Shown piece after piece: positions 1 through 64,000 of a DNA stretch of 64,000 bases; the first letter of the stretch is position 1, and each line of letters opens with the position of its first letter. The notes beneath the pieces were generated by a model that saw nothing but the letters and a program-made list of their open reading frames with translations, had not been told where the DNA came from and did no database searches. Origin of the DNA: Histomonas meleagridis (taxonomy: Eukaryota > Parabasalia > Tritrichomonadida > Dientamoebidae). The stretch covers positions 2,604,001-2,668,000 of the forward strand of contig WSYJ01000060.1 in NCBI GenBank assembly GCA_020186115.1. The letters are read 5' to 3'. The position numbers were made by a program, and so were the translations under genes.

Positions 1-1
1 G

Positions 2-1112
2 TCAATTCATAAAGAAAAAGAACCCTTAGTTAAAGCGATAAAATGGAGTAATTATGAATTTCTGGAATTTTTAAAAGAAGAAGAAGATAATTTGAATTTG
101 GGTGTATTTCCAAGTTATTGTAAACTTTCGATAGAAATGGGCAATTTATATCTTTTGAAATACTTCTTAGAAATAATACCAATACCTGATGATATCTTAT
201 TATGGTCTGCAATATCATGGAATGCTGAAATTATAAAGCTATTTATTGATAAAAAAGCTTTTAATATTAATGAAACTGATATTAATTTTTTTTGATTTTA
301 TGTTTGATATAAATATTTCATAATGTTTACTTAAATTTTAAATGAATCCTTTATTAATTGCTTGCAAACATGGAAATTCAGATGTAGTTAAAATAATACT
401 TGAAAACAAAAGAACTAATATAAAAGTTAAAAATATTTTTTGACTTTATTTTGGGTTCATTTAAAATATTTTATGGAATTTTTTAATAGTATTTGAGAAT
501 GCTCTTACATTTGCAATTAAAAGTGGAAGTTTTGAAACAGTAAAATATCTTTTGGATCATGGAGGATTCGATCTTAATATCATTAATGTTTAATTTTTAT
601 ATTTAAAGTTTGTTTAAATAATTTAAAATTTCATGATAATAATTGGAATTTATTTTAAATATTTATGACACCACTAATTGAAGCATCTGATAAAGGTTAT
701 GATAAAATAGTTAAATTACTTTTAGAACAAAAAGGAATTAATATTAATGCTAAAGATTTCTGTTTGTTTCTTTTAATATATATTAAAAAGTTTTTCTATT
801 TATAAATAACATTTAAAAATTATTAAAATTATTTGAAACAGCTCTTTTTAAAGCATCTACAAAAGGTTATGTAGAAATAGTGGAATTATTACTTAAGCAA
901 GAAGGAATTGATATTAACGCTAAAAATATTGATTCGTTTTGTTTTGGGTTTCATTCTGGTATTTGTAATTTCAATATAATATTTGGAATTTACTTTAATT
1001 TTTTAAAACAGCACTTGACATGGCTACTAAGCATGGATATAATAATATTGCAAATATATTAAAAAGAAAAGCAGTTGAAAATAAATCTGTGAATAATTCT
1101 CAAATACAATAA
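2..1112 (+). CDS. DUF3447/ankyrin repeat protein, 3' part of a multi-cassette gene (5' end outside window)
   Basis: The gene enters from the left edge in an open frame (2-280) that matches the end of the long N-terminal exon of the family; it reads ...NINETD at its end. Five ankyrin cassettes follow: 345-434, 498-587, 668-757, 838-927 and a terminal one from 1008. The first four are exactly 90 nt (30 codons from the T-A-L position to the N-A-K-D/N position). The terminal cassette runs into a basic/polar tail (KRKAVENKSVNNSQIQ) and a TAA at 1110-1112. Spacers are 64, 63, 80, 80 and 80 nt, contain stops and change frame, so the protein can only be made if they are removed. Ankyrin repeats are protein-binding scaffolds; partner unknown. 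Exact splice points cannot be fixed from sequence. Confidence 0.75.
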
Positions 1113-1435
1113 AAGTCGAATTAAAATATACAAATTATAGTTTATAATTTTTTTTTATTAAAATGTGCTATTATTAATGCATGGAAATAATCTGAACGAA
1201 TCTATAAGCTTTGGTGTCAGCAATGAAAATTTTAATAGATGCAATAAATCTTTTTTGATTTGGAATTATAATTTCTCTGTAGATCAAATTAAATTTTTTA
1301 GTATTAACTCATAAGTATATTAATGTTAACAATCCAATAATAACATTTTGAAAATAATTACCAAAGTAAAATATTGAAATAAGATATTAACAATTAATAT
1401 TTTACTCAAGAAAACATAACACAACAAAGTAAACA
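1113..1435. other. intergenic, AT-rich
   Basis: This gap lies between the end of an ankyrin gene and the 3' end of the oppositely oriented Prp18 gene. No ORF, repeat cassette or RNA gene was recognised. Confidence 0.5.
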
Positions 1436-2248
1436 TTATAACGCGTTTTTCTTTTCATGGAATTCTTCATATTTGCTCATCAGCCTTTTGATGGAAATGA
1501 TTGCATTTCGCGCTGGCTCAGAGTTAAACAAGTGCAAAACGCGCTCACTGTCCATTAAATCCAATGAGAACTTCCAGTGGATACTGTACTGTGTGATACC
1601 AATCGGCCAAATGTTATTGCCGATGGCGAGATTGTTGTAATGAGTTTTGGCAGCATTGAAATCAAGCTTTCTGAGATGGTTGGCAATCTCTGTGGTCTCA
1701 ACGGAGATGTCACGACCTAAATCGTGCTTATTGAGTCCATCAAATAATGGTTGTAATGAGAAAAAGCAATGCCACATAATGACTAATTCCTGCTTACGTG
1801 AAGCAAGCTCTTCATCCGGGAGTGAGAAAAGACGAATTCGCCATTCATCAATGACACCTTTGAAGAATTTGACAGTTGGATGATCATTTGGTTGCTCTTC
1901 AGTAACTTCAGGATCTGCAAGCATAACTCTGAGATCAGGGGAGTTATCAATTTGTCTCCTAAACTCGCTGATAATTCGTGAAAAAGAATCGAGTTGACTT
2001 TCATTAGTATCACGTGCAATAGTTTCGTTAGAATCAGTAGGAAGAATTTCGGAAGCTTTACGAATGCGTTCCATTTTTTCTCTACGCTTGCTTTCTGCCT
2101 CTGCTTCAATTTGTCTTTCGATCTCTTGCCTATGAAGTTCTTCTACGCTTACATATTTATCATTTCCATTATTTTGAACAAGTGTTCTTCGTGCAGCAGC
2201 AGTTTGGGCCTTCGTTCGTTGCTTCAATGCAGCTAAAGAATCCAACAT
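1436..2248 (-). CDS. PRP18: Pre-mRNA-splicing factor 18 (Prp18)
   Basis: Predicted 270-aa protein starting at the first in-frame ATG (2248, MLDSLAALKQ). The frame is open further upstream but only from TTG. The N-terminal half is charged and helical with a KYVSVEELHRQEIERQ segment like the N-terminal PRP4-type motif of Prp18. The C-terminal half (from about residue 145, FFKGVIDEWRIRLFS) is the Prp18 helical domain and carries the family hallmark LAIGNNIWPIG, followed by the RLMSKYEEF end. Prp18 acts in the second catalytic step of pre-mRNA splicing, stabilising 3' splice-site docking with Slu7 and U5 snRNP. Its presence shows the organism keeps a working spliceosome, which is relevant to the intron-like spacers of the ankyrin genes here. 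Confidence 0.88.
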   Translation of the reverse strand: MLDSLAALKQRTKAQTAAARRTLVQNNGNDKYVSVEELHRQEIERQIEAEAESKRREKMERIRKASEILPTDSNETIARDTNESQLDSFSRIISEFRRQIDNSPDLRVMLADPEVTEEQPNDHPTVKFFKGVIDEWRIRLFSLPDEELASRKQELVIMWHCFFSLQPLFDGLNKHDLGRDISVETTEIANHLRKLDFNAAKTHYNNLAIGNNIWPIGITQYSIHWKFSLDLMDSERVLHLFNSEPARNAIISIKRLMSKYEEFHEKKNAL

Positions 2249-3213
2249 TCCAGACTTTGTCACTTTTGATAAACGTTTGATTCTCAGCAAGAACAGCGCA
2301 AACCTTGAAGCTGCTCTTTGCCTTTGCTTACCTTCAAGACAACACAATCAACAGTCAACCCCATTACATAAAGAAAATTTGATCAACTTAGAGTGAAATG
2401 ATAAACGTTTTATGAAATATTTTAAATATTGGTCTTTTTAATAAATTCGATGCATAGCATTAAAACGAATCACCCCTTAATTTAAGATCATCGGAATCTA
2501 CATCAATATCTGAATCAATATCTATATCCATATCTGCGTCCAGATCACAAAGCGTTTAGAAGTTGATACATTATTGCACATGCATTTTTTATAAAGTATG
2601 AGAATGAACAAATTCAAAAATATTTTCTTCTTGATAATGCCAAAGTATTCTTTATCCGTAGATTCAATTATATCAATAAAATCACTACGTAATCAAATCT
2701 TTTAAGTAACGCCAGAGACATTCCATTTCTAACGTGAAAATTTTTTAGGATGATGCAAATTTTAATTTTATTTTAGAAGCCTAAATGTTAACAAAATAGA
2801 AATAAGCCTACCTAAAACAATCTCTGAAACCAAAGACGGCGTGCTTCCGAGTTAATGTCAAAGAAAATGATTTTCGTTAGCTCAATTAAAAACGAAAAAG
2901 TTCAATTCCTTAAGTTTGAATGCTCGAAATTTTAATTCACTGAATTGTATAAATAATTTGAATACGATGACGTTCAATTTTGTTGTTTTGCTTCAAAAAG
3001 TTATATTTTGATAATATATATTATCCGTTATTTTTTTATCACCTGAATTCAATGGCAAAAGGATAATTTCCTCAATTCAGTTTTTTGAATGCACAATACA
3101 CAATTATTTGAACATAGAACACAAGTTTTTGAATACTCTTGTTAAATTATTATATAAAACCGATATGTTCTCAACATTGTGTGGAATGACCAGACATATT
3201 CCAGAATTGCATA
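2249..3213. other. intergenic with a tiny Asp-rich reading frame
   Basis: Nearly 1 kb between the divergent Prp18 and pseudokinase genes. No full gene is visible. On the minus strand 2460-2555 is a stop-to-stop frame of 31 codons made of alternating D-I/D-V/D-S pairs (ATG possible at 2531). A lysine-rich frame around 2610-2690 could be another remnant. Both promoters must lie in this stretch. Confidence 0.45.
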
Positions 3214-4308
3214 ATGGATACATCTGTTCTATTTGGCACAAAATACCAAATCATTCAAGAAATCCACAATGGTTTCTATGGACCAACTTATGTTCTTCAA
3301 GATAAAACTAAAACTCAACCAATGATTTGCAAATCATTTCCAAAAGAATTTATAGGCAATGAAGAGAAAATCAACAGCTTTCGTGATGAAATTAAGAAGG
3401 TAAAGGAAGCAAACCTATCTTTCATTGTTACATACACTGATGTAATTGAAACGAACAATTGCTTCTTTTTAATCAGACCATACTTGCCATTCAAATCTCT
3501 TACAAAAGTAATATGCTCTGAGGAGACTTTCGATGATGAAAAAATTCTTTACATCTGGAAGCTTTTAGTAAAATGTTATCAAATTTTGCATAAGAAAAAG
3601 ATCATACCAAACACAATCAAGCCAAACAACATCTTCTTGACACCTCAAAAGGAAATTCTGATAACAGATCTATACAAACCATCTCCAAATATATCATGGG
3701 CGTTTGAAACTCTAGACCCTATGCAATTGTCGTTCTTAGCCCCGGAATACTTCAGCAAAATAGATCTCACAGGACCACATTCTGATGTTTGGGCACTTGG
3801 AGTTCTTATGGCGTTCATGAAATTCAAAAGTTTTCCATGGCCAACAAACAATGCTATGTCAATGGTGAAATCCATTACAGATGGTAAGTTCGCCTTTCAG
3901 ATTCCAAACAACATTAATGAAGATATAAAAATTATTATTGAATCAACAATAAAGAAGAACTTCATGAAGAGACCAAGCATTGAGAGCTTGAGTGACATAA
4001 AGTCTCTAAGACAGTATGTTCCAAAAGAGAGAAGATTGTCATCGCCTGCAAAGTTGATTATTCCAAAACCTCAATCTTCAAAGGTAAGAACTCATGAAAT
4101 GGGTTTGCCTCTTTCTGGAAATACTGCGAAGCTAAGGAGTAGGTCAGAAGCTATATTTCGATCAGAGAATTCTATATCAAGTTCAATCCATAGCAAATCA
4201 ATTAATGACAATACTTCTTCGGTCTTGTTTCGTTGTAGATTCCCAAAGACTAAAAGTCAATATCGTTTCCGGACTGATCAATTACTTGATGCTTCAACTA
4301 CAAATTGA
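3214..4308 (+). CDS. Protein kinase-like protein, predicted pseudokinase
   Basis: 364 aa from ATG 3214. A kinase fold spans about residues 8-270: glycine-loop region (IHNGFYGPTY), the VAIK-type lysine (K40 in MICKSF), an APE-like LAPEYF, and SDVWALGV with its conserved Asp and Gly. The catalytic loop is broken: the usual H-R-D-x-K-P-x-N reads P132-N-T134-I-K136-P-N-N139, so the catalytic Asp is Thr while Lys and Asn remain. The metal-binding motif reads D152-L-Y instead of DFG. The tail of about 90 residues is Ser/Arg/Lys-rich and low complexity. Either it has no phosphotransfer activity and serves as a scaffold or regulator, or it has residual activity. Ser/Thr-kinase-like (CAMK/NEK-like loop) by overall look. 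An overlapping upstream frame (3108-3305) is not credible. Confidence 0.8.
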   Translation: MDTSVLFGTKYQIIQEIHNGFYGPTYVLQDKTKTQPMICKSFPKEFIGNEEKINSFRDEIKKVKEANLSFIVTYTDVIETNNCFFLIRPYLPFKSLTKVICSEETFDDEKILYIWKLLVKCYQILHKKKIIPNTIKPNNIFLTPQKEILITDLYKPSPNISWAFETLDPMQLSFLAPEYFSKIDLTGPHSDVWALGVLMAFMKFKSFPWPTNNAMSMVKSITDGKFAFQIPNNINEDIKIIIESTIKKNFMKRPSIESLSDIKSLRQYVPKERRLSSPAKLIIPKPQSSKVRTHEMGLPLSGNTAKLRSRSEAIFRSENSISSSIHSKSINDNTSSVLFRCRFPKTKSQYRFRTDQLLDASTTN

Positions 4309-4412
4309 TTTTTTTGTAAAATAGAAAATAGAGTAAATAAACGGTTTTTGTGTAACGTTTTTCATTCAAAAAAACTTTTTGCAAACGAACGTTTCATCGA
4401 TTTTTTATTTTT

Positions 4413-5060
4413 ATGTTTAGAGATTATTCAAGCGCAGAATATTGGGACTCAAGATATGAAAAAGATGATGGCGTTTTTGATTGGTATTTTGATTGGGAAG
4501 AATTTTTTGAAGAAAACTTAGCATCTTTAGGAATCAACGCACCAGTGTTAATTGTTGGATGTGGTAACTCAGATATGTCATTTAAAATGGAGAAGGCAGG
4601 AATTACGCCAATAATTTCGACAGATATTTCACATACTTGTATCAATAAAATGCAAAAAAAGTTTGGCGGATGCTACTTACCAATGGATGCATGTTATCTA
4701 CAATTTAGAGATGGCGTTTTTTCATGTGTTATAGATAAAGGAACTTTAGATGCACTTTTATGTTGTAGACATTATGAAGTTCCAGTAACGAAAATGATGA
4801 CAGAAATCGCAAGAGTGCTCGAACCAGGTGGTATATTCATTGAAATCACATTCGGTAAAACTAGAGAAAGAATCAGTGTTCTTGAAAACCAGGAGATACT
4901 TCCATGGAAACTAGAAAAAAACATCACAGTTAGTGTTGAAACAGGAGATACAAGTGTTTTCATATTTAAGAAATCAATGTCTCCATCACCAATTAATCCA
5001 AATGGAAAATTTTTATATTTATATGATGAAATTTTAGATTCTGATGATGAATCAGATTAA
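4413..5060 (+). CDS. Class I SAM-dependent methyltransferase, METTL13/EEF1A-lysine-methyltransferase-like
   Basis: 215 aa from ATG 4413. It opens with the family signature AEYWDSRYEKDDGVFDWYFDW, where the FDWY block is typical of the METTL13/EEF1AKMT4 group. Then come motif I (VLIVGCGNSDMS, SAM-binding glycines, about residues 45-56), an acidic strand end (ISTDIS), a post-I motif (VIDKGTLDALL, diagnostic of this group) and motif IV/V (ARVLEPGGIFIEITFG). These enzymes methylate lysines or the N-terminus of translation elongation factor eEF1A; this substrate is assigned by family only. The C-terminus is acidic (DSDDESD). It lies about 100 bp behind the pseudokinase gene on the same strand, and a TTTCATCG initiator-like motif lies about 20 nt before the ATG. 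Confidence 0.82.
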   Translation: MFRDYSSAEYWDSRYEKDDGVFDWYFDWEEFFEENLASLGINAPVLIVGCGNSDMSFKMEKAGITPIISTDISHTCINKMQKKFGGCYLPMDACYLQFRDGVFSCVIDKGTLDALLCCRHYEVPVTKMMTEIARVLEPGGIFIEITFGKTRERISVLENQEILPWKLEKNITVSVETGDTSVFIFKKSMSPSPINPNGKFLYLYDEILDSDDESD

Positions 5061-5134
5061 CAAAATTTTTATTAAAAATTTAATACCATTAAACTTATCT
5101 AAAACCAGTTTTATATAAAACACATTGTTTTTGT

Positions 5135-5779
5135 TTATCTCATACTTCTTGATTCAATTTGTAGTTTTTCACACTTTTCGAGTAATTTTTGCATTCGATA
5201 AATCCAATATGCCTCTGGTGACATTTGCAACTTGTAAAAGTATTTGTAAAATTTTTCTTTTAAGTCAAGAGCCATGGTATGGTACATTGTTTCGAGTCGA
5301 TCATTTTTGTTATATTTTGTTATTGCGCTTTTCCAAATCATATTTACGTCTGATTCCCATTCTTCTATAGTAGAATATTCCCCTTTTTCAAGATGTGACA
5401 TAACATCTTCGATCATTAATGATGTAGGAAAAACTGTGTGATAAATTTTACCAAGAGGTTCCTCTATACTTCTAACAATAGAGAAGGCAGGAGAATCATG
5501 CATCTTTTTTGTTGTTTTCACACATTTTACAAAATCTGCTTGATCCATTGTTGATAAATTTTTCATAAAAAAGGTATCTTCTGTATTTGCTTGTTTTTCG
5601 TTTGTGAATATTATTCGCTTTATTTGAAAATTTTCTTTTAATTGGGAATTTAAATCTAACGATTCCTCTGGCTTTTCAGAATTATACGTAAATTTAATTC
5701 TTCTTACATTATTGCCATGAGGCTCTTCATTTTGTTTCTGAATTAAATTTTCTCTGTTGACTGCACCTCTTGTTTTCAT
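5135..5779 (-). CDS. Stand-alone bromodomain protein
   Basis: The frame is open from about 5866 without an ATG; the first in-frame ATG is at 5779 (MKTRGAVNREN), giving about 214 aa. The true N-terminus is unresolved because the upstream codons (WISIENPLDIEWDCEYRFFG) also look coding. The N-terminal half is charged linker. The C-terminal about 100 residues match a bromodomain: SIVRSIEEPLGKIY, EDVMSHLEKGEYSTIEEWES, then DVNMIWKSAITKYNKNDRL with the conserved acetyl-lysine-contacting Asn (YNxxxS position), and MALDLKEKFYKYF. Single-bromodomain proteins are a known expanded group in trichomonads and read acetylated histones. It is convergent with the methyltransferase gene, about 75 bp apart. Confidence 0.7.
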   Translation of the reverse strand: MKTRGAVNRENLIQKQNEEPHGNNVRRIKFTYNSEKPEESLDLNSQLKENFQIKRIIFTNEKQANTEDTFFMKNLSTMDQADFVKCVKTTKKMHDSPAFSIVRSIEEPLGKIYHTVFPTSLMIEDVMSHLEKGEYSTIEEWESDVNMIWKSAITKYNKNDRLETMYHTMALDLKEKFYKYFYKLQMSPEAYWIYRMQKLLEKCEKLQIESRSMR

Positions 5780-6129
5780 TTCTGCACCTTGGGCTGCCCC
5801 AAAAAACCGATATTCACAATCCCATTCAATGTCCAACGGATTTTCAATTGAAATCCAATTATCTTTTCAATGCGAGTCAAAAGATAAAAAACAAAAATAT
5901 ATAATTATCTCTATGTTTTAATCTTATCATACGTACACTTGTTATTTCTTTGAGAGAATTTTGATGATAATTCAAATTGCTTACATTTTATCCAAAATTA
6001 AATAAGAAGATTATGTATATGAAAGAAAAATTTTTTTACATTAAAACTAAAGTAATTTTATTCACTCATAAGAAATGAAATTTAATCTGAAACTTCATAT
6101 TCATTTAAAAAAAAAGTTAAAAATTCTAT
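5780..6129. other. intergenic, possible 5' end of bromodomain gene
   Basis: The first about 90 bases are an ATG-less upstream extension of the bromodomain frame. The rest is AT-rich and holds nothing recognisable except the 3' flank of the exonuclease gene. Confidence 0.4.
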
Positions 6130-7641
6130 TTATTTATCATAATAAATCCAAGACAAAGCTCTTTTGCATTTTTCAAATTCTTCCTTTCTGTTTGGGTCTT
6201 TTCCCGGGCTATGGAATTTCGGGTCTAGATTTTTAAAGTCTACGCTTAATCTTCTTTTACTTCCGTTACCAGTATACACTAACATAATTTGTTCATCGGA
6301 CAAATTCTCTTTTAGCACCTTCAAATATGAATTATATAAATCGCAATGTTTCTTTTCTTCTTCTTCAATTGGTTCACATTTACATAACCCATTAAAGAAC
6401 ACAAACGAAACAGGCGAAGGGTTATCATTGTTAATTTCGACAACTTTATTTAATAACATTTGCGGATCATCATCCAAAACGCATTTAATGTTATTCTGTA
6501 ATCCGTCATAATCGACGACATCATTAGGAGCAAATATACCGATTTCGACAACTTTCGATTTAATCTTTGCAAACAAATCAGGAACTTGTGGCTTAGGTTG
6601 TACCTTATGTATGTTATCAGTCATTGCATATTTTATTAATTCCATTGCAGCGCGTGCATCATCGATACTATCATGTGAACAATTTTCTTGTCGAAGTTGT
6701 TTCTTAATATACTTCTGATAAAGTCGTGATAGCGATGGCTTATATGGATATGCTGCATCTTTGTTATAGATCACAGATGTGTCAATAACTCGTAAATGGA
6801 TTAAATGCATGGCACGGAAATCATTTTCTAATGAATGCCCGCATATTATGGTTTGTTTGGAAGCATATTGTGATAAAACTTTGACGCATTCGAATGATGT
6901 GAATTCAGCATCCGATATGCGATCTGTGGTAATACCTGAAACTTCGGTACGAAGATCAATAATATCGCCAAGCGGCTTTAGAAATAAGTCAGTAACTACT
7001 TTACCAGTGTCATCAACAACTGATAGTCGACAACATTCTTCACCAAGATTGGTTTCAATCATTTCACAATCAATAGAAATGATGGGAAGAGCATTGCCAA
7101 CTGATTCTGGAAGTTCTTCAAACTCGGAAAGTTCTTCTAATGTTAACGGATTTGTATTGAAAAATTGGCACCGAAGTTTAGTTGTGACTTCTGGTGGGTC
7201 TCGAATTGGTAAGCCATTGTCATAGAGCTGAAGTGGTGTAAGAATCATTTCTTCATAAGAATTAAATTTTGTTGATAGTTTTTTCTTGGGATGAATCCCA
7301 AGCATAGTAGAAATACCTGGTGTAAATTGACCTGCTTTTGAATGTGCTACAACGGATACTGGAAAACCATCGCGTGATATAGAAACAAATTCTGGAAGAA
7401 GATCTTGGTATTTTTCATAAAGAGATTGATCTAGACCTTCAAAAAAGACAACCTGAATTTTACTGATAAGTGAGGGTTCTGAGATATATAACCATTTAGG
7501 ACGTTTGCTACAATGAAATAAATATGTTATTACTTCGCGTAATTTTGCTGGACCAATATATGAGTTATCCCCACCTGTCATTTGGGGATGAATTATTAAT
7601 ATTTTATCATTAATCATTTCCAATTTTTCTTCATTCTTCAT
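6130..7641 (-). CDS. REXO1/REXO5-type RNA 3'-5' exonuclease (DEDDh)
   Basis: 503 aa from ATG 7641 (MKNEEKLEMIND). The longer frame to 7695 starts only with TTG. All five catalytic positions of the DEDDh family are visible: D191 and E193 in IISIDCEME-like IISIDCEMIE, D274 in GHSLENDFRAM, and H323 and D328 in HDSIDDA. The sequence before the nuclease domain (YEEMILTPLQLYDNGLP) resembles the linker of REXO1/REXO5/Rex proteins, and the C-terminal 150 residues may be an RRM-like region (SFVFFNG). Such enzymes trim 3' ends of 5S rRNA, tRNA, snRNA or snoRNA in the nucleus. Substrate here is inferred from family only. No catalytic residue is missing, so it is probably active. Confidence 0.85.
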   Translation of the reverse strand: MKNEEKLEMINDKILIIHPQMTGGDNSYIGPAKLREVITYLFHCSKRPKWLYISEPSLISKIQVVFFEGLDQSLYEKYQDLLPEFVSISRDGFPVSVVAHSKAGQFTPGISTMLGIHPKKKLSTKFNSYEEMILTPLQLYDNGLPIRDPPEVTTKLRCQFFNTNPLTLEELSEFEELPESVGNALPIISIDCEMIETNLGEECCRLSVVDDTGKVVTDLFLKPLGDIIDLRTEVSGITTDRISDAEFTSFECVKVLSQYASKQTIICGHSLENDFRAMHLIHLRVIDTSVIYNKDAAYPYKPSLSRLYQKYIKKQLRQENCSHDSIDDARAAMELIKYAMTDNIHKVQPKPQVPDLFAKIKSKVVEIGIFAPNDVVDYDGLQNNIKCVLDDDPQMLLNKVVEINNDNPSPVSFVFFNGLCKCEPIEEEEKKHCDLYNSYLKVLKENLSDEQIMLVYTGNGSKRRLSVDFKNLDPKFHSPGKDPNRKEEFEKCKRALSWIYYDK

Positions 7642-9036
7642 ATTCTTGTTTGGTAGAACATGACAGAAAAAAATTGTGTCAAAAAAAATTGACAATTTAT
7701 TTTTCGTATAATTAATTCATTTGTACCCTAATCTGATTGTTTGTCTACGCTCAATGTACTTAATCAAGGAACATTTATGTATTTTTAAAAAAAAAAAAAA
7801 AAAATTGACTTAACATGTTCAAATATTCTCAGTTTCAAGATAATATTCTCGTCAACAAACAAGTGTGTTAACAACTCGCAGTGAGACAGGTTAAATAAGT
7901 TATTGAACAAACTCATAGAACGATTAACCAAAGTTATGAGATTTACTGAATTTTTGAACAACACGCCAGATAATTATACACAACTGATTAAACAATGTGG
8001 TTTTATCAATAATTTTTGTTAAACACTGAGGTAAATTGTAATTTTTTTTATTTTATTAAATTTCCGGATATCAAAGTAATTTTTTCATACAATATTCAGA
8101 AACATACTCTTTTGTCTGTTAGATAATTTGCCTAATTCTCTCAAAGAATATTTCGTGATGAGTGATTGTTCTTTATTTCTTGATTGATTATATTTCATTC
8201 TTTTTGTTTGATCCAAAGCATGGTCACATCAAATAAAATGATTTTTCGTTATTATCAAAAATAAATTCGAATATATCCTTTTTAAACTCTTTTATGTTTT
8301 AATAGGGTATTTTATTATATCAATTTACAATCCTTTATAATAGTTAATATTTTTTCGTGTTTATTTTATATTTTGTTTCAAAGTTTACTAAAAATTTTTG
8401 TTTTGTTTTTGATTGAAATCAATGTTTGTCTATTAAAAAACAAAAGAAACAATGATAAAAATGAAATAATCAAAAACAAAATTTTCCCATTTTTATTGGT
8501 TCTCTTTTTTGAATTGATGATTTCAAGATTGTATTTATTCACAGATGGCACTGTATTATAATCATTCTTATTATGATTGGAATGAATTATTACATTTTTA
8601 ATTTGAAGAATTTGTATACCAACACGAAATTTCAATTCAACATTAAATTCGGAAACATCGAAAAGTTGAAATTGATAAAAACAAATTTAATGTATATATT
8701 ACAAAATATAGATGGATTTAAATCATTTAGTTATATAAAAGTTTAACTAATAATATTATTTTTCTTGTTTTAATTTCTATACGAAAAAGCAATGATTTAT
8801 AATTAAAAGTAATCATTTTGATGAAACTGTTTTAGGAAATCTCCCATTTTAATCAATCAAATTTCATGTAAATGCTGAATTTTAAATTATGATTTATCAA
8901 AAAACCAAAATCAAGCAAACATTTTTATTTTCTTTAACTGTATTTTAGTTTAATTACAATAATAACAATTAAACATCAGTTATGAACCATTTATATATTT
9001 AAGTACATTAAATTTTTATTAAATATATTTATATTT
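7642..9036. other. intergenic, 1.4 kb, AT-rich, no gene seen
   Basis: Contains an A-tract of about 20 bases near 7790 and many short A/T runs. The longest reading frames (about 60-85 codons around 8373-8635) are Lys/Asn/Ile/Phe-biased, overlap on both strands and start with non-ATG codons, so they are treated as chance. The promoter of the exonuclease gene and the 3' end of Furry-like B lie here. Confidence 0.5.
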
Positions 9037-12000
9037 TTAATCTCTTTGCTCATCGAATTTCGACAAATTCTTATCCGGCAACATTTTTAAGAACTCTTCA
9101 TTTGAGCATAATATATCCACTCTCGGCTTCACCTTTTTAATTTTATTATTATCATTAATTAGCACCAAGTTTAATGGCAAAGGCTGATAATTCCCTTTTG
9201 CCAACATTTGTGTTTGTTCGATTCTTTCGGACAATTTTGTCTGAATTTCGACTATTAACGTGAAGAACTTTCTCGAAATTCGGTCGAACCAACTTCCCAT
9301 TGATCTAATTTGATGGTTACCTTTACCTCCCATCATATTGGACAATATATCATGGAACGACGTGAATGGCAAAATTTTCGGCTCACTGTTTGGGTTTAAT
9401 AAATTCGATGTTGAATTTAAGTCAACGCAATCAGTTAACACCACGACATTATTACCTTTTGTTCCAAGTTTGTCGAGCTCATTAATTACTGACTTGGCAG
9501 CAATTGGCCAACTTTTATCATCGATCACCGGTAATGTCGAGATCAATGGGTCGAAACGGGAAATGTTTTGGATGAAGACAAGAGCTTCATCCATTTCAGG
9601 AAGCATTTTAATTGCTTCTTGAAATATTGTTAAAAGAGATTGTTTATTAAGTTCATTGTCAGGGTCAATTAATTGTTCATGAGAAGTCGATATTTCGTTA
9701 TTATTTTCATCGAGTTTAATGTTTTGTTGTGTTGCTATAATCGATGTTTCTGTTAATGACGTTGGTTGTATCAAACGATTTTTCTTATTATTTTTGTTTT
9801 TATTAATTTTCTTGTTTTTATTTTTTTGTACTTCGTTCTCAATGCGTTGAAGTATTAATGAAGAATTCTCAAATATTCGTCGCTTTAAATCAACAGAAGC
9901 TGTTTCCATCATTAAAGCATAATGATTAAAAGCGCGATTTAATTGTTCTGTTTTAGCTGTATTAATTAATTCATTAACATCAATGTTCTTTTGTAAAGCA
10001 GCGTTAACAAATAATAAATCAATTTTCCATGGTTCAACATCACGCATTTTTAAGCATTCATAAAATGTTTTACGTGTTTTAGAATCAGATTCAAGTTCAT
10101 TAAAACTTGGGCGTAATACATGTAATATACATTGAAGAGATTCTTCACGTACTTTATCTGATTTTAAGCATTTCAAATATAAAGGAAGAATTTCACTAAA
10201 ATATGCATCGACGGTAATAACAAATGGTAAATAAGTTTTAATATAATTTAAACAAAATTCTTCATTATTATCAAAATGTTTGTTAAATACAGTAAATGTT
10301 TCATTAATGAAATCATAAGTCGAACTTTTTTCTTTTTCATTATCATTAACATTAATATTATTTAAGAAATATGCACAACTTTCACATAACCCATGTAATA
10401 AATCAATAATAATATTTTCATCTTCTAAATAATTGTTTTCATCTAATGTATTTAAGATAATTAATGACGTATAAGCTATACGTAAGTTCTTACAGCCAAT
10501 ACTCCATCGCATTGATTCCATTATCCATCGTAACATGTTTTTCTTTAATTTCTCTTTATCATTATTATATCGTTGTTGAAATACATTTTGTAATCTTCCT
10601 ACAATTTGTCTTATTGAAGAAATACTTAAAGTTCTACGATTATAAGGTATAGATAAAGTTTGACATAACGATTTTAATAAATATTGTGTTTGATTAGAAT
10701 GAAATAATAAAGAAAATTGTGCAATTAATGGTAAACGATCTTCGAAATATTGTGTTTCTGTTTTAATGATTTTAGATAAAACAGGTGTAATCCAAAATTC
10801 ATTTTCGAAATCTGATTTACATTGATATGTAATATAAGCATAATATGAGAATTTACATTGTTTCACTAAGAATTTCCCAATTTCTTCAGGAAACTTCTCA
10901 AATAAATATCCGAATAAACGCCTTTTAATGTCATTATTAGCACATTCTAATATATACGTCGGTATTAATTGTTTATGATCTTCCGTCTCTAATAAACAAG
11001 CCCATATTCCTGCAACGCGTTGGAATTCATGTGGACTTGTGTTCTTAGTTATTTCTAAAAGATCATTTAAGAACTCCGATGGTAATAATCGTTTACCAAA
11101 AGTATTAACAGTTGGTACACACATTCCAGGATTACGTAATAATCTAAATAATCGAACCCAAGGGATTAATACGTCAATTAATACTTTTAATGAGACTTTA
11201 AACTTAGATTTCATTAATGATAAACATGATTTAACTACATCTTCTGCAACTCGATGGAAATGAATAAAAGGAATTATTTCTATTTTAACACCTTTCTTTA
11301 ATTCATTCTCAAGTTGAATATCAGTATAACCTATTTTATTAGCATAAAATGGTATATATTTCTTTAAGAACTTTTGCGCGATTATTGATCCAGTTTTAAT
11401 ACGAAATTGACTTAAAAGAAATAAATCACCGGCATGTTTTAATAATAATGCACCAAATTCTTCTTTATTCTTTAATAATCGATATATTGCATTTAAAAAT
11501 AAATCCGAATGTTTACTTGCGAAACTTTTTTTGATGAATTCCGAAAAACATAATTCAGCATTACGTAATAATAATGGTACCATTGCATGATAACCATGTA
11601 ATTCACATTTTTTAATCTTATGTAATAACTTATTATGAAAGAACTTCTCTAAAATTGGTCCAGTTTCTAAAATCGATACAAGTGCACAAGATGCATATTC
11701 TTGAATCTTTTGTATCTTTTCTTTTTGTTCATTAAATTGACTATTACCAAAACATAAACCAACTGCTAATATAAAGAAACTTGACATTATACCTTTATTA
11801 CAAATGTTTTCGATGTTATCTATATCAAGTAAAATTAATAAACAACTAAAGAAGTTTAATATATATTTCTCTAATGTAGAATCGATTTCAATTTTTTTAT
11901 GTGAATAAGAATTATCATCAAAATTAGGATTATATAATCCATAATCATTAAATTTTTGGATTAATGATATTAATATAATACAAACGTTATTCGAAACAGC

Positions 12001-14565
12001 ATTTAATAATTTAGTATTACCTTTAATGGTACATAACATTAAATAAAGTGAAGGTAATATCTTCAAATCATTAAATTTTGTTAATTGTTCAATTACATAA
12101 GGTATAATAGTATAATTAGAATGTCGCATAGCTATAAATAATAATTGTTGTTTATACTCAAAACAATTTAATTCGATTTGTGAGAAAAATGGCTCTAAAT
12201 AATTATCAGTTATAATATGTATTTCACTTTCTGGATGATCATAAAGACTTTTATCAATAAATTCTTGTTTGGTACAAGTCGAAAACAATAAAATTAAAAT
12301 ACCTAAATCAAAATGATTTGGTTTATTATTATTTAATGTAAAAGTTTTCGAAATTTTTTGTAAATGGAATAAAATTGGATAATAATTTGAAAAAATTAAA
12401 ATCTTTCCGATTTCAGCAAGGAAAAATAGCCACGGCTCAGGATAACGTGAACACATAGCATCATTAAATTCTAAATCATCTTCTTTATGTTCAGGATGAT
12501 TTGGTCTTTTAGAGAATTCTTCTAAAAGCATATTTTGTTTCGAGTTTGATGATATAGCATTAATATGATCTTCGATTTGAGAATAAAATCCTTTATTTTG
12601 TAATATTTTATTTAGCTTAAATAAAAGTTTATAAGCAATTATTCGAATGATTGGATGAGAAGAAGATAAACCTAAAAATGCGCAAAATTCGATTTTATAT
12701 TTAATGTCTTCTTCATTTTGTGGTATTCCTGGTTCAATTTGTTTAACGCCATATGATAATAAAGATAAACAAATGAATATAACTTCAATTGGTTGTTCAG
12801 AATTAATTTTATTTACTAAAACATTTATTATTAATGATCTTTTCTCAGGATCTTGTAATAATGTTTGACATATTTGATATGAAGGTTTCGATATTTCAGG
12901 ATTTGGATTAGAAGAAAATAATATTAAACTTTCGATCCATTCAGTGATTCTAAATTGTTCACATTTTAATATGAATGGAATAATTTGTACAATACGTATT
13001 GATGAGTTTTGTGAGTTAATCGATGACTTATTTGTTAATGTGTTCATTAAGAAATGCGAATCTTGATATGATTCACCAAAATTAATTCCCCAATGAGTAC
13101 AAACATTTTCTACTATATGACTTGATGTATCGACTTGTTTTATATATTTCTCAAGTAATTCTTTCGATATTCCATAAGTCTTCGATGACTTTAATACAAT
13201 TTGAAGTCTTTTATTCATTATTTTACTAATTTCGGCATTAAATTGTGATATTTCTTCTTTATTAGCTAATTTTTTATTGATGAATTTATCATTTATTATC
13301 GGAATAGTACTTAAAAATACTAAAAATGGATCACTTTCTAACTCAAACTTTTTATATTTCGGTACAATCACTTTTAAAAATGTATTAAAGTCAAGTGCAG
13401 CTAATAAAATTAATACATCTCGAATTAATGTTGGACATTTATTATAATATTTAGAATTAATATAATATTTGATAAACTTAGACGTATATGAATTTTCAGT
13501 ACTTTGATCAATTTTCTTATTCGTGCTATCAAGAAATGTAAATACATTAGAACGTTCTTTAATACCTAAATAAAGATATTCAATGTTAATCTTATCCCAA
13601 AATATTAATGAGATAAATGCACGTACTGCTGTAATCATTCCTTCTTCTGTGTTTGTAAGTGGATATACTTTTTCTTCATAAAATTTATTGACACTTTCAG
13701 AATCCCAATTCATTTTGGGTAATAACTTGGTAACTAAATCAATGGCACCTGGAAATTCATCACATTTTTCTAAAGCAGTTTGGAAAAAATAATTTAATAT
13801 ACTGGTGTCACTTCCTTGATATGATAATAAAAATGTCGATAATGAGATAAATGTAATGGATGATAAAAGTTTGTGCTTAACGGCATATTCAAGTCGGCCT
13901 TTCATCATTTCTATTAATCCTGTGGCACCTGAATCAGGTAAATCTAATCTGACATATCGCATTAATACAAAAAATTTATCCGTTTTCTTAATAATGTACT
14001 TGTTCATAATATGTTCGTATATTAGAGTGGGTGAAATTCGTGAAATAATGGAAAAAATCATAGAATATTGATTTAAAATTAATATAGCTAAATCAACTTC
14101 ATCCTTGGAATAACCACATATTTCAAGCCCGGTTTCAATAAGAAGTTTAGACGCATTACGATCTATCTTTTTTTGTTTCGAGAGAATATGACTAAGCAAA
14201 TCAGTTAGAAGCAATAATTGAAAAGTATCGATAAACTTTACCGGCCAGCTATACCCAGAATCTTCCATTGAGGAATAAAATACTTCGAATAATTTGTTAT
14301 GCTTATTCCCTAAAATATCTTGAATTGATTTTGTAAGATCTGGTAATATAATATTAAAGTTATCACTCTCAAGTTCTGCCAAAGTAGATATCATGCGATT
14401 ATAGAATGGAATTGAACGAGGAAATTTGTTTGAATTAAATATATCAATTATTTTTAATTGTTTCCCGGAATTGATTTCATTCATCTTCTTGGATACAGTT
14501 TGATCAATAATAGGCCATAACTTTTCTAAATGTTCATCAAATACTGCTTTAAAAATGTGGGTCAT
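9037..14565 (-). CDS. Furry/Tao3/Mor2-like giant helical-repeat protein (paralogue B)
   Basis: 1842 aa from ATG 14565, built almost entirely of paired helices (HEAT/ARM type) without membrane segments. It shares the plan and local wording of the 2031-aa protein at 22642-28737. Examples are the early DLLSHILSKQ block, ILLAALDFNTFLKVIVPKYK versus ILLNFAARDFKYFIQSTVPKLI, and the late LRIAYTSLIILNTLDE block corresponding to the Fry segment about a row of repeats near the C-terminus. Furry proteins are very large scaffolds that work with NDR/LATS kinases and Mob to control cell shape, microtubules and cytokinesis. A Lys/Asn-rich low-complexity insert (KNKNKKINKNKNNKKN) lies near residue 1590. It is more divergent than paralogue A, so the family name is less certain. 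A TCACTTTT initiator-like motif sits 17 nt before the ATG. Confidence 0.6.
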   Translation of the reverse strand: MTHIFKAVFDEHLEKLWPIIDQTVSKKMNEINSGKQLKIIDIFNSNKFPRSIPFYNRMISTLAELESDNFNIILPDLTKSIQDILGNKHNKLFEVFYSSMEDSGYSWPVKFIDTFQLLLLTDLLSHILSKQKKIDRNASKLLIETGLEICGYSKDEVDLAILILNQYSMIFSIISRISPTLIYEHIMNKYIIKKTDKFFVLMRYVRLDLPDSGATGLIEMMKGRLEYAVKHKLLSSITFISLSTFLLSYQGSDTSILNYFFQTALEKCDEFPGAIDLVTKLLPKMNWDSESVNKFYEEKVYPLTNTEEGMITAVRAFISLIFWDKINIEYLYLGIKERSNVFTFLDSTNKKIDQSTENSYTSKFIKYYINSKYYNKCPTLIRDVLILLAALDFNTFLKVIVPKYKKFELESDPFLVFLSTIPIINDKFINKKLANKEEISQFNAEISKIMNKRLQIVLKSSKTYGISKELLEKYIKQVDTSSHIVENVCTHWGINFGESYQDSHFLMNTLTNKSSINSQNSSIRIVQIIPFILKCEQFRITEWIESLILFSSNPNPEISKPSYQICQTLLQDPEKRSLIINVLVNKINSEQPIEVIFICLSLLSYGVKQIEPGIPQNEEDIKYKIEFCAFLGLSSSHPIIRIIAYKLLFKLNKILQNKGFYSQIEDHINAISSNSKQNMLLEEFSKRPNHPEHKEDDLEFNDAMCSRYPEPWLFFLAEIGKILIFSNYYPILFHLQKISKTFTLNNNKPNHFDLGILILLFSTCTKQEFIDKSLYDHPESEIHIITDNYLEPFFSQIELNCFEYKQQLLFIAMRHSNYTIIPYVIEQLTKFNDLKILPSLYLMLCTIKGNTKLLNAVSNNVCIILISLIQKFNDYGLYNPNFDDNSYSHKKIEIDSTLEKYILNFFSCLLILLDIDNIENICNKGIMSSFFILAVGLCFGNSQFNEQKEKIQKIQEYASCALVSILETGPILEKFFHNKLLHKIKKCELHGYHAMVPLLLRNAELCFSEFIKKSFASKHSDLFLNAIYRLLKNKEEFGALLLKHAGDLFLLSQFRIKTGSIIAQKFLKKYIPFYANKIGYTDIQLENELKKGVKIEIIPFIHFHRVAEDVVKSCLSLMKSKFKVSLKVLIDVLIPWVRLFRLLRNPGMCVPTVNTFGKRLLPSEFLNDLLEITKNTSPHEFQRVAGIWACLLETEDHKQLIPTYILECANNDIKRRLFGYLFEKFPEEIGKFLVKQCKFSYYAYITYQCKSDFENEFWITPVLSKIIKTETQYFEDRLPLIAQFSLLFHSNQTQYLLKSLCQTLSIPYNRRTLSISSIRQIVGRLQNVFQQRYNNDKEKLKKNMLRWIMESMRWSIGCKNLRIAYTSLIILNTLDENNYLEDENIIIDLLHGLCESCAYFLNNINVNDNEKEKSSTYDFINETFTVFNKHFDNNEEFCLNYIKTYLPFVITVDAYFSEILPLYLKCLKSDKVREESLQCILHVLRPSFNELESDSKTRKTFYECLKMRDVEPWKIDLLFVNAALQKNIDVNELINTAKTEQLNRAFNHYALMMETASVDLKRRIFENSSLILQRIENEVQKNKNKKINKNKNNKKNRLIQPTSLTETSIIATQQNIKLDENNNEISTSHEQLIDPDNELNKQSLLTIFQEAIKMLPEMDEALVFIQNISRFDPLISTLPVIDDKSWPIAAKSVINELDKLGTKGNNVVVLTDCVDLNSTSNLLNPNSEPKILPFTSFHDILSNMMGGKGNHQIRSMGSWFDRISRKFFTLIVEIQTKLSERIEQTQMLAKGNYQPLPLNLVLINDNNKIKKVKPRVDILCSNEEFLKMLPDKNLSKFDEQRD

Positions 14566-14576
14566 ATTTTTGGGAG

Positions 14577-14584
14577 AAAAGTGA
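14577..14584 (-). promoter_or_regulatory. Candidate trichomonad initiator (Inr) of Furry-like gene B
   Basis: TCACTTTT on the minus strand fits the trichomonad Inr consensus TCA(+1)YW. The putative +1 A would leave a 17-nt 5' UTR before the ATG at 14565, the short spacing typical of trichomonads. Motif match only. Confidence 0.4.
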
Positions 14585-14640
14585 CGATTAAGGGTGCCTC
14601 AAAAAAAACAAAGATTAAAAAAAATATTTTCTTTATTATT

Positions 14641-14961
14641 TTATTGATTTGGAACAGAATTTGGTGTTGGGTTGTTTCCCATTAATATCTTGTTGAGCCT
14701 ACGATATGCAAGTGAACATACAAATGATGGAGTTAATATCTGTTCTATGGAAGAATCTGGATCAGCATTTGGCACAAGCTTTAAAATTTCCTCTCTGGTA
14801 AATCTTTTTCTAACAGCATCAAGAAAAATCATATAACCGTCATATGGAGTCATCTCAAATGGTGATATGTTTACGTGAGTTATTGGATGTTGTGATATCT
14901 TGGAAAGAATTTCTGCTGCACTTGTAATAATTAACTTTTTTTCGTTTGTTTTTTGAGCCAT
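14641..14961 (-). CDS. Small protein of unknown function
   Basis: 106 aa from ATG 14961, immediately upstream of and on the same strand as Furry-like B (75-bp gap). Sequence is balanced and mostly helical (SAAEILSKISQHPITHV, YDGYMIFLDAVRKRF, ILTPSFVCSLAYRRLNKIL) with no signal peptide or membrane span. Base composition is less AT-rich than the flanks and the frame ends in TAA, so it reads as a genuine gene. I do not recognise the family; the helical pattern would suit a small subunit of a complex. ATCAGATG at the start resembles an Inr overlapping the start. Confidence 0.55.
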   Translation of the reverse strand: MAQKTNEKKLIITSAAEILSKISQHPITHVNISPFEMTPYDGYMIFLDAVRKRFTREEILKLVPNADPDSSIEQILTPSFVCSLAYRRLNKILMGNNPTPNSVPNQ

Positions 14962-15225
14962 CTGATTTCTCCCTTTTAGAAACTATTCCTAACAAACCTA
15001 TTCAAAATCTCAGCAAGTAATGAAAATATCAGAGAAGAAGCCTTCTAAAAAAATTTACAAATAAGTATTTTTTTAAAATTAGTTCTATCTAAAATGCAAT
15101 ACTTTAACTGGAATGAAAAATGGTATAAATAAATATTATTTATTACAAAATTATTTTGATGATTACTGAATATTATTTAATCATAAGAAAAAGTAACTAC
15201 ATTATTTAAACGGTCGATAAATATT
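14962..15225. other. intergenic promoter region between divergent genes
   Basis: Short AT-rich gap between the divergent 106-aa gene and calnexin. The calnexin frame stays open back to 15187 without an ATG; an AATCATAAG initiator-like string lies near 15180. Confidence 0.35.
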
Positions 15226-16623
15226 TTGCTTCTTTTCTTTTTCCTTCACCAAAGTTTTTGTATCCCAATAAAACCCAGTCACAATAGATTTATTGTACAT
15301 GAAAAATTTGAAAATGATGATTGGGAAAAATATTGGATTGTTTCTAAAATGAAAAATTATACTGGAAAATGGAAACGTGGAAAAATTCAAAATAATAGTT
15401 ATATTTATGCATCAACTAGGAATGCTTTTCATGGAATTTCGGCCTTATTTTCAAATCCAATTTCTTTTGTCGATCAAACATTAGTAATCCAATATAAAGT
15501 TCATTCTACATCAATACCAAACTGTAGCGGGGCTTATATTAAACTTTTTGGCCCAAGTATGTATGAACCTAATCAGGTTTCAAATGAAACGAATTATGTA
15601 ATTATGTTTGGACCTGATCAATGTGGCGAAAAAAATCTCATTCATTTTATTTTCAAGCATAAAAATCAAATCACGAATCAATTTGAAGAGAAGCACATGA
15701 TAGATCCTCCTCAATCTAATATGACTAACAAAGAGCTCACGTATACACTCATTATTCGTCCAAACAATAAATTTATAATTTTTGTTGATGGGTCTCCTCT
15801 TAGATTTGGATCTCTTTTAAAGGACTTTTATCCACCAGTTAACCCTCCTCGTGAAATAGATGATCCAACAGACACTAAACCCATCGATTGGGTTGATGAT
15901 GAATACGTTATCGACGAGACCGTTAAAAAACCGTCCGATTGGGATGAAACACAACCCGAATTTATACCTGATCCAGAAAAACTTGATCCTCCAAAAGGAT
16001 GGTTACTAGCCGAGTCTAAATTAATTCCTAATCAAGATTCCAAACAACCTAAAGATTGGGATGAATCTATTTTTGGAAAATGGGAACCAGAACTTATTCC
16101 AAATCCAAAATGTGAAAATGTACCAGGATGTGGTCCATACGAACCGCCATTAATTATTAACCCAAAATTTGTAGGTCCTTGGGAACCACCAAGATATCGA
16201 AATCCTCAATATAAAGGAAAATGGATTCCACGAAGAATTCCCAACCCAAATTTCTATGAAGATTTGTCACCTCATAATTTTGCAAACTTCACAGGGGTTG
16301 GATTCGATTTATGGACAATTGATGGAACGGTTGGCATTTCAGATATAATAATTTCCAGTGATGAAAATGCTGTCAAACAGTACAATGAAAAATTCATAAA
16401 GAAAGAAGAACCAAAAGAAATTGATGAGAAAGAAGAAATCAAAATCGAAAATTTTTACCTGAAAAAAGAAAAAGAAAATATAAATATAGAAACAAATAAA
16501 CCAATTTTTGCTGACTTAATTGATAAATGGAAATCGTTTTACAAAAGTGCTCCTATAACAACGTTAATCGCAACATTTACTGTTGTTTTCACTCCTTTTT
16601 TATTCTCTATCATGTTTAAATAA
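15226..16623 (+). CDS. Calnexin (ER lectin chaperone), start codon unresolved
   Basis: About 465 aa with calnexin order: hydrophobic signal (LLLFFFLHQSFC), globular lectin domain (about residues 20-200, including ALFSNPISFVDQTLVIQYKV and Cys pair around NCSGAY/DQCGEK), and a proline-rich P-domain. The P-domain has four type-1 repeats (KPIDWVDD, KPSDWDE, PPKGW, KPKDWDE-like) and four type-2 repeats (KWEPELIPNP, PYEPPLIINP, PWEPPRYRNP, KWIPRRIPNP). After it come WTIDGTVGISDI, one C-terminal membrane span (TTLIATFTVVFTPFLFSIMF) and a very short cytosolic end. It binds monoglucosylated glycoproteins in the ER. Oddity: no ATG is in frame upstream. The frame begins at 15187 and ATA at 15217 sits where an ATG would give an ideal signal peptide. 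The real start may be in an unseen 5' exon, or the base may be mutated or misread. Confidence 0.88.
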   Translation: MLLFFFLHQSFCIPIKPSHNRFIVHEKFENDDWEKYWIVSKMKNYTGKWKRGKIQNNSYIYASTRNAFHGISALFSNPISFVDQTLVIQYKVHSTSIPNCSGAYIKLFGPSMYEPNQVSNETNYVIMFGPDQCGEKNLIHFIFKHKNQITNQFEEKHMIDPPQSNMTNKELTYTLIIRPNNKFIIFVDGSPLRFGSLLKDFYPPVNPPREIDDPTDTKPIDWVDDEYVIDETVKKPSDWDETQPEFIPDPEKLDPPKGWLLAESKLIPNQDSKQPKDWDESIFGKWEPELIPNPKCENVPGCGPYEPPLIINPKFVGPWEPPRYRNPQYKGKWIPRRIPNPNFYEDLSPHNFANFTGVGFDLWTIDGTVGISDIIISSDENAVKQYNEKFIKKEEPKEIDEKEEIKIENFYLKKEKENINIETNKPIFADLIDKWKSFYKSAPITTLIATFTVVFTPFLFSIMFK

Positions 16624-16669
16624 ATTTAATATTAAATTTTTTATTTAATTTTAAGTTTAACAGGTTCAT

Positions 16670-16687
16670 AGAACAAATATTTGTTCT
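16670..16687. repeat. 18-bp perfect palindrome in a convergent intergenic gap
   Basis: AGAACAAATATTTGTTCT reads the same on both strands. It lies 47 bp past the calnexin stop and about 120 bp past the stop of the convergent ankyrin gene. It could form a hairpin in either 3' UTR or be a protein-binding site. Confidence 0.55.
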
Positions 16688-16807
16688 TACATATTAATAT
16701 TAAGTCCCCGGTTCGTCGCAATGGGATGCTATTTATTTTACCTATAATTCAAGTATACTAAAAAATTAATATGAATGTTATTGAGTTTGTTTTTTTAACT
16801 GTTATCA

Positions 16808-19349
16808 TTATTTTGAGTATATAAGGATATATTTATTTTCTTTTTGTTCAAGAAGTAATTTACCAATTTCTGTGTGGCCTTTTGCAAATGCACATGTTGT
16901 TGCTGTTCTAAACAATTTAAATAATTTCCAAATATTATTTTGAAATATCAAATTATTAAAATAAATACAAAATATAACATATAAATATCTTCCGTATTAA
17001 TATCGATTCCTTTTTGCTGAAGAAGTAATCTGACTATTTCTGTATGACCATTATAAGATGAAAACATAAGTGCTGTCCAAAATATTATAAATAATTTCCA
17101 AATATTATTTTGAAATATCAAATTATTAAAATAAACATCAAATAAAACAAATAAATATTTTTAGCATTAATATCAATTCCTTCTTGTTCAAGAAGTAATT
17201 TAACTATTTCTGTATGACCATTATAAGATGAAAACATAAGTGCTGTTATAAATAATTTAAATAATTTCCAAGTATTATTTTGAAATATCAAATTATTAAA
17301 ATAAATTCTAAATAAAACAAATAAATATTTTTAGCATTAATATCAATTCCTTCTTGTTCAAGAAGTAATTTAACTATTTCTGTATGACCATTTTTAGATG
17401 CAAATATAAGTGCTGTTATAAATAATTTAAATAATTTCCAAATATTATTTTGAAATCCCAAATTATTAAAATAAATATGAAATAAAACAAATAAATATCT
17501 TTAGCATTAATATCAATTCCTTCTTGTTCAAGAAGTAATTTAACTATTTCTGTATGACCATTAAAAGATGCCCATATAAGCGCTGTTTTAAATATTTAAA
17601 ATAATTTCCAAATATTATTTTGAAATCCCAAATTATTAAAATAAATATGAAATAAAACAAATAAATATCTTTAGCATTAATATCAATTCCTTTTTGTTCA
17701 AGAAGTAATTTAACTATTTCTGTATGACTATTTTCAGATGCTAACATAAGTGCTGTTTCAAATAATTTAAATAATTTCCAAATATTATTTTGAAATATCA
17801 AATTATTAAGATAAACATCAAATAAAACAAATAAATATTTTTAGCATTAATATCAATTCCTTTTTGTTCAAGAAGTAATTTAACTATTTCATTTCGAATA
17901 TACAAAATTGCCCATAGAAGTGGTGCCCAAAATAATTTAAATAATTTCCAAATATTATTTTGAATTTTCAAAATATTAAAATAAATTATAAATAAAACAA
18001 ATAAATATCTTTAGCATTAATATCAATTCCTTCTTGTTCAAGAAGTAATTTAACTATTTCTGTATGACCATTTTCAGCTGCACAAATTAATGCCGTTTTA
18101 AATATTCTAAATAATTTCCAAATAATATTTTGAAACATAAAATTATTAAAATAAATTTTAAATAAAACAAATAAATATCTTTTGCATTAATATCAATTCT
18201 ATCTTTTTTTAAAATATATTTCACAAGTTCAAAATTTCCTGATGCTGATGAAAAAACCAAAATATCCTTTGGAATTTCATTTTCTCTAAGAAAATGTTTT
18301 ATAAGGAATATATTTCCAACTCTTGCTAATTCATTAATAATATCATTATTAATTTTCATTCCTCCCTTGAGTAAAATCAAAAATATATCCAAATTATCAC
18401 ATAAAACACATTTCTTTCCTAATTCTTCTAAATTGTTGATATCTTCAATTTTATTATCATAAAGATATTTAAAGATATCATTTCGATGAAACTTAATTGC
18501 TGTTTTATATGCACCTTCAAATGATGAATGATTTTGTTCACATAAATGAATAATTTCTTCATTTCCACCTGCAACTGCATATTTACCTGTGTTTTCTACA
18601 TTTGCTCCATTCACAAATAAATATTTAAAACATTTTACTGATCCAAAAAATGCTGCATAATCAATTAATGTAACATTTTCTTGATTTATAAATGAACATC
18701 TTTCATAAAGTGATGGTTCAACAAACTGATTAAAATCAAATTTTGTTTGTGATGATATTTCTTGAAGTTTTTCGATTTCATCATTTCGAATTATTTTCGC
18801 AATTTCATTTGGATTGACTCCTTCTTCAATTAGTTGCTTATGGAGTTCCCATCCATTCTTTGAAAGTTCTTCATAATTTTCGAAAAAATAATTAAACTGT
18901 TTGTCATCATCTTGGTTATATATCGAATTGTTTAAATAATTCTTTTCATCGTAATGTGCAAAATAAGGAGTTAATGAAACGAAAAATTTTGGTTTAGAAA
19001 ATTCATTCTTAAGAATTTCATTAATGAGATATTCACTATCGCCTGTAGTCTTGTTGACAAGAAAATGCATTAAAACATCAAATATTTTTTTATGCTTGTT
19101 TTCATTATTTAACATTTTTTCAAGTTTATTAAGAAAATCGAATATTATATTAGAATTAACTATTTGTGCTACAAATGATGAATATGTTATATGACTTATA
19201 ACCAAATTAAAAGAATATGAATAATTATCATCAAATATATCAAATATTGTTTGTACTGATTGAGAAATATTTCCTTCGTTTAAGTCGTAAATAGTTCTAT
19301 TGATTAATTGATAGGTTTCCCACGAATTCTTCTTTTTTTGTTTTTTCAT
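16808..19349 (-). CDS. DUF3447/ankyrin protein, long exon plus eight one-repeat cassettes
   Basis: Long N-terminal exon 19349-18177 (about 391 aa) starts at ATG 19349 (MKKQKKKNSWE). It holds a helical N-terminus, the NEIAKIIRNDEIEKLQEISSQ linker, and the DUF3447 core (IDYAAFFGSVKCFKYLF, YAVAGGNEEIIHLCEQNHSSF, YKTAIKFHRNDIFKYL). It ends in a first ankyrin repeat finishing DRIDINAKD. Cassettes then follow at 18096-18007, 17926-17837, 17756-17667, 17586-17497, 17416-17327, 17246-17157, 17076-16987 and terminal 16906-16808 (stop TAA). All internal cassettes are exactly 90 nt, separated by exactly 80-nt spacers. Reading straight into the first spacer gives a stop at 18087 after a hydrophobic tail (IYLFYLKFILIILCFKILFG). 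Cytosolic scaffold role inferred. Confidence 0.75.
16830..18176 (-). repeat. Eight-unit tandem array with exact 170-bp period (90 coding + 80 spacer)
   Basis: The marker TGTATGACCA (and its variants) recurs at 16871, 17041, 17211, 17381, 17551, 17721, 17891 and 18061, always 170 bp apart; the homologous point in the long exon is at 18231, again 170. Units 17041-17831 are close to identical in both coding part and spacer, suggesting recent unit duplication. Older, diverged units keep the same length. Confidence 0.9.
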
Positions 19350-19385
19350 CAAAATGAAAACTTGTTTGTTTATAAATGTGTTCAA

Positions 19386-19788
19386 AAAGTTTTTAATTAT
19401 AAACTTTACTTTAGAAACTCAAGAGAGACACATGCCTAAAGTATAAAGATAACTATATTAAATTGCTTATCAAATTCAAGAAAGTTATTTCCAGTTTGTT
19501 GGAAACCTTGATTTTTAGATGTTTTTTTTGGACAATGAATTTTTTACTATATATATTTAATGACATTAGGTAAAATTTTATATTAGACAAAAAAAATTCA
19601 GAATTAATTTTACCAAAACGTCCCTTCTCCAATATGATGGCTTTCATGAAGAATAATGAGCCAAAAAAAAAACGCTATTTCGATTTATATCAAGTAAAAT
19701 TTACTGTGCGTTGATCTCTATCAAAATTTAAAAAATTCATTATCTATTATCCAAAAGTTAAATATGATAAAATGTTTTTTATTAATTT
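19386..19788. other. intergenic
   Basis: Promoter side of the ankyrin gene and 3' flank of the V-ATPase gene. AT-rich; a 64-codon minus-strand frame (19453-19647) has no recognisable features. Confidence 0.45.
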
Positions 19789-20535
19789 TTAAAACAGAAG
19801 ATCTGAGTCGTCTGTAGATTCATCCAATAAATCGACTTCCTTTGTTTCTTGTGGTTGGTTGTCCTTTGCAAATCTTGCCAAACGTTGCTCTTCTTCCTTT
19901 TCTGCCATTTCTTTTCTCTTCTGTTGAACTTTCTTCAAACGATAAAACGATTCACGCTCTTCTTCTTCAAGGCCATCGGTAACAAAAGCTATAGTGTTTT
20001 GGTATCTTGGGATAATAACATATTCCATTGCATTAACTCTACGATTTGTAATCTTTAATACTTCATCAATCACACCAAATGATGTTTGAAGCATTGAGAG
20101 TTTGATAAGGGCATCAAGTAACTTAGAAAATGCTTCGCGAGCTTTTTGGATTTGTTGACCACCTCGTGATAAACCAACCAATGTATTTACATCATTGCCA
20201 GTGTTCACCCTTTGGAAGTTTGGAACTCTAACACCTGCAATGTTATCAATTGTCATAAAGAGCATTTGTGGCATGTTGGTAACACTTTGAATAACAGTAG
20301 GGCTAATGTCACTTGCAACAAACTTAACTTCCGTGTAAGCAAAGAGAGCTTCCTTTGCAAGCTCACCGACCTGTAATTTTGTATCACGAATATCACGAAG
20401 AAGTGATCTGAACTTGAGTGTTAAAGCATCACTCTTCTTCTTTAAAAGATCGTGACCACGGACAGCTGCGCTGCACTTGGACTTCAAGTTTTGAAGTTCC
20501 ATTCTCGTTGGAACAACATTTAGAACCATCGCCAT
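19789..20535 (-). CDS. V-type proton ATPase subunit D
   Basis: 248 aa from ATG 20535 (MAMVLNVVPTRMELQNLK); the TTG-initiated longer frame is discarded because the family begins at this position. Hallmarks are PTRMELQNLKSKCSAAVRGHDLLKKKSDALTLKFR-type N-terminus, VKFVASDISPTVIQSV, LVGLSRGGQQIQKAREAF, LQTSFGVIDEVLKITNRRVNAMEYVIIPR and FYRLKKVQQKRKE, all matching subunit D. The two long terminal helices form the central rotor stalk linking the catalytic A3B3 head to the membrane ring; the complex acidifies endosomes and lysosome-like organelles. The acidic C-terminus (LLDESTDDSDLLF) is also typical. TCACTGTTCA just before the ATG contains an initiator-like motif, implying a very short 5' UTR. Confidence 0.95.
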   Translation of the reverse strand: MAMVLNVVPTRMELQNLKSKCSAAVRGHDLLKKKSDALTLKFRSLLRDIRDTKLQVGELAKEALFAYTEVKFVASDISPTVIQSVTNMPQMLFMTIDNIAGVRVPNFQRVNTGNDVNTLVGLSRGGQQIQKAREAFSKLLDALIKLSMLQTSFGVIDEVLKITNRRVNAMEYVIIPRYQNTIAFVTDGLEEEERESFYRLKKVQQKRKEMAEKEEEQRLARFAKDNQPQETKEVDLLDESTDDSDLLF

Positions 20536-20938
20536 TGAACAGTGAACAACGGTTTTGACATTTATCATCAAACCGTTATTAACCGTAAACAAACGTTTTA
20601 TTTTTTTTTTTCATGAAGTGTTTTTGAGTTGTAATAAGTTATTTTTTTTATGTAATTTATGTTATTTATAATGAAAATTTTGTTTCCAATCTTTCATCTG
20701 ATATCGAATTTATATGAAAAGAAAATTTGCAATTTTGATCTCTCATATTACTGATTAAATCGTAGATGATTTTAAAATGGCTTGAATGTCGTTTGTTTGA
20801 AATATAAATGATTGTCAATAGATTAGATTTTGTTGGTATATAGCAAAATCATCTAAAAAATAATAACGATCCAATTTCTTTGAATCACTAATTCAAAAAG
20901 TCGTATCGAAATAAAATAATAAAAACGTACATTTGAAA
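20536..20938. other. intergenic, divergent promoters
   Basis: Gap between the divergent V-ATPase D and coiled-coil genes; both promoters must lie here. Nothing else recognised. Confidence 0.45.
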
Positions 20939-21595
20939 ATGTTTCAACCAATTGAGCTCTCTGATGACGAATTACAGCAAATTTCCCCAGACAAAAGAAT
21001 AAAAATTATTTCTGCACAAATAGAGGGTGGGAGAGCGGAATTAACCGATTTATATGAAAAATTAGAAAAAGAAAAATTACAAAACACAGAGCTTGAATAT
21101 AAGATAAGGGAAATTAATTCATCCATCATAGAAGAACGTAAAAGATTACAAGCAAAAGAGAAAGCAAATAATAAACTTAAAGAGACACTTCAAACATTAT
21201 TAAATGAATATTCTCAATATCAAAGCAAACTACATATATTAAAAACAGAAATAGGACAAGGAGAAACAATAAAGGATAAAGAAGTAGAAAGATTAACTTC
21301 ACAGCTTACCAAAAAGCAATCAAATGTACTCAAGCTTCAAGCTCAAATTGAGAAACGAACAAATGAACTTTCAGAACTTGACACACAATATCAGAATCAA
21401 ATAGAAGAGAAGAAGTTTGAGCTACAGAATTTGATAGAAACTAAAAAGAAGTTATTTGATCTGATTGGACTCCAAATGCAAAAATTGTCTCAATTAAAAC
21501 AGAGAAATGTAACGGTGCTAAAAAGCATTTCTTCATACACTTTGGATGCACAACTTACAGCTGTTTTGGAATCACTCGCCGATGGATCAGAGTGA
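20939..21595 (+). CDS. Coiled-coil protein of unknown function
   Basis: 218 aa from ATG 20939 (MFQPIELSDDELQQISPDKR). After about 20 residues nearly the whole protein is one long heptad-type coiled coil rich in E, K, Q and L (about residues 25-190), with a short non-coiled C-terminus (SSYTLDAQLTAVLESLADGSE). No signal peptide or membrane segment. Such proteins in flagellates are often cytoskeletal or axonemal, but nothing here proves it. Family not recognised. Confidence 0.65.
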   Translation: MFQPIELSDDELQQISPDKRIKIISAQIEGGRAELTDLYEKLEKEKLQNTELEYKIREINSSIIEERKRLQAKEKANNKLKETLQTLLNEYSQYQSKLHILKTEIGQGETIKDKEVERLTSQLTKKQSNVLKLQAQIEKRTNELSELDTQYQNQIEEKKFELQNLIETKKKLFDLIGLQMQKLSQLKQRNVTVLKSISSYTLDAQLTAVLESLADGSE

Positions 21596-21898
21596 GAATT
21601 TTTTAATAAAAAAATCTGTTTGTTTATTTTATACTTATTACAGTATGTTTATTATAATAATAATAAGGTATAATATAGTGTTTTTCATCTTGGACAAAGA
21701 TCTTACTAAAACGGTAGAAGATTACAAAACTTTTCCAACTTTTTAATTTAGAGTGAAATTGATTATCCATCATAAAAAAACTAAAATTAAAATAACATAG
21801 TATTTAACAAAGAGCATTAATAATTATAAATATTTTTTTGGTTCACATATTAAAAATATAAATATGTATTGATTTATTAACGAAACAATATTTTTTCT

Positions 21899-22554
21899 GT
21901 GACGACCGTTTGGAGTACAACCTTAATCAATGGTCGGATGTGTACGTTAAAAAAACATCACTTTTATGTGAAAATGTTCGTTGTAAATGTACATTTCATG
22001 AATGGTCTCAAATTTTCTGAATATTCAGAATATTTGCTTGTTTTACATCAAGTAAACACATCACTTTCTTCGAAAAAAAATGGCCAGTGTCATACATTCT
22101 TTAACTGTAACCCCAAGGAATCTTTTTCATATCCTTAATATTTGTTTGTTGTCCAGCAAATCAAACCGTAAACTTGATTGCCCAAGTTAATGCGTCATAT
22201 GGATCTGGCAAAGGTGGCACATATTTAAGTTGGTCAAAAATTGAAAATCAAGAAATATATTACAAAGTTTTCCAACAAAGTTATTATAATACTGACAATG
22301 GCGAGTACGGTTCATGGAAACAAATAAGCACGTATAAATCTGGTACACGTATTAATGTTTTAAATATCTATCCAAGTAATAAAAATTCAAATAAAGGTCA
22401 GAGATCACAATGGGATGGGGATACTTATGCGACTTATGATGATAACAACAATAATTATGCTGAGTTGGCACTTAAAAGCTTTGAGGACCCGTTTGCAGAC
22501 GATTTTTATGCATACAAAGAAATGGACTTTTATAAAATTTTCGTATACCATTAA
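21899..22554 (+). pseudogene. Broken surface-protein-like gene fragment
   Basis: Coding-looking peptide runs in shifting frames. The first (from about 21901) is Cys-rich, with EYNLNQWSDVYVKKTSLLC and VRCKCTFHEWSQIF, then a stop. A second is in another frame (EYSEYLLVLHQVNTSL). The third is an ATG-less frame open from 22111 to 22554 with NQTVNLIAQVNASYG, SYYNTDNGEYGSWKQIS, INVLNIYPSNKN and a Tyr/Asp-rich end (ADDFYAYKEMDFYKI). It vaguely resembles parts of large trichomonad secreted or surface proteins. Stops and frame changes indicate a decayed gene or fragment. Family assignment is tentative. Confidence 0.45.
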
Positions 22555-22641
22555 ATGTAAACTTTTGCTCATTCGGACGAATTTACAAAGATTAATTATC
22601 ATAACTTTGTATAAAAACAAAACTTCTATTAAATCCTTTAT

Positions 22642-25600
22642 TTAGTGCATATATGTTTCAAACGCAATGTAATCATTTGCGTCAGTTGGAATTGTGATTT
22701 CATTAACAGCCGACATTTTATCAATGGTATATTTCTCTATGTTTTGAATTTCTTCATTATTTTTAGTGAATGGCTGAACTTTCACATTTTGTAATTTGTT
22801 TCTAATTTTCATTACTTCTTCTTTATTCCAAAGTGTGTTAATAAGTGGAATTGGTAAAATTGGTTCTTTTAATTCTGTTTCTCCATCAGGGAGTATTGGC
22901 GCTGATGTGATATCCTTTAATTTTTGTATTATATCTTTCGATGATAATTTCGACTTTTTAGATATCTTTTTAGGTGCTTCAGTTTGTGGTAATTTCACCA
23001 AAAACACTTGAAGATATTGTTCTGCTTGTTTCGACATTCTTTGTGCTGCAATACTAGCAATAGTCGAGAAACTTCCACTTTCGAGTTGAGGCTCATCGGA
23101 AATTTCCAAAATGCTTGTTAACACATCAAATATTGCATCTAAGTATGTCAAATTATTTGAATTGACGGCGGTTTCGGTTAGTATTGAAATTGCTTTCTTA
23201 ACGTTCTCCTTGGCAAAGTTTTGTTGGATTAAAGTCGAAATTCGTAATATAAATGATTCAGGCGAAAAGTTACCTGGTAATTGAGATATATCGCATAAGT
23301 AAGCCAACATTTCTAATGAACTAAATGAAGTCGTTGAAATTAATCTTAAAACTTGGAATATACTAATTATATCTGAGTCAAGTACATCTGTAGAATAAGG
23401 AGGAATATTATGTATAGCACAAATCGCTATATAAATTGTTGGTAGAAATATTATAAATGCAATTTGTGCTACTTTTGAGTTTTCTTTTGTTGCCGTGCAT
23501 TTGAACATAGCTAAGATAATTGCATATAATGTGTTCTGTGGATTTAAACTACTAAAAAGTTGAGAAATAATGGAAAGTAATCGAATCATATCTGATGACC
23601 CACATGGAACATAATTCATGAACTTGGTGACATTAGTAATTGCTGCTTGACAAATTTCATTTTCTTCTGGACATGATAAAAATGTTTTCGAAATCATAAA
23701 AATCGCTTCAAATAATTTTTCATATGTTTTAATTTTCCCATAATTATCAAATGCTGATGAAAATATTCTAAACAATGCAATTGTATAGAAATTAATTAAA
23801 TTGCTATTGTTTTTATCATCATTTAATAAGTTTATAAAGACAAATGAATTAATTAATGACTTTAAAACATTCTTATCAAATGGTTCCATAATTTCTGAAA
23901 AGATAAATGCTGCTCTAGATGCATATAATAAATCTCCACAACCACAAATCCATCTAATTAATTCTTTACCCCATTCTTGAATTATTTCTGTATTAACGTT
24001 CTTATAAAATCGAGAAAATTGTCTGACAAACGATACGACCGATACGGATTGTTTCTCAAACGGTTGTAGTGAAATTTCAGTTGATGTAAAGTCTTGTCGT
24101 TTATCGGTTAACGGCTGCAAGTCATTACTCCATATTAAAGAAGCGGGCGGCATAAATACAGTTGATAAAGAACTTGGACAATCTGGAATAGTAGCAAATA
24201 GAACTAGAAGTAACTCAGATATAATAGATTGAGCTTGTCTTGAATAATCATAAAATATCAAAGAATACGTTAAGATGAAAGGTAAATATTTAATTACATA
24301 ATCATAATAATTTTGTATTAATTCAGTTAAAGTTTGTAATATTATAAATGATTCACTAATAGGTTTTGGTGTAGGAACTTCTTTATCATTAAATTTGTTT
24401 TGATAAGTTCTATAGAAATATTGTGAAAATTGTAATGAATTAGTTAATTTCGAAATAGTTTTTTCTGGATTAATTTTACATAAATGTGCTAAAATTACTT
24501 TGACATTATTTATATCATATTGATTCGAATTAATTAAATTATTAATTATAAATTCATAATTCTTTTCTCCTTCTGATAAACTTACCCATAAATCTAAATA
24601 TTGATCAGTATCATTACATTTAATTACATGTTTTACTGTTAATAATTTATTAAAGAATGTGTAAGGTGTGAAATATATAAATCGTTGAGGCCAATGTTTT
24701 TTATTATTAAATTCAGTGAATCTTTGGAATGGTATAAAATATTTTGCATATTGTAAAAACAATTTATTTGATGTACCAACTAAAGATATAAATTCGGATA
24801 ATAAATGATCACTTAAATAAGGTATATATTTAACTATTAATTGACACATTTTGGAGACACTTTCATATGATATATTTACATATGAAGAATAAAATGTTGG
24901 TTCGAATTTATGTAATTTCTTCATAAATTCAGCTGTTTTCTTTGCTGAGTTTTCTTTATCTTCTGTTGTAGAATAAATCATTGTACATAAAATTGGTATA
25001 ATTCTTTGTAATAACTTAAATGATGTACAACGTAATTTAAAATCATTATGTAATAAATATAAAAATGAACAAGTGATTAATTTAGGTGAAAATCTAAATA
25101 AAAATTCATTAACTTTTAAGTCCATTTTAGTAAATGGATTTTGATTTGGTGAATTAGTATATGAATGTAAATTAAATGTGTTTTTAATTGTACCAAATTG
25201 TGATGGTAAAGTTTTAATATGTGCAAGTGTAGATAATGTTGATAAAGTTGATTCTGATACATTTTCATTACATCCGAATTTTTTAATTAATGAATTATCA
25301 GGTTCGGAATAAAATATATAACAAATTCCATTGAAATAATAACGTGAGTTTTCATTATTAATTTTTAATGCTTCATTTAAGTCATGTTCAAATAAATTCG
25401 GATGTAATAATATACAATCATTTAAGACATAATAATTAAGTGATTCACAAGAAATTAAAACTTGTGTAATTTGATCATTTCGTGGGAAATTATCAGTAAA
25501 TATTGGACTGATTTTAATTAAACTTGTAATAGCTGCTGCTGTAGCTTCTGAAATTGATTTAATACTTAATCCATGCCAATTAATAAAGAACATTAAAGTG

Positions 25601-28600
25601 TTTTGACGTTGTTCTATTGTCCAATCATTTGGTATATTCGCATTAACTATTGTAGAACGTAATGCACCACATGAATTATCAGGTCGTAAATATAAAAACC
25701 CATTACAGAAATTACTAAATGTATAACAATAATGGATAATTAAGTTTTGATTCTTAAATATTATATCTGTTTGTGGATTTATTAAATTCTTTTGTTCAAG
25801 GACATTATCATTAGAATCTAAAGAAGATTTCGAATGATTATTATATGAATTCATTTTTTGTTCTAGAAAATAATTTTCACAAATATCAAAGAAATGTTTA
25901 AATCCTGATTTAATATTTGGATAAGCAATTAATCCAATTTCTAAATCAATATTTTTAGAGATATTATAAAATATTTCTATAATTATTGGGATATAAATTA
26001 ATGGCTTTAATTTAACTTTTTCTTCACACCATTTAATTAAATTAGGTAAAAATATTGATATAGTTGAAGCATTCATATTTTGTATTACTGTTAAATAACT
26101 TGATAACTTTTCAAGTTGTTTTGTATCTTTATTATCAAATGATAATAATGATAAATAAGTATTTAATACATTTGAATATTTCTCTAAATAATTATTTAAT
26201 GTTTCTTTAACATCATCATCAACTTTATTAAGGATTGGCATATTATAAAAGTAACATAATTGATTAGATAATGGTGTACTAAGTAAATATTTTGTTTCTG
26301 ATATTCTAAACAAATGTGAAACTATTAAGAAATATGATCGTAATTGTAAACATGTATCAATTGATGTAATATCTTTGAAATATTTAGTTAAAAATAGATT
26401 TAATGTCATTATTAATATATTATTTGATACTTGATTAGAAAACAAAATTGATATTTCTACTAAGAAATAATTAAATAAATCATTATATGGTGATACTGCT
26501 GCTTCTCTTAATGTTACAAATGACTCTGGTATTTTAACTTTATTAATACTTGTATCATTAAGTGAAGCCGCAACTTTATATCGAACTGCTGCTGATATTA
26601 CGGGTGCTTTAGTATCGAATTGTTGATAAAAATCTATATCAATATTTAATAATGAACTTAAAAGTGTTAATCGTTCAATTAATATAATTGCTAAGTCTCT
26701 AATTTCTGAATATTGATTTGCTAATAAATCTAAAACTAAAATTTGTGAATCAAATATAAATTTTTCTAATTCTTTCTTTTCAGCTTTAGGCGTTAAAGAA
26801 AGTTCTAAAAGTTTAACAAGTAATTGTAATAACATATAAGTATGAATTGGATTTGTAGTTTTAGTTAATTTCTCATATATATTCATATAAATTAATAATC
26901 GAATATCATCATTTGATGCAAAGATTTGATTTAATACATTAATAGAAAAGATTGCAATTGATTTCGATGATGATAATATCCTATCAAGTAATCTTGGACA
27001 CATAGTTTTATTCTTCATGTCACTTGAATTAATAATTCTAGGGAAAAACCCAAGTAACTTTAAATGTTTCATTTCATTATCTGATACATTTTTAATTTTC
27101 GTTGTATTAATTTTAATTTGTTCATTAAATGTATTATTTGGGAAATTCCAATCTTTTAATACATTACCTACAGTAATCTTATTAATTAACATCCGTTTCC
27201 GATAATTATAACTTTGTTGTTTAAATTCTATTGGTAAAACAAATTTCGGAATTTCTCTTGAATCAGTTAAATCGAAACAAAACGCTTCTTTTGCTAAGTT
27301 TTTAGATGCGACTTTTTCTTCTGCGTCGAAAATAATTTGTTTAATACCCATAAATAACATTGAAAAACATTCTCTAATATTTGCATGTTGATTTCTAACA
27401 TTTAATTGGACCCATTCTTCGAAGTTTTTATTCGGATCGATAATCTTTTCTAAACATGCTTGTAAAGGTAATACGGCACGGAATTCTTTCATTTCTTGAA
27501 TAAGTTTTGGTACTGTTGATTGAATAAAATATTTGAAATCTCTTGCAGCAAAATTTAATAATATATCACCAACGATAATTGGATATTGTTCGATTGGTTG
27601 TGGTACAAAATATTTAAAGAATAATTGTGTAAATGATCCTTCTTCATTTTGATCTTGTTCAGGTAAATAAATATGTGTAGCTTCAATTCCGGGATGTCCA
27701 TAACCATTAAAATTACCCCATTCCCAAAATGATGTAGATCTAGAATATGAATGTCCACGAATTAAAATTAAAAAACATTGTAATGTACGACTTAAATATT
27801 TTGTGGACTTCTTTAATAATTCATGTAAAAATGAATCAAAATATTTCCGATTAAGTCCTTTGTCACGTTGAATTAATGTGGCACATAATGCTAAATGATG
27901 ATGATGTTTCTCTTTATAACATTTCTTGGTTGCAACTTTATATATACTTTCAAGTGGGGTGGATAAGGCTTTACAATCTTCAGACGTGAGTTGTGAGATA
28001 AGCGAACATAATGCTTGAGCACAAAGACTTTCAAGTTTGGAATCTTTCTTGATCTTTTGGAAGCTATCGGCAAAATTGATAAGAAAACCGCCAATTTTAT
28101 CAAGTGTAACTTCTTGAGATATGTTAAAGCAAACAAATCGATGAAGGGTAAAGAAGAGGCCGTGATCAGAAGTGGGATATTTGTCAGTGAAATTGGATAT
28201 GATAGTCGATAAGTTACTACGTGATAATAGACTTAATATGACTGAAAATTGTTTGACTATTTGGAGACGAAGTGGATGTTGGTTGGGATTAGAAAATGGT
28301 TTTATCATTTGATATGCTATATCTATAAGATTGGTTGGCATAGATTCAAATGGTATTACTGTTAAGATTTGTGAAACACAATCTGCAAAAAAGAGATATA
28401 TTATAAGATCATATAAATCGCTTCTACCATCAGTATAACACGGTGTAGTTGATGTAATGGAAATATAAAGACTATTATTAGATTGCGTGGGAAGTAAAGA
28501 ATTGAGTACAGAAATGGCTACAAGTGGAGAACCTTTGCCAACGTTTACAAAATCATCAACACATTTGGCATACATGTTTTCTGAATGTGGAAATGTAGAA

Positions 28601-28737
28601 TAGTATGAACTAAGAGCTTTAGGATCTTTTGCTAATTCATTTGTCCTTTGTGAGAAGTCGCCAATGAGACTTGAGAGGTGACCTTGTAACTCTTTAAATA
28701 TGATAGTTAAGACACTTTCCGCCGCTGAAGTTGCCAT
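22642..28737 (-). CDS. Furry/Tao3/Mor2-like giant helical-repeat protein (paralogue A)
   Basis: 2031 aa from ATG 28737 (MATSAAESVLTIIFKEL). All-helical repeat protein without membrane spans. The N-terminal third follows the Furry N-terminal domain: a DLYDLIIYLFFADCVSQIL block, QIVKQFSVILSLLSRSNLSTII, then ESLCAQALCSLISQL...STPLESIYKVATKKCYKEKHHHHLALCATLI corresponding to the Fry segment LVPVAAAV...[26 protein letters not shown]. The C-terminal third has YASRAAFIFSEIMEPFD, like the Fry segment with RSLQIYRAL. Furry proteins scaffold NDR/LATS-Mob kinase signalling for polarity, morphogenesis and mitosis. At 2031 aa it is shorter than animal Fry (about 3000) and near yeast Tao3 (about 2400). Confidence is for family, not function. 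Confidence 0.72.
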   Translation of the reverse strand: MATSAAESVLTIIFKELQGHLSSLIGDFSQRTNELAKDPKALSSYYSTFPHSENMYAKCVDDFVNVGKGSPLVAISVLNSLLPTQSNNSLYISITSTTPCYTDGRSDLYDLIIYLFFADCVSQILTVIPFESMPTNLIDIAYQMIKPFSNPNQHPLRLQIVKQFSVILSLLSRSNLSTIISNFTDKYPTSDHGLFFTLHRFVCFNISQEVTLDKIGGFLINFADSFQKIKKDSKLESLCAQALCSLISQLTSEDCKALSTPLESIYKVATKKCYKEKHHHHLALCATLIQRDKGLNRKYFDSFLHELLKKSTKYLSRTLQCFLILIRGHSYSRSTSFWEWGNFNGYGHPGIEATHIYLPEQDQNEEGSFTQLFFKYFVPQPIEQYPIIVGDILLNFAARDFKYFIQSTVPKLIQEMKEFRAVLPLQACLEKIIDPNKNFEEWVQLNVRNQHANIRECFSMLFMGIKQIIFDAEEKVASKNLAKEAFCFDLTDSREIPKFVLPIEFKQQSYNYRKRMLINKITVGNVLKDWNFPNNTFNEQIKINTTKIKNVSDNEMKHLKLLGFFPRIINSSDMKNKTMCPRLLDRILSSSKSIAIFSINVLNQIFASNDDIRLLIYMNIYEKLTKTTNPIHTYMLLQLLVKLLELSLTPKAEKKELEKFIFDSQILVLDLLANQYSEIRDLAIILIERLTLLSSLLNIDIDFYQQFDTKAPVISAAVRYKVAASLNDTSINKVKIPESFVTLREAAVSPYNDLFNYFLVEISILFSNQVSNNILIMTLNLFLTKYFKDITSIDTCLQLRSYFLIVSHLFRISETKYLLSTPLSNQLCYFYNMPILNKVDDDVKETLNNYLEKYSNVLNTYLSLLSFDNKDTKQLEKLSSYLTVIQNMNASTISIFLPNLIKWCEEKVKLKPLIYIPIIIEIFYNISKNIDLEIGLIAYPNIKSGFKHFFDICENYFLEQKMNSYNNHSKSSLDSNDNVLEQKNLINPQTDIIFKNQNLIIHYCYTFSNFCNGFLYLRPDNSCGALRSTIVNANIPNDWTIEQRQNTLMFFINWHGLSIKSISEATAAAITSLIKISPIFTDNFPRNDQITQVLISCESLNYYVLNDCILLHPNLFEHDLNEALKINNENSRYYFNGICYIFYSEPDNSLIKKFGCNENVSESTLSTLSTLAHIKTLPSQFGTIKNTFNLHSYTNSPNQNPFTKMDLKVNEFLFRFSPKLITCSFLYLLHNDFKLRCTSFKLLQRIIPILCTMIYSTTEDKENSAKKTAEFMKKLHKFEPTFYSSYVNISYESVSKMCQLIVKYIPYLSDHLLSEFISLVGTSNKLFLQYAKYFIPFQRFTEFNNKKHWPQRFIYFTPYTFFNKLLTVKHVIKCNDTDQYLDLWVSLSEGEKNYEFIINNLINSNQYDINNVKVILAHLCKINPEKTISKLTNSLQFSQYFYRTYQNKFNDKEVPTPKPISESFIILQTLTELIQNYYDYVIKYLPFILTYSLIFYDYSRQAQSIISELLLVLFATIPDCPSSLSTVFMPPASLIWSNDLQPLTDKRQDFTSTEISLQPFEKQSVSVVSFVRQFSRFYKNVNTEIIQEWGKELIRWICGCGDLLYASRAAFIFSEIMEPFDKNVLKSLINSFVFINLLNDDKNNSNLINFYTIALFRIFSSAFDNYGKIKTYEKLFEAIFMISKTFLSCPEENEICQAAITNVTKFMNYVPCGSSDMIRLLSIISQLFSSLNPQNTLYAIILAMFKCTATKENSKVAQIAFIIFLPTIYIAICAIHNIPPYSTDVLDSDIISIFQVLRLISTTSFSSLEMLAYLCDISQLPGNFSPESFILRISTLIQQNFAKENVKKAISILTETAVNSNNLTYLDAIFDVLTSILEISDEPQLESGSFSTIASIAAQRMSKQAEQYLQVFLVKLPQTEAPKKISKKSKLSSKDIIQKLKDITSAPILPDGETELKEPILPIPLINTLWNKEEVMKIRNKLQNVKVQPFTKNNEEIQNIEKYTIDKMSAVNEITIPTDANDYIAFETYMH

Positions 28738-29389
28738 TTAATTGACACTTTTTTATGTTCTCAAATTTTATCATATCATTTTTTATGTGATGTACAGAAT
28801 CTATGTATTGAATTACTTTATTGATTGTAAATTTTCATACTATTTTCAATAAATAAAAAGCAATTTTATCATTTACGTGTGATCCAAAAATAATTAAAGA
28901 AAAATAAGATATTTATATTTTTGATGTGACCAGTTATGAAATAAAGTATTGAATGTAATTTTAAACGTACATCAGAATTTATAAACGTTCATTTTTAATG
29001 AAGAATTAGTTTGATTGTTCATTTTCTTTATCTTTCTTTTAAATTGATAGTGTTTAAGTAATTAATTTAAAAATGAAGTATTTTGTAAAAATCTAAAATA
29101 GGTGAAAATATTTATACAAAATATTCATCTATTTTTTTTTTTAAATTTAGATTGCACCTCTATCGTATTTCGAAATGCGATTAATTTGGGTTTAATAAAA
29201 AAATTATAAGCTTAATGAAGAACTACATATTAAATTATGTTTAATATTTATATTTTGTGAGTTTTAAAACTAGATATTATATTAGTATTTTACACCTATT
29301 CAGTATTGTGTGATAAATGTTTCATAAGTACTGTATAAAATTATTTAAATAATTTACAAATATTGGAAATATGAAATTATGAAAATTAA
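28738..29389. other. intergenic, promoter side of Furry-like A
   Basis: AT-rich. TGTCAATTAAATGG directly at the gene start contains an initiator-like TCA. No gene recognised. Confidence 0.45.
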
Positions 29390-30290
29390 TTTAATGTAAA
29401 ACAAATAAATATTTTGAGCATTAATATCAATTCATTCTTGTTCAAGAAGTAATTTAACTAATTCTATGTGACCATTTAAAGATGCTAAAATAAGTAAATT
29501 TTGAAATAATAATTTTGATTGATCTTGACGTAATATGTAATATTTCGAGAAGTAATCGATGAAATATAATTGCTGTTCTATATGCATCTTCAATTGATGA
29601 ATGATTTTGTTCACATAAATGAATAATTTCTTCATATGCACCTGTAACTGTATATTTACCTGTATTATTTATATTAGCATTATTCATAAATAAATATTTA
29701 TAACATTCAATAGAAGAAAAAAATGCTGCACAAACAATTAATGTAACATTTTATTGATTTATAAATAAACACTTTTCGTAAAGTGATGGGTCATTTTGAT
29801 GGTGATTAAAATCAAATATTGTTTGTGATGATATTTTTTCTAATTTTCCAATTTCCTCATTTTAAATTATTTTTGCATTTTTATTCGGAACAACGCATTC
29901 TTTGACATATTTCTTATGAAGTTCCCGATCATTTCTTTAAAGATCTGAACAAATTTCATGAAAATATTTATAAGAGTTACGATATTTGAATATTTATATA
30001 TATTGATTTATTTGGAAAACGATGTACTAAATAAAAGGTATCTTCGTCTTCAACTGATTTTGCTTAAATTTATTCATTTTGATCAAGTTTTCAAGAATAA
30101 AATATGATTTTTGTGTGTCTAAACTAGAAAGAAAAAAATCGGTAAATCTTTTAAATATCCTTCATTTGTGAAACAATCTATGAACATATTAAAGGACCAT
30201 AATCCAAAAAAAACAAGAATTTTTCATATGACATTTGATGGTGATTAATCATCGCTTACACAAAAAGTTTATCAACAAAAACTTCATGAA
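29390..30290 (-). pseudogene. Decayed DUF3447/ankyrin gene
   Basis: Minus-strand homology to the long N-terminal exon of the intact ankyrin genes (YTVTGAYEEIIHLCEQNHSS, NNANINNTGKY, and further upstream the linker before it), interrupted by in-frame stops and frameshifts near 29520, 29760, 29870 and 29940. One ankyrin cassette (LASLNGHIELVKLLLEQE) is left at about 29425-29490, joined to the core by a deletion. No continuous product possible. Confidence 0.75.
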
Positions 30291-30791
30291 TTTTGGTTCC
30301 TGTACAAAAACAAGAGATTAGAATATTAGTTATAATATTTATGATAAAACTCAAATATATTTTTCTTTTTCAAAATATTAATCATTATAATTCGATATTT
30401 GAAAAGATCCCCGCCATTTCCCTGTTCAATTATCGATGAATTTCTGTGTTTGAATCGTTCATTGAATGCCGATATTGTAACGGTAACGATGAATTCTGGT
30501 GTGATTCATCAGGCCCAACTTTGAACAGTTTTATATTAACACTCCCAAATAACATCTAAAAAATTTTAATAGCTGAAGTGTAAGATACGAAACCCACATT
30601 CATTAATTGAAAATTATAAGCACATACATCAATATGATGATTCACAGAATTCCTAAACCATGAGGATGATTTGAATACTTTTCTTTTTTTTGTTTTGTAT
30701 CGGCTATTTAAAATTTGAAAATTTCGCATTCAAAAAACCTCACTTTTTTGCACCAAAACCTATTTGATTCGAAACTTGGTAGGACAAAAGA
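30291..30791. other. intergenic
   Basis: About 500 bp before an intact ankyrin gene; somewhat less AT-rich around 30410-30530. No ORF or RNA gene recognised. Confidence 0.45.
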
Positions 30792-33700
30792 ATGAAAAAA
30801 TTGGATGAAGCAAAGGAAACTAATTTTATTCAATATCTACGGATCATACAAAACAATGTATTAAAGGTGAATGAAAAAAATATTTCTGAATCAGTTGAAT
30901 TGATAAATAAATTAATTGATTCTAATTATTCATATTCTTCCATGATAGTTATAAGTCGATTAATATATTCATATTTTATGTCACATAAAAGCTTTAAAGT
31001 ATATTTACAATTTCTTAAAATATTTTCTACTAAATATTCAGACACAATAATTGATACTTTTACACAATTACTTATACATTTAAATTCACAAGAAACAAAT
31101 TACCTTTTAGAAAAGTTAATTGAAGAAAACTTAATAAATGCTAAAATTGTAAGCAACATGAAATCATTATATTTTATTCATTATAAAACGAATGAAGAAA
31201 TTAATGCATTAAAAGATTTAACAAGTGATAATCCGTTTCATAAAAAATTTTTTGAACATATTGAAGAACTTAGGAAGGATGATTGGAAGCTCCACAAGCA
31301 ATTCATTCGAGAAGGAACTAATCCTTCTAATATTGTTACAATAATTCGAAATGATGAAATAGAAAAACTTCAAGAAATTTCAACAGAACCAAAATTCGAT
31401 TTTAAACAAATTATAGAGCCATCTTTATATGAAAGATATTCATTCATTAATAAAGAAAATGTTTCACTTGTTGATTATGCTGCATTCTTTGGATCAATTA
31501 AATGTTTCAAATTCTTAGTGTTAAATAATGTTGACATAAAAAACACTGGGATATATGCTGTTGCAGGTGGAAATCTTGAAATTGTTTATATTTGTGAGCA
31601 AAATCACTCAAACTTCGAAGGATCAATCGAAATAGCAATAGAATATCATAGGAATGAAATTTTTCAATATTTTTTTGATAATGAAAACATTAAAGAAGAA
31701 GATTTGACTGAATTAGCTAAAAAATGTATTATATATAACAATTATGAAATTTTGTCTTTTTTGACAGAAAAGAAATTAAATTTTAAAGAATTGATAATAG
31801 AATCAGTCGAAAGTGGAAATATATTTCTATTTAAACATTTTTCAAATGGAAATGAAATACCAAAAGAGGCTTTAATGTCAGCAGCTCGATCAGGAAACAA
31901 AGAAATTGTTAAACTACTTCTTGATAAAGGAAAATTTGATGTAAATATAAAATATGTTTCATTGTATTTAGTAAAAAATATTTTAATAATTTGGAGTTTT
32001 AAAATATGTAATAAAATTTATTTTGATAATTTTATACACCATTAATTGTTGCATGTAGTGAAGGTTATTTTGATGTAGTTAAATTTCTTCTTGAACAAAG
32101 AAGTATTAAAATAAATGAAAAAAACATAAATCGTTTTTATCATTTGGAATTTCAATAACATTTTTGGAATTCATTTGATAGATTTTATACTGCATTTTTT
32201 ATGGCAGTTCATAATAATAACATTGAAATTGTTAAATTACTTCTTGAGCAGAAAAGAATTAATGTTAATGCAGTAAATTTTTCTTTCTTTATTTTAATTT
32301 TAGATTTTAATTATTTGGAGTTTCTTTTTAATATTTAGAATATTTACATATTATTTTGGACAGCACTTATTGATGCAGCACAAAATGGATACATTGAAAT
32401 CGTTAAATTGCTTGTTAATTATAAAAGGATTAATGTGAATGCAGCAAATTTTTATTTGTTAGTTTTAATTTTTCTTTAAATCAAATAAAATTTCATTATA
32501 ATAACTGGTAATTAATTAAACTATTTTACACAGCACTAATGTTTGCTATTAAAAATAACTATATCGGAATTGTTAAATTACTTCTTAATCATAAAAAGAT
32601 TGATGTCAATTTACATGATTTTATTTTATTTTAATTAAAATTTATCTTATTAATTTCGAATTTAAAATATAATTTTGGTGTTAACTAAAAATATTTAATA
32701 CAGCTCTTATTTTAGCATCTATCAATGGTTATTGTGAAATAGTTAAATTACTTCTTGAACGTAAAGAAATTGACATTAATTTTAAATCAATTAACTTATT
32801 TTATATAATTTTTATATTAATAATTTGAAATATGAAATTAATTTTTGGTAATTATACAAATTATTTAAAACATCAATTATGTATGCATATGAAAATAATC
32901 ATCAAGAAACAATTAAATTACTTCTTGATTATAAAAGAAATCATCCCAATATTAAAAATATTTATTTGTTTGTTATAAATATTTCATAAATATTTTTGGA
33001 TTTAATGAAAATATTTGAAAATCATTCGAAATATTTTTAATAGAATTTATTTTTGGATATGAAAATGGCCACGCTGAACTTGTCAAAACAATTCTTGATC
33101 AAAGTACTGACATAAGTTTTGAAGGAATTAATTTCATTTATTCGATATATCCTTAATTTCTTTGATATTTTAACATCATATTTGGTAAATATTCAAATGT
33201 TTTAATCAAGCACTTCTTTATTCATCTAAAAAAGGAAATATAGAAATGGTTAAACTACTTCTTAAACAAAAAGAAATTGATGTTAATTTTGAAAATTTTT
33301 ATTTTTCTTTATTCATTTTTATTTTATATATTTTATATTTCAAAGTAATGTTTAAGACAGCACTTCTAATTGCATCTAAAAAAGGATATACAAAAATAGT
33401 TAAGTTACTTCTTGAACAAGAAGGAATTGATATAAATGCAAGTGATATATAATTAATTTATTTAGAAATTATTTTATTAATTTTGGATTTCAAAATAATA
33501 TTTGGAAATTATTTATATTGTTTTATACAGCATTTATGTTAGCATCTAAAAATGGTCATAGCGAAATAATTGATTTATTTCTTAAACATCAAGGAATATA
33601 TGATGATAGAGATGTTTCATTCTTTTAATGGAAATTTTTTCCAATAATTTAGGGTTTCATAATAATATTTGGAAATTATTGGATATATTTAAAGTATCAA

Positions 33701-35693
33701 TATGCGGTGTATATAAAAATGGATATATAGATACTCTCAAATTTCTTATTGAGAATGGATATGCTAATATAAATAGTAGGGATATTTATTTATTATGTTT
33801 GAGGTATGTAATAATAATTCCGATTTTTAACGTAAAATTTGGTGTTTGTTTATATCAATTAACTCAACATTAATGCTCGCATTAAAAAAAGGTGATATTG
33901 AAATGGCAAATTTTCTTCTTGAACAAGAAGAAATTGATGTTAATTTTGAAAATTTTTGTTTTTCTTAATTAATATTTATTTTATATATTTTGGATTTCAA
34001 AATAATATTTGGAAATTATTTAAATTATTTGAAACAGCACTTATTATAGCTTTAAAACAAAATGAACACGAAATAGTTAAATTACTTCTTGAAAAAAAAG
34101 GAATTGATATTAATGCTAAAAATATACATTTATTATGCATCAAATTCGTTTAAATAATTTCATGTACTAAAACTATATTTGGAAATTATTCAAAAAATTT
34201 AATACAGCATTTAACTTTGTAGGATTTAGAATTCCAATACTCAAATTATTTCTTAAACATAACAAATTTGATATTAATAAAATATCTTTATTTTATTTGA
34301 TAGTAGGCTATTTGAATGTGCTTCTTTAAATGGTAGAACGGATATTGTTAAATTAATTCTTAAATATAAAGGAAATGTTATCGACATTAATCTTGTTAAT
34401 TGATTTTATTTTGTATTTTAAAACAATATTTGGATATGAACTTATTACTGCAGCTAGTCACAATTTTACCGAAATATTTAATTTACTTATTGCACAAAAA
34501 GGAATTGATGTCAATAAGAAACAATTTATTTATTTGTTTTATTTTGGATTTATTTTAATAGTTTTATGTTACTAAACAATATTTGAAAATTATTTAAATA
34601 ATTTAAAACAGCACTTATGTATGCATCTCAAAATGGTAATATAGAAATGGTTAAATTACTTCTTGAGCATGAAGAAATTCATGTTAATGCAAAAGATATT
34701 TGTATGTTTTACATAGATTTTATTTTAATATTTCAATGATCTCTAATAACAAATGGAGTTTATTTCTATAACTTAATACAGCTTTTCTTCATGCTATATC
34801 AAGCTTTCAAAATGAAACATCAAAATTACTTCTTAAGTATAAAGGGATTGATGTTAATTTGCAGAATGTATTTTTATTTTATTTATGGTTTTCTCAAATA
34901 ATTTTTTCTTTCAAATCAAAATTTGGAATTTTTGTGAATTATTTGAAACACCACTTATTTTGGCATCTGAAAATGGTAATATAGAAATTGTTAAAATACT
35001 TCTTGAGCAAAAAGGAATTAACATTAATGCAAAAAATATTATTTCGTTTTTTTCATTGCTGAATTAAAAATTTTAGTGCTTTAAAATAATATTTGAAAAA
35101 TATATCAATAATTTAATACATCACTTATTTATGCATCTAAAAATGGTCACACAGAAATAGTTAAAATGCTTCTTGAGCAAAAAGGAATTGACATCAATGC
35201 TAAAAATATTTATTAGATTTATGTAACGTTTAAACAAGTATTTTAGTGCTTTAAAATAACATTTGGAAAATATATCAATAATTTAATACAGCACTTATTT
35301 GTGCATCCACAAAAGGTCGTGTTGAAATAGTTAAATTGCTTATTAAACAAGAAGGAATTGACATAAATGCTATAGATATTTATTAGATTTATTCATTGTT
35401 TAAATAATTACCTTAGCATTTTAAAATAATATTTGGGAAATATTTCAATATTTTAGCACAGCACTTAAATATGCATATAGGAAAGGTCATACTGAAATAG
35501 TTAAAATGCTTCTTGAGAAAGAAGGAATTGATATCAATGCTATAGATATTTATTTGCTTTGCAAACAGGTCATTACAATAATTCTTCGTTTTAAAACAAT
35601 ATTTAGCATTTACACAAATAATTTGATCCAGCACATAAAATAGGATTAGACATCAAAAACTCTGATGAAGAAGATCTTCTTGAAAAACACTGA
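30792..35693 (+). CDS. DUF3447/ankyrin protein with about 22 one-repeat cassettes
   Basis: Long exon 30792-31955 (ATG 30792, MKKLDEAKETNF) encodes the helical N-terminus, the IVTIIRNDEIEKLQEIS linker, the DUF3447 core (VDYAAFFGSIKCFKFLV, YAVAGGNLEIVYICEQNH) and a first ankyrin repeat. Cassettes begin at 32036, 32189, 32360, 32530, 32700, 32870, 33039, 33207, 33357, 33527, 33694, 33864, 34034, 34204, about 34314, 34438, 34608, 34778, 34948, 35118, 35288 and 35458. The terminal exon 35628-35693 codes an acidic tail (DIKNSDEEDLLEKH) and TGA. From 34438 to 35628 eight steps are close to or exactly 170 bp. Spacers are mostly 80 nt. The cassette near 34314 lacks its TALI start. If spliced, the protein would be about 1100 aa; unspliced it stops at 32045 after a hydrophobic tail. 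Later units are more diverged than those of the 17-kb gene. Confidence 0.75.
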
Positions 35694-35908
35694 CTGAATG
35701 AATTTCTGTAAAGTCATGTTACAATACTAAATAAATGTGAAATCCATCCATAGTTTTGTTATTTACAAAAAATTTATTAAAATCATTTTTTAATTTTATA
35801 ACCGTTTGAATTTCAATGCAAAAACGATTGCTCTTCATTCCCAATAGAGCTGGACTTCAACCGTCACAAATAAAGTTTTCAAAAAACCAATATAAAACTT
35901 AAATTTCT

Positions 35909-37579
35909 TTAGTGTTGTTGTTCTTGTGCAGCACGCTCAGCAACGAAAAGTGATGGGAAACGTGCCATCACAGCAATTGGGCACCAAATGTGTTCCCTAT
36001 GTAAATATTCACCGAGCTTATGGCAGTGATGTTCATATCCGGCGCCAATACCGAACATTGGCGGGTGTACGAACTTTCCGTTTGTGGTCCAGTTCTTGCC
36101 TTCGATAGAGAATGGAAGGTTGTCTTTAGGTAATGGGTAGCCAACGCCATCGGTAGAGAAGATCCATCTTTGTACTCTTGGTTGCTTTCTTAAGTCGTCT
36201 GGTGTGTACTTCTCTTTCTCTTCGACGTAAGGTGTGACACATCTCTTATATGCATCGACTGCAGCATTAACAACTGGATCTGTTGGATATGTGACCCAAC
36301 TCATGTAATCTTGCTTGTTATCTGCTGCAACGCCTTTGTGACTGACTCCAGTGTACATTGGAATTGTGATATTGACTTCGCATCCTGCTTCACGTGCGCG
36401 CTTGACGCTCTTAAGTGATTCGATCTCTTGGATGGCCATGTCTGCGTCTTCGCCTTTAGTGTAACGACGGTCAAAGCGGAATGTGAATTTGGCTGGAACT
36501 GCGCAATCAGATGGAGTCTCAAGATTGCACCATGAGGCTGTACGTGTGCCCTTGCTAAGGAATTTGTGGTCTTTGAAGCCATTCTTCGCTTGTTCAGCTG
36601 CTTCGGCAATGATCATTGATCCATATTCAAGTGGATTGATACCCATATGTGGCATAGAACCATGGCAGCTCTTACCAATAACTTCGACTTGAACTTGGCA
36701 ACGACCACGTTGGCCAATGTAGATACCACATGGACCAAGATCGAGATCACCAGTACCTTCTGTAATAACAACACAATCTGGGACTTGGCTGTGTTGGAGG
36801 TTTTGCTTGCGCATGATGTGCATTGGAGCACCTCCATCGTTATCTTCTTCGGCAATTGTGGCAATGGAAACAATCTTTGCACCTTTGAGTGATCCTAATT
36901 CACGTGTTTCAAGAAGAATCTTTGTGGCAAAGACTTGTGAAACAACACCTTGAAGTTGATCGGCTGAACCACGACCAAATAAAAGTTGATCCCATTTATC
37001 TTTTGGTGGAATGTAGTTGAGTTCACGACGCATATGTTCTTCATTGACTTTACTGGCATCCTTTAAACCATCAAAGCAATCAATACCTTCGCCAAGTTCT
37101 TCATGCCAGTTATCGCGAAGTGGATAAACAGTATCACTATGGCCATCAAGAAAGATAACGCGTTTGTTGTCTTCTGGTGTGTCATCATCTGGATCAGCGA
37201 CTGTCCAAACAAGGCTACCAAATGCATCATAGTCAACATCCTTTTCATCAAGAACAGCACCAAGTTCAACAATACGCTTCTTTAAGTAATCAAGGCGTTG
37301 AGTTTCGTGATTGGATGTTCCACATAATGGATCTTGATCATAGTAATCAGCTGGAATGCGGATGATTTCTGCAAGAAGTTTTAATGCATCTGGAGCATAA
37401 AGTTTTGCAAGTTCATAGACCTTCTTATCAAGTTCTGTAAGTTCTTTTGGATCTTCCCAATGGAAATCTTTGATATCAAAATCTTCCTCATCTTCTTTGT
37501 GATTCTTTGCCTTATAGAGAGCAACACCGGTAGCAACAGTTGCAGCTGCAACAGCTGTAGCAACAACAGCCTTACGCAT
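35909..37579 (-). CDS. M20-family metallopeptidase
   Basis: 556 aa from ATG 37579. An N-terminal hydrophobic stretch (AVVATAVAAATVATGVALY) may be a membrane anchor or targeting signal. Two-zinc M20 ligands are visible: H147 in FLDGHSDTV, D207 in FGRGSADQLQG, the E244-E245 pair (catalytic Glu and ligand) in TIAEEDNDGG, an acidic ligand in VITEGTGDLD, and a late His in GAGYEHHCHKLGEYLH. The dimerisation lid is in between (VEVIGKSCHGSMPHMGINP). M20 enzymes hydrolyse dipeptides, N-acyl amino acids or related amides. Codon use is clearly more GC-rich than in neighbouring genes, as expected of a highly expressed housekeeping gene. The TAA overlaps a TAAA (UAAA) polyadenylation-like signal. Exact substrate unknown. 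Confidence 0.9.
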   Translation of the reverse strand: MRKAVVATAVAAATVATGVALYKAKNHKEDEEDFDIKDFHWEDPKELTELDKKVYELAKLYAPDALKLLAEIIRIPADYYDQDPLCGTSNHETQRLDYLKKRIVELGAVLDEKDVDYDAFGSLVWTVADPDDDTPEDNKRVIFLDGHSDTVYPLRDNWHEELGEGIDCFDGLKDASKVNEEHMRRELNYIPPKDKWDQLLFGRGSADQLQGVVSQVFATKILLETRELGSLKGAKIVSIATIAEEDNDGGAPMHIMRKQNLQHSQVPDCVVITEGTGDLDLGPCGIYIGQRGRCQVQVEVIGKSCHGSMPHMGINPLEYGSMIIAEAAEQAKNGFKDHKFLSKGTRTASWCNLETPSDCAVPAKFTFRFDRRYTKGEDADMAIQEIESLKSVKRAREAGCEVNITIPMYTGVSHKGVAADNKQDYMSWVTYPTDPVVNAAVDAYKRCVTPYVEEKEKYTPDDLRKQPRVQRWIFSTDGVGYPLPKDNLPFSIEGKNWTTNGKFVHPPMFGIGAGYEHHCHKLGEYLHREHIWCPIAVMARFPSLFVAERAAQEQQH

Positions 37580-37929
37580 TATTAAAGTGCCCTTAACGAT
37601 GGTCTATTTCAAATTTGAAAGAAAGAAATCGATGAACCCATTCCCCAATTTTTGAGAGATCGTGCTGTTCAAAAAGTGGAGAAAACTTCATCGTTTTTGT
37701 TTGTGATGTGGCCATATAATGATGGTTTCGGTACGGTTATTTAAAGTTCTTCACTTTTTAATAAACTTTTGAAATTATGTGTGGTGTTGTCATTTTTTAC
37801 AATATTGTGAATTAACAAACGGGAATTTATCAATAAAGAATCCATTTTCGACTTTCTTCAAAACAATCAAATACCGGATAATATTTTACCTTTTTCATCA
37901 AAATCACAAAATATTAAACTTGTTAATAT
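37580..37929. other. intergenic, promoter side of M20 gene
   Basis: No gene recognised; moderately AT-rich. Confidence 0.4.
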
Positions 37930-38215
37930 ATGATAGAGAAAGATGGATTTGATATAAATGAATATATGTTAATGCTAAAGATATTCATTTGTTTTTTTTA
38001 ATTTATTTTAATAATTTTGGATTGCAAAATAATTTTTTGAAATTATCTAAATTATTTGAAAATGCACTTATGAATGGATTTAAATATGGTAACATAGAAA
38101 TAATTAAATTACCTCTTCAATCCACCATCGTTTTCTCTCGATTTCATTTTTGTGACTTATTTAAATTGCTTTATTTAAAAATAAAAAGTATAATGCTAAA
38201 AAGTATAATTTGAAA
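37930..38215 (+). pseudogene. Ankyrin cassette relic
   Basis: End of one cassette (GFDIN... NAKDI), a recognisable spacer (TTGGATTGCAAAATAA, then TTGAAATTATCTAAATTATT) and one further cassette (NALMNGFKYGNIEIIKLPLQS) without any N-terminal exon. It is an orphan fragment of the ankyrin gene family, and shows that spacer and cassette travel together as DNA. Confidence 0.6.
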
Positions 38216-38411
38216 TCAATTGATAAATAAAATAATCTCTTTCCAATTAGTGACAGTTATTTTTATTTTACTGAGAAACTTGTTAAGTATTTAGAAATTT
38301 GTTGCTAACCAGAGTGTAGAGCCAAATAGAGTTGTCTTTCCTTGTTCGGAAAATGAATTTTGACTTTTTGAGTCACAAAAGAAGTTTTTACGGTTTGGCC
38401 AAGCCTTCCAA

Positions 38412-38867
38412 ATGGGTCGTCTTCATTCTCCGGGTAAAGGTATTTCAGGTTCAACAATCCCATACCGCAGAACAGCTCCACATTGGCTTCAACTTTCAGG
38501 CGAAAATGTTGTCCAACTCATTTGCGATTATGCAAAGAAAGGAATCAGACCATCACAAATTGGTGAAAAGCTTCGTGATAGCCATGGCGTTGGTCAAGTT
38601 CGTGCAGTTACTGGTAATAAGGTTCTCCGTATCCTTAAAGCCAACGGATTAGCGCCAGCTCTTCCAGAAGAATTATATTATTTAATCAAGAAAGCAGTCA
38701 ATGTACGTAAGCACCTTGAAAGATCCAGCCACGATATTGACGGAAAATATCGACTTATTCTTATTGAATCTCGTATCCACCGTCTTGCTCGTTACTACAA
38801 ATCAAGGCGTATCATCGCACCAAACTGGAAGTATAACGCACAAACAGCTTCCGCACTTACTGCATAA
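38412..38867 (+). CDS. RPS13: 40S ribosomal protein S13 (uS15)
   Basis: 151 aa from ATG 38412 ([14 protein letters not shown]). Length and sequence match eukaryotic uS15 throughout: [13 protein letters not shown]-like [68 protein letters not shown], and [21 protein letters not shown], ending SALTA. Small-subunit protein binding 18S rRNA helix 22 near the platform. Codon use is GC-richer than neighbours, as for highly expressed genes. The stop lies in GCATAAACG, a trichomonad-style UAAA poly(A) signal overlapping the stop. An overlapping frame starting at 38332 is a shadow. Confidence 0.97.
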
Positions 38868-39041
38868 ACGATAATTGATGTGAAATATATTACCATTTTT
38901 TCTTACATCATCTATTGATTACCTTGATTTTTTTCTTACCCGCATGTAATTGTTCTGTATAACTCTCCTGGAATTCCATTAATTATCCATTCAAAGAGTG
39001 GAAATGCGACCGTTTAAAGACCGTTAAATGGATGTTTGGAA

Positions 39042-39995
39042 ATGATATACAACTTTAGTGCGCTTGATGACGAAGAATACAGTCAAAATAGTGATGAATA
39101 TCAAGATGAAAATGTATCTGACGAAAGAAAAAAAGCCAAAATCAAAGAACTTGAAGCAATTCGAGATCAAAAGCGCAAAGAATTATTCCTATTAAAACAA
39201 TCAAAAATAGAAGAAGACGAAGACCATAAAGCAAAAGTGAGAGAAATATCAAAACAAATAGTTAATCTATCGAAACAAGTTCAAGATAAGAAAAAAGAAG
39301 CGAATGATCTTGAGATTAAATTAAAGCAAATCTCACCTCAAAAAGAACTCCCTTTGCAAGAGAAGCCACAAGCAGACCCAAGGGCAGATTTAGTTCGTAA
39401 ACTTCGTTCACAAAATTCGATTCTCTTGACAGACATCCAAAAAGCTAAGCGAGTTCTTGCCAATGAAGGTGGCTGCAAGAACAGAGCTCTCAAAATTAAA
39501 AAGCTTCGATCCCAAATCGAAGAAATTTCGAAACTTCCGAATCAAGAGTCAGAATCTTTTCATCCAAAGTCAACTAATCCACAGCCTCTTGATCCCCAAA
39601 CACTCCGCCGCGAAATAGGTAACCTCAAACGTGACAATGACAACATGAAACTTAAACTTAAAGGTCTTCAATCTCGAATTTCAACGCTCGAAAAGTCCGA
39701 AATGAAATCGCGCATCAAAAATAATTTAATTATATCCGATCAAAACGATGAACTTATTGAACGCCTCGCTCCGAAACAACAAAGAACAACAAGTCGAAAA
39801 CAGTATCGCGCACACATCGGACAGCAGTCGCGTTTATCAGTTGTAATAAATGGTCTGCACGCGGAACTTTACGAGAGGAGGGAAGAACTCAACCATTGCA
39901 AAGTACAGAAAGGAGAAAATGGAATAAGGTGCGAAATAGACAGATTGTTGAAACGATTACAGCTGTTGGAGTCATCGCTTTCATGTATAATTTAA
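39042..39995 (+). CDS. Coiled-coil protein of unknown function
   Basis: 317 aa from ATG 39042 (MIYNFSALDDEEYSQNSDEY). Acidic N-terminus, then a long coiled coil (about residues 28-105), a Pro/Gln-rich hinge (KELPLQEKPQADPRADL), a second coiled coil (about 110-160), another Pro-rich hinge (ESFHPKSTNPQPLDPQ) and a third coiled coil to about 230; basic stretch (APKQQRTTSRKQYRAHIG) and a final helical part. No membrane segment. Segmented coiled coils with basic patches are common in cytoskeleton- or flagellum-associated proteins, but the family is not recognised. Confidence 0.65.
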   Translation: MIYNFSALDDEEYSQNSDEYQDENVSDERKKAKIKELEAIRDQKRKELFLLKQSKIEEDEDHKAKVREISKQIVNLSKQVQDKKKEANDLEIKLKQISPQKELPLQEKPQADPRADLVRKLRSQNSILLTDIQKAKRVLANEGGCKNRALKIKKLRSQIEEISKLPNQESESFHPKSTNPQPLDPQTLRREIGNLKRDNDNMKLKLKGLQSRISTLEKSEMKSRIKNNLIISDQNDELIERLAPKQQRTTSRKQYRAHIGQQSRLSVVINGLHAELYERREELNHCKVQKGENGIRCEIDRLLKRLQLLESSLSCII

Positions 39996-40079
39996 ATTTG
40001 TTGTAGATCTGAAATGTGTGCGATATAAGTTCTTGACGAATTTTGTATAATAAAATGTAGAATTGCAAGACATTTAATA

Positions 40080-40640
40080 AAATTTTAGTAGGTTTGTACA
40101 TTAACATCGATTCCTTTTCGTTCAAGAAGTAATTTTACTACTTCTATGTACCATTTTCAGATGTATACATAAGTAATGTTTTAAATAATTTAAATAAAGT
40201 TCAAATATTTTTAAAAATTTTGAAATACTCAAAACAAATATTAAGCAAAATACATAAAAATCTTTATTAATATTAACATCTTTTTGTTTTAGCAAGTATT
40301 TAACAATTTGCAAATGATTATTTTTTGCTGCCTAAATAATTGTTAGTGTAAAAAATTTAAATTTTAAACATACAATCATGAAATTTAACATTTGCATTAG
40401 TAATATTAACATATTTTTGTTGTTCTTTAAAGAACCGTTTCACAACTATAGTGTTACCATTTTCAATACTTCAAAAAAAGTTTCACTTGAAATTTTTTTC
40501 CTTTAAAAATCATATGTATAAATGAAAGATTATTGTAAGTTAATGAAACTTTTGTTTTTGATAATCCTTCTCTTTGTAAATAGGTTAAAATCTCATAATT
40601 AAAGTATCTCAAAAATAAAAATCCGAAAACTTTTATATTT
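40080..40640 (-). pseudogene. Decayed ankyrin cassettes
   Basis: At 40095-40180 a cassette (LLMYTSENGT... VKLLLERKGIDVN) carries a one-base frameshift. At 40256-40330 a second (IVKYLLKQKDVNIN) is truncated. 40380-40640 holds weaker matches to the end of the N-terminal exon (EILTYLQREGLSKTKVS). Stops and frame changes throughout. Confidence 0.6.
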
Positions 40641-40646
40641 TGGTTA

Positions 40647-41135
40647 ATGATTATGTTTTTTCTTTGTACAACAAAAATAGAAAACAAAAAGAGAAATGAT
40701 GATCCATTTGAAAAATACTTTTTACATAATTTTGAAGAACTATCAAAGGATGATTACCAATTAATTAGAGAAGGACATAATCCAAATGAACTTGTAAAAA
40801 TTCTCCGAAATAATGAAATAGAAAAACTTCAAGAAATGTCATCACAAGATGCTTTTAATTTTGATCAAAGCATTGAGCCATCACTTTATGAAAGATGTTC
40901 ATTTGCTAATCAAAAAAATGTTTTATTAATTGATTATTCAGCATTCTTTGGATCTATTAAATTTTTCAAATATTTACTTATGAATGGTGCAAATGTAAAT
41001 AATACAGGTAAATATGCAGTTGCAGGTGGAAATGAAGAAATCATTCATTTTTGTGAACACAATTATTCATCATTTGATAAAGCATATGAAACAGCAATTG
41101 AATTTAATCGAAATGATTCTTTAATATATTTCTGA
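40647..41135 (+). pseudogene. Truncated DUF3447 domain gene
   Basis: 162-codon frame from ATG 40647 holding only the middle of the family: EELSKDDYQLIREGHNPNEL, the LRNNEIEKLQEMSSQ linker, IDYSAFFGSIKFFKYLL, and YAVAGGNEEIIHFCEHNYSS. It stops after RNDSLIYF where the intact genes continue (NDIFKYLY...). About 150 N-terminal residues and all ankyrin cassettes are missing, and 41140-41200 shows only a faint continuation (NKNNKIKDLN). Probably a truncated copy; a short expressed DUF3447-only protein cannot be excluded. Confidence 0.65.
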
Positions 41136-41199
41136 AAACAAAAACAATAAAATCAAAGATTTAAATCTTTATTTATATCACAAAAAAAATAAAAAGAGG

Positions 41200-41860
41200 A
41201 AAAAACAATGTTGTTTATGAATAATGTAGAATATTATGATTTCTTGTTGAAATTTATTGACTTTATCATTTGTGATTATGTTGCTGGGAATTGGGGATGT
41301 ATGTACAGGTTATGTGAGACACCAAAGATACCATTGCTGATTAATATTGATTGAAACGGTAAGGTTTTTATGTTGATTGTTGTGAATGTGACTCGTACAT
41401 GTTAGGAACACTAAAGAAAAGTTATCTTATTAATATTGATTAAATAAGCAATTAGTTGTGGATACTTTTATATTTTAAAGTCACGCAAAAACAGACGATC
41501 CGAAACATCCCAAACAAGTACAGTCTTCAAAATATTATATGAAGTCGGTGCACTGTCTTCGACTTTTTTGATTGGATACTCTTTTTTGCAAAAATATAAA
41601 AGATTTTTGTAAACACTCAGTAATTTGGGTGTATACTTCTAAAAGGTGCTTTCAAAAAAAATATATATATATTTAAAAAATATAGACGAATGATTTACTT
41701 CTTGAATTGATTCCTCAATTAATTTTACAATTGCATAATTGCACCTTTGCCTTGCTATTTGAAGTGTATTTAAATATTTATATATATAAAATAAATCAAC
41801 AAACATTAGAAAAAGAAATCAACAAACATTGATAAAAACATAAAAATATTCATAAGATTA
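41200..41860. other. intergenic accessory DNA
   Basis: No gene recognised. Contains a short AT microsatellite near 41668 and a direct repeat of ATCAACAAACATT (41798 and 41819). Confidence 0.4.
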
Positions 41861-41869
41861 ACATTGATA

Positions 41870-42492
41870 CCTTTTATTTCCAAAAGAGTTTTAGCAATTT
41901 CGACTCTATTTTCAGAAGCTGCATACATAAGTGCTGTACAAAACAATTAAATCATATTCGGGGGATATAAATCAAACATTAAATTATTGAAATTAATTCT
42001 AATTTGCTGAAATGAATATTTTGAAGATTAGGATTCACTGTGGGAACTTTGTAAAGTATTTGTGCAATTCTGATGTTTCCATTCTTGCAGGCGATAATGT
42101 GCGTTTTAGAATTAAAATATACATTATCAGCAGTGTTAAAAAAGCAAAATGAACAGTTTGAATGTTGTAATTAAGGTCTCCATGATCAGCAAGTAATTGA
42201 TCAATTTCATCCCATCCTGAATCTAGAGCAAAAATAAGTGCTTTTTCACGAAATGGAATTAAACACCAAATAAGATAGACAAAACCAAAGTGTTAAGAAT
42301 ACACATTTTCATTTTTGAAATAAAATCCTTTTTCAATTAGCATTCTCAGCAATTTCATCTTATAATATTTTCATAATAGTTTTGATATTTTTGCTGTTCT
42401 ATAAGCAAACCTATCTTACTTTGAAGGTATGATTTTTTTTTTTTTTCATTTAATTCTTCAATTGCGATCTTGAGTTGTTCAATTTCAGACAT
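41870..42492 (-). pseudogene. Small ankyrin-type gene with a different N-terminus, probably decayed
   Basis: A possible start at 42492 (MSEIEQLKIAIEELNEKKKK, then SYLQSKIGLLIEQQ) runs about 47 codons to a stop. Downstream are separated ankyrin-like pieces: KLLRMLIEKGFYFKNEN (about 42310-42370), KALIFALDSGWDEIDQLL (about 42175-42250), and TALMYAASENRVEIAKTLLEIKGINVN (about 41865-41945). The pieces lie in different frames with AT-rich spacers, so it might be a genuine cassette gene. However, several pieces are imperfect, so decay is more likely. Confidence 0.45.
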
Positions 42493-42573
42493 ATGCAACA
42501 AATTATAATAAAAATAAACTAAAATAAAGAGAAAAAAAAATATTTCTAAGCGAATATTTTAATACAGTAATTT

Positions 42574-43410
42574 CTACTCGTTTAACAACTTAATTTTTGT
42601 TGGTATAAACCACAACAAAACATTTCCAGTTCCGAAAATTTTCCTCAGTCTTTGCATTATTGAAAGCTTCTGTTCGTTTTGATCAAGTCCATTGTCCTCT
42701 TCTATCAAAGACAAAATGAGATGGCTGATAAACGTGATCAAAAACCCAATTCCAAAGCAGAGCTCTACTCCAACGCACACAAACGAAAGTTGGTAAGCAA
42801 GAGGTGTTGTATCTATGATATCGGAGAAATAGAAAATCCCAAAGGCCGACAAGCAATAGACAAAACCCCAAAATGCCATTAGGATGTATTGCTTATGGTT
42901 GCGTTGGCTAATACGATTATTGGTCCAATTACAGATATCACCTCGAACAATATATGAAGTAAAAAAAGTGGGAGTGGGGTGAATATGCGTACTATTGATA
43001 TTTCTTTCTGATTTAAAATCATTTAAGCCGATTTCTGGATCATTTGAATAAAATGTATTCGTTTGTTCTATTGGTAAAGATGAATATCGTGAGCTGGTAC
43101 AGGCCGCAGACATATAAGACCACACAAACATGAAACAGGACAAAACAAATTCGACCCGGAAAAATCTGTATAAAGTATTATCTGTGAAGGTTTTGGTAAG
43201 GTAAACAAAGGAAATCAAAAATGTAACAAAAACACAAGAAGGTACGAGAAAAACGACAATGGACCATATCGTTATTTCTATATCTTTGAAAAAAAATCTA
43301 TTGGAATTTGAAGCTTTGTATAAAGGAAAGCCTGACCTTGGGCACAGAGGTTTTAGTTTTACATGCGCATAATCATCAAAGATTTGGTTGTTTTCTTCAA
43401 GGTGACTCAT
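42574..43410 (-). CDS. DHHC-palmitoyltransferase-like membrane protein with degraded active site
   Basis: 278 aa from ATG 43410. Four membrane spans in the DHHC arrangement: two near residues 45-70 and 85-105, then a cytosolic loop, then two (about 175-200 and 210-235). The loop ends RGDICNWTNNRISQRNHKQY, which lines up with the DHHC-CPWxNNCVGxxNH(K/R)(Y/F) core. The Asn-Asn and the NHKQY are kept, and a Cys aligns with the catalytic Cys. The two His are replaced (GDIC), the second core Cys is Arg, and the upstream zinc-binding Cys/His cluster is absent. DHHC enzymes attach palmitate to cysteines of membrane proteins; this one likely cannot bind zinc and is probably a pseudoenzyme. The intact 278-codon frame argues it is still expressed. 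Confidence 0.65.
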   Translation of the reverse strand: MSHLEENNQIFDDYAHVKLKPLCPRSGFPLYKASNSNRFFFKDIEITIWSIVVFLVPSCVFVTFLISFVYLTKTFTDNTLYRFFRVEFVLSCFMFVWSYMSAACTSSRYSSLPIEQTNTFYSNDPEIGLNDFKSERNINSTHIHPTPTFFTSYIVRGDICNWTNNRISQRNHKQYILMAFWGFVYCLSAFGIFYFSDIIDTTPLAYQLSFVCVGVELCFGIGFLITFISHLILSLIEEDNGLDQNEQKLSIMQRLRKIFGTGNVLLWFIPTKIKLLNE

Positions 43411-43773
43411 TGGGTTGTATAATTATTTGAATTAAAAACAATCGGACACGATAAAAATTAACGGATATTTGTAAATATCAGAAATAAGTATTTACATAAT
43501 TTATGGAAAAATATTTTTTGTTGTTATAGTAAATTGCTATGTTTCTAATTATCACAATCAAAGTGGCCACTAAAGGCCCTTCATAAACAAAATTGTAATT
43601 TAAATAAAGCATAAGATCTGTACAGATTGTTGGATAATGAAAAGTGACGTGAAATCAAATGTTTATGATTTTCAAAAAGTTCAAACTCTAGATTTTGGTC
43701 AGACAAAACATGATATATATCAGTGAAATTATGGTCAACCATGAAATCATATCATTTTTAAAATAGGTTTCAT

Positions 43774-44288
43774 ATTTAGCAACAATCTTATAAATGGTTC
43801 AGGAACAAAGAAACAAGAATTCTTATATTAGGAATTGATGCAGCAAAAAAAAAAAGACAATTTTATATAAACTTAAAATTGGTGAACATGTAACAACAAT
43901 TCCAACAATTGGTTTTAATAAAATATTTGAATATAAAGGACTTAACATGAATGTTTTGGATATTGGAGGTCAATATACATTTCCCCTTTGGCGTTATTTT
44001 TCCCACAACACACAAGGACTTATTTTTTTTCTCTTCTAATGATTTTGGAAGAATTGATGAAGTACATGACGCTTTACATAAACTTCTGAAGAAGATGAAT
44101 TATGTGATGCTATTTTACTTGTTTATGCTAACAAGCAAGATCTTCCAAACGCAATTAAACAAGTGAATTAGGAAATAGGTTAAAACTTAACACATTAACA
44201 AATCGTACATGGAAAGTACAAGGAACATGTGCTACAACATGTGATGACTTATATGAAGGATTAGGTTGGCACTACGACTAAATCAAAA
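43774..44288 (+). pseudogene. ARF-family small GTPase pseudogene
   Basis: Nearly complete ARF homology spread over several frames: [11 protein letters not shown] (P-loop start, then corrupted in an A-run near 43846-43856), [24 protein letters not shown] (switch II G-motif, WDxGGQ position with Trp changed), NDFGRIDEVHDALHKLL, DAILLVYANKQDLPNAIK (NKQD), and TWKVQGTCATTCDDLYEGL (SAK-like region and C-terminus). Frameshifts and a damaged P-loop preclude function. ARFs recruit coats to Golgi membranes; this copy is dead. Confidence 0.85.
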
Positions 44289-44555
44289 TGAAATGGTAAT
44301 GAATTTATCATTAAAAATTGAAATAAAAAATAATTTCAAATATTATTATAAAGATACCCAATTAATCTCTGCTTGGTAAGCAAATCAAAAAAAGATATAA
44401 TGAATCCAATTCTCAAAATCATATGACAACATTTAGTATACAAAATAATAAATTTTTCTAAATTTTTTTTATCACGTTCTTAAGCAGATTAGTGTCTTTC
44501 TTTATGACAGCATAAGACCCAAAAAACAATTTTACATCGCAAAATAAAAATTTAT
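44289..44555. other. intergenic
   Basis: 3' flank of the TRAPPC12-like gene; nothing recognised. Confidence 0.4.
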
Positions 44556-45557
44556 TTAATTTGGACTTCTTATTTCTGCATTTTTTGGAAAATTTTCTGG
44601 TAATTGTGATGAATCATTTTCTGAAAGCAACACATCTCTAATGAATCTCATGTTAGTATTCAAAGACAAAAAACACATTATTTTGGTGTCTGTCTTTTCC
44701 AACCCGACCAATACCTTATGTGCCTCTTCAATGCGTCCTAAATACACTAAGCACACAGCTTGATTCGCTTTAGCTATTGGATCATCAATCGATTTATATA
44801 TTTCTTCTGCTTTTCCAAATTGACACTGATAAAAGCATAGAAATGCATTGTTCATTTGTTGCAAAGTTTCATCCGAAACACGATCAAAGAATTCTTGGCC
44901 GAGTTCGATGTCACCGCTTGAAATGTTAATTCGACCAATGATCGAAAGTGTATAATCATCCATCTCTGGATCGCAGGAACTCATAAGTGATGAGTTGAGG
45001 AAGTTAGAAATAAGTTGGTTTGGCGGCATGGTATAATATAATATTAAAAGCATCTCGATAATATAACAGATTCGTTTGCTGAAAATACTTATGGCTTCTG
45101 AAACTTGTACTTGCTTTGGCGTAAAGAGATCATTAAGATATACTGTATCATCTGGATTTATTGTTTTTAAAAAACATAAACAGTTTCTGCAATATTGAAA
45201 AAGAAGAAAAAAATTGTTTTGAACATTACAAGAACCATTTGTAGCTAAAAGGGAAACAATAAGAAGAAGATCAAATGATGGAAATTCTTGACTCTGATTA
45301 AAATGTGAATCTAAATTAAGATTTGATGTCAATATATAGTCAAAAAGAACCCTCTGATCTTGGATAAGGTGTTGGCATGCTTGTTGCGCTGATACAATGA
45401 GATCTGATGATAAATAATCATAAAGTATCAAAAATATATTTTGAAAACCAAGGACTTTTTCCCCTTTTTGTTGAAGTTGGGAGTATATGTTACCCCGGAT
45501 AAATTGTTTAGATTTTTCATATTCCTTGGTAATTGATTGGTTGATATTTGCACTCAT
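44556..45557 (-). CDS. TPR protein, TRAPPC12-like
   Basis: 333 aa from ATG 45557 (MSANINQSITKEYEKSK). Helical N-terminal half, then TPR-type helices: MDDYTLSIIGRINISSGDIELGQEFFDRV, LQQMNNAFLCFYQCQFGKAEEIYKSI, and DDPIAKANQAVCLVYLGRIEEAHKVLVGLEKTD. The NAxLxxYQGxxxxAxxxF...ANNxAVCLLYLGxL order and the closing FLSLNTNMRFI (like FNLTTMYEL) match the C-terminal TPRs of TRAPPC12. That protein is part of the TRAPP III tethering complex in ER-Golgi and autophagy traffic. Family call is based on motif order, so a related TPR protein remains possible. Confidence 0.6.
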   Translation of the reverse strand: MSANINQSITKEYEKSKQFIRGNIYSQLQQKGEKVLGFQNIFLILYDYLSSDLIVSAQQACQHLIQDQRVLFDYILTSNLNLDSHFNQSQEFPSFDLLLIVSLLATNGSCNVQNNFFLLFQYCRNCLCFLKTINPDDTVYLNDLFTPKQVQVSEAISIFSKRICYIIEMLLILYYTMPPNQLISNFLNSSLMSSCDPEMDDYTLSIIGRINISSGDIELGQEFFDRVSDETLQQMNNAFLCFYQCQFGKAEEIYKSIDDPIAKANQAVCLVYLGRIEEAHKVLVGLEKTDTKIMCFLSLNTNMRFIRDVLLSENDSSQLPENFPKNAEIRSPN

Positions 45558-45798
45558 TATAAACGTGCTTGTATTATGACTTTTTGTGTTCTAAATAATC
45601 GTCTTAAAAATACCCATTAAATATATCTCCTTAATTACATTAATGTTAACAAAAAAAAAAACACCAGAGTACCTTATCACAGTAAATCTAAAGAAACAAG
45701 TATTGATTGCAAAATGGCTGTCCTTGGGAAAAAGGGAATGCATTGAAAAAACTATGTTGACAAAACCTTTTATTAGTTCTATAATATTCACATCAAGC

Positions 45799-46224
45799 CT
45801 ACTTCTTTGGTGAAAACGCTTTTTGATAAGTAGTTTCGAATTGTTCTTCTGGAGGAATTGGTTTCATTGAATAATCAGGAATATATCCATCAAATTTAAA
45901 GTCAAGTATCTGTCTAAGCTTTTCAGGGGTTGTGTTAATTCTCCTTTGTGTAGTATTCATTTTTGGATCTGGCTTGTGATAAGTATATGCTTCTTGTGAC
46001 ACGGTCATATAATGCTGTGCTGGTGTCTCATCATTTTCTAATTGAAATATTTGGCTGGTTGGTTGAATTCTTCTTGTAATTCTTGGGATATTAGAAACTT
46101 CATCATTTTTTGATCTTGTGTGCATTGTCACATGTTGGTTTCTTTCGTCAGCTTCGAAATACCTTTCCTCATACCAATTACCTTGTAATGTTTTTGATGT
46201 ATATGGGTTGAAATTGTCTTCCAT
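45799..46224 (-). CDS. Short Pro/Thr/Tyr-rich protein, possible axonemal (microtubule inner) protein
   Basis: 141 aa from ATG 46224. Low in hydrophobic helices, rich in P, T, Y, Q and R, with extended motifs. The N-terminal NPYTSKTLQGNWYEERYF resembles the (N)xxxLxGNWxEER motif of small ciliary microtubule-associated proteins such as CFAP107-type. Also present: TRSKNDEVSNIPRITRR and TTPEKLRQILDF, and it ends QKAFSPKK. Such proteins lie inside doublet microtubules of flagella, which fits a flagellate. Similarity is a short motif only, so the call is tentative; the gene itself looks real. Confidence 0.45.
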   Translation of the reverse strand: MEDNFNPYTSKTLQGNWYEERYFEADERNQHVTMHTRSKNDEVSNIPRITRRIQPTSQIFQLENDETPAQHYMTVSQEAYTYHKPDPKMNTTQRRINTTPEKLRQILDFKFDGYIPDYSMKPIPPEEQFETTYQKAFSPKK

Positions 46225-46574
46225 ATCGGCTTACAAGTAAAACCGTTTTTGATGATCACCAAATTTGCCTTTAGATTTTTGTTAAAACTTCTTAAATTTC
46301 CATTATTTATAAGCTATTCCCAGTGGCTTTCGTTTAGGGTTCGTTATTTTCTTGCTTTTTATATATCATTAATTAATGATAATAATTAATTAATCATAGA
46401 TTATGCATGAACATGTCCACTTCTTTTTGAAGTACTTGAGGATTATGCATTAAAAAAAAAAAAACTATGAAACATTTATACTGATATTTTTATGAAAAAG
46501 AAATTGTGTGTCATAAATTATGTCAAAAAAAATAATATTATTGAAAAGGTTTAATAAAGTTTCCAAATTTTCAG
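46225..46574. other. intergenic, divergent promoters
   Basis: AT-rich region with ATTAATTAATGATAATAATTAATTAAT-type short repeats near 46370-46400. TTTTCAGATG at the following gene start is an initiator-like motif. Confidence 0.4.
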
Positions 46575-47633
46575 ATGATTCCAGTCCTAAAGCTTATTCC
46601 GTCTTTCATTGTTCTTCTTATAGGATGGAAAATGACAGTTGGTCCAGGTGCTCTACTTTTTCATAGATTAAAGTGTTTTGAAGTTTTCCAAGCAAATGAT
46701 TTTCTTCAAGCCCCACCATCAAATTCATATGAATTATCACTTAATGCATATCAAATGGTTAACATTCCATTTGTACGAAATTTTTTTGTTTCAGTTTCAT
46801 TTCCATGTATTGCTTTAGTTTTCTTAATAATATCTTCAATTTTTCCAAATATCGATTATATTCATCCAGACATGTGGAGCATTTTTATCTATCTTAGTTT
46901 CATATTTTTATCCAGTCTTAAGTTAATTTTTTATCATCGTAAATCCAAAAAATTACATTTTTTAATTGCATTATTTTTCATTTTATCATCGATATTTTTC
47001 TATTTATACAAATCCAACAACGAAAGTTATTCAATTTCACTCTATTTTGTCATTCTTATCTATTGTTGCATATTATCGATTTCACCATATACTTCATCAT
47101 TATGTTATTATCGCTATTGTCATCCATCAGCTGATTTATTATCTAACGAATGTTTTATTTCTCCTATTCGTCAATTATATTCCAAGTCAACGAATTTTAT
47201 AATTTCATTTTCACAATATTTTGATATTGTTTCATTAACTGTTTATCTAATTTTATATTATTATCATAAAAGAAATGAAAAAATATTTGTTTTGTTTTCA
47301 ATTATCTCTAACCTTTTTTCATTTTTTTCATTTCCATTTCTTATCCAATCGCAAATTCTTCATTTACTTTTGCCTTATTATGTAACAAAAATCGACAAAA
47401 ATAAAAACGAAATAAAACTCAAAAAAATATTCGAACCTCTCGGCTACATAGCTTTCGGACTCACCGCGCTACCAATAGCACAGATAATATTGGCTATAAC
47501 TTGGATTCATGCACAAATTTTAGGAGCGGACGACCCAAAAATTAAATGTTTGCCAATCGTTTTGTTCTTCGGCTCTTTGGCAAATAGCTTTTCTTGTATT
47601 TTAAGTTTCTTTAGCGGAATAATAAACGGCTGA
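46575..47633 (+). CDS. Multi-pass membrane protein of unknown function
   Basis: 352 aa from ATG 46575. About eight to nine hydrophobic spans: residues 5-22, 75-95, 105-122, 130-145, 150-170, 210-228, 235-255, 285-310 and 325-348. Between spans 1 and 2 is a polar loop with QAPPSNSYELSLNAYQM. Trp/Gly in GWKMTVGPGALLFHR and the late AFGLTALPIAQIILAITW are the most distinctive parts. The ATG overlaps TTCAGATG (possible Inr). The family is not recognised; it could be a transporter. Confidence 0.6.
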   Translation: MIPVLKLIPSFIVLLIGWKMTVGPGALLFHRLKCFEVFQANDFLQAPPSNSYELSLNAYQMVNIPFVRNFFVSVSFPCIALVFLIISSIFPNIDYIHPDMWSIFIYLSFIFLSSLKLIFYHRKSKKLHFLIALFFILSSIFFYLYKSNNESYSISLYFVILIYCCILSISPYTSSLCYYRYCHPSADLLSNECFISPIRQLYSKSTNFIISFSQYFDIVSLTVYLILYYYHKRNEKIFVLFSIISNLFSFFSFPFLIQSQILHLLLPYYVTKIDKNKNEIKLKKIFEPLGYIAFGLTALPIAQIILAITWIHAQILGADDPKIKCLPIVLFFGSLANSFSCILSFFSGIING

Positions 47634-48022
47634 TTTGTTGTTTGTTCTTTTTTTGAATTATTTTAATATAATGAGTCTGTAAGGCGCTTTTTATCATACT
47701 TTTTAATTGCACTTCAGTTAATCAAATTTTTTGTTAGTTAACAAATTTGCCAAAAATTTTCTTTGGTGTAGAGGATGAAAAAATAGAGAATTTTCAATGA
47801 AGGATTTTTCCTACATCCCAAATTGCTTAATAATGTCTTTAAATTACACAGTATTGCTTAATTTGTTGATATCAACCTAAATATGTAAAATATATTCAAA
47901 CGAAAACATCAATTTAAATATATGTGGAAACGAATTGTATAAATGTGTTATACATTTTCTATCGATAATAATAAATGAAAAAACAAAAACAATTTATTAA
48001 TAAACAACAATAATATTTCTAA
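47634..48022. other. intergenic between convergent genes
   Basis: AT-rich 3' flanks. Nothing recognised. Confidence 0.4.
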
Positions 48023-51000
48023 TTAATGAAAAGCATTCATTACCATTGACAAAAAGTCCTGGATTTTAATAGACACCAAATGAATTTCATCATTTAGCAA
48101 AGGCATATCGACATCATCGAATATTACATCTTTAAACAAATCGTTTTCCGAATTTTTAATTTCGACGTCGAACGCAATCAAATTTTCGGACACCGAATAA
48201 AAAGCGAATTCCAAATGAGAAATCAGCAAAGTTTCACATTTTACATTCGGTTTATCATCGATGAACATCGAGAATTTACATTCCTTAATGAAATATATCA
48301 AAATCGAATGTATACCCACAGCTATTCTTTGATTCAACAAAATTTCCCTAATGAAAAACAACGTAGAAATTATAGTTGAAGACAAAGATAATATGATTAA
48401 TGATCCGGAAGATTTAATGATATTTACGTTGGGGAAAGATTTTTTAAGAAGTAAAACAAACGCAGAAAAAATAGATTCGATTTCTTGGAAAGAGACATGT
48501 TTAAAATGAATAAAAATGAAATACGAATTCTTTAAAGTGAACGAATCAACATCAGCAAATTGTTTAGCGAAAAAAGATGACATTGATTTCGATAGTTGTG
48601 TTATATTATTTTGATTTGTTGACTTGTTTAAAATGTTACCGAAATCATCCAAAAGATAAAACTGCATAATTTGACCTTTAACAATTTTTTGTACGCGGAA
48701 AATTCGTTGATTCGAATTCTTTAATACTAAAAATTGCGGATCATTTGCTTTATTTTGGATGAATAACTCATTAAAATCTTTATTAATTAAAGAATATGAT
48801 GAAATATTTATTATGTTTTGACTATTCTCAGAGACAGAAAATATTTTACCTGTTTCAGAATTAATAGTTATCACTAATAAATTTTCGGGAAAATTTGATT
48901 TTTGTATGAAATTGTTTTTGAAATAACGATGTGGGAATATAAATAATTTACCTATTGATTTATTTATTAAATAATATTTTTTGATTCCACATATAAATAT
49001 AATAATTGAAATTATTATAATAAAAATAAAATAAAAAAAAGTGTCCGTCATATGAAATATTTCTTTTGTGCTTGCTTTATATATAAAGACATCAATAAAA
49101 CATTTCTCTACAAAATTAAATAATTTAGGTATGAAATAATATAATGTTTCATTTTGTGTAAATTCATTTTGTACAAATTTTTCGACTAAAGTTTTCATAT
49201 TAATTGTTTGATTATATTCATCTAATCTATTTTCTAAATATAAATAATTTATTTCATTTGTCGAATTACTTAATTTGTTTGAGAAAAAATTGATTTTATC
49301 AATGTAAATGTCTTTATTCACAATCGATTTATAAATGTTATCTACTAATGTTATTAAATAAATAGTTGGAAGCGCAGAATCTTTTCGAAATGATTCATGA
49401 TTTAATGTTTGTGAATTCACACGTAATAAATGTGGAATTACTAATATATATAATATAATAAAACATACAATCCATACATTTAAATAAGAAAACATAAATT
49501 CTTTTATTTTGAGTTTTTCATTTTTCTTGTTATTATTATTAGTTTTATTCTCATTTTCTATTTTTAATTCTTCAATTTCTTCATTATCAATTATATGTAA
49601 CTCAATGTTTTCTTGTGGTTTATCAATTAATGTGTTTTTTTGTGATGAAGAGAAACTTGAAAATGAATCATTAGTAAATGTATTCGAAAATCTTTTGTTT
49701 TGATAATTGACGTTTTTATTAAAATCTCGAATTTTAGGTTCGAAATATTTTAATAGTTCCCAAGATTCATCGATTTTATTTTGCAAAAGTAATTCTTTTC
49801 TTTTCTTAGAACATAAATATTCATTATAAATTTTAAAATTTCGATTTTTAAATGATAAATATATATATATCGAAAAGAGGTAAATAATTGTAATAAATAT
49901 AATACCGATTAAATAACTACAAGTTATTATAATAAATCGATCTCTATGAGCAAAATTACGAACTTCAATTTGTATTTGATTTATAGTACTATTAATAGCT
50001 TTAATTGCATTTGTAAAACTTTCATTAGCATAAATTGTTGGTGACTTTAAAATATAACTTACGCATTTACAAAAGTCAAAATTATTTTGATCTTGTGAAT
50101 TAAAAAATGCAATTTTCGGTGCGATATAATAAGAAGAATAATTTTTTAATTCAGGAAATTGTTTAAAATATGTTGCCATTTTCGTATTAATTTCTATAAA
50201 AAAATTAACACATGAACTACTATTACCTATTTTAAATGTAACAATTTTATTAAAAGATACTATTGGAGTTAAATAATTAGTAAAACTAATATAAAATTGA
50301 TCAATCGAATTGTTTATAATAGAAGTAGTGGTATCAGATATCGAAGAAGAAGTATATTCATGATCAATTACTAAAAATGCAAAGAATATTAATAAAATAA
50401 TCGAATAAATATGGCTAAAGAACACAGAATATAATTTTGTCTTTAAAGGTTTACTTAAACATTTTGAAATTGTTTGCGTTGTATTTTGATGGAATGAATT
50501 CTTTTTAGAATAATATTGTATTGTATAACTACAATTATTAACTTCTTCTTTTGTTAAATATAATAAAATATTTGGCATCTTTGATGATATGAAATGTAAT
50601 AAAGGATCTGTTATATTATTTGGATTTGATTTTAATTGGTTATTAATTTCAGTTTGGTTTTTAATGGTTTCAATATCGCCATTAGTAATCTTTAAGAAAT
50701 TTATATAATATTCACGTACTTTAATATCAAAAGGAAAACGATTTATTAATGATTTAATTTCATGGTTTAATTCATGATATAACCAAATAGAATTAATTCC
50801 ATATTTTAAACTTAAATACTTCGATTTTTTATAATTATATTTCCAATATTTAATAATACTTTTAATATATTGTCGAAATAATTGGTTGAAATATATTCGA
50901 TCTTCTTTTTTCGATCTTAATGTTAACTCTGATAATCTTTCATGAATTAAAAACAATAAAAACTTATTATGAATATTCTTTGTTTTTATGTTATTAATTT

Positions 51001-52135
51001 CATCAAGAATTTGTTCCCTTTTATTTGGAAATAATCCTAAAAATCGAAATATTTCTATTTGCGCTGAAACATTTTCATTAAATAAATTAAGTTTATTAAT
51101 TTGTTCTAAATCATTTGGATTAGAAATATATATAGAATATGTTCGAATTAATGTCGAAAAGTTATATAACGTGAATTTATTAATTGTAAAATGAGAAATC
51201 ATTTTATTTGATAACATTTCAATTGATTTCTTTTTACATTGTTTACAAATCGAATATAATATTATTAAATAAATAATATTTAATAATAAAAATATTAAAA
51301 ATTTATATAAAACAGCAATTTCATTAAATGAATTTATTATTAATATTATTGGAATATATAAAATAGATGTAGTATCAATAAATTGTTCAAGTATAGTAAG
51401 ATGAATCATTGGAATTACTCGAAAATAAAAGATAAAAATATTTAATACTAATATAATAAATGCAATTCCTTGTTTAAGTTTAATGTTAAAATTAAAAAAT
51501 GGTTGAAGAAAAGAAAATATAATAGAAATGGAACTAGTTAAATAAAAGACCCATGTGCTACTCCCATCATATAACAAAAAAGAATGTTCTGATATAAAGC
51601 CACATTGTTCAAAAAAAATTGAATTTATGAAAATAATGATAAATTGAAATATATAACTGATGATGTTAAGAATTAACGCAGTGATATCTTTGGTTATAAT
51701 AAGATATTCTATACTGGCAGCAAATCTAAATAAAAGAGGAATGACTAAAATTGTTGAAAATAAAAAAATTAAATAACGAATAATTGTTAAATAATGAATT
51801 GAAACAAACTTCCCGGATTTAGTTATTTGCATACAATAAAAAATGAGAGCAAATATAGAAAATTGTATAATTAAGATAATAATAAGATCATATAAAGCAA
51901 AATTCAATTCTCCATACCATGGAGTTAACAAAAGTATCAACAAGAAATGATCGCCTGTTTCTGGTAGAATATTTGGTGATAATAAATTAGAAGGTAAATC
52001 TACATATAAAATGATTGCAGAAGTTTGTATAAAAACAATAACATAAACAAACCACGGGAAATATTTAGGTATTTTTACTTTGGTTCTAATGTTCTTGAAT
52101 AAAGAGAAAAGAGGAAATTTGGTTTTCGTTATTTT
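48023..52135 (-). CDS. Cyclase-family multi-membrane protein with degenerate cyclase domain (start unresolved)
   Basis: Open frame of about 1370 codons. Order: a cluster of about eight membrane spans, a helical cytosolic region, a span (SHIYSIILLIFFAFLV), an extracellular loop, a span (FIIITCSYLIGIIFITIIYL), a Ser/Glu/Lys-rich linker, another span-loop-span module (WIVCFIILYILVIPHL and FFYFIFIIIISIIIFICG), then a PAS-like domain. Its end corresponds to a class III nucleotide cyclase (FIHFKHVSFQEIESIFSAFVLLLKKSFPNVNIIKSSG-like pattern). This is the plan of the large trichomonad adenylate/guanylate cyclase family. The metal-binding Asp expected in FxDIxGF is replaced (FIHFKHVSF), and the K-x-x-GD signature reads KSSGS, so catalysis is unlikely. 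No ATG is found between the upstream stop (52136-52138) and 51943; the true start may need a 5' exon, or a frameshift at an A-run near 52130. Confidence 0.7.
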   Translation of the reverse strand, partial: KITKTKFPLFSLFKNIRTKVKIPKYFPWFVYVIVFIQTSAIILYVDLPSNLLSPNILPETGDHFLLILLLTPWYGELNFALYDLIIILIIQFSIFALIFYCMQITKSGKFVSIHYLTIIRYLIFLFSTILVIPLLFRFAASIEYLIITKDITALILNIISYIFQFIIIFINSIFFEQCGFISEHSFLLYDGSSTWVFYLTSSISIIFSFLQPFFNFNIKLKQGIAFIILVLNIFIFYFRVIPMIHLTILEQFIDTTSILYIPIILIINSFNEIAVLYKFLIFLLLNIIYLIILYSICKQCKKKSIEMLSNKMISHFTINKFTLYNFSTLIRTYSIYISNPNDLEQINKLNLFNENVSAQIEIFRFLGLFPNKREQILDEINNIKTKNIHNKFLLFLIHERLSELTLRSKKEDRIYFNQLFRQYIKSIIKYWKYNYKKSKYLSLKYGINSIWLYHELNHEIKSLINRFPFDIKVREYYINFLKITNGDIETIKNQTEINNQLKSNPNNITDPLLHFISSKMPNILLYLTKEEVNNCSYTIQYYSKKNSFHQNTTQTISKCLSKPLKTKLYSVFFSHIYSIILLIFFAFLVIDHEYTSSSISDTTTSIINNSIDQFYISFTNYLTPIVSFNKIVTFKIGNSSSCVNFFIEINTKMATYFKQFPELKNYSSYYIAPKIAFFNSQDQNNFDFCKCVSYILKSPTIYANESFTNAIKAINSTINQIQIEVRNFAHRDRFIIITCSYLIGIIFITIIYLFSIYIYLSFKNRNFKIYNEYLCSKKRKELLLQNKIDESWELLKYFEPKIRDFNKNVNYQNKRFSNTFTNDSFSSFSSSQKNTLIDKPQENIELHIIDNEEIEELKIENENKTNNNNKKNEKLKIKEFMFSYLNVWIVCFIILYILVIPHLLRVNSQTLNHESFRKDSALPTIYLITLVDNIYKSIVNKDIYIDKINFFSNKLSNSTNEINYLYLENRLDEYNQTINMKTLVEKFVQNEFTQNETLYYFIPKLFNFVEKCFIDVFIYKASTKEIFHMTDTFFYFIFIIIISIIIFICGIKKYYLINKSIGKLFIFPHRYFKNNFIQKSNFPENLLVITINSETGKIFSVSENSQNIINISSYSLINKDFNELFIQNKANDPQFLVLKNSNQRIFRVQKIVKGQIMQFYLLDDFGNILNKSTNQNNITQLSKSMSSFFAKQFADVDSFTLKNSYFIFIHFKHVSFQEIESIFSAFVLLLKKSFPNVNIIKSSGSLIILSLSSTIISTLFFIREILLNQRIAVGIHSILIYFIKECKFSMFIDDKPNVKCETLLISHLEFAFYSVSENLIAFDVEIKNSENDLFKDVIFDDVDMPLLNDEIHLVSIKIQDFLSMVMNAFH

Positions 52136-52138
52136 TTA

Positions 52139-52541
52139 AGATCTGCAGATAATTGATAATTGACTGACTTTTTAAATAGAAAATGATCGTACAACAATAA
52201 TGCAAAATATTGATCCATTAGAAGAAAGTGTTTCAAAAACATTATTATCAAAAATAAGAACTCATAAATGTTCAAAAGAGATCAAAGCGAAATAAAAAAT
52301 TTATGATTGAAATTTTGATCAATGCAAATGCAAAATATTATTAAAGATCATTTAATCTACAACGTTTTAACCAAATATACACTACTTAAGTATAGTTAAT
52401 AAGCTTAAAAAAATAATTGGAAGAAACATTTAATTTGTTTTATAAGTGATTATAATAATAATTTTCAAATTGTTAATTAAGTTTATTTATAGGTTTGTTT
52501 TATTCATACATATAGATTTATTAATAAGATAATTAATAAAA
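52139..52541. other. intergenic
   Basis: Contains a 31-codon plus-strand frame at 52200-52295 (MQNIDPLEESVSKTLLSKIR) of unknown meaning. Otherwise AT-rich. Confidence 0.4.
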
Positions 52542-52811
52542 TTATTTGGACAAAGTAATGGTCAATCGTGGTTCATTTGGATGGTTAGGATCTTCATCAA
52601 GTGTTGTGCTCTGTTTTAAGTTTTGATACTTTCGTTTTAAAATTTCGACAATTGATATACATTTATTAACAGCTTTTCCTTCACCTACTAGGATAATTTT
52701 TTCAAACCCTTCATTAGCTATTTGTTTTTCACAGTATTCAATTACTTTTTTGATTAATGAATGTTGTTTGATCGAAATAATATTTTCCTTTTGTTCCATT
52801 AGGTTTGGCAT
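52542..52811 (-). CDS. Alba-domain nucleic-acid-binding protein
   Basis: 89 aa from ATG 52811. A single Alba fold: SLIKKVIEYCEKQIANEGFEKIILVGEGKAVNKCISIVEILKRKY follows the Alba order (helix, strand with I-x-GxGxAI-like GEGKAVNK loop, helix IVEILKRK), and ends in a strand (PRLTITLSK). Alba proteins bind DNA or RNA and include the Rpp20/Rpp25 subunits of RNase P/MRP. The short length favours an Rpp20/Rpp25- or archaeal-type single-domain protein; no RGG tail. It shares a 61-bp gap with the divergent cyclase-family gene, so a two-way promoter is likely; TTATCAATT upstream is an initiator-like motif. Confidence 0.8.
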   Translation of the reverse strand: MPNLMEQKENIISIKQHSLIKKVIEYCEKQIANEGFEKIILVGEGKAVNKCISIVEILKRKYQNLKQSTTLDEDPNHPNEPRLTITLSK

Positions 52812-52872
52812 AAAATAATTGATAAAAAAAATTGAATGTCATATTTTTATTTTCATAGAAAAAGTTCCAGAT

Positions 52873-55800
52873 ATGGATGAAGAAGGGGATTATGTGACTC
52901 AATTCAACTTAACTAAATCTTATAATTATAAGTTTATGGAAATAATAAATAGAATTCATCAAGAAATATCCACACACAAAAAGAAAAATATTTTTGTCAC
53001 GATTTTATTTTTTGTAATTTTAATTATCAATACTTCTATGACATTTATCCCAGAATCAAATGAAAGCAAATTTGCAGCTTCTGATGTGTTATCATTTATT
53101 GTAAGTTTTTCTTCCAAAAAAATTCTTCCTAAAGAAATCTTTATAACCCAAGAATTTGCTATTTTTATCACTTCCTTTATTATCATTATTCTTACTGTAT
53201 GTCTTTTTTCTGATCCAATCAACTATTCATTTGTTCTTAAATGTTTTACATATACATGGATATATGGATTTCCTATCTTTATAATTCTGCTTATAAACAT
53301 TTTTTGTAAAGGAAGTTATTATAGTTATACAGTTGGGGAAGTTTTAAAAGTTGATTCTATTTGTATTTCATTTCACATCTGCATTTCAATCGTTTTTCTT
53401 TTTGAAGCAGTATTTAACTCATTGACATCCTATCATATCATTCATCCATTTTTTTTCTCCAACTCAATCGGTGGTATTATTTATATTATTTATTTTATTC
53501 TTTCATGGCATTTAAATGTATTTTATGGGCCAAAAAACAGTAATTTATTAATTACTCGTTTTGTATTTGGCATTTTTATGAGTTTATATATTATTATATT
53601 TCGAATTTATTGTTCTTTTTTCATGAATGGTTTAGCACTTAGTTGTTGTCTTTATGAATCATTTGTCTGTATTTTAACATTATCATATAATAATACTGAT
53701 TATTATATGTTTTATATCTTACCATTAATAATAGTTTGTTCATATATAATATTATTTTTATATCAATTAACATTTTCATTAACACGAAAAGGATTTGATA
53801 AAATAATTTTTATTTATAATTTAAATTTGAATAAAAAAGCAAAAGTATTAATCGAATCAATGGATATTGCTAAAATAAATGCATTAAATTTTCGGAATAT
53901 TGTTCGCGCTTCATTATACTTAAAAACAAATAATTCGAAAGAAATAATTAAATATTGTTATCGATTTTGTAATTCACTTTATAATACTATTTTTATGTAT
54001 AGTGCAAATACAATTTATATGTTAAATAATGATTTAGTTTATCCAAATGATAAAGAAATAGTATTAAAAATGCAAAATGAAATAGAATTGTTAGAAAAAG
54101 AATTTTGGTATCATGCTTGGGTATCAGAGACTGTTTTAATGTATCGATTAGCTTCTGAACTTGGAAGAAAACGAAAACAATTAATATTTTACTTATATAA
54201 TTATATAAGTATTAAAAAGTCTCCAAAAATTTTACAACTTGTTTCTGATGATATTTATAATAGTTATCATGAAGATATAAGAAAAGAAAAACGAAAATGT
54301 AAATTTTCTATATTTTCATTAGCTTTAACTATTGGATTTTTATTTTATTTTTTAATTAACGTTGCGCTTTTCGTAAAGCATTTAAATTATATACCAAGAA
54401 CTAAAACAGTTGTAAACATTCAATCGTTTATGGTTGATTTATATAATTTACAAAAAGAAATTTGGAATCCATCAGGACAAATAAATGAATATTTTGATAT
54501 AGCTTATAATACATATAATATATTAAATGAGTTTTATATAAATGAATTAAAATATGGTAATTTTTTATATGGTATTAATTATCGAAATCATTCAACTAAA
54601 GAATATTGTGATTCATATTTTAGATGTATAGCAGAAAACATAAATTATTCACTTGTAATTGTTTCTAATTGTTATAATGACATTGAAAATTTATTTAATT
54701 CATTAATATATTCTACACATTATTTAATAGATAATCCTCCAGATTTTCTATTATTTGATAAACAATTCGAATTATGTTTTATGATATTAGCGATTTTATT
54801 GTTAGTATTATTTGTAAGTATTATAATAATTGTTTTAGTTTCATCAAGTAAACGATTTAAGCGACTTTTAATATTATTACGAAGAATTCCTAAGTCGAAA
54901 ATATCGAAGAAATATAATTTTGAAAAGAGATCTAATCATCAAGGAATGCCTAATCGATGGATAGATACGTCCATAATAAAATATTTGAAATTTACTTTAA
55001 TTCTTGAATGTATATTTATTGTTGCATTAATTGTATTCTTCGGCGTAACTGAATTTACTATTAATGATGTTGGAAAAAATATTACATCGATAATACAAGT
55101 TTTTTCGAACATTGGAAAAGTTAATTTGTTACCGTTATATTCTACAAATTTAATAAACTCTTATTTAGTTGATTTGAACTATACTAAGTTACAACAAATT
55201 GCATTTTCTATTGATAAAACATTTGGAGAAATATCATTAGATACACAATTTACTAATTATATTAATATAATACCTGATTCATTTATTAATTTCTTAACAA
55301 TTTCTGTGTTAAATGAATCAAATGTATATATTTCACGAGTACAAAGTGTTTCGGAATTTTTTGATAGTTTAAATAATCAATTTAACATCCAAATTTATGA
55401 TCTAAGTAATGAATATCGAAACATTTATATATATTTTATCCAAATATTTATTATCATAATTTTAATATATTCTTTAAGTATTTATCTTGTTCATTATTTA
55501 ATAAAATTCGCAAAAGCTGAACAAGAAGAAGGTAAAAACTTATTAAAATCTATGAATGATAATACAATTGATGATAATAATAATAATAATGAAGAAGAAC
55601 TTTCGAATCTTTCAAACATAAAATATAATATAAATAAATCGAAGAATTTGATTGAAAAACATTCGAAGTCTAATAATGATTTACCTATAATTTTATTTGT
55701 AATTGATAATAAATTAAATGTAATTTTCCAAACAAAACTTGCCGAAGAAACTTTACATGTTAAAACTGGTGAAAAATTTAATGAAAATTCACAATTTGAT

Positions 55801-56625
55801 ATATTTACTATTAATTCGATACTTCAACAAATACAAAAATTCCAAGAAAACTTTATAAATGATTTCGTGATAATACCTATGGATGATAATGAACATTCAA
55901 TGATTATAAAAGGATTTTATTTAAGTTCGAAATCTAAGATGAAATTAACAAATGTTTTAATATGTTTTGAAACGACTGAGAATCGATATGATCAAATTAC
56001 GAATTCATTTAAAACATTATTTTATCGAATTTATCCTATTTTTATACCTTTAGATCATGTATTACCTTGTGAATTAGAGCCTTCATTAAAATCATTTTTG
56101 ATAATAATATTAAAAATCGTAAATTTAAATAAAATTTCAAAAATAATTGATCCTAAAATCTTAATAAAATTTAGAGTCGAATTATCAGAATCGATATTTT
56201 TGGCTTGTAATTCTAATAAAAACTTTTGCCGAATTAGAGAAACAAATGATTCGTTCATTTTTTCGTTAAATAAATCTCAAAATACACTTTCAATTTGGAA
56301 AATTTTAGACGCTGCTACTGAATTCGGTAAAATGATTTGTAATGAGGCTAAAAGAATTATTACAAAATATGAATTGGATTTAAATATTAAAACATTTTTC
56401 TTTAAATGTAAAGAGCCTAAATGGTATATCTCCAATTATGAAATGTCGTTCCCTGATTGGGAATCTGATGTGTTATTAATGGCACAAAATTATCAACAAA
56501 AAGGTAATGTCGATAATATTAATTATGCATCTCAAAGAAAAGAAATGAAAGTGCCTGGAACTGCGAAATTAAGAAATTGTAGAACATCAAACGGTGATCC
56601 TTATGAACTATTTCTTGTTGTTTAA
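52873..56625 (+). CDS. Cyclase-family multi-membrane protein, catalytic domain degenerate
   Basis: 1250 aa from ATG 52873 (MDEEGDYVTQFNLTKS); the longer frame starts with TTG and is rejected. TCATAG 20 nt before the ATG fits an Inr. Same architecture as the gene at 48023: N-terminal span cluster (residues about 37-330), cytosolic helices (LTRKGFDKIIFIYNLN to LYNYISIKKSPKIL), a span (FSLALTIGFLFYFLINVALFV), a loop with Cys pairs (YCDSYFRCIAENINYS), two more spans (MILAILLLVLFVSIIIIVLV and ILECIFIVALIVFFGV), a loop and a last span (IFIIIILIYSLSIYLVHYL). Then a PAS-like region (LPIILFVIDNKLNVIFQTKL) and a C-terminal domain where a cyclase would be. Its signature motifs are not recognisable (LKSFLIIILKIVNLNKISK). 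Probably a membrane sensor without cyclase activity. Confidence 0.68.
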   Translation: MDEEGDYVTQFNLTKSYNYKFMEIINRIHQEISTHKKKNIFVTILFFVILIINTSMTFIPESNESKFAASDVLSFIVSFSSKKILPKEIFITQEFAIFITSFIIIILTVCLFSDPINYSFVLKCFTYTWIYGFPIFIILLINIFCKGSYYSYTVGEVLKVDSICISFHICISIVFLFEAVFNSLTSYHIIHPFFFSNSIGGIIYIIYFILSWHLNVFYGPKNSNLLITRFVFGIFMSLYIIIFRIYCSFFMNGLALSCCLYESFVCILTLSYNNTDYYMFYILPLIIVCSYIILFLYQLTFSLTRKGFDKIIFIYNLNLNKKAKVLIESMDIAKINALNFRNIVRASLYLKTNNSKEIIKYCYRFCNSLYNTIFMYSANTIYMLNNDLVYPNDKEIVLKMQNEIELLEKEFWYHAWVSETVLMYRLASELGRKRKQLIFYLYNYISIKKSPKILQLVSDDIYNSYHEDIRKEKRKCKFSIFSLALTIGFLFYFLINVALFVKHLNYIPRTKTVVNIQSFMVDLYNLQKEIWNPSGQINEYFDIAYNTYNILNEFYINELKYGNFLYGINYRNHSTKEYCDSYFRCIAENINYSLVIVSNCYNDIENLFNSLIYSTHYLIDNPPDFLLFDKQFELCFMILAILLLVLFVSIIIIVLVSSSKRFKRLLILLRRIPKSKISKKYNFEKRSNHQGMPNRWIDTSIIKYLKFTLILECIFIVALIVFFGVTEFTINDVGKNITSIIQVFSNIGKVNLLPLYSTNLINSYLVDLNYTKLQQIAFSIDKTFGEISLDTQFTNYINIIPDSFINFLTISVLNESNVYISRVQSVSEFFDSLNNQFNIQIYDLSNEYRNIYIYFIQIFIIIILIYSLSIYLVHYLIKFAKAEQEEGKNLLKSMNDNTIDDNNNNNEEELSNLSNIKYNINKSKNLIEKHSKSNNDLPIILFVIDNKLNVIFQTKLAEETLHVKTGEKFNENSQFDIFTINSILQQIQKFQENFINDFVIIPMDDNEHSMIIKGFYLSSKSKMKLTNVLICFETTENRYDQITNSFKTLFYRIYPIFIPLDHVLPCELEPSLKSFLIIILKIVNLNKISKIIDPKILIKFRVELSESIFLACNSNKNFCRIRETNDSFIFSLNKSQNTLSIWKILDAATEFGKMICNEAKRIITKYELDLNIKTFFFKCKEPKWYISNYEMSFPDWESDVLLMAQNYQQKGNVDNINYASQRKEMKVPGTAKLRNCRTSNGDPYELFLVV

Positions 56626-56973
56626 TAAAAAAAAAATTGTAATTATTTAAATGTTAAATTAAAAGGAATTCCTATTGAAGTTGACTGATGTTTACTTTGA
56701 AAATCGAAGAGTTTATTTATACAATCTATTCCAATCATAATGAAATGAACAGTGAAATAAAAGTTACTAATATTTACGATAGTGATTTCATTTCCTCAAG
56801 CATCAAATTATTGATTCTTAGCTTTTTAAGATATATATGTTATGCGAATAGATTTTTTCATTTTGGAAACATTGATATATATATAAATGGAAATGAAATG
56901 ATTCAAATCATTTTTTTGATCCCAATTTTATTAACTAAATGAATATTTTTTTTTATTTAATAATTGCACCATA
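56626..56973. other. intergenic between convergent genes
   Basis: An 84-codon plus-strand frame (56688-56942, starting at an ATG) has no recognisable features and is treated as chance. Confidence 0.4.
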
Positions 56974-59321
56974 TTATATATTATAAGTCTGCATATAGCA
57001 TTGAATTAGTTTAACTATTTCTGTATGACCATTTCTAGATGCATATATAAGTGCTGTTCGAAATAATCTAAATAATTTTTAATTATTATTTTGGGATTTT
57101 AAATTATTAATATAAATATTAAATAAAGCAAATAAATGTCTTGAATATTAACATCAATACATTCTTTTTCAAGAAGTAATTTAACTATTTCTGTATGACC
57201 ATAATAAGATGCCCACATAAGTGCTGTTCGAAATAATCTAAATAATTTTTAATTATTATTTTGGGATTTTAAATTATTAATATAAATATTAAATAAAGCA
57301 AATAAATGTCTTGAATATTAACATCAATGCATTCTTTTTCAAGAAGTAATTTAACAGTTTCTGTATGACCATAATCAGATGCTAAAATAAATGCTGTTCG
57401 AAATAATTTGAATAATTTCCAAATATTATATTAAAACAAAATGTTAAGGAATTAAACAACAAATTAATGATGTTAACATCTTTAGAATTTATATCAATTA
57501 TTTCGTGTTTCAGTAATAATTTAACAATTTTTGTATACCCTTTTATACATGCCCACATAAGTGCCGTATAAAATAATTTGAAAAATTTTCAAATATTATT
57601 TTGCAATAATAAATTATCATAAAAAATTTCCAATATATATTAAAAATATTATCCTTAGTATTAATATCAATTCCTTTTTGCTCAAGAAGTAATTTAACAA
57701 TTTCTTTATGGTTTTTTGCAGTTGCAAATATAAGTGCAGTATAAAACGTTTAAAATTATTTCCAAATATTCTTTATCAATAAATTATTAAAAGAAAACTT
57801 ATATAAGATAAGTAAATGTCTATATCTTTTATATCATCTGAACTTTTGTGAATAAGAAATGAATATAATTTTCTGTTATCGAATTCATAAGCATCTGTAA
57901 GTGCTAGATGTAATATTTTATTTAAATTCCATTTAATCTTTAGAAAAATTAAAACAAAACATGAGATTTGAAATAAAAGAATGAAATATTTTTCGCATTA
58001 ATATCAATTCCTTTTTGTTCAAGAAGTAATTTAACTATATCTGTGTAACCAAAATTAGATGCTATCATAAGAGCTGTATCAAATATTTTCAATAATTTTT
58101 AAATATTATTTTGATATATCAAATTATTAAAATAAATATCAAATAAAACAAATAAATGTTTCTAGCATTAATATCAATTCCTTTTTGTTCTATAATATAT
58201 TTAACAAGCTCCAAATTTCCTGATTGTGATGAATAATTTAATATATTTTTTGTAATTTGATTATTTTTTAGGAGATATTTGATAAAAAATATATTTCCAA
58301 TTTTTGCAGCTTCATTCATTATATCATCAGTAATCTTCATTCCTTCTTTTTCAAGAAATGAAAAAATTTCATAATTATGATATGAAACACATATAATACC
58401 TAACTTTTCTATATTAATAATTTTTCCAATTTTATTTTCATAAAGATATTTAAAGATATCATTTCTATGAAACATAATTGCTGTTTTATATGAGTCTTCA
58501 AATGATGAATTATTTTGTTCACATAAATGAATGATTTCAAGATTTCCACTTGCAATTGCATATTTACCTGTGTTATTAACATTTACATTATTCATTAGTA
58601 AAAATTTAAAACATTTAATTGATCCAAAAAATGCTGCATAGTCAATTAATGAAACATTTTCCTTATTTACGAATGAACATTTTTCATAAGGTGATTTTGG
58701 AATTTTTTGATTAAAATTAAAATTGTCTTGAGATGATATTTCTTGGAGTTTTTCGATTTCATCATTTCGAATTATTTTCGCTATTTCATTCGGGTTAACT
58801 CCTTCTTTAATATACTTCTTATGAAGCTCAAAATTATTTTTTGAAAGTTCTTCATAATGATCAACAAAAATACTATCTTCATTGCTATAAAAACTTGACG
58901 AAAATTTATTAAATTCATGAGGTGTCATATAATGCAAGAAATATATTTTATCGGTATTACACACAACTTTTGGTTCAATTATGTTGTTTTCGAGTAATTT
59001 TTCAAGAAGATAATTTGAAGTTGAACAATTTTTAAATAAAAGAAATTTGGTGAATACATCATATATTTCAGAATTGATTTTATTTGTTTCTTCAAATTGT
59101 TCAATTTCCTTTATAAAGTTTAAATATAAATCAAAATCATTTTTTATCTTAAATGCTATATATAGCATTTGACAAATAATTAAATTAGAAGAATGAGGAA
59201 AATTATAATCAAATATTTCAATCATTTTTAACAAAGATTTAGAAGTGTTTTCTTTGCTTAAACCAAAAATGATTTTCTCTGTTAAATATGTTGATATTTC
59301 CTGAATATTATTCTCAGACAT
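56974..59321 (-). CDS. DUF3447/ankyrin protein, long exon plus seven one-repeat cassettes
   Basis: Long exon 59321-58158 starts at ATG 59321 (MSENNIQEISTYLTEK), with an initiator-like TCATTG 9 nt ahead. It encodes the helical N-terminus, IAKIIRNDEIEKLQEISSQ, the DUF3447 core (IDYAAFFGSIKCFKFLL, YAIASGNLEIIHLCEQNNSS) and one ankyrin repeat ending GIDINARN. After an 80-nt spacer come cassettes near 58077-57988, 57912-57820, 57742-57655, 57568-57485, 57399-57310, 57229-57140 and terminal about 57059-56974. The terminal cassette is TALIYASRNGHTEIVKL followed by IQCYMQTYNI and TAA at 56974-56976. Three successive steps are exactly 170 bp (57022, 57192, 57362, 57532). The cassette near 57860 is unusual (LALTDAYEFDNRKLYSFLIH). 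Reading into the first spacer gives a hydrophobic end (IYLFYLIFILII) at 58119. Confidence 0.75.
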
Positions 59322-59332
59322 AAAAACAATGA
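59322..59332 (-). promoter_or_regulatory. Candidate initiator (Inr) of the ankyrin gene
   Basis: TTCATTG on the minus strand; TCA(+1)TTG matches the trichomonad Inr, with the +1 A at 59330 nine bases before the ATG. Motif match only. Confidence 0.35.
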
Positions 59333-59487
59333 AAAAAAAATGAATTCCAGTTCAATTCAAAAAGTTGATTCCGATACGGGTTTGACCTAACAAAAAAAAA
59401 ATCAATAAAAATATCTATAGATGCAGTGGAAACCTGTATATTTTGATAAAAATGTCATTCATAGGAGCTTTTTTCATCTCATAAAAA

Positions 59488-59517
59488 AGTATATATATAT
59501 ATATATATATATATATA
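59488..59517. repeat. (TA)n microsatellite, about 15 units
   Basis: Uninterrupted TA dinucleotide run in the intergenic gap between the divergent ankyrin and importin genes. Confidence 0.95.
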
Positions 59518-59921
59518 CGAAGTTTAATCAATAAATATGAAATAATATTAATGTATTTCACTTGCAATGCCTTTTTGAAGAATGTATCATTTATAGTCTT
59601 TCGTTTTTAACAACTTCCAATTTGCATTGTAAAAGTTAAAATGTTCTGCATTTTAGGCAACAAATAACTTCTAGTGCAAGGATCATTATATATTTTTTCC
59701 ATGCAATTCTTCGTAGCTGTATGAAAGGAGACAGTTTTTCACGGTGTATTTAATTATTTAATATTTTTAAATAAAACAATTTACATTAAAAACTAACATA
59801 TAAAATTAATCTTTATTATTTTTTACATTGTTTAGCAGCATAAACACTAACACCATCATAAAGACAATAAACTTATTTCGTTATGATAGCTCATGCGCAT
59901 TAATCATGATCTTGAGAATGG

Positions 59922-59946
59922 GAGTGAATTTTGGGGCGCCCCACTC
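59922..59946. promoter_or_regulatory. GC-rich inverted repeat upstream of importin gene
   Basis: GAGTG at 59922-59926 pairs with CACTC at 59942-59946. Between them is the perfect 10-bp palindrome GGGGCGCCCC (59933-59942), with a looser ATTTT/AAAAT pair. It is the only strongly GC-rich cluster in this AT-rich gap and ends about 20 bp before the ATG (59967), so it probably sits at the core promoter or in the 5' UTR. Confidence 0.5.
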
Positions 59947-59966
59947 AAAATCCGTTAACTTAGCCC

Positions 59967-62459
59967 ATGTTATCACCAAATCCTTTACGAGAATCAATAG
60001 AAATATATGTTAATGCAAATGATGAAGAATCAATGACCGCTGCTCAAAAAGACTTAATTTCCTTTTTAGGGGATGATGTTCTTTCTTTTAAGGAAACCTT
60101 AGATAATTCATTAGAAATTATCCATCATGAAACAGATCCAAAAGTTTTGATGGCAGCTGTATTACTTATATGTTATGCAATAAATCCTAAAGTCCACACA
60201 ATTCAATCGATTCGAGAAAAATGGATGGATCCAATTTTTTCGCAAACAAAAGAAAATTTGAAAAAGGATATGATGATACATCTCTCGTACAGTGATGCTA
60301 ATTTTAGAAACTTATGTGGATTTATTATATCTCTTATTATTTTGCTTGAAAATAATTATGATTTATTTATCAATATTTGTAGTGAAATTTATGACCACCT
60401 TCAATCCGAAAAAACTTCATTTGATTTTAGATGTGGATTAGTACATGCATTAAATGAAGTTTACCAACTTCCAATTTCAACAATGGTTCAAGAAAACCCA
60501 AGCAAATTCCAGCCAATTGTAATTCGACATTTCGAAATATTTTTATCCATTATTCAAATTACTCAACCAAATCTTGTTCAACTTCAAAACGAATTTACAA
60601 GTTCACTTGCGTTTTTATTTCGCAAAGTCCCTAGTTTATTTCCCTTGGAGGGCATATTCGCAATTGTTAATTCATTAGAGCAAAATATTTCGCATTTTAA
60701 CGATGCACAAATTTTCAATACCTTTATTCACTTTTTGAATGATATTGTATTTTTTTCGCACGACTTTTTGAATGTCAATAATGTTTTCCCACAAATTGCA
60801 TCGGCAATTAAAAAAATCATTGAAAAAGGTAACATCAGCGGTTTTTACTTTTGGTACAATTTATTTGATATTGAATCAAAACATTCATGCAAATATTCAT
60901 ATTTAGTAACATATTCACAACAATTAGTTTCATACTTTTTACCATTTATTCGGTATGATCAAACTAATGAAGATTTTAAAAATACATGTTCTGTTCAATC
61001 ATCGAAAATTCTTCGAAAATTAAATTCAATTAACCCCAATGTTGTTTTCCCGCTTATCCAAAATTTTTATTCCACATTAACTCAATCAGATAATAATGGA
61101 ATATATTTGTCAATTTTAACAATTTACATGTTAACCACGACGCCAATTTCCGCGCTTAATGAAAACTATATATTTTCTAATTTTGAGCATTTATTAAATT
61201 GTGTTACCCAAAGATCATTTTATCAAAATCATATTTTAGCATTATGGATATTAAATAAGTACTTCAAAGCATATGGCAAAGTTATCTGGCCCGTAGAAAA
61301 TCTAAGAAACTTATTAATCGACGCGTGCATTAACGCGATGAATTCATCTGAACTTGGGATTCAATTGAATTGTAAACTGCTTTACACAATTTTCACTACC
61401 AACAACGATCAAAGTATTCTCAATTTATATTATGACGTTTTGTGTAAAATGTTCACCGATCGAATTAATGAACCTACAGAATCTTTTCGTTCTGTCTTTA
61501 TTGCTTTTAATGCTTATATAAGTAATACAACTTATGCAATTGAAGAAAACATTCAATCACTTTATGAATTTATTTATAGAGCAATTCTATTAGTTCCTTT
61601 AAATACTAAGATAGGTTATTGCTCAACCTTGATGACAATAATTAATAAGGCTAGTCGTCAATTTATTATGTCGACAAGTCCTTTTGTTCTTCAATTACTT
61701 ATCAAAATGATTGAAGATATTCAAGATTCGAGATTGTGGGAGGAGACGTTATTAACCGTATCGACTCTATTGAAAGTTGCCGGTTCTGAAGTTTTTGAAT
61801 ACTCTGGCAATGTTTTGCAAACTTTATATAAGGGCTATTCAATTTTTGAATACAGTCCGTTTTCATTGAAAATTTTGTTTTTATGTTTTGGGAATTTGTT
61901 TCATTTTGCTGGACAAAAAATATTAAATGAATGTGAGAATGTTATTTCTACTATTTTTAGCTGTGTCCAAGAAAATGAAAATCAACCAGGTCTAAAAGAA
62001 ATGTTACCTGATGCAATACGTGCAATGGTTTTAATACTCGAATCAACAAATGAGCCAACACCTCAATCAATTAATAACTTGGAACAATTAATAAGTTACT
62101 CTTTTAATGTGATTGATATTAATTCTGAGCGATCAACACTTTTATTGTTTTTGATTGTCACTTGTAGAGCTTATTCATTTATATTTTCGTTTTTCCCACC
62201 TGAAGAACTTGAGCAGAAATGTGGTTTTGTGCTTAATGTGTTAAAAATTATTTGGGATCATAAGTTATTTAATGAGAATGTTTTGTCTGAGGTGTACTGT
62301 TTAATATATAAAATCGGAGATGCACTGCAAGAAAAAGTAAATGTAAGACTAAGTAAGACATACATACAAAACTTAATAAACGAGGGATTGAAGCAAGATA
62401 CAAATGATAAGTTGAAAAAGTCCGCGGCATTTGTACATAAATTTATAGAGGAGTTGTAA
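59967..62459 (+). CDS. Importin-beta-family (karyopherin) protein
   Basis: 830 aa from ATG 59967 (MLSPNPLRESIEIYVNAND), ending TAA. Continuous HEAT-type helical pairs and a length close to importin beta-1 (about 870). The N-terminus has the importin-beta style ESMTAAQKDLISFLGDD (A-x-x-x-L-x-x-F motif) followed by MAAVLLICYAINPKVHTIQSIREKWM, where the aligned family has aaxlLKnxixxxW. Later helices (IASAIKKIIEKG, ELGIQLNCKLLYTIF, LKEMLPDAIRAMVLILEST) fit too. Karyopherins carry cargo through nuclear pores in a Ran-dependent way. The exact member (beta-1 versus importin-4/5 type) cannot be decided. Confidence 0.65.
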   Translation: MLSPNPLRESIEIYVNANDEESMTAAQKDLISFLGDDVLSFKETLDNSLEIIHHETDPKVLMAAVLLICYAINPKVHTIQSIREKWMDPIFSQTKENLKKDMMIHLSYSDANFRNLCGFIISLIILLENNYDLFINICSEIYDHLQSEKTSFDFRCGLVHALNEVYQLPISTMVQENPSKFQPIVIRHFEIFLSIIQITQPNLVQLQNEFTSSLAFLFRKVPSLFPLEGIFAIVNSLEQNISHFNDAQIFNTFIHFLNDIVFFSHDFLNVNNVFPQIASAIKKIIEKGNISGFYFWYNLFDIESKHSCKYSYLVTYSQQLVSYFLPFIRYDQTNEDFKNTCSVQSSKILRKLNSINPNVVFPLIQNFYSTLTQSDNNGIYLSILTIYMLTTTPISALNENYIFSNFEHLLNCVTQRSFYQNHILALWILNKYFKAYGKVIWPVENLRNLLIDACINAMNSSELGIQLNCKLLYTIFTTNNDQSILNLYYDVLCKMFTDRINEPTESFRSVFIAFNAYISNTTYAIEENIQSLYEFIYRAILLVPLNTKIGYCSTLMTIINKASRQFIMSTSPFVLQLLIKMIEDIQDSRLWEETLLTVSTLLKVAGSEVFEYSGNVLQTLYKGYSIFEYSPFSLKILFLCFGNLFHFAGQKILNECENVISTIFSCVQENENQPGLKEMLPDAIRAMVLILESTNEPTPQSINNLEQLISYSFNVIDINSERSTLLLFLIVTCRAYSFIFSFFPPEELEQKCGFVLNVLKIIWDHKLFNENVLSEVYCLIYKIGDALQEKVNVRLSKTYIQNLINEGLKQDTNDKLKKSAAFVHKFIEEL

Positions 62460-62709
62460 ATAAAAAAGTTTTTAAATAATATTTGTATTATGACAATTCA
62501 CGAATAGTATTAAAGTGGAAAGTCAATCTAAAATATGAAAAATAGTTAGTATTAAAATAATGTAAAAATATCAACATAAAAAAATGTCGAAAAGTGTAAA
62601 ATTTGCTATTTTGATGAAAAATAGTTTTAAAATACAGATTAATAAAATTTACCGACATAATCAACGAAATATTTACTATTGAAGTTATCCGTGATTTATT
62701 TTTGATTTG
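62460..62709. other. intergenic between convergent genes
   Basis: AT-rich; nothing recognised. Confidence 0.4.
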
Positions 62710-64000
62710 TTAGTTATTGATTAATTTAACAATATCATTGTGCCCTTTACTAAGAGCAATGTTGAGTGCTGTTTCAAAAAAATTGAAGATATTCCAAAAA
62801 TTTTTATGAAATTTTAAATGAGTTAAATAATCTTTATACTAAAAGAATATAAATTTTTCTCATATTTATTAGCACCTTTATCAAGAAGCATCTGAACGAT
62901 GTCTATATTGTCAGTGTAAGCAGCTATCATAAGAGGTGTGTTTTATTTTATAATAAAATTCCAAATATCATTTTGAAACTTCAAATTATTGAATCAAATA
63001 TCATAAAAAATAAATCGTTATTTTTTACATTTATTTCAATATTATTTTGTTGAAGAAGTAAGTTAGCAATCTTTACTTCATTTAAACGAATTGCTTTGAA
63101 TAGAGCAGTCTCAAAAAAATTGATTAAATTCCAATTATTTCTATGAAACAAGATATAATTTTTATTAATTTCAAATAAAATTTATAAACATCTTTCGCAT
63201 TAATATTAATTCCTCTTTGAAGAAATAGATTAACCATATCGTAATTATGTACTGTAATTGCTTTATGAAGTGCTGTTTCAAATAATAAAAATAAATTTTA
63301 TACATTATTTTGAAATATGAAATTATTATAAGAAATTTCAAATAAAGAACTAAAATTCCTTTGTCATTAATATCTACATTACTATTTTCTAAGAATATTT
63401 TGACTGTTACCAACCAATTATGAGCAACTGCTTCCATAAATGCTGTGTTAAATGATTAAAATAAACACCAAATATTGTTATGAAATGTAAAATTATCAAT
63501 AGTAACGGTATTTTTAATTTTGGTATTAATTCCTTTTTGTTCAAGAAGTAATTTAACTAATTCAAAATAACCTTTTTTAGCTGCTATAATTAGTGCTGTT
63601 GAATTATTTAATTTAAAAAAACAAGTTATAACATATTTAAACATCATAATTCCCAAAAAAATATCATATTAAATAAACAAATTTTTGCATTTAGATTAAT
63701 ACCTTTATGTTGAAGAAGTATTGTTGTAGTTTTTAATAAACCATTATAAGCTGCAGTCATTAATGCTGTTTCAAATATTTTTATTTAACATTTTATAATT
63801 CATTTTAACTATAAGGTTTTGTAAAAAACATCATATAAATTTAAATAAATATCTTTAGCATTAACATCAATTCCTTTTTGTTCAAGAAGTAATTGAATTA
63901 TTTCATAATAACCATGTGTAGCTGCAGCTATAAGTGGTGTAATAAATATCATAAACAATTTCCTAAAAATATCAAATAAATACCTTATTTTTTGATAATA
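62710..64000 (-). CDS. Ankyrin cassette gene, 3' part (5' end beyond right edge)
   Basis: Eight ankyrin cassettes read on the minus strand from the right edge: 63940-63851 (TPLIAAATHGYYEIIQLLLEQ...NAKD, exactly 90 nt), 63769-63682 (TALMTAAYNG), 63602-63513 (TALIIAAKKGYFELVKLLLEQ), 63450-63360 (TAFMEAVAHNWLVTVKIFLE), 63280-63190 (TALHKAITVHNYDMVNLF), 63112-63020 (TALFKAIRLNEVKIANLLLQQ), 62944-62860 (TPLMIAAYTDNIDIVQMLLDKGAN) and terminal 62778-62710 (TALNIALSKGHNDIVKLINN then TAA at 62710-62712). Spacers are near 80 nt. Repeats here are more varied than in the 17-kb array, which makes conservation of the open cassettes more telling. The N-terminal DUF3447 exon, if present, lies outside the window. 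Confidence 0.7.

Follow-up and report, generated by a model that had tools for sequence, protein, structure and literature searches.

Histomonas meleagridis, a parabasalid gut parasite of poultry that is held to be nearly intron-free, carries in its genome a very large family of DUF3447-ankyrin genes in which single ankyrin cassettes alternate with AT-rich spacers. The explanation that we favor, with a probability of roughly 70%, is that in this family a repeat and an intron together form the DNA unit, and that the spacers are removed from RNA by the spliceosome acting on weak or unusual sites. Each unit would then comprise one ankyrin repeat and one intron, and removal of the spacers would join the cassettes into a single ankyrin solenoid. 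The family probably grew out of a single repeat, with its spacer already in place, that was amplified in tandem.

The window, a stretch of 64,000 nucleotides of this genome, contains five arrays of this kind (Table 1), in agreement with an earlier note on this DNA that described five genes with a common plan; within 262 kb of the genome, 28 arrays were found. The cassette HMM detected 51 cassettes at ≥20 bits in the window, 47 inside the five arrays and 4 lone ones, and the earlier figure of about fifty cassettes is right for the window but too low as a scale, the spacers numbering thousands genome-wide. The long DUF3447 exon that was said to come first was recovered in all three genes with exon 1 wholly inside the window, each with DUF3447 (PF11929) above the Pfam curated cut-off, and the proper terminal ends are likewise present, with in-frame stops in all five arrays (1110-1112 in array 1). 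The main gene has 23 cassettes and one short terminal exon and therefore up to 23 gaps; one of these gaps (34204 to 34305, 101 nt) could not accommodate a spacer of normal length. A 337-nt gap in array 4 holds one undetected unit. The statement that cassettes are free of stops applies to three of the five arrays, but arrays 1 and 5 each have one stop-bearing exon window, in both cases at the outermost codon -6.

Table 1. Features of the five cassette arrays in the window (positions are those of the window)
Feature	Coordinates	Strand	Basis and details
Main gene	30792..35693	+	ATG at 30792, TGA at 35691-35693
Main gene, exon 1: DUF3447 domain and first ankyrin cassette (31866-31958)	30792..31958	+	ATG; open frame 30783-32045; DUF3447 at 34.2 bits and Ank families; cassette HMM
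Main gene, array of 22 further cassettes, an AT-rich spacer after nearly each	31959..35627	+	HMM scan; every internal exon window open
Main gene, cassette starts, first half	32036, 32189, 32360, 32530, 32700, 32870, 33040, 33207, 33357, 33527, 33694	+	HMM scan
Main gene, cassette starts, second half	33864, 34034, 34204, 34305, 34435, 34608, 34778, 34948, 35118, 35288, 35458	+	HMM scan; 34204 taken from the sequence (the scan placed the same cassette at 34198)
Main gene, example of a typical spacer (71 nt), separating cassettes 35118 and 35288	35211..35281	+	Sequence, period; TTTGG at 35262-35266
Main gene, short terminal exon, 170 nt past the last cassette	35628..35693	+	Sequence, register; TGA end
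Array 1, 5' end outside the window	2..1112	+	HMM scan; cassettes 191, 345, 498, 668, 838; terminal ankyrin exon 1008-1112 with TAA
Array 2, cassettes strictly in the 170-nt register after a DUF3447 exon	16808..19349	-	HMM scan, Pfam; TAA at 16808-16810
Array 4, DUF3447 exon, then cassettes	56974..59321	-	HMM scan, Pfam; last cassette ends in stop 56974-56976
Array 5, 5' end outside the window, 8 cassettes	62710..64000	-	HMM scan; stop at 62710-62712 ends last cassette

Cassettes and spacers are present as first described, with the correction that the unit is a near-fixed period of 170 nt, exact in 180 of 243 cassette-to-cassette intervals, and the reading frame therefore rotates at every repeat. 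Removal of the spacers would restore one reading frame: of the 273 exon windows, 262 are open when read in their own frame (20 and 1 in the frames shifted by +1 and +2, respectively), and all internal windows are open in 19 of 27 arrays. Because cassettes were detected as open-frame HMM hits, the scarcity of stops in them arises partly by construction; a counterweight to this detection bias is provided by 5 undetected units and by the 11 stop-bearing windows among the 273. Only 9 of 265 spacers can be read through and the remaining 256 cannot, which bears out the claim that nearly all spacers have stops or shift the frame. The counts show that the cassettes act as coding exons in rotating frames and that the spacers are non-coding. 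Translation of the spacers with programmed frameshifting would be in line with the partial openness of both frames in some spacers, yet stops in the 5' frame amount to 1-11% per codon beginning at position 94 and to 33% at position 127, and in the 153-nt class, where a shift would be unnecessary, 9 of the 14 spacers shown contain stops; frameshifting through the spacer is refuted by stop counts for most spacers, and overall we give it almost no credence.

Stops become more frequent on entering the spacer from either side: among 142 units, their frequency per codon climbs between positions 91 and 94 (5' side) from 0-1.4% to 7%, and between codons -6 and -9 (3' side) from 0.7% to 7%. Removal models that keep 93, 96 or 99 nt include positions with only 1-3 stop-bearing units among 165, and these lengths are preferred because a retained length of 102 nt (34 residues, as in locus L051) leaves a stop in at least 15 of the 165 units. 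Coding constraint extends to roughly unit position 93 and sets in again no more than 6 nt ahead of the following Thr codon; therefore, at any spacer length, the frame becomes continuous once approximately 71-77 nt are taken out (some 20 nt less in the short class). These counts place the exon-spacer border approximately. Junctions that lack a spacer are in frame in three loci of the family that were picked for running on without stops, with 34 residues in L051, 35 in L053 and 37 in L052 (hand count). Spacers fall into two length classes, of 71 nt and 51-57 nt. A 17-nt quantum of unit lengths (170, 153, 136) was considered and dropped: in the clearest cases, judged by eye, the short class reflects a 20-nt loss plus codon insertions, and none of the listed length differences in broken exon-1 copies equals 17, most being single-base shifts.

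The cassettes mix strongly constrained codons with fast-changing ones. Amino-acid differences in cassettes number 341, compared with 604 expected from spacer rates, and changes at Thr1, Leu3, Ala6, Leu18, Leu19, Asp25 and Asn27 occur at 4-30% of the neutral expectation, the baseline being checked by synonymous changes at residue-unchanged codons (0.125 observed, 0.122 expected). The earlier view of purifying selection limited to the cassettes is correct for some codons, where selection is strong, but codons 5 and 8 outpace the expectation from spacer rates (p 1.5e-4 and 0.004; 30 codons tested, uncorrected). Such faster-than-neutral ankyrin positions suggest that the proteins may bind variable partners. 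The dN/dS measurement that had been proposed for the cassettes, run within this genome, gave values mildly below 1 (mostly 0.67-0.98), accompanied by codon-specific constraint that matches ankyrin structure. With pairs chosen by spacer similarity, a biased choice, dN/dS was 0.67-0.98 across bins; with multi-unit blocks, used instead, it was 0.67-0.94, and 1.83 in the smallest bin (2 block pairs). Spacers accumulate substitutions at about the synonymous rate, and indels are few by a stricter count, in which pairs were selected by a gap-penalized score that favors few indels and which has no neutral indel baseline; it replaced an over-gapped loose-gap count (655 events to 712 substitutions). The repeat units look mosaic: the correlation of distances with those of the following spacer is 0.27 for the 5' half of the cassette and 0.50 for the 3' half.

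This mosaicism, the overall dN/dS and the condition of exon 1, which is clearly intact in only 12 of 28 arrays by the intactness test, would also be compatible with arrays that are mostly untranslated, as satellite-like DNA or pseudogene tails, with only exon 1 and the first cassette translated and the appearance of the cassettes kept by recent amplification and gene conversion. We regard this as unlikely, since the constraint on the seven residues listed above is codon-specific and fits ankyrin structure, the stop-bearing terminal exons sit in register, and the frame is preserved where spacers were lost, albeit in loci chosen for a stop-free run. Several other arrays have single-base shifts in exon 1, and in some the first cassette is unusual or the array is truncated by the end of the stretch; therefore, some copies are pseudogenes or contain assembly errors. 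In 8 of the 12 intact genes, the initiator-like motif TCAYTW lies within 80 nt of the ATG (0.195 in shuffles).

A spliceosome is indicated by the Prp8 PROCN domain (E 5.5e-206) and U2 (80.5 bits), both above the cut-off, and by U6 just below it (43.7 of 44 bits), and the search of the genome for U1 gave no match. The remark in the earlier note that trichomonads have very few introns suits this host, a parabasalid in which introns are few and a spliceosome is present. The spacers have a T-rich start, TTTGG 22-26 nt before the cassette and TTT just before coding resumes, and these, together with a nearly invariant length that is unusual for introns, may be what the spliceosome uses as weak or unusual sites. 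Canonical U2-type GT-AG ends were not found, GT reaching at most 24% at any 5' position and GT..AG at most 3 of 165 units in any model tried, and AG near the 3' border reaches 65% only within the coding Thr-Ala codons. The sequence ACTAACACACAG, reportedly the 3' motif of Trichomonas vaginalis introns, had 3 matches in 43 Mb, with 2 for the control, which is the background level genome-wide. For these introns, a 12-nt fused 3' motif is reported (PMC12316389). Among the top termini listed for each model, AT..AC ends, expected of the U12/AT-AC type, never exceed 29 of 165 units. End pairing of the euglenozoan type was lower than in shuffles in the 170-nt class (0.113 vs 0.147, p 0.004, 60 units) and 0.209 vs 0.168 in the short class (p 0.20, 21 units). 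Judged by ends, motif or pairing, the spacers fit none of the intron types tested. An attractive variant has two introns around a TTTGG micro-exon coding for Phe-Gly, which would supply the Gly carried by canonical ankyrin loops, but the spacer-less junctions of L051, L052 and L053 have no Gly at that place.

If the spacers remained in mRNA and the ribosome hopped across them (translational bypassing), no splice sites would be needed, the near-fixed length would fit, and TTTGG and the T-rich borders could serve as signals. In known bypassing the take-off and landing codons are matched; here, identity was within the shuffled range in the nine codon pairs tested, consensus pairing and folding energy of the spacers did not exceed those of shuffles, and up to about 30 hops would be required in one protein, so that we consider bypassing improbable. 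Even less probable, in our view, is excision from an expressed copy of the genome, as with ciliate internal eliminated sequences, whose excision is length-constrained; the two length classes and the very few indels recall it, but no invariant repeat was found at the spacer borders, and we know of no DNA-level excision of such elements in parabasalids. We infer that removal at the RNA level, by a spliceosome with unusual sites or by another agent, is the best reading.

The cassette motif has 3,626 matches genome-wide (0 for the reversed-pattern control), which suggests a total of about ten thousand spacers. Gene predictors of the AUGUSTUS type expect GT-AG introns. The published H. meleagridis annotation, made with AUGUSTUS trained on transcripts, predicts 573 introns, and no gene has more than one. 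The protein collection searched contains little of this family: among 69 matches, 2 carry the H. meleagridis name, while 97 genome loci match protein P0001 at E < 1e-115. P0001, which comes from another source and shares no more than 55% identity with the loci of this genome among the matches listed, runs into a spacer that by its length fits the 170-nt register, with the Phe-Gly of TTTGG kept (hand count). The 120 best listed of 6,817 matches, inspected as a table, included no conspicuous spliced homologue; of these, P0001, P0004, P0006, P0010 and P0011 were read as sequences. In the open literature on Histomonas, parabasalid introns and splice sites, and exon-per-repeat ankyrin genes, to which the search was confined (subscription papers being outside its scope), no description of the architecture appeared among the papers listed; the available part of one Histomonas study quantifies a ‘KN motif and ankyrin repeat domain-containing protein 1’ and not the cassette-spacer architecture (PMC10063853).

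If the spacers are removed, the number of introns would exceed the 573 annotated by at least an order of magnitude and be concentrated in one gene family, parabasalids would no longer be uniformly intron-poor, and H. meleagridis would provide a natural setting in which to study splicing that lacks a terminal consensus, along with a large diversifying repertoire of binding proteins in a poultry parasite. A fuller proposal, which we put forward only tentatively and consider doubtful, is that some ten thousand spacers of near-fixed length and lacking a splice consensus, one per ankyrin repeat, are removed by a mechanism guided not by terminal dinucleotides but by spacer length and a weak motif within the spacer, and that each array acts as a modular repertoire whose binding repeats recombine and diversify.

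A structural parallel comes from vertebrate ankyrin genes with one exon per repeat, which share intron positions at repeat boundaries and tandem amplification of exon plus intron, but whose introns are long, variable and canonical. DUF3447 is also found in Tritrichomonas foetus P0035, P0037 and P0044, with ankyrin repeats in P0035 and P0037; in P0037, which was compared as a protein record alone, the repeats differ in being contiguous. Noncanonical introns of euglenids and diplonemids resemble the spacers in having ends without GT-AG despite a host spliceosome, and extensive pairing reportedly brings those ends together (PMC12621601), whereas end pairing in the 170-nt class of H. meleagridis is below that of shuffles. 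The introns of T. vaginalis and T. stableri are similar in their parabasalid host, in being short and in their occurrence, in some cases, in ankyrin genes; T. vaginalis reportedly has 63 active introns with an extended 5' motif and no multi-intron transcript (PMC12316389), in contrast to the thousands of spacers described here, up to about 30 per gene, which have no such motif and are of near-fixed length.

In our judgement, the cassettes are likely the exons of a working gene family: read from the DNA, the spacers must be absent from the translated product, and their removal at the RNA level would be the most likely route. An initiator-like TCAYTW, the form of the trichomonad initiator, precedes the ATG by no more than 80 nt in 8 of 12 intact genes, versus 0.195 in shuffled sequences. 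A cassette HMM was applied to the window and to 20 loci of ~10 kb around the 20 best DUF3447 matches (262,018 bases in total), yielding 28 arrays of at least three cassettes, each scoring at least 12 bits. Neighbouring cassettes less than 260 nt apart are exactly 170 nt apart in 180 of 243 intervals and 150, 153 or 156 nt apart in 26, the remainder being scattered; as 170 leaves a remainder of 2 on division by three, each step shifts the frame. Among 87 listed exact matches to a cassette motif on contig C1, 27 of the 37 intervals up to 212 nt are exactly 170 nt, and none is 99-105 nt, the spacing of spacer-less ankyrin repeats.

Lone cassettes also occur outside the five arrays of the window and are probably remnants of further arrays (table). 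In one of the sampled loci (L034), a ~20-nt tandem repeat resembling spacer sequence lies 3' of the last cassette (2886) and extends for ~250 bases, as far as the displayed sequence goes. Compared with intact paralogues, the DUF3447 exon 1 of L031, L032, L034, L039, L045 and L049 is shifted in frame, usually by a single base; these loci may be pseudogenes or may bear residual Nanopore errors. The assembly is described as Nanopore-based and Illumina-polished in the genome paper (PMC8529796).

Lone cassettes of the window located outside its five arrays
Feature	Position	Strand	Score (bits)
Lone cassette	41845-41937	minus	46
Lone cassette	40254-40346	minus	32
Lone cassette	40088-40180	minus	38
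Lone cassette	29408-29500	minus	36

The coding borders were analyzed in 142 units after redundancy was reduced at 75%. No unit has an in-frame stop at codons 70-88, and stops appear in 1.4% of units at 91 and 7.0% at 94; counted back from the next cassette, codons -3 and -6 each have stops in 0.7% of units and codon -9 in 7%. The scarcity of stops inside cassettes is partly due to construction, because the HMM searched open frames. Exon windows from -6 to 93 are open in 262 of 273 cases (20 and 1 of 273 in the other two frames), with both closed examples from the window having their stop at the outermost codon, -6. All internal windows are open in 19 of 27 arrays of at least four cassettes, and five gaps exceeding 230 nt each contain an undetected unit. 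Spacer length is divisible by three in 44 of 265 spacers, and reading through is possible in 9. When removal models were tested on 165 units, retention of 93, 96 or 99 nt each offered positions leaving just 1-3 stop-bearing units, versus at least 15 at 102 nt; loss of roughly 71-77 nt per spacer is therefore favoured, which places the border only approximately.

Selection was assessed codon by codon in 40 unit comparisons drawn from 20 independent pairs of two-unit blocks; the rates and spectrum of substitution in the spacers supplied the neutral expectation. Amino-acid differences number 341, versus 604 expected, and synonymous-only codon changes 107, versus 73. Among residue-unchanged codons, synonymous change is 0.125 observed versus 0.122 expected, so the spacer baseline matches synonymous change. 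In eight pairs of three-unit blocks at most 25% apart, dS is 0.21, the spacer rate 0.19 and dN 0.18; this similarity of spacer and synonymous rates indicates that the spacers behave as neutral sequence with regard to substitutions. Thr1, Leu3, Ala6, Leu18, Leu19, Asp25 and Asn27 stand at 4-30% of the neutral expectation, whereas codons 5 and 8 exceed it (1.89x and 1.50x; p = 1.5e-4 and 0.004, with no correction for the 30 codons). The cassettes thus combine constraint with diversification, and the earlier note's proposal that they alone are under purifying selection is too simple. With substitution at 0.28-0.48, unit positions 168-170, the codon right before the repeat's Thr, rank among the most variable near the border, as would be expected for a residue on a binding surface.

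Every specific intron type tested against the spacers fails a defining feature. GT at the 5' end reaches at most 24% at any position, terminal GT-AG is lacking, and AG near the 3' border (65%) falls solely inside coding ACA-GCA codons. The Trichomonas vaginalis-type 3' motif ACTAACACACAG has 3 genome matches versus 2 for the control. End-to-end pairing of spacers is below shuffles in the 170-nt class, and in the short class it does not exceed them significantly. What is conserved is a T-rich start, a TTTGG located 22-26 nt ahead of the cassette, and a TTT right before coding resumes. Length is equal in 64 of 71 spacer pairs and the indel/substitution ratio is 0.006-0.016, under a gap-penalised pair choice that itself favours few indels. 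Prp8 and U2 score above their cut-offs in the genome, U6 falls short of its own by 0.3 bits, and a search for U1 found none. Rps24 has six almost full-length matches at nearly equal score (G000:C84, C33, C118, C8, C40 and C44), none with an intron inside the domain, and one fragment.

The reading frame can survive spacer loss. By hand count, two repeats directly adjoin each other, with no spacer, at 34 residues in locus L051 and 35 in L053, and a short in-frame remnant gives a 37-residue junction in L052; these three are a non-random set, chosen because their alignment to the homologue P0004 runs on without stops. In four further loci (L054-L057), the first junction retains an in-frame stretch the size of a spacer. 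Sixteen homologous proteins from short contigs of other sources (P0001-P0016) share 34-52% identity with exon 1. In P0001, the spacer is read through in the exon-1 frame with a length fitting the 170-nt register and Phe-Gly at the TTTGG place (hand count), and thus the spacer and its length seem to predate the present family members. Among the matches listed for P0001 and P0004, no H. meleagridis locus exceeds 60% identity.

Genome-wide (43,276,120 bases in 121 contigs; the window spans 2604001-2668000 on contig C40), the cassette motif has 1,908 + 1,718 matches, versus 0 for a reversed-pattern control. Of the 291 sampled cassettes that score 20 bits or more, 60 carry the motif, and naive extrapolation gives ~17,600 cassettes; because the sample is skewed toward strong DUF3447 loci, we estimate only that they may be of the order of ten thousand. 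The spacer observation of the earlier note holds, and judging from DNA alone the phenomenon appears larger and stranger than described there. The annotation represented in the protein collection searched seems to lack most of the DUF3447-ankyrin family, since among 69 homologues of the window protein just two (P0017 and P0018) bear the H. meleagridis name although 97 genomic loci match P0001 at E < 1e-115. In the genome paper (PMC8529796), gene prediction used AUGUSTUS trained on transcripts, the word ankyrin is absent from the main text, and 573 introns, one per gene at most, are reported for the virulent assembly.
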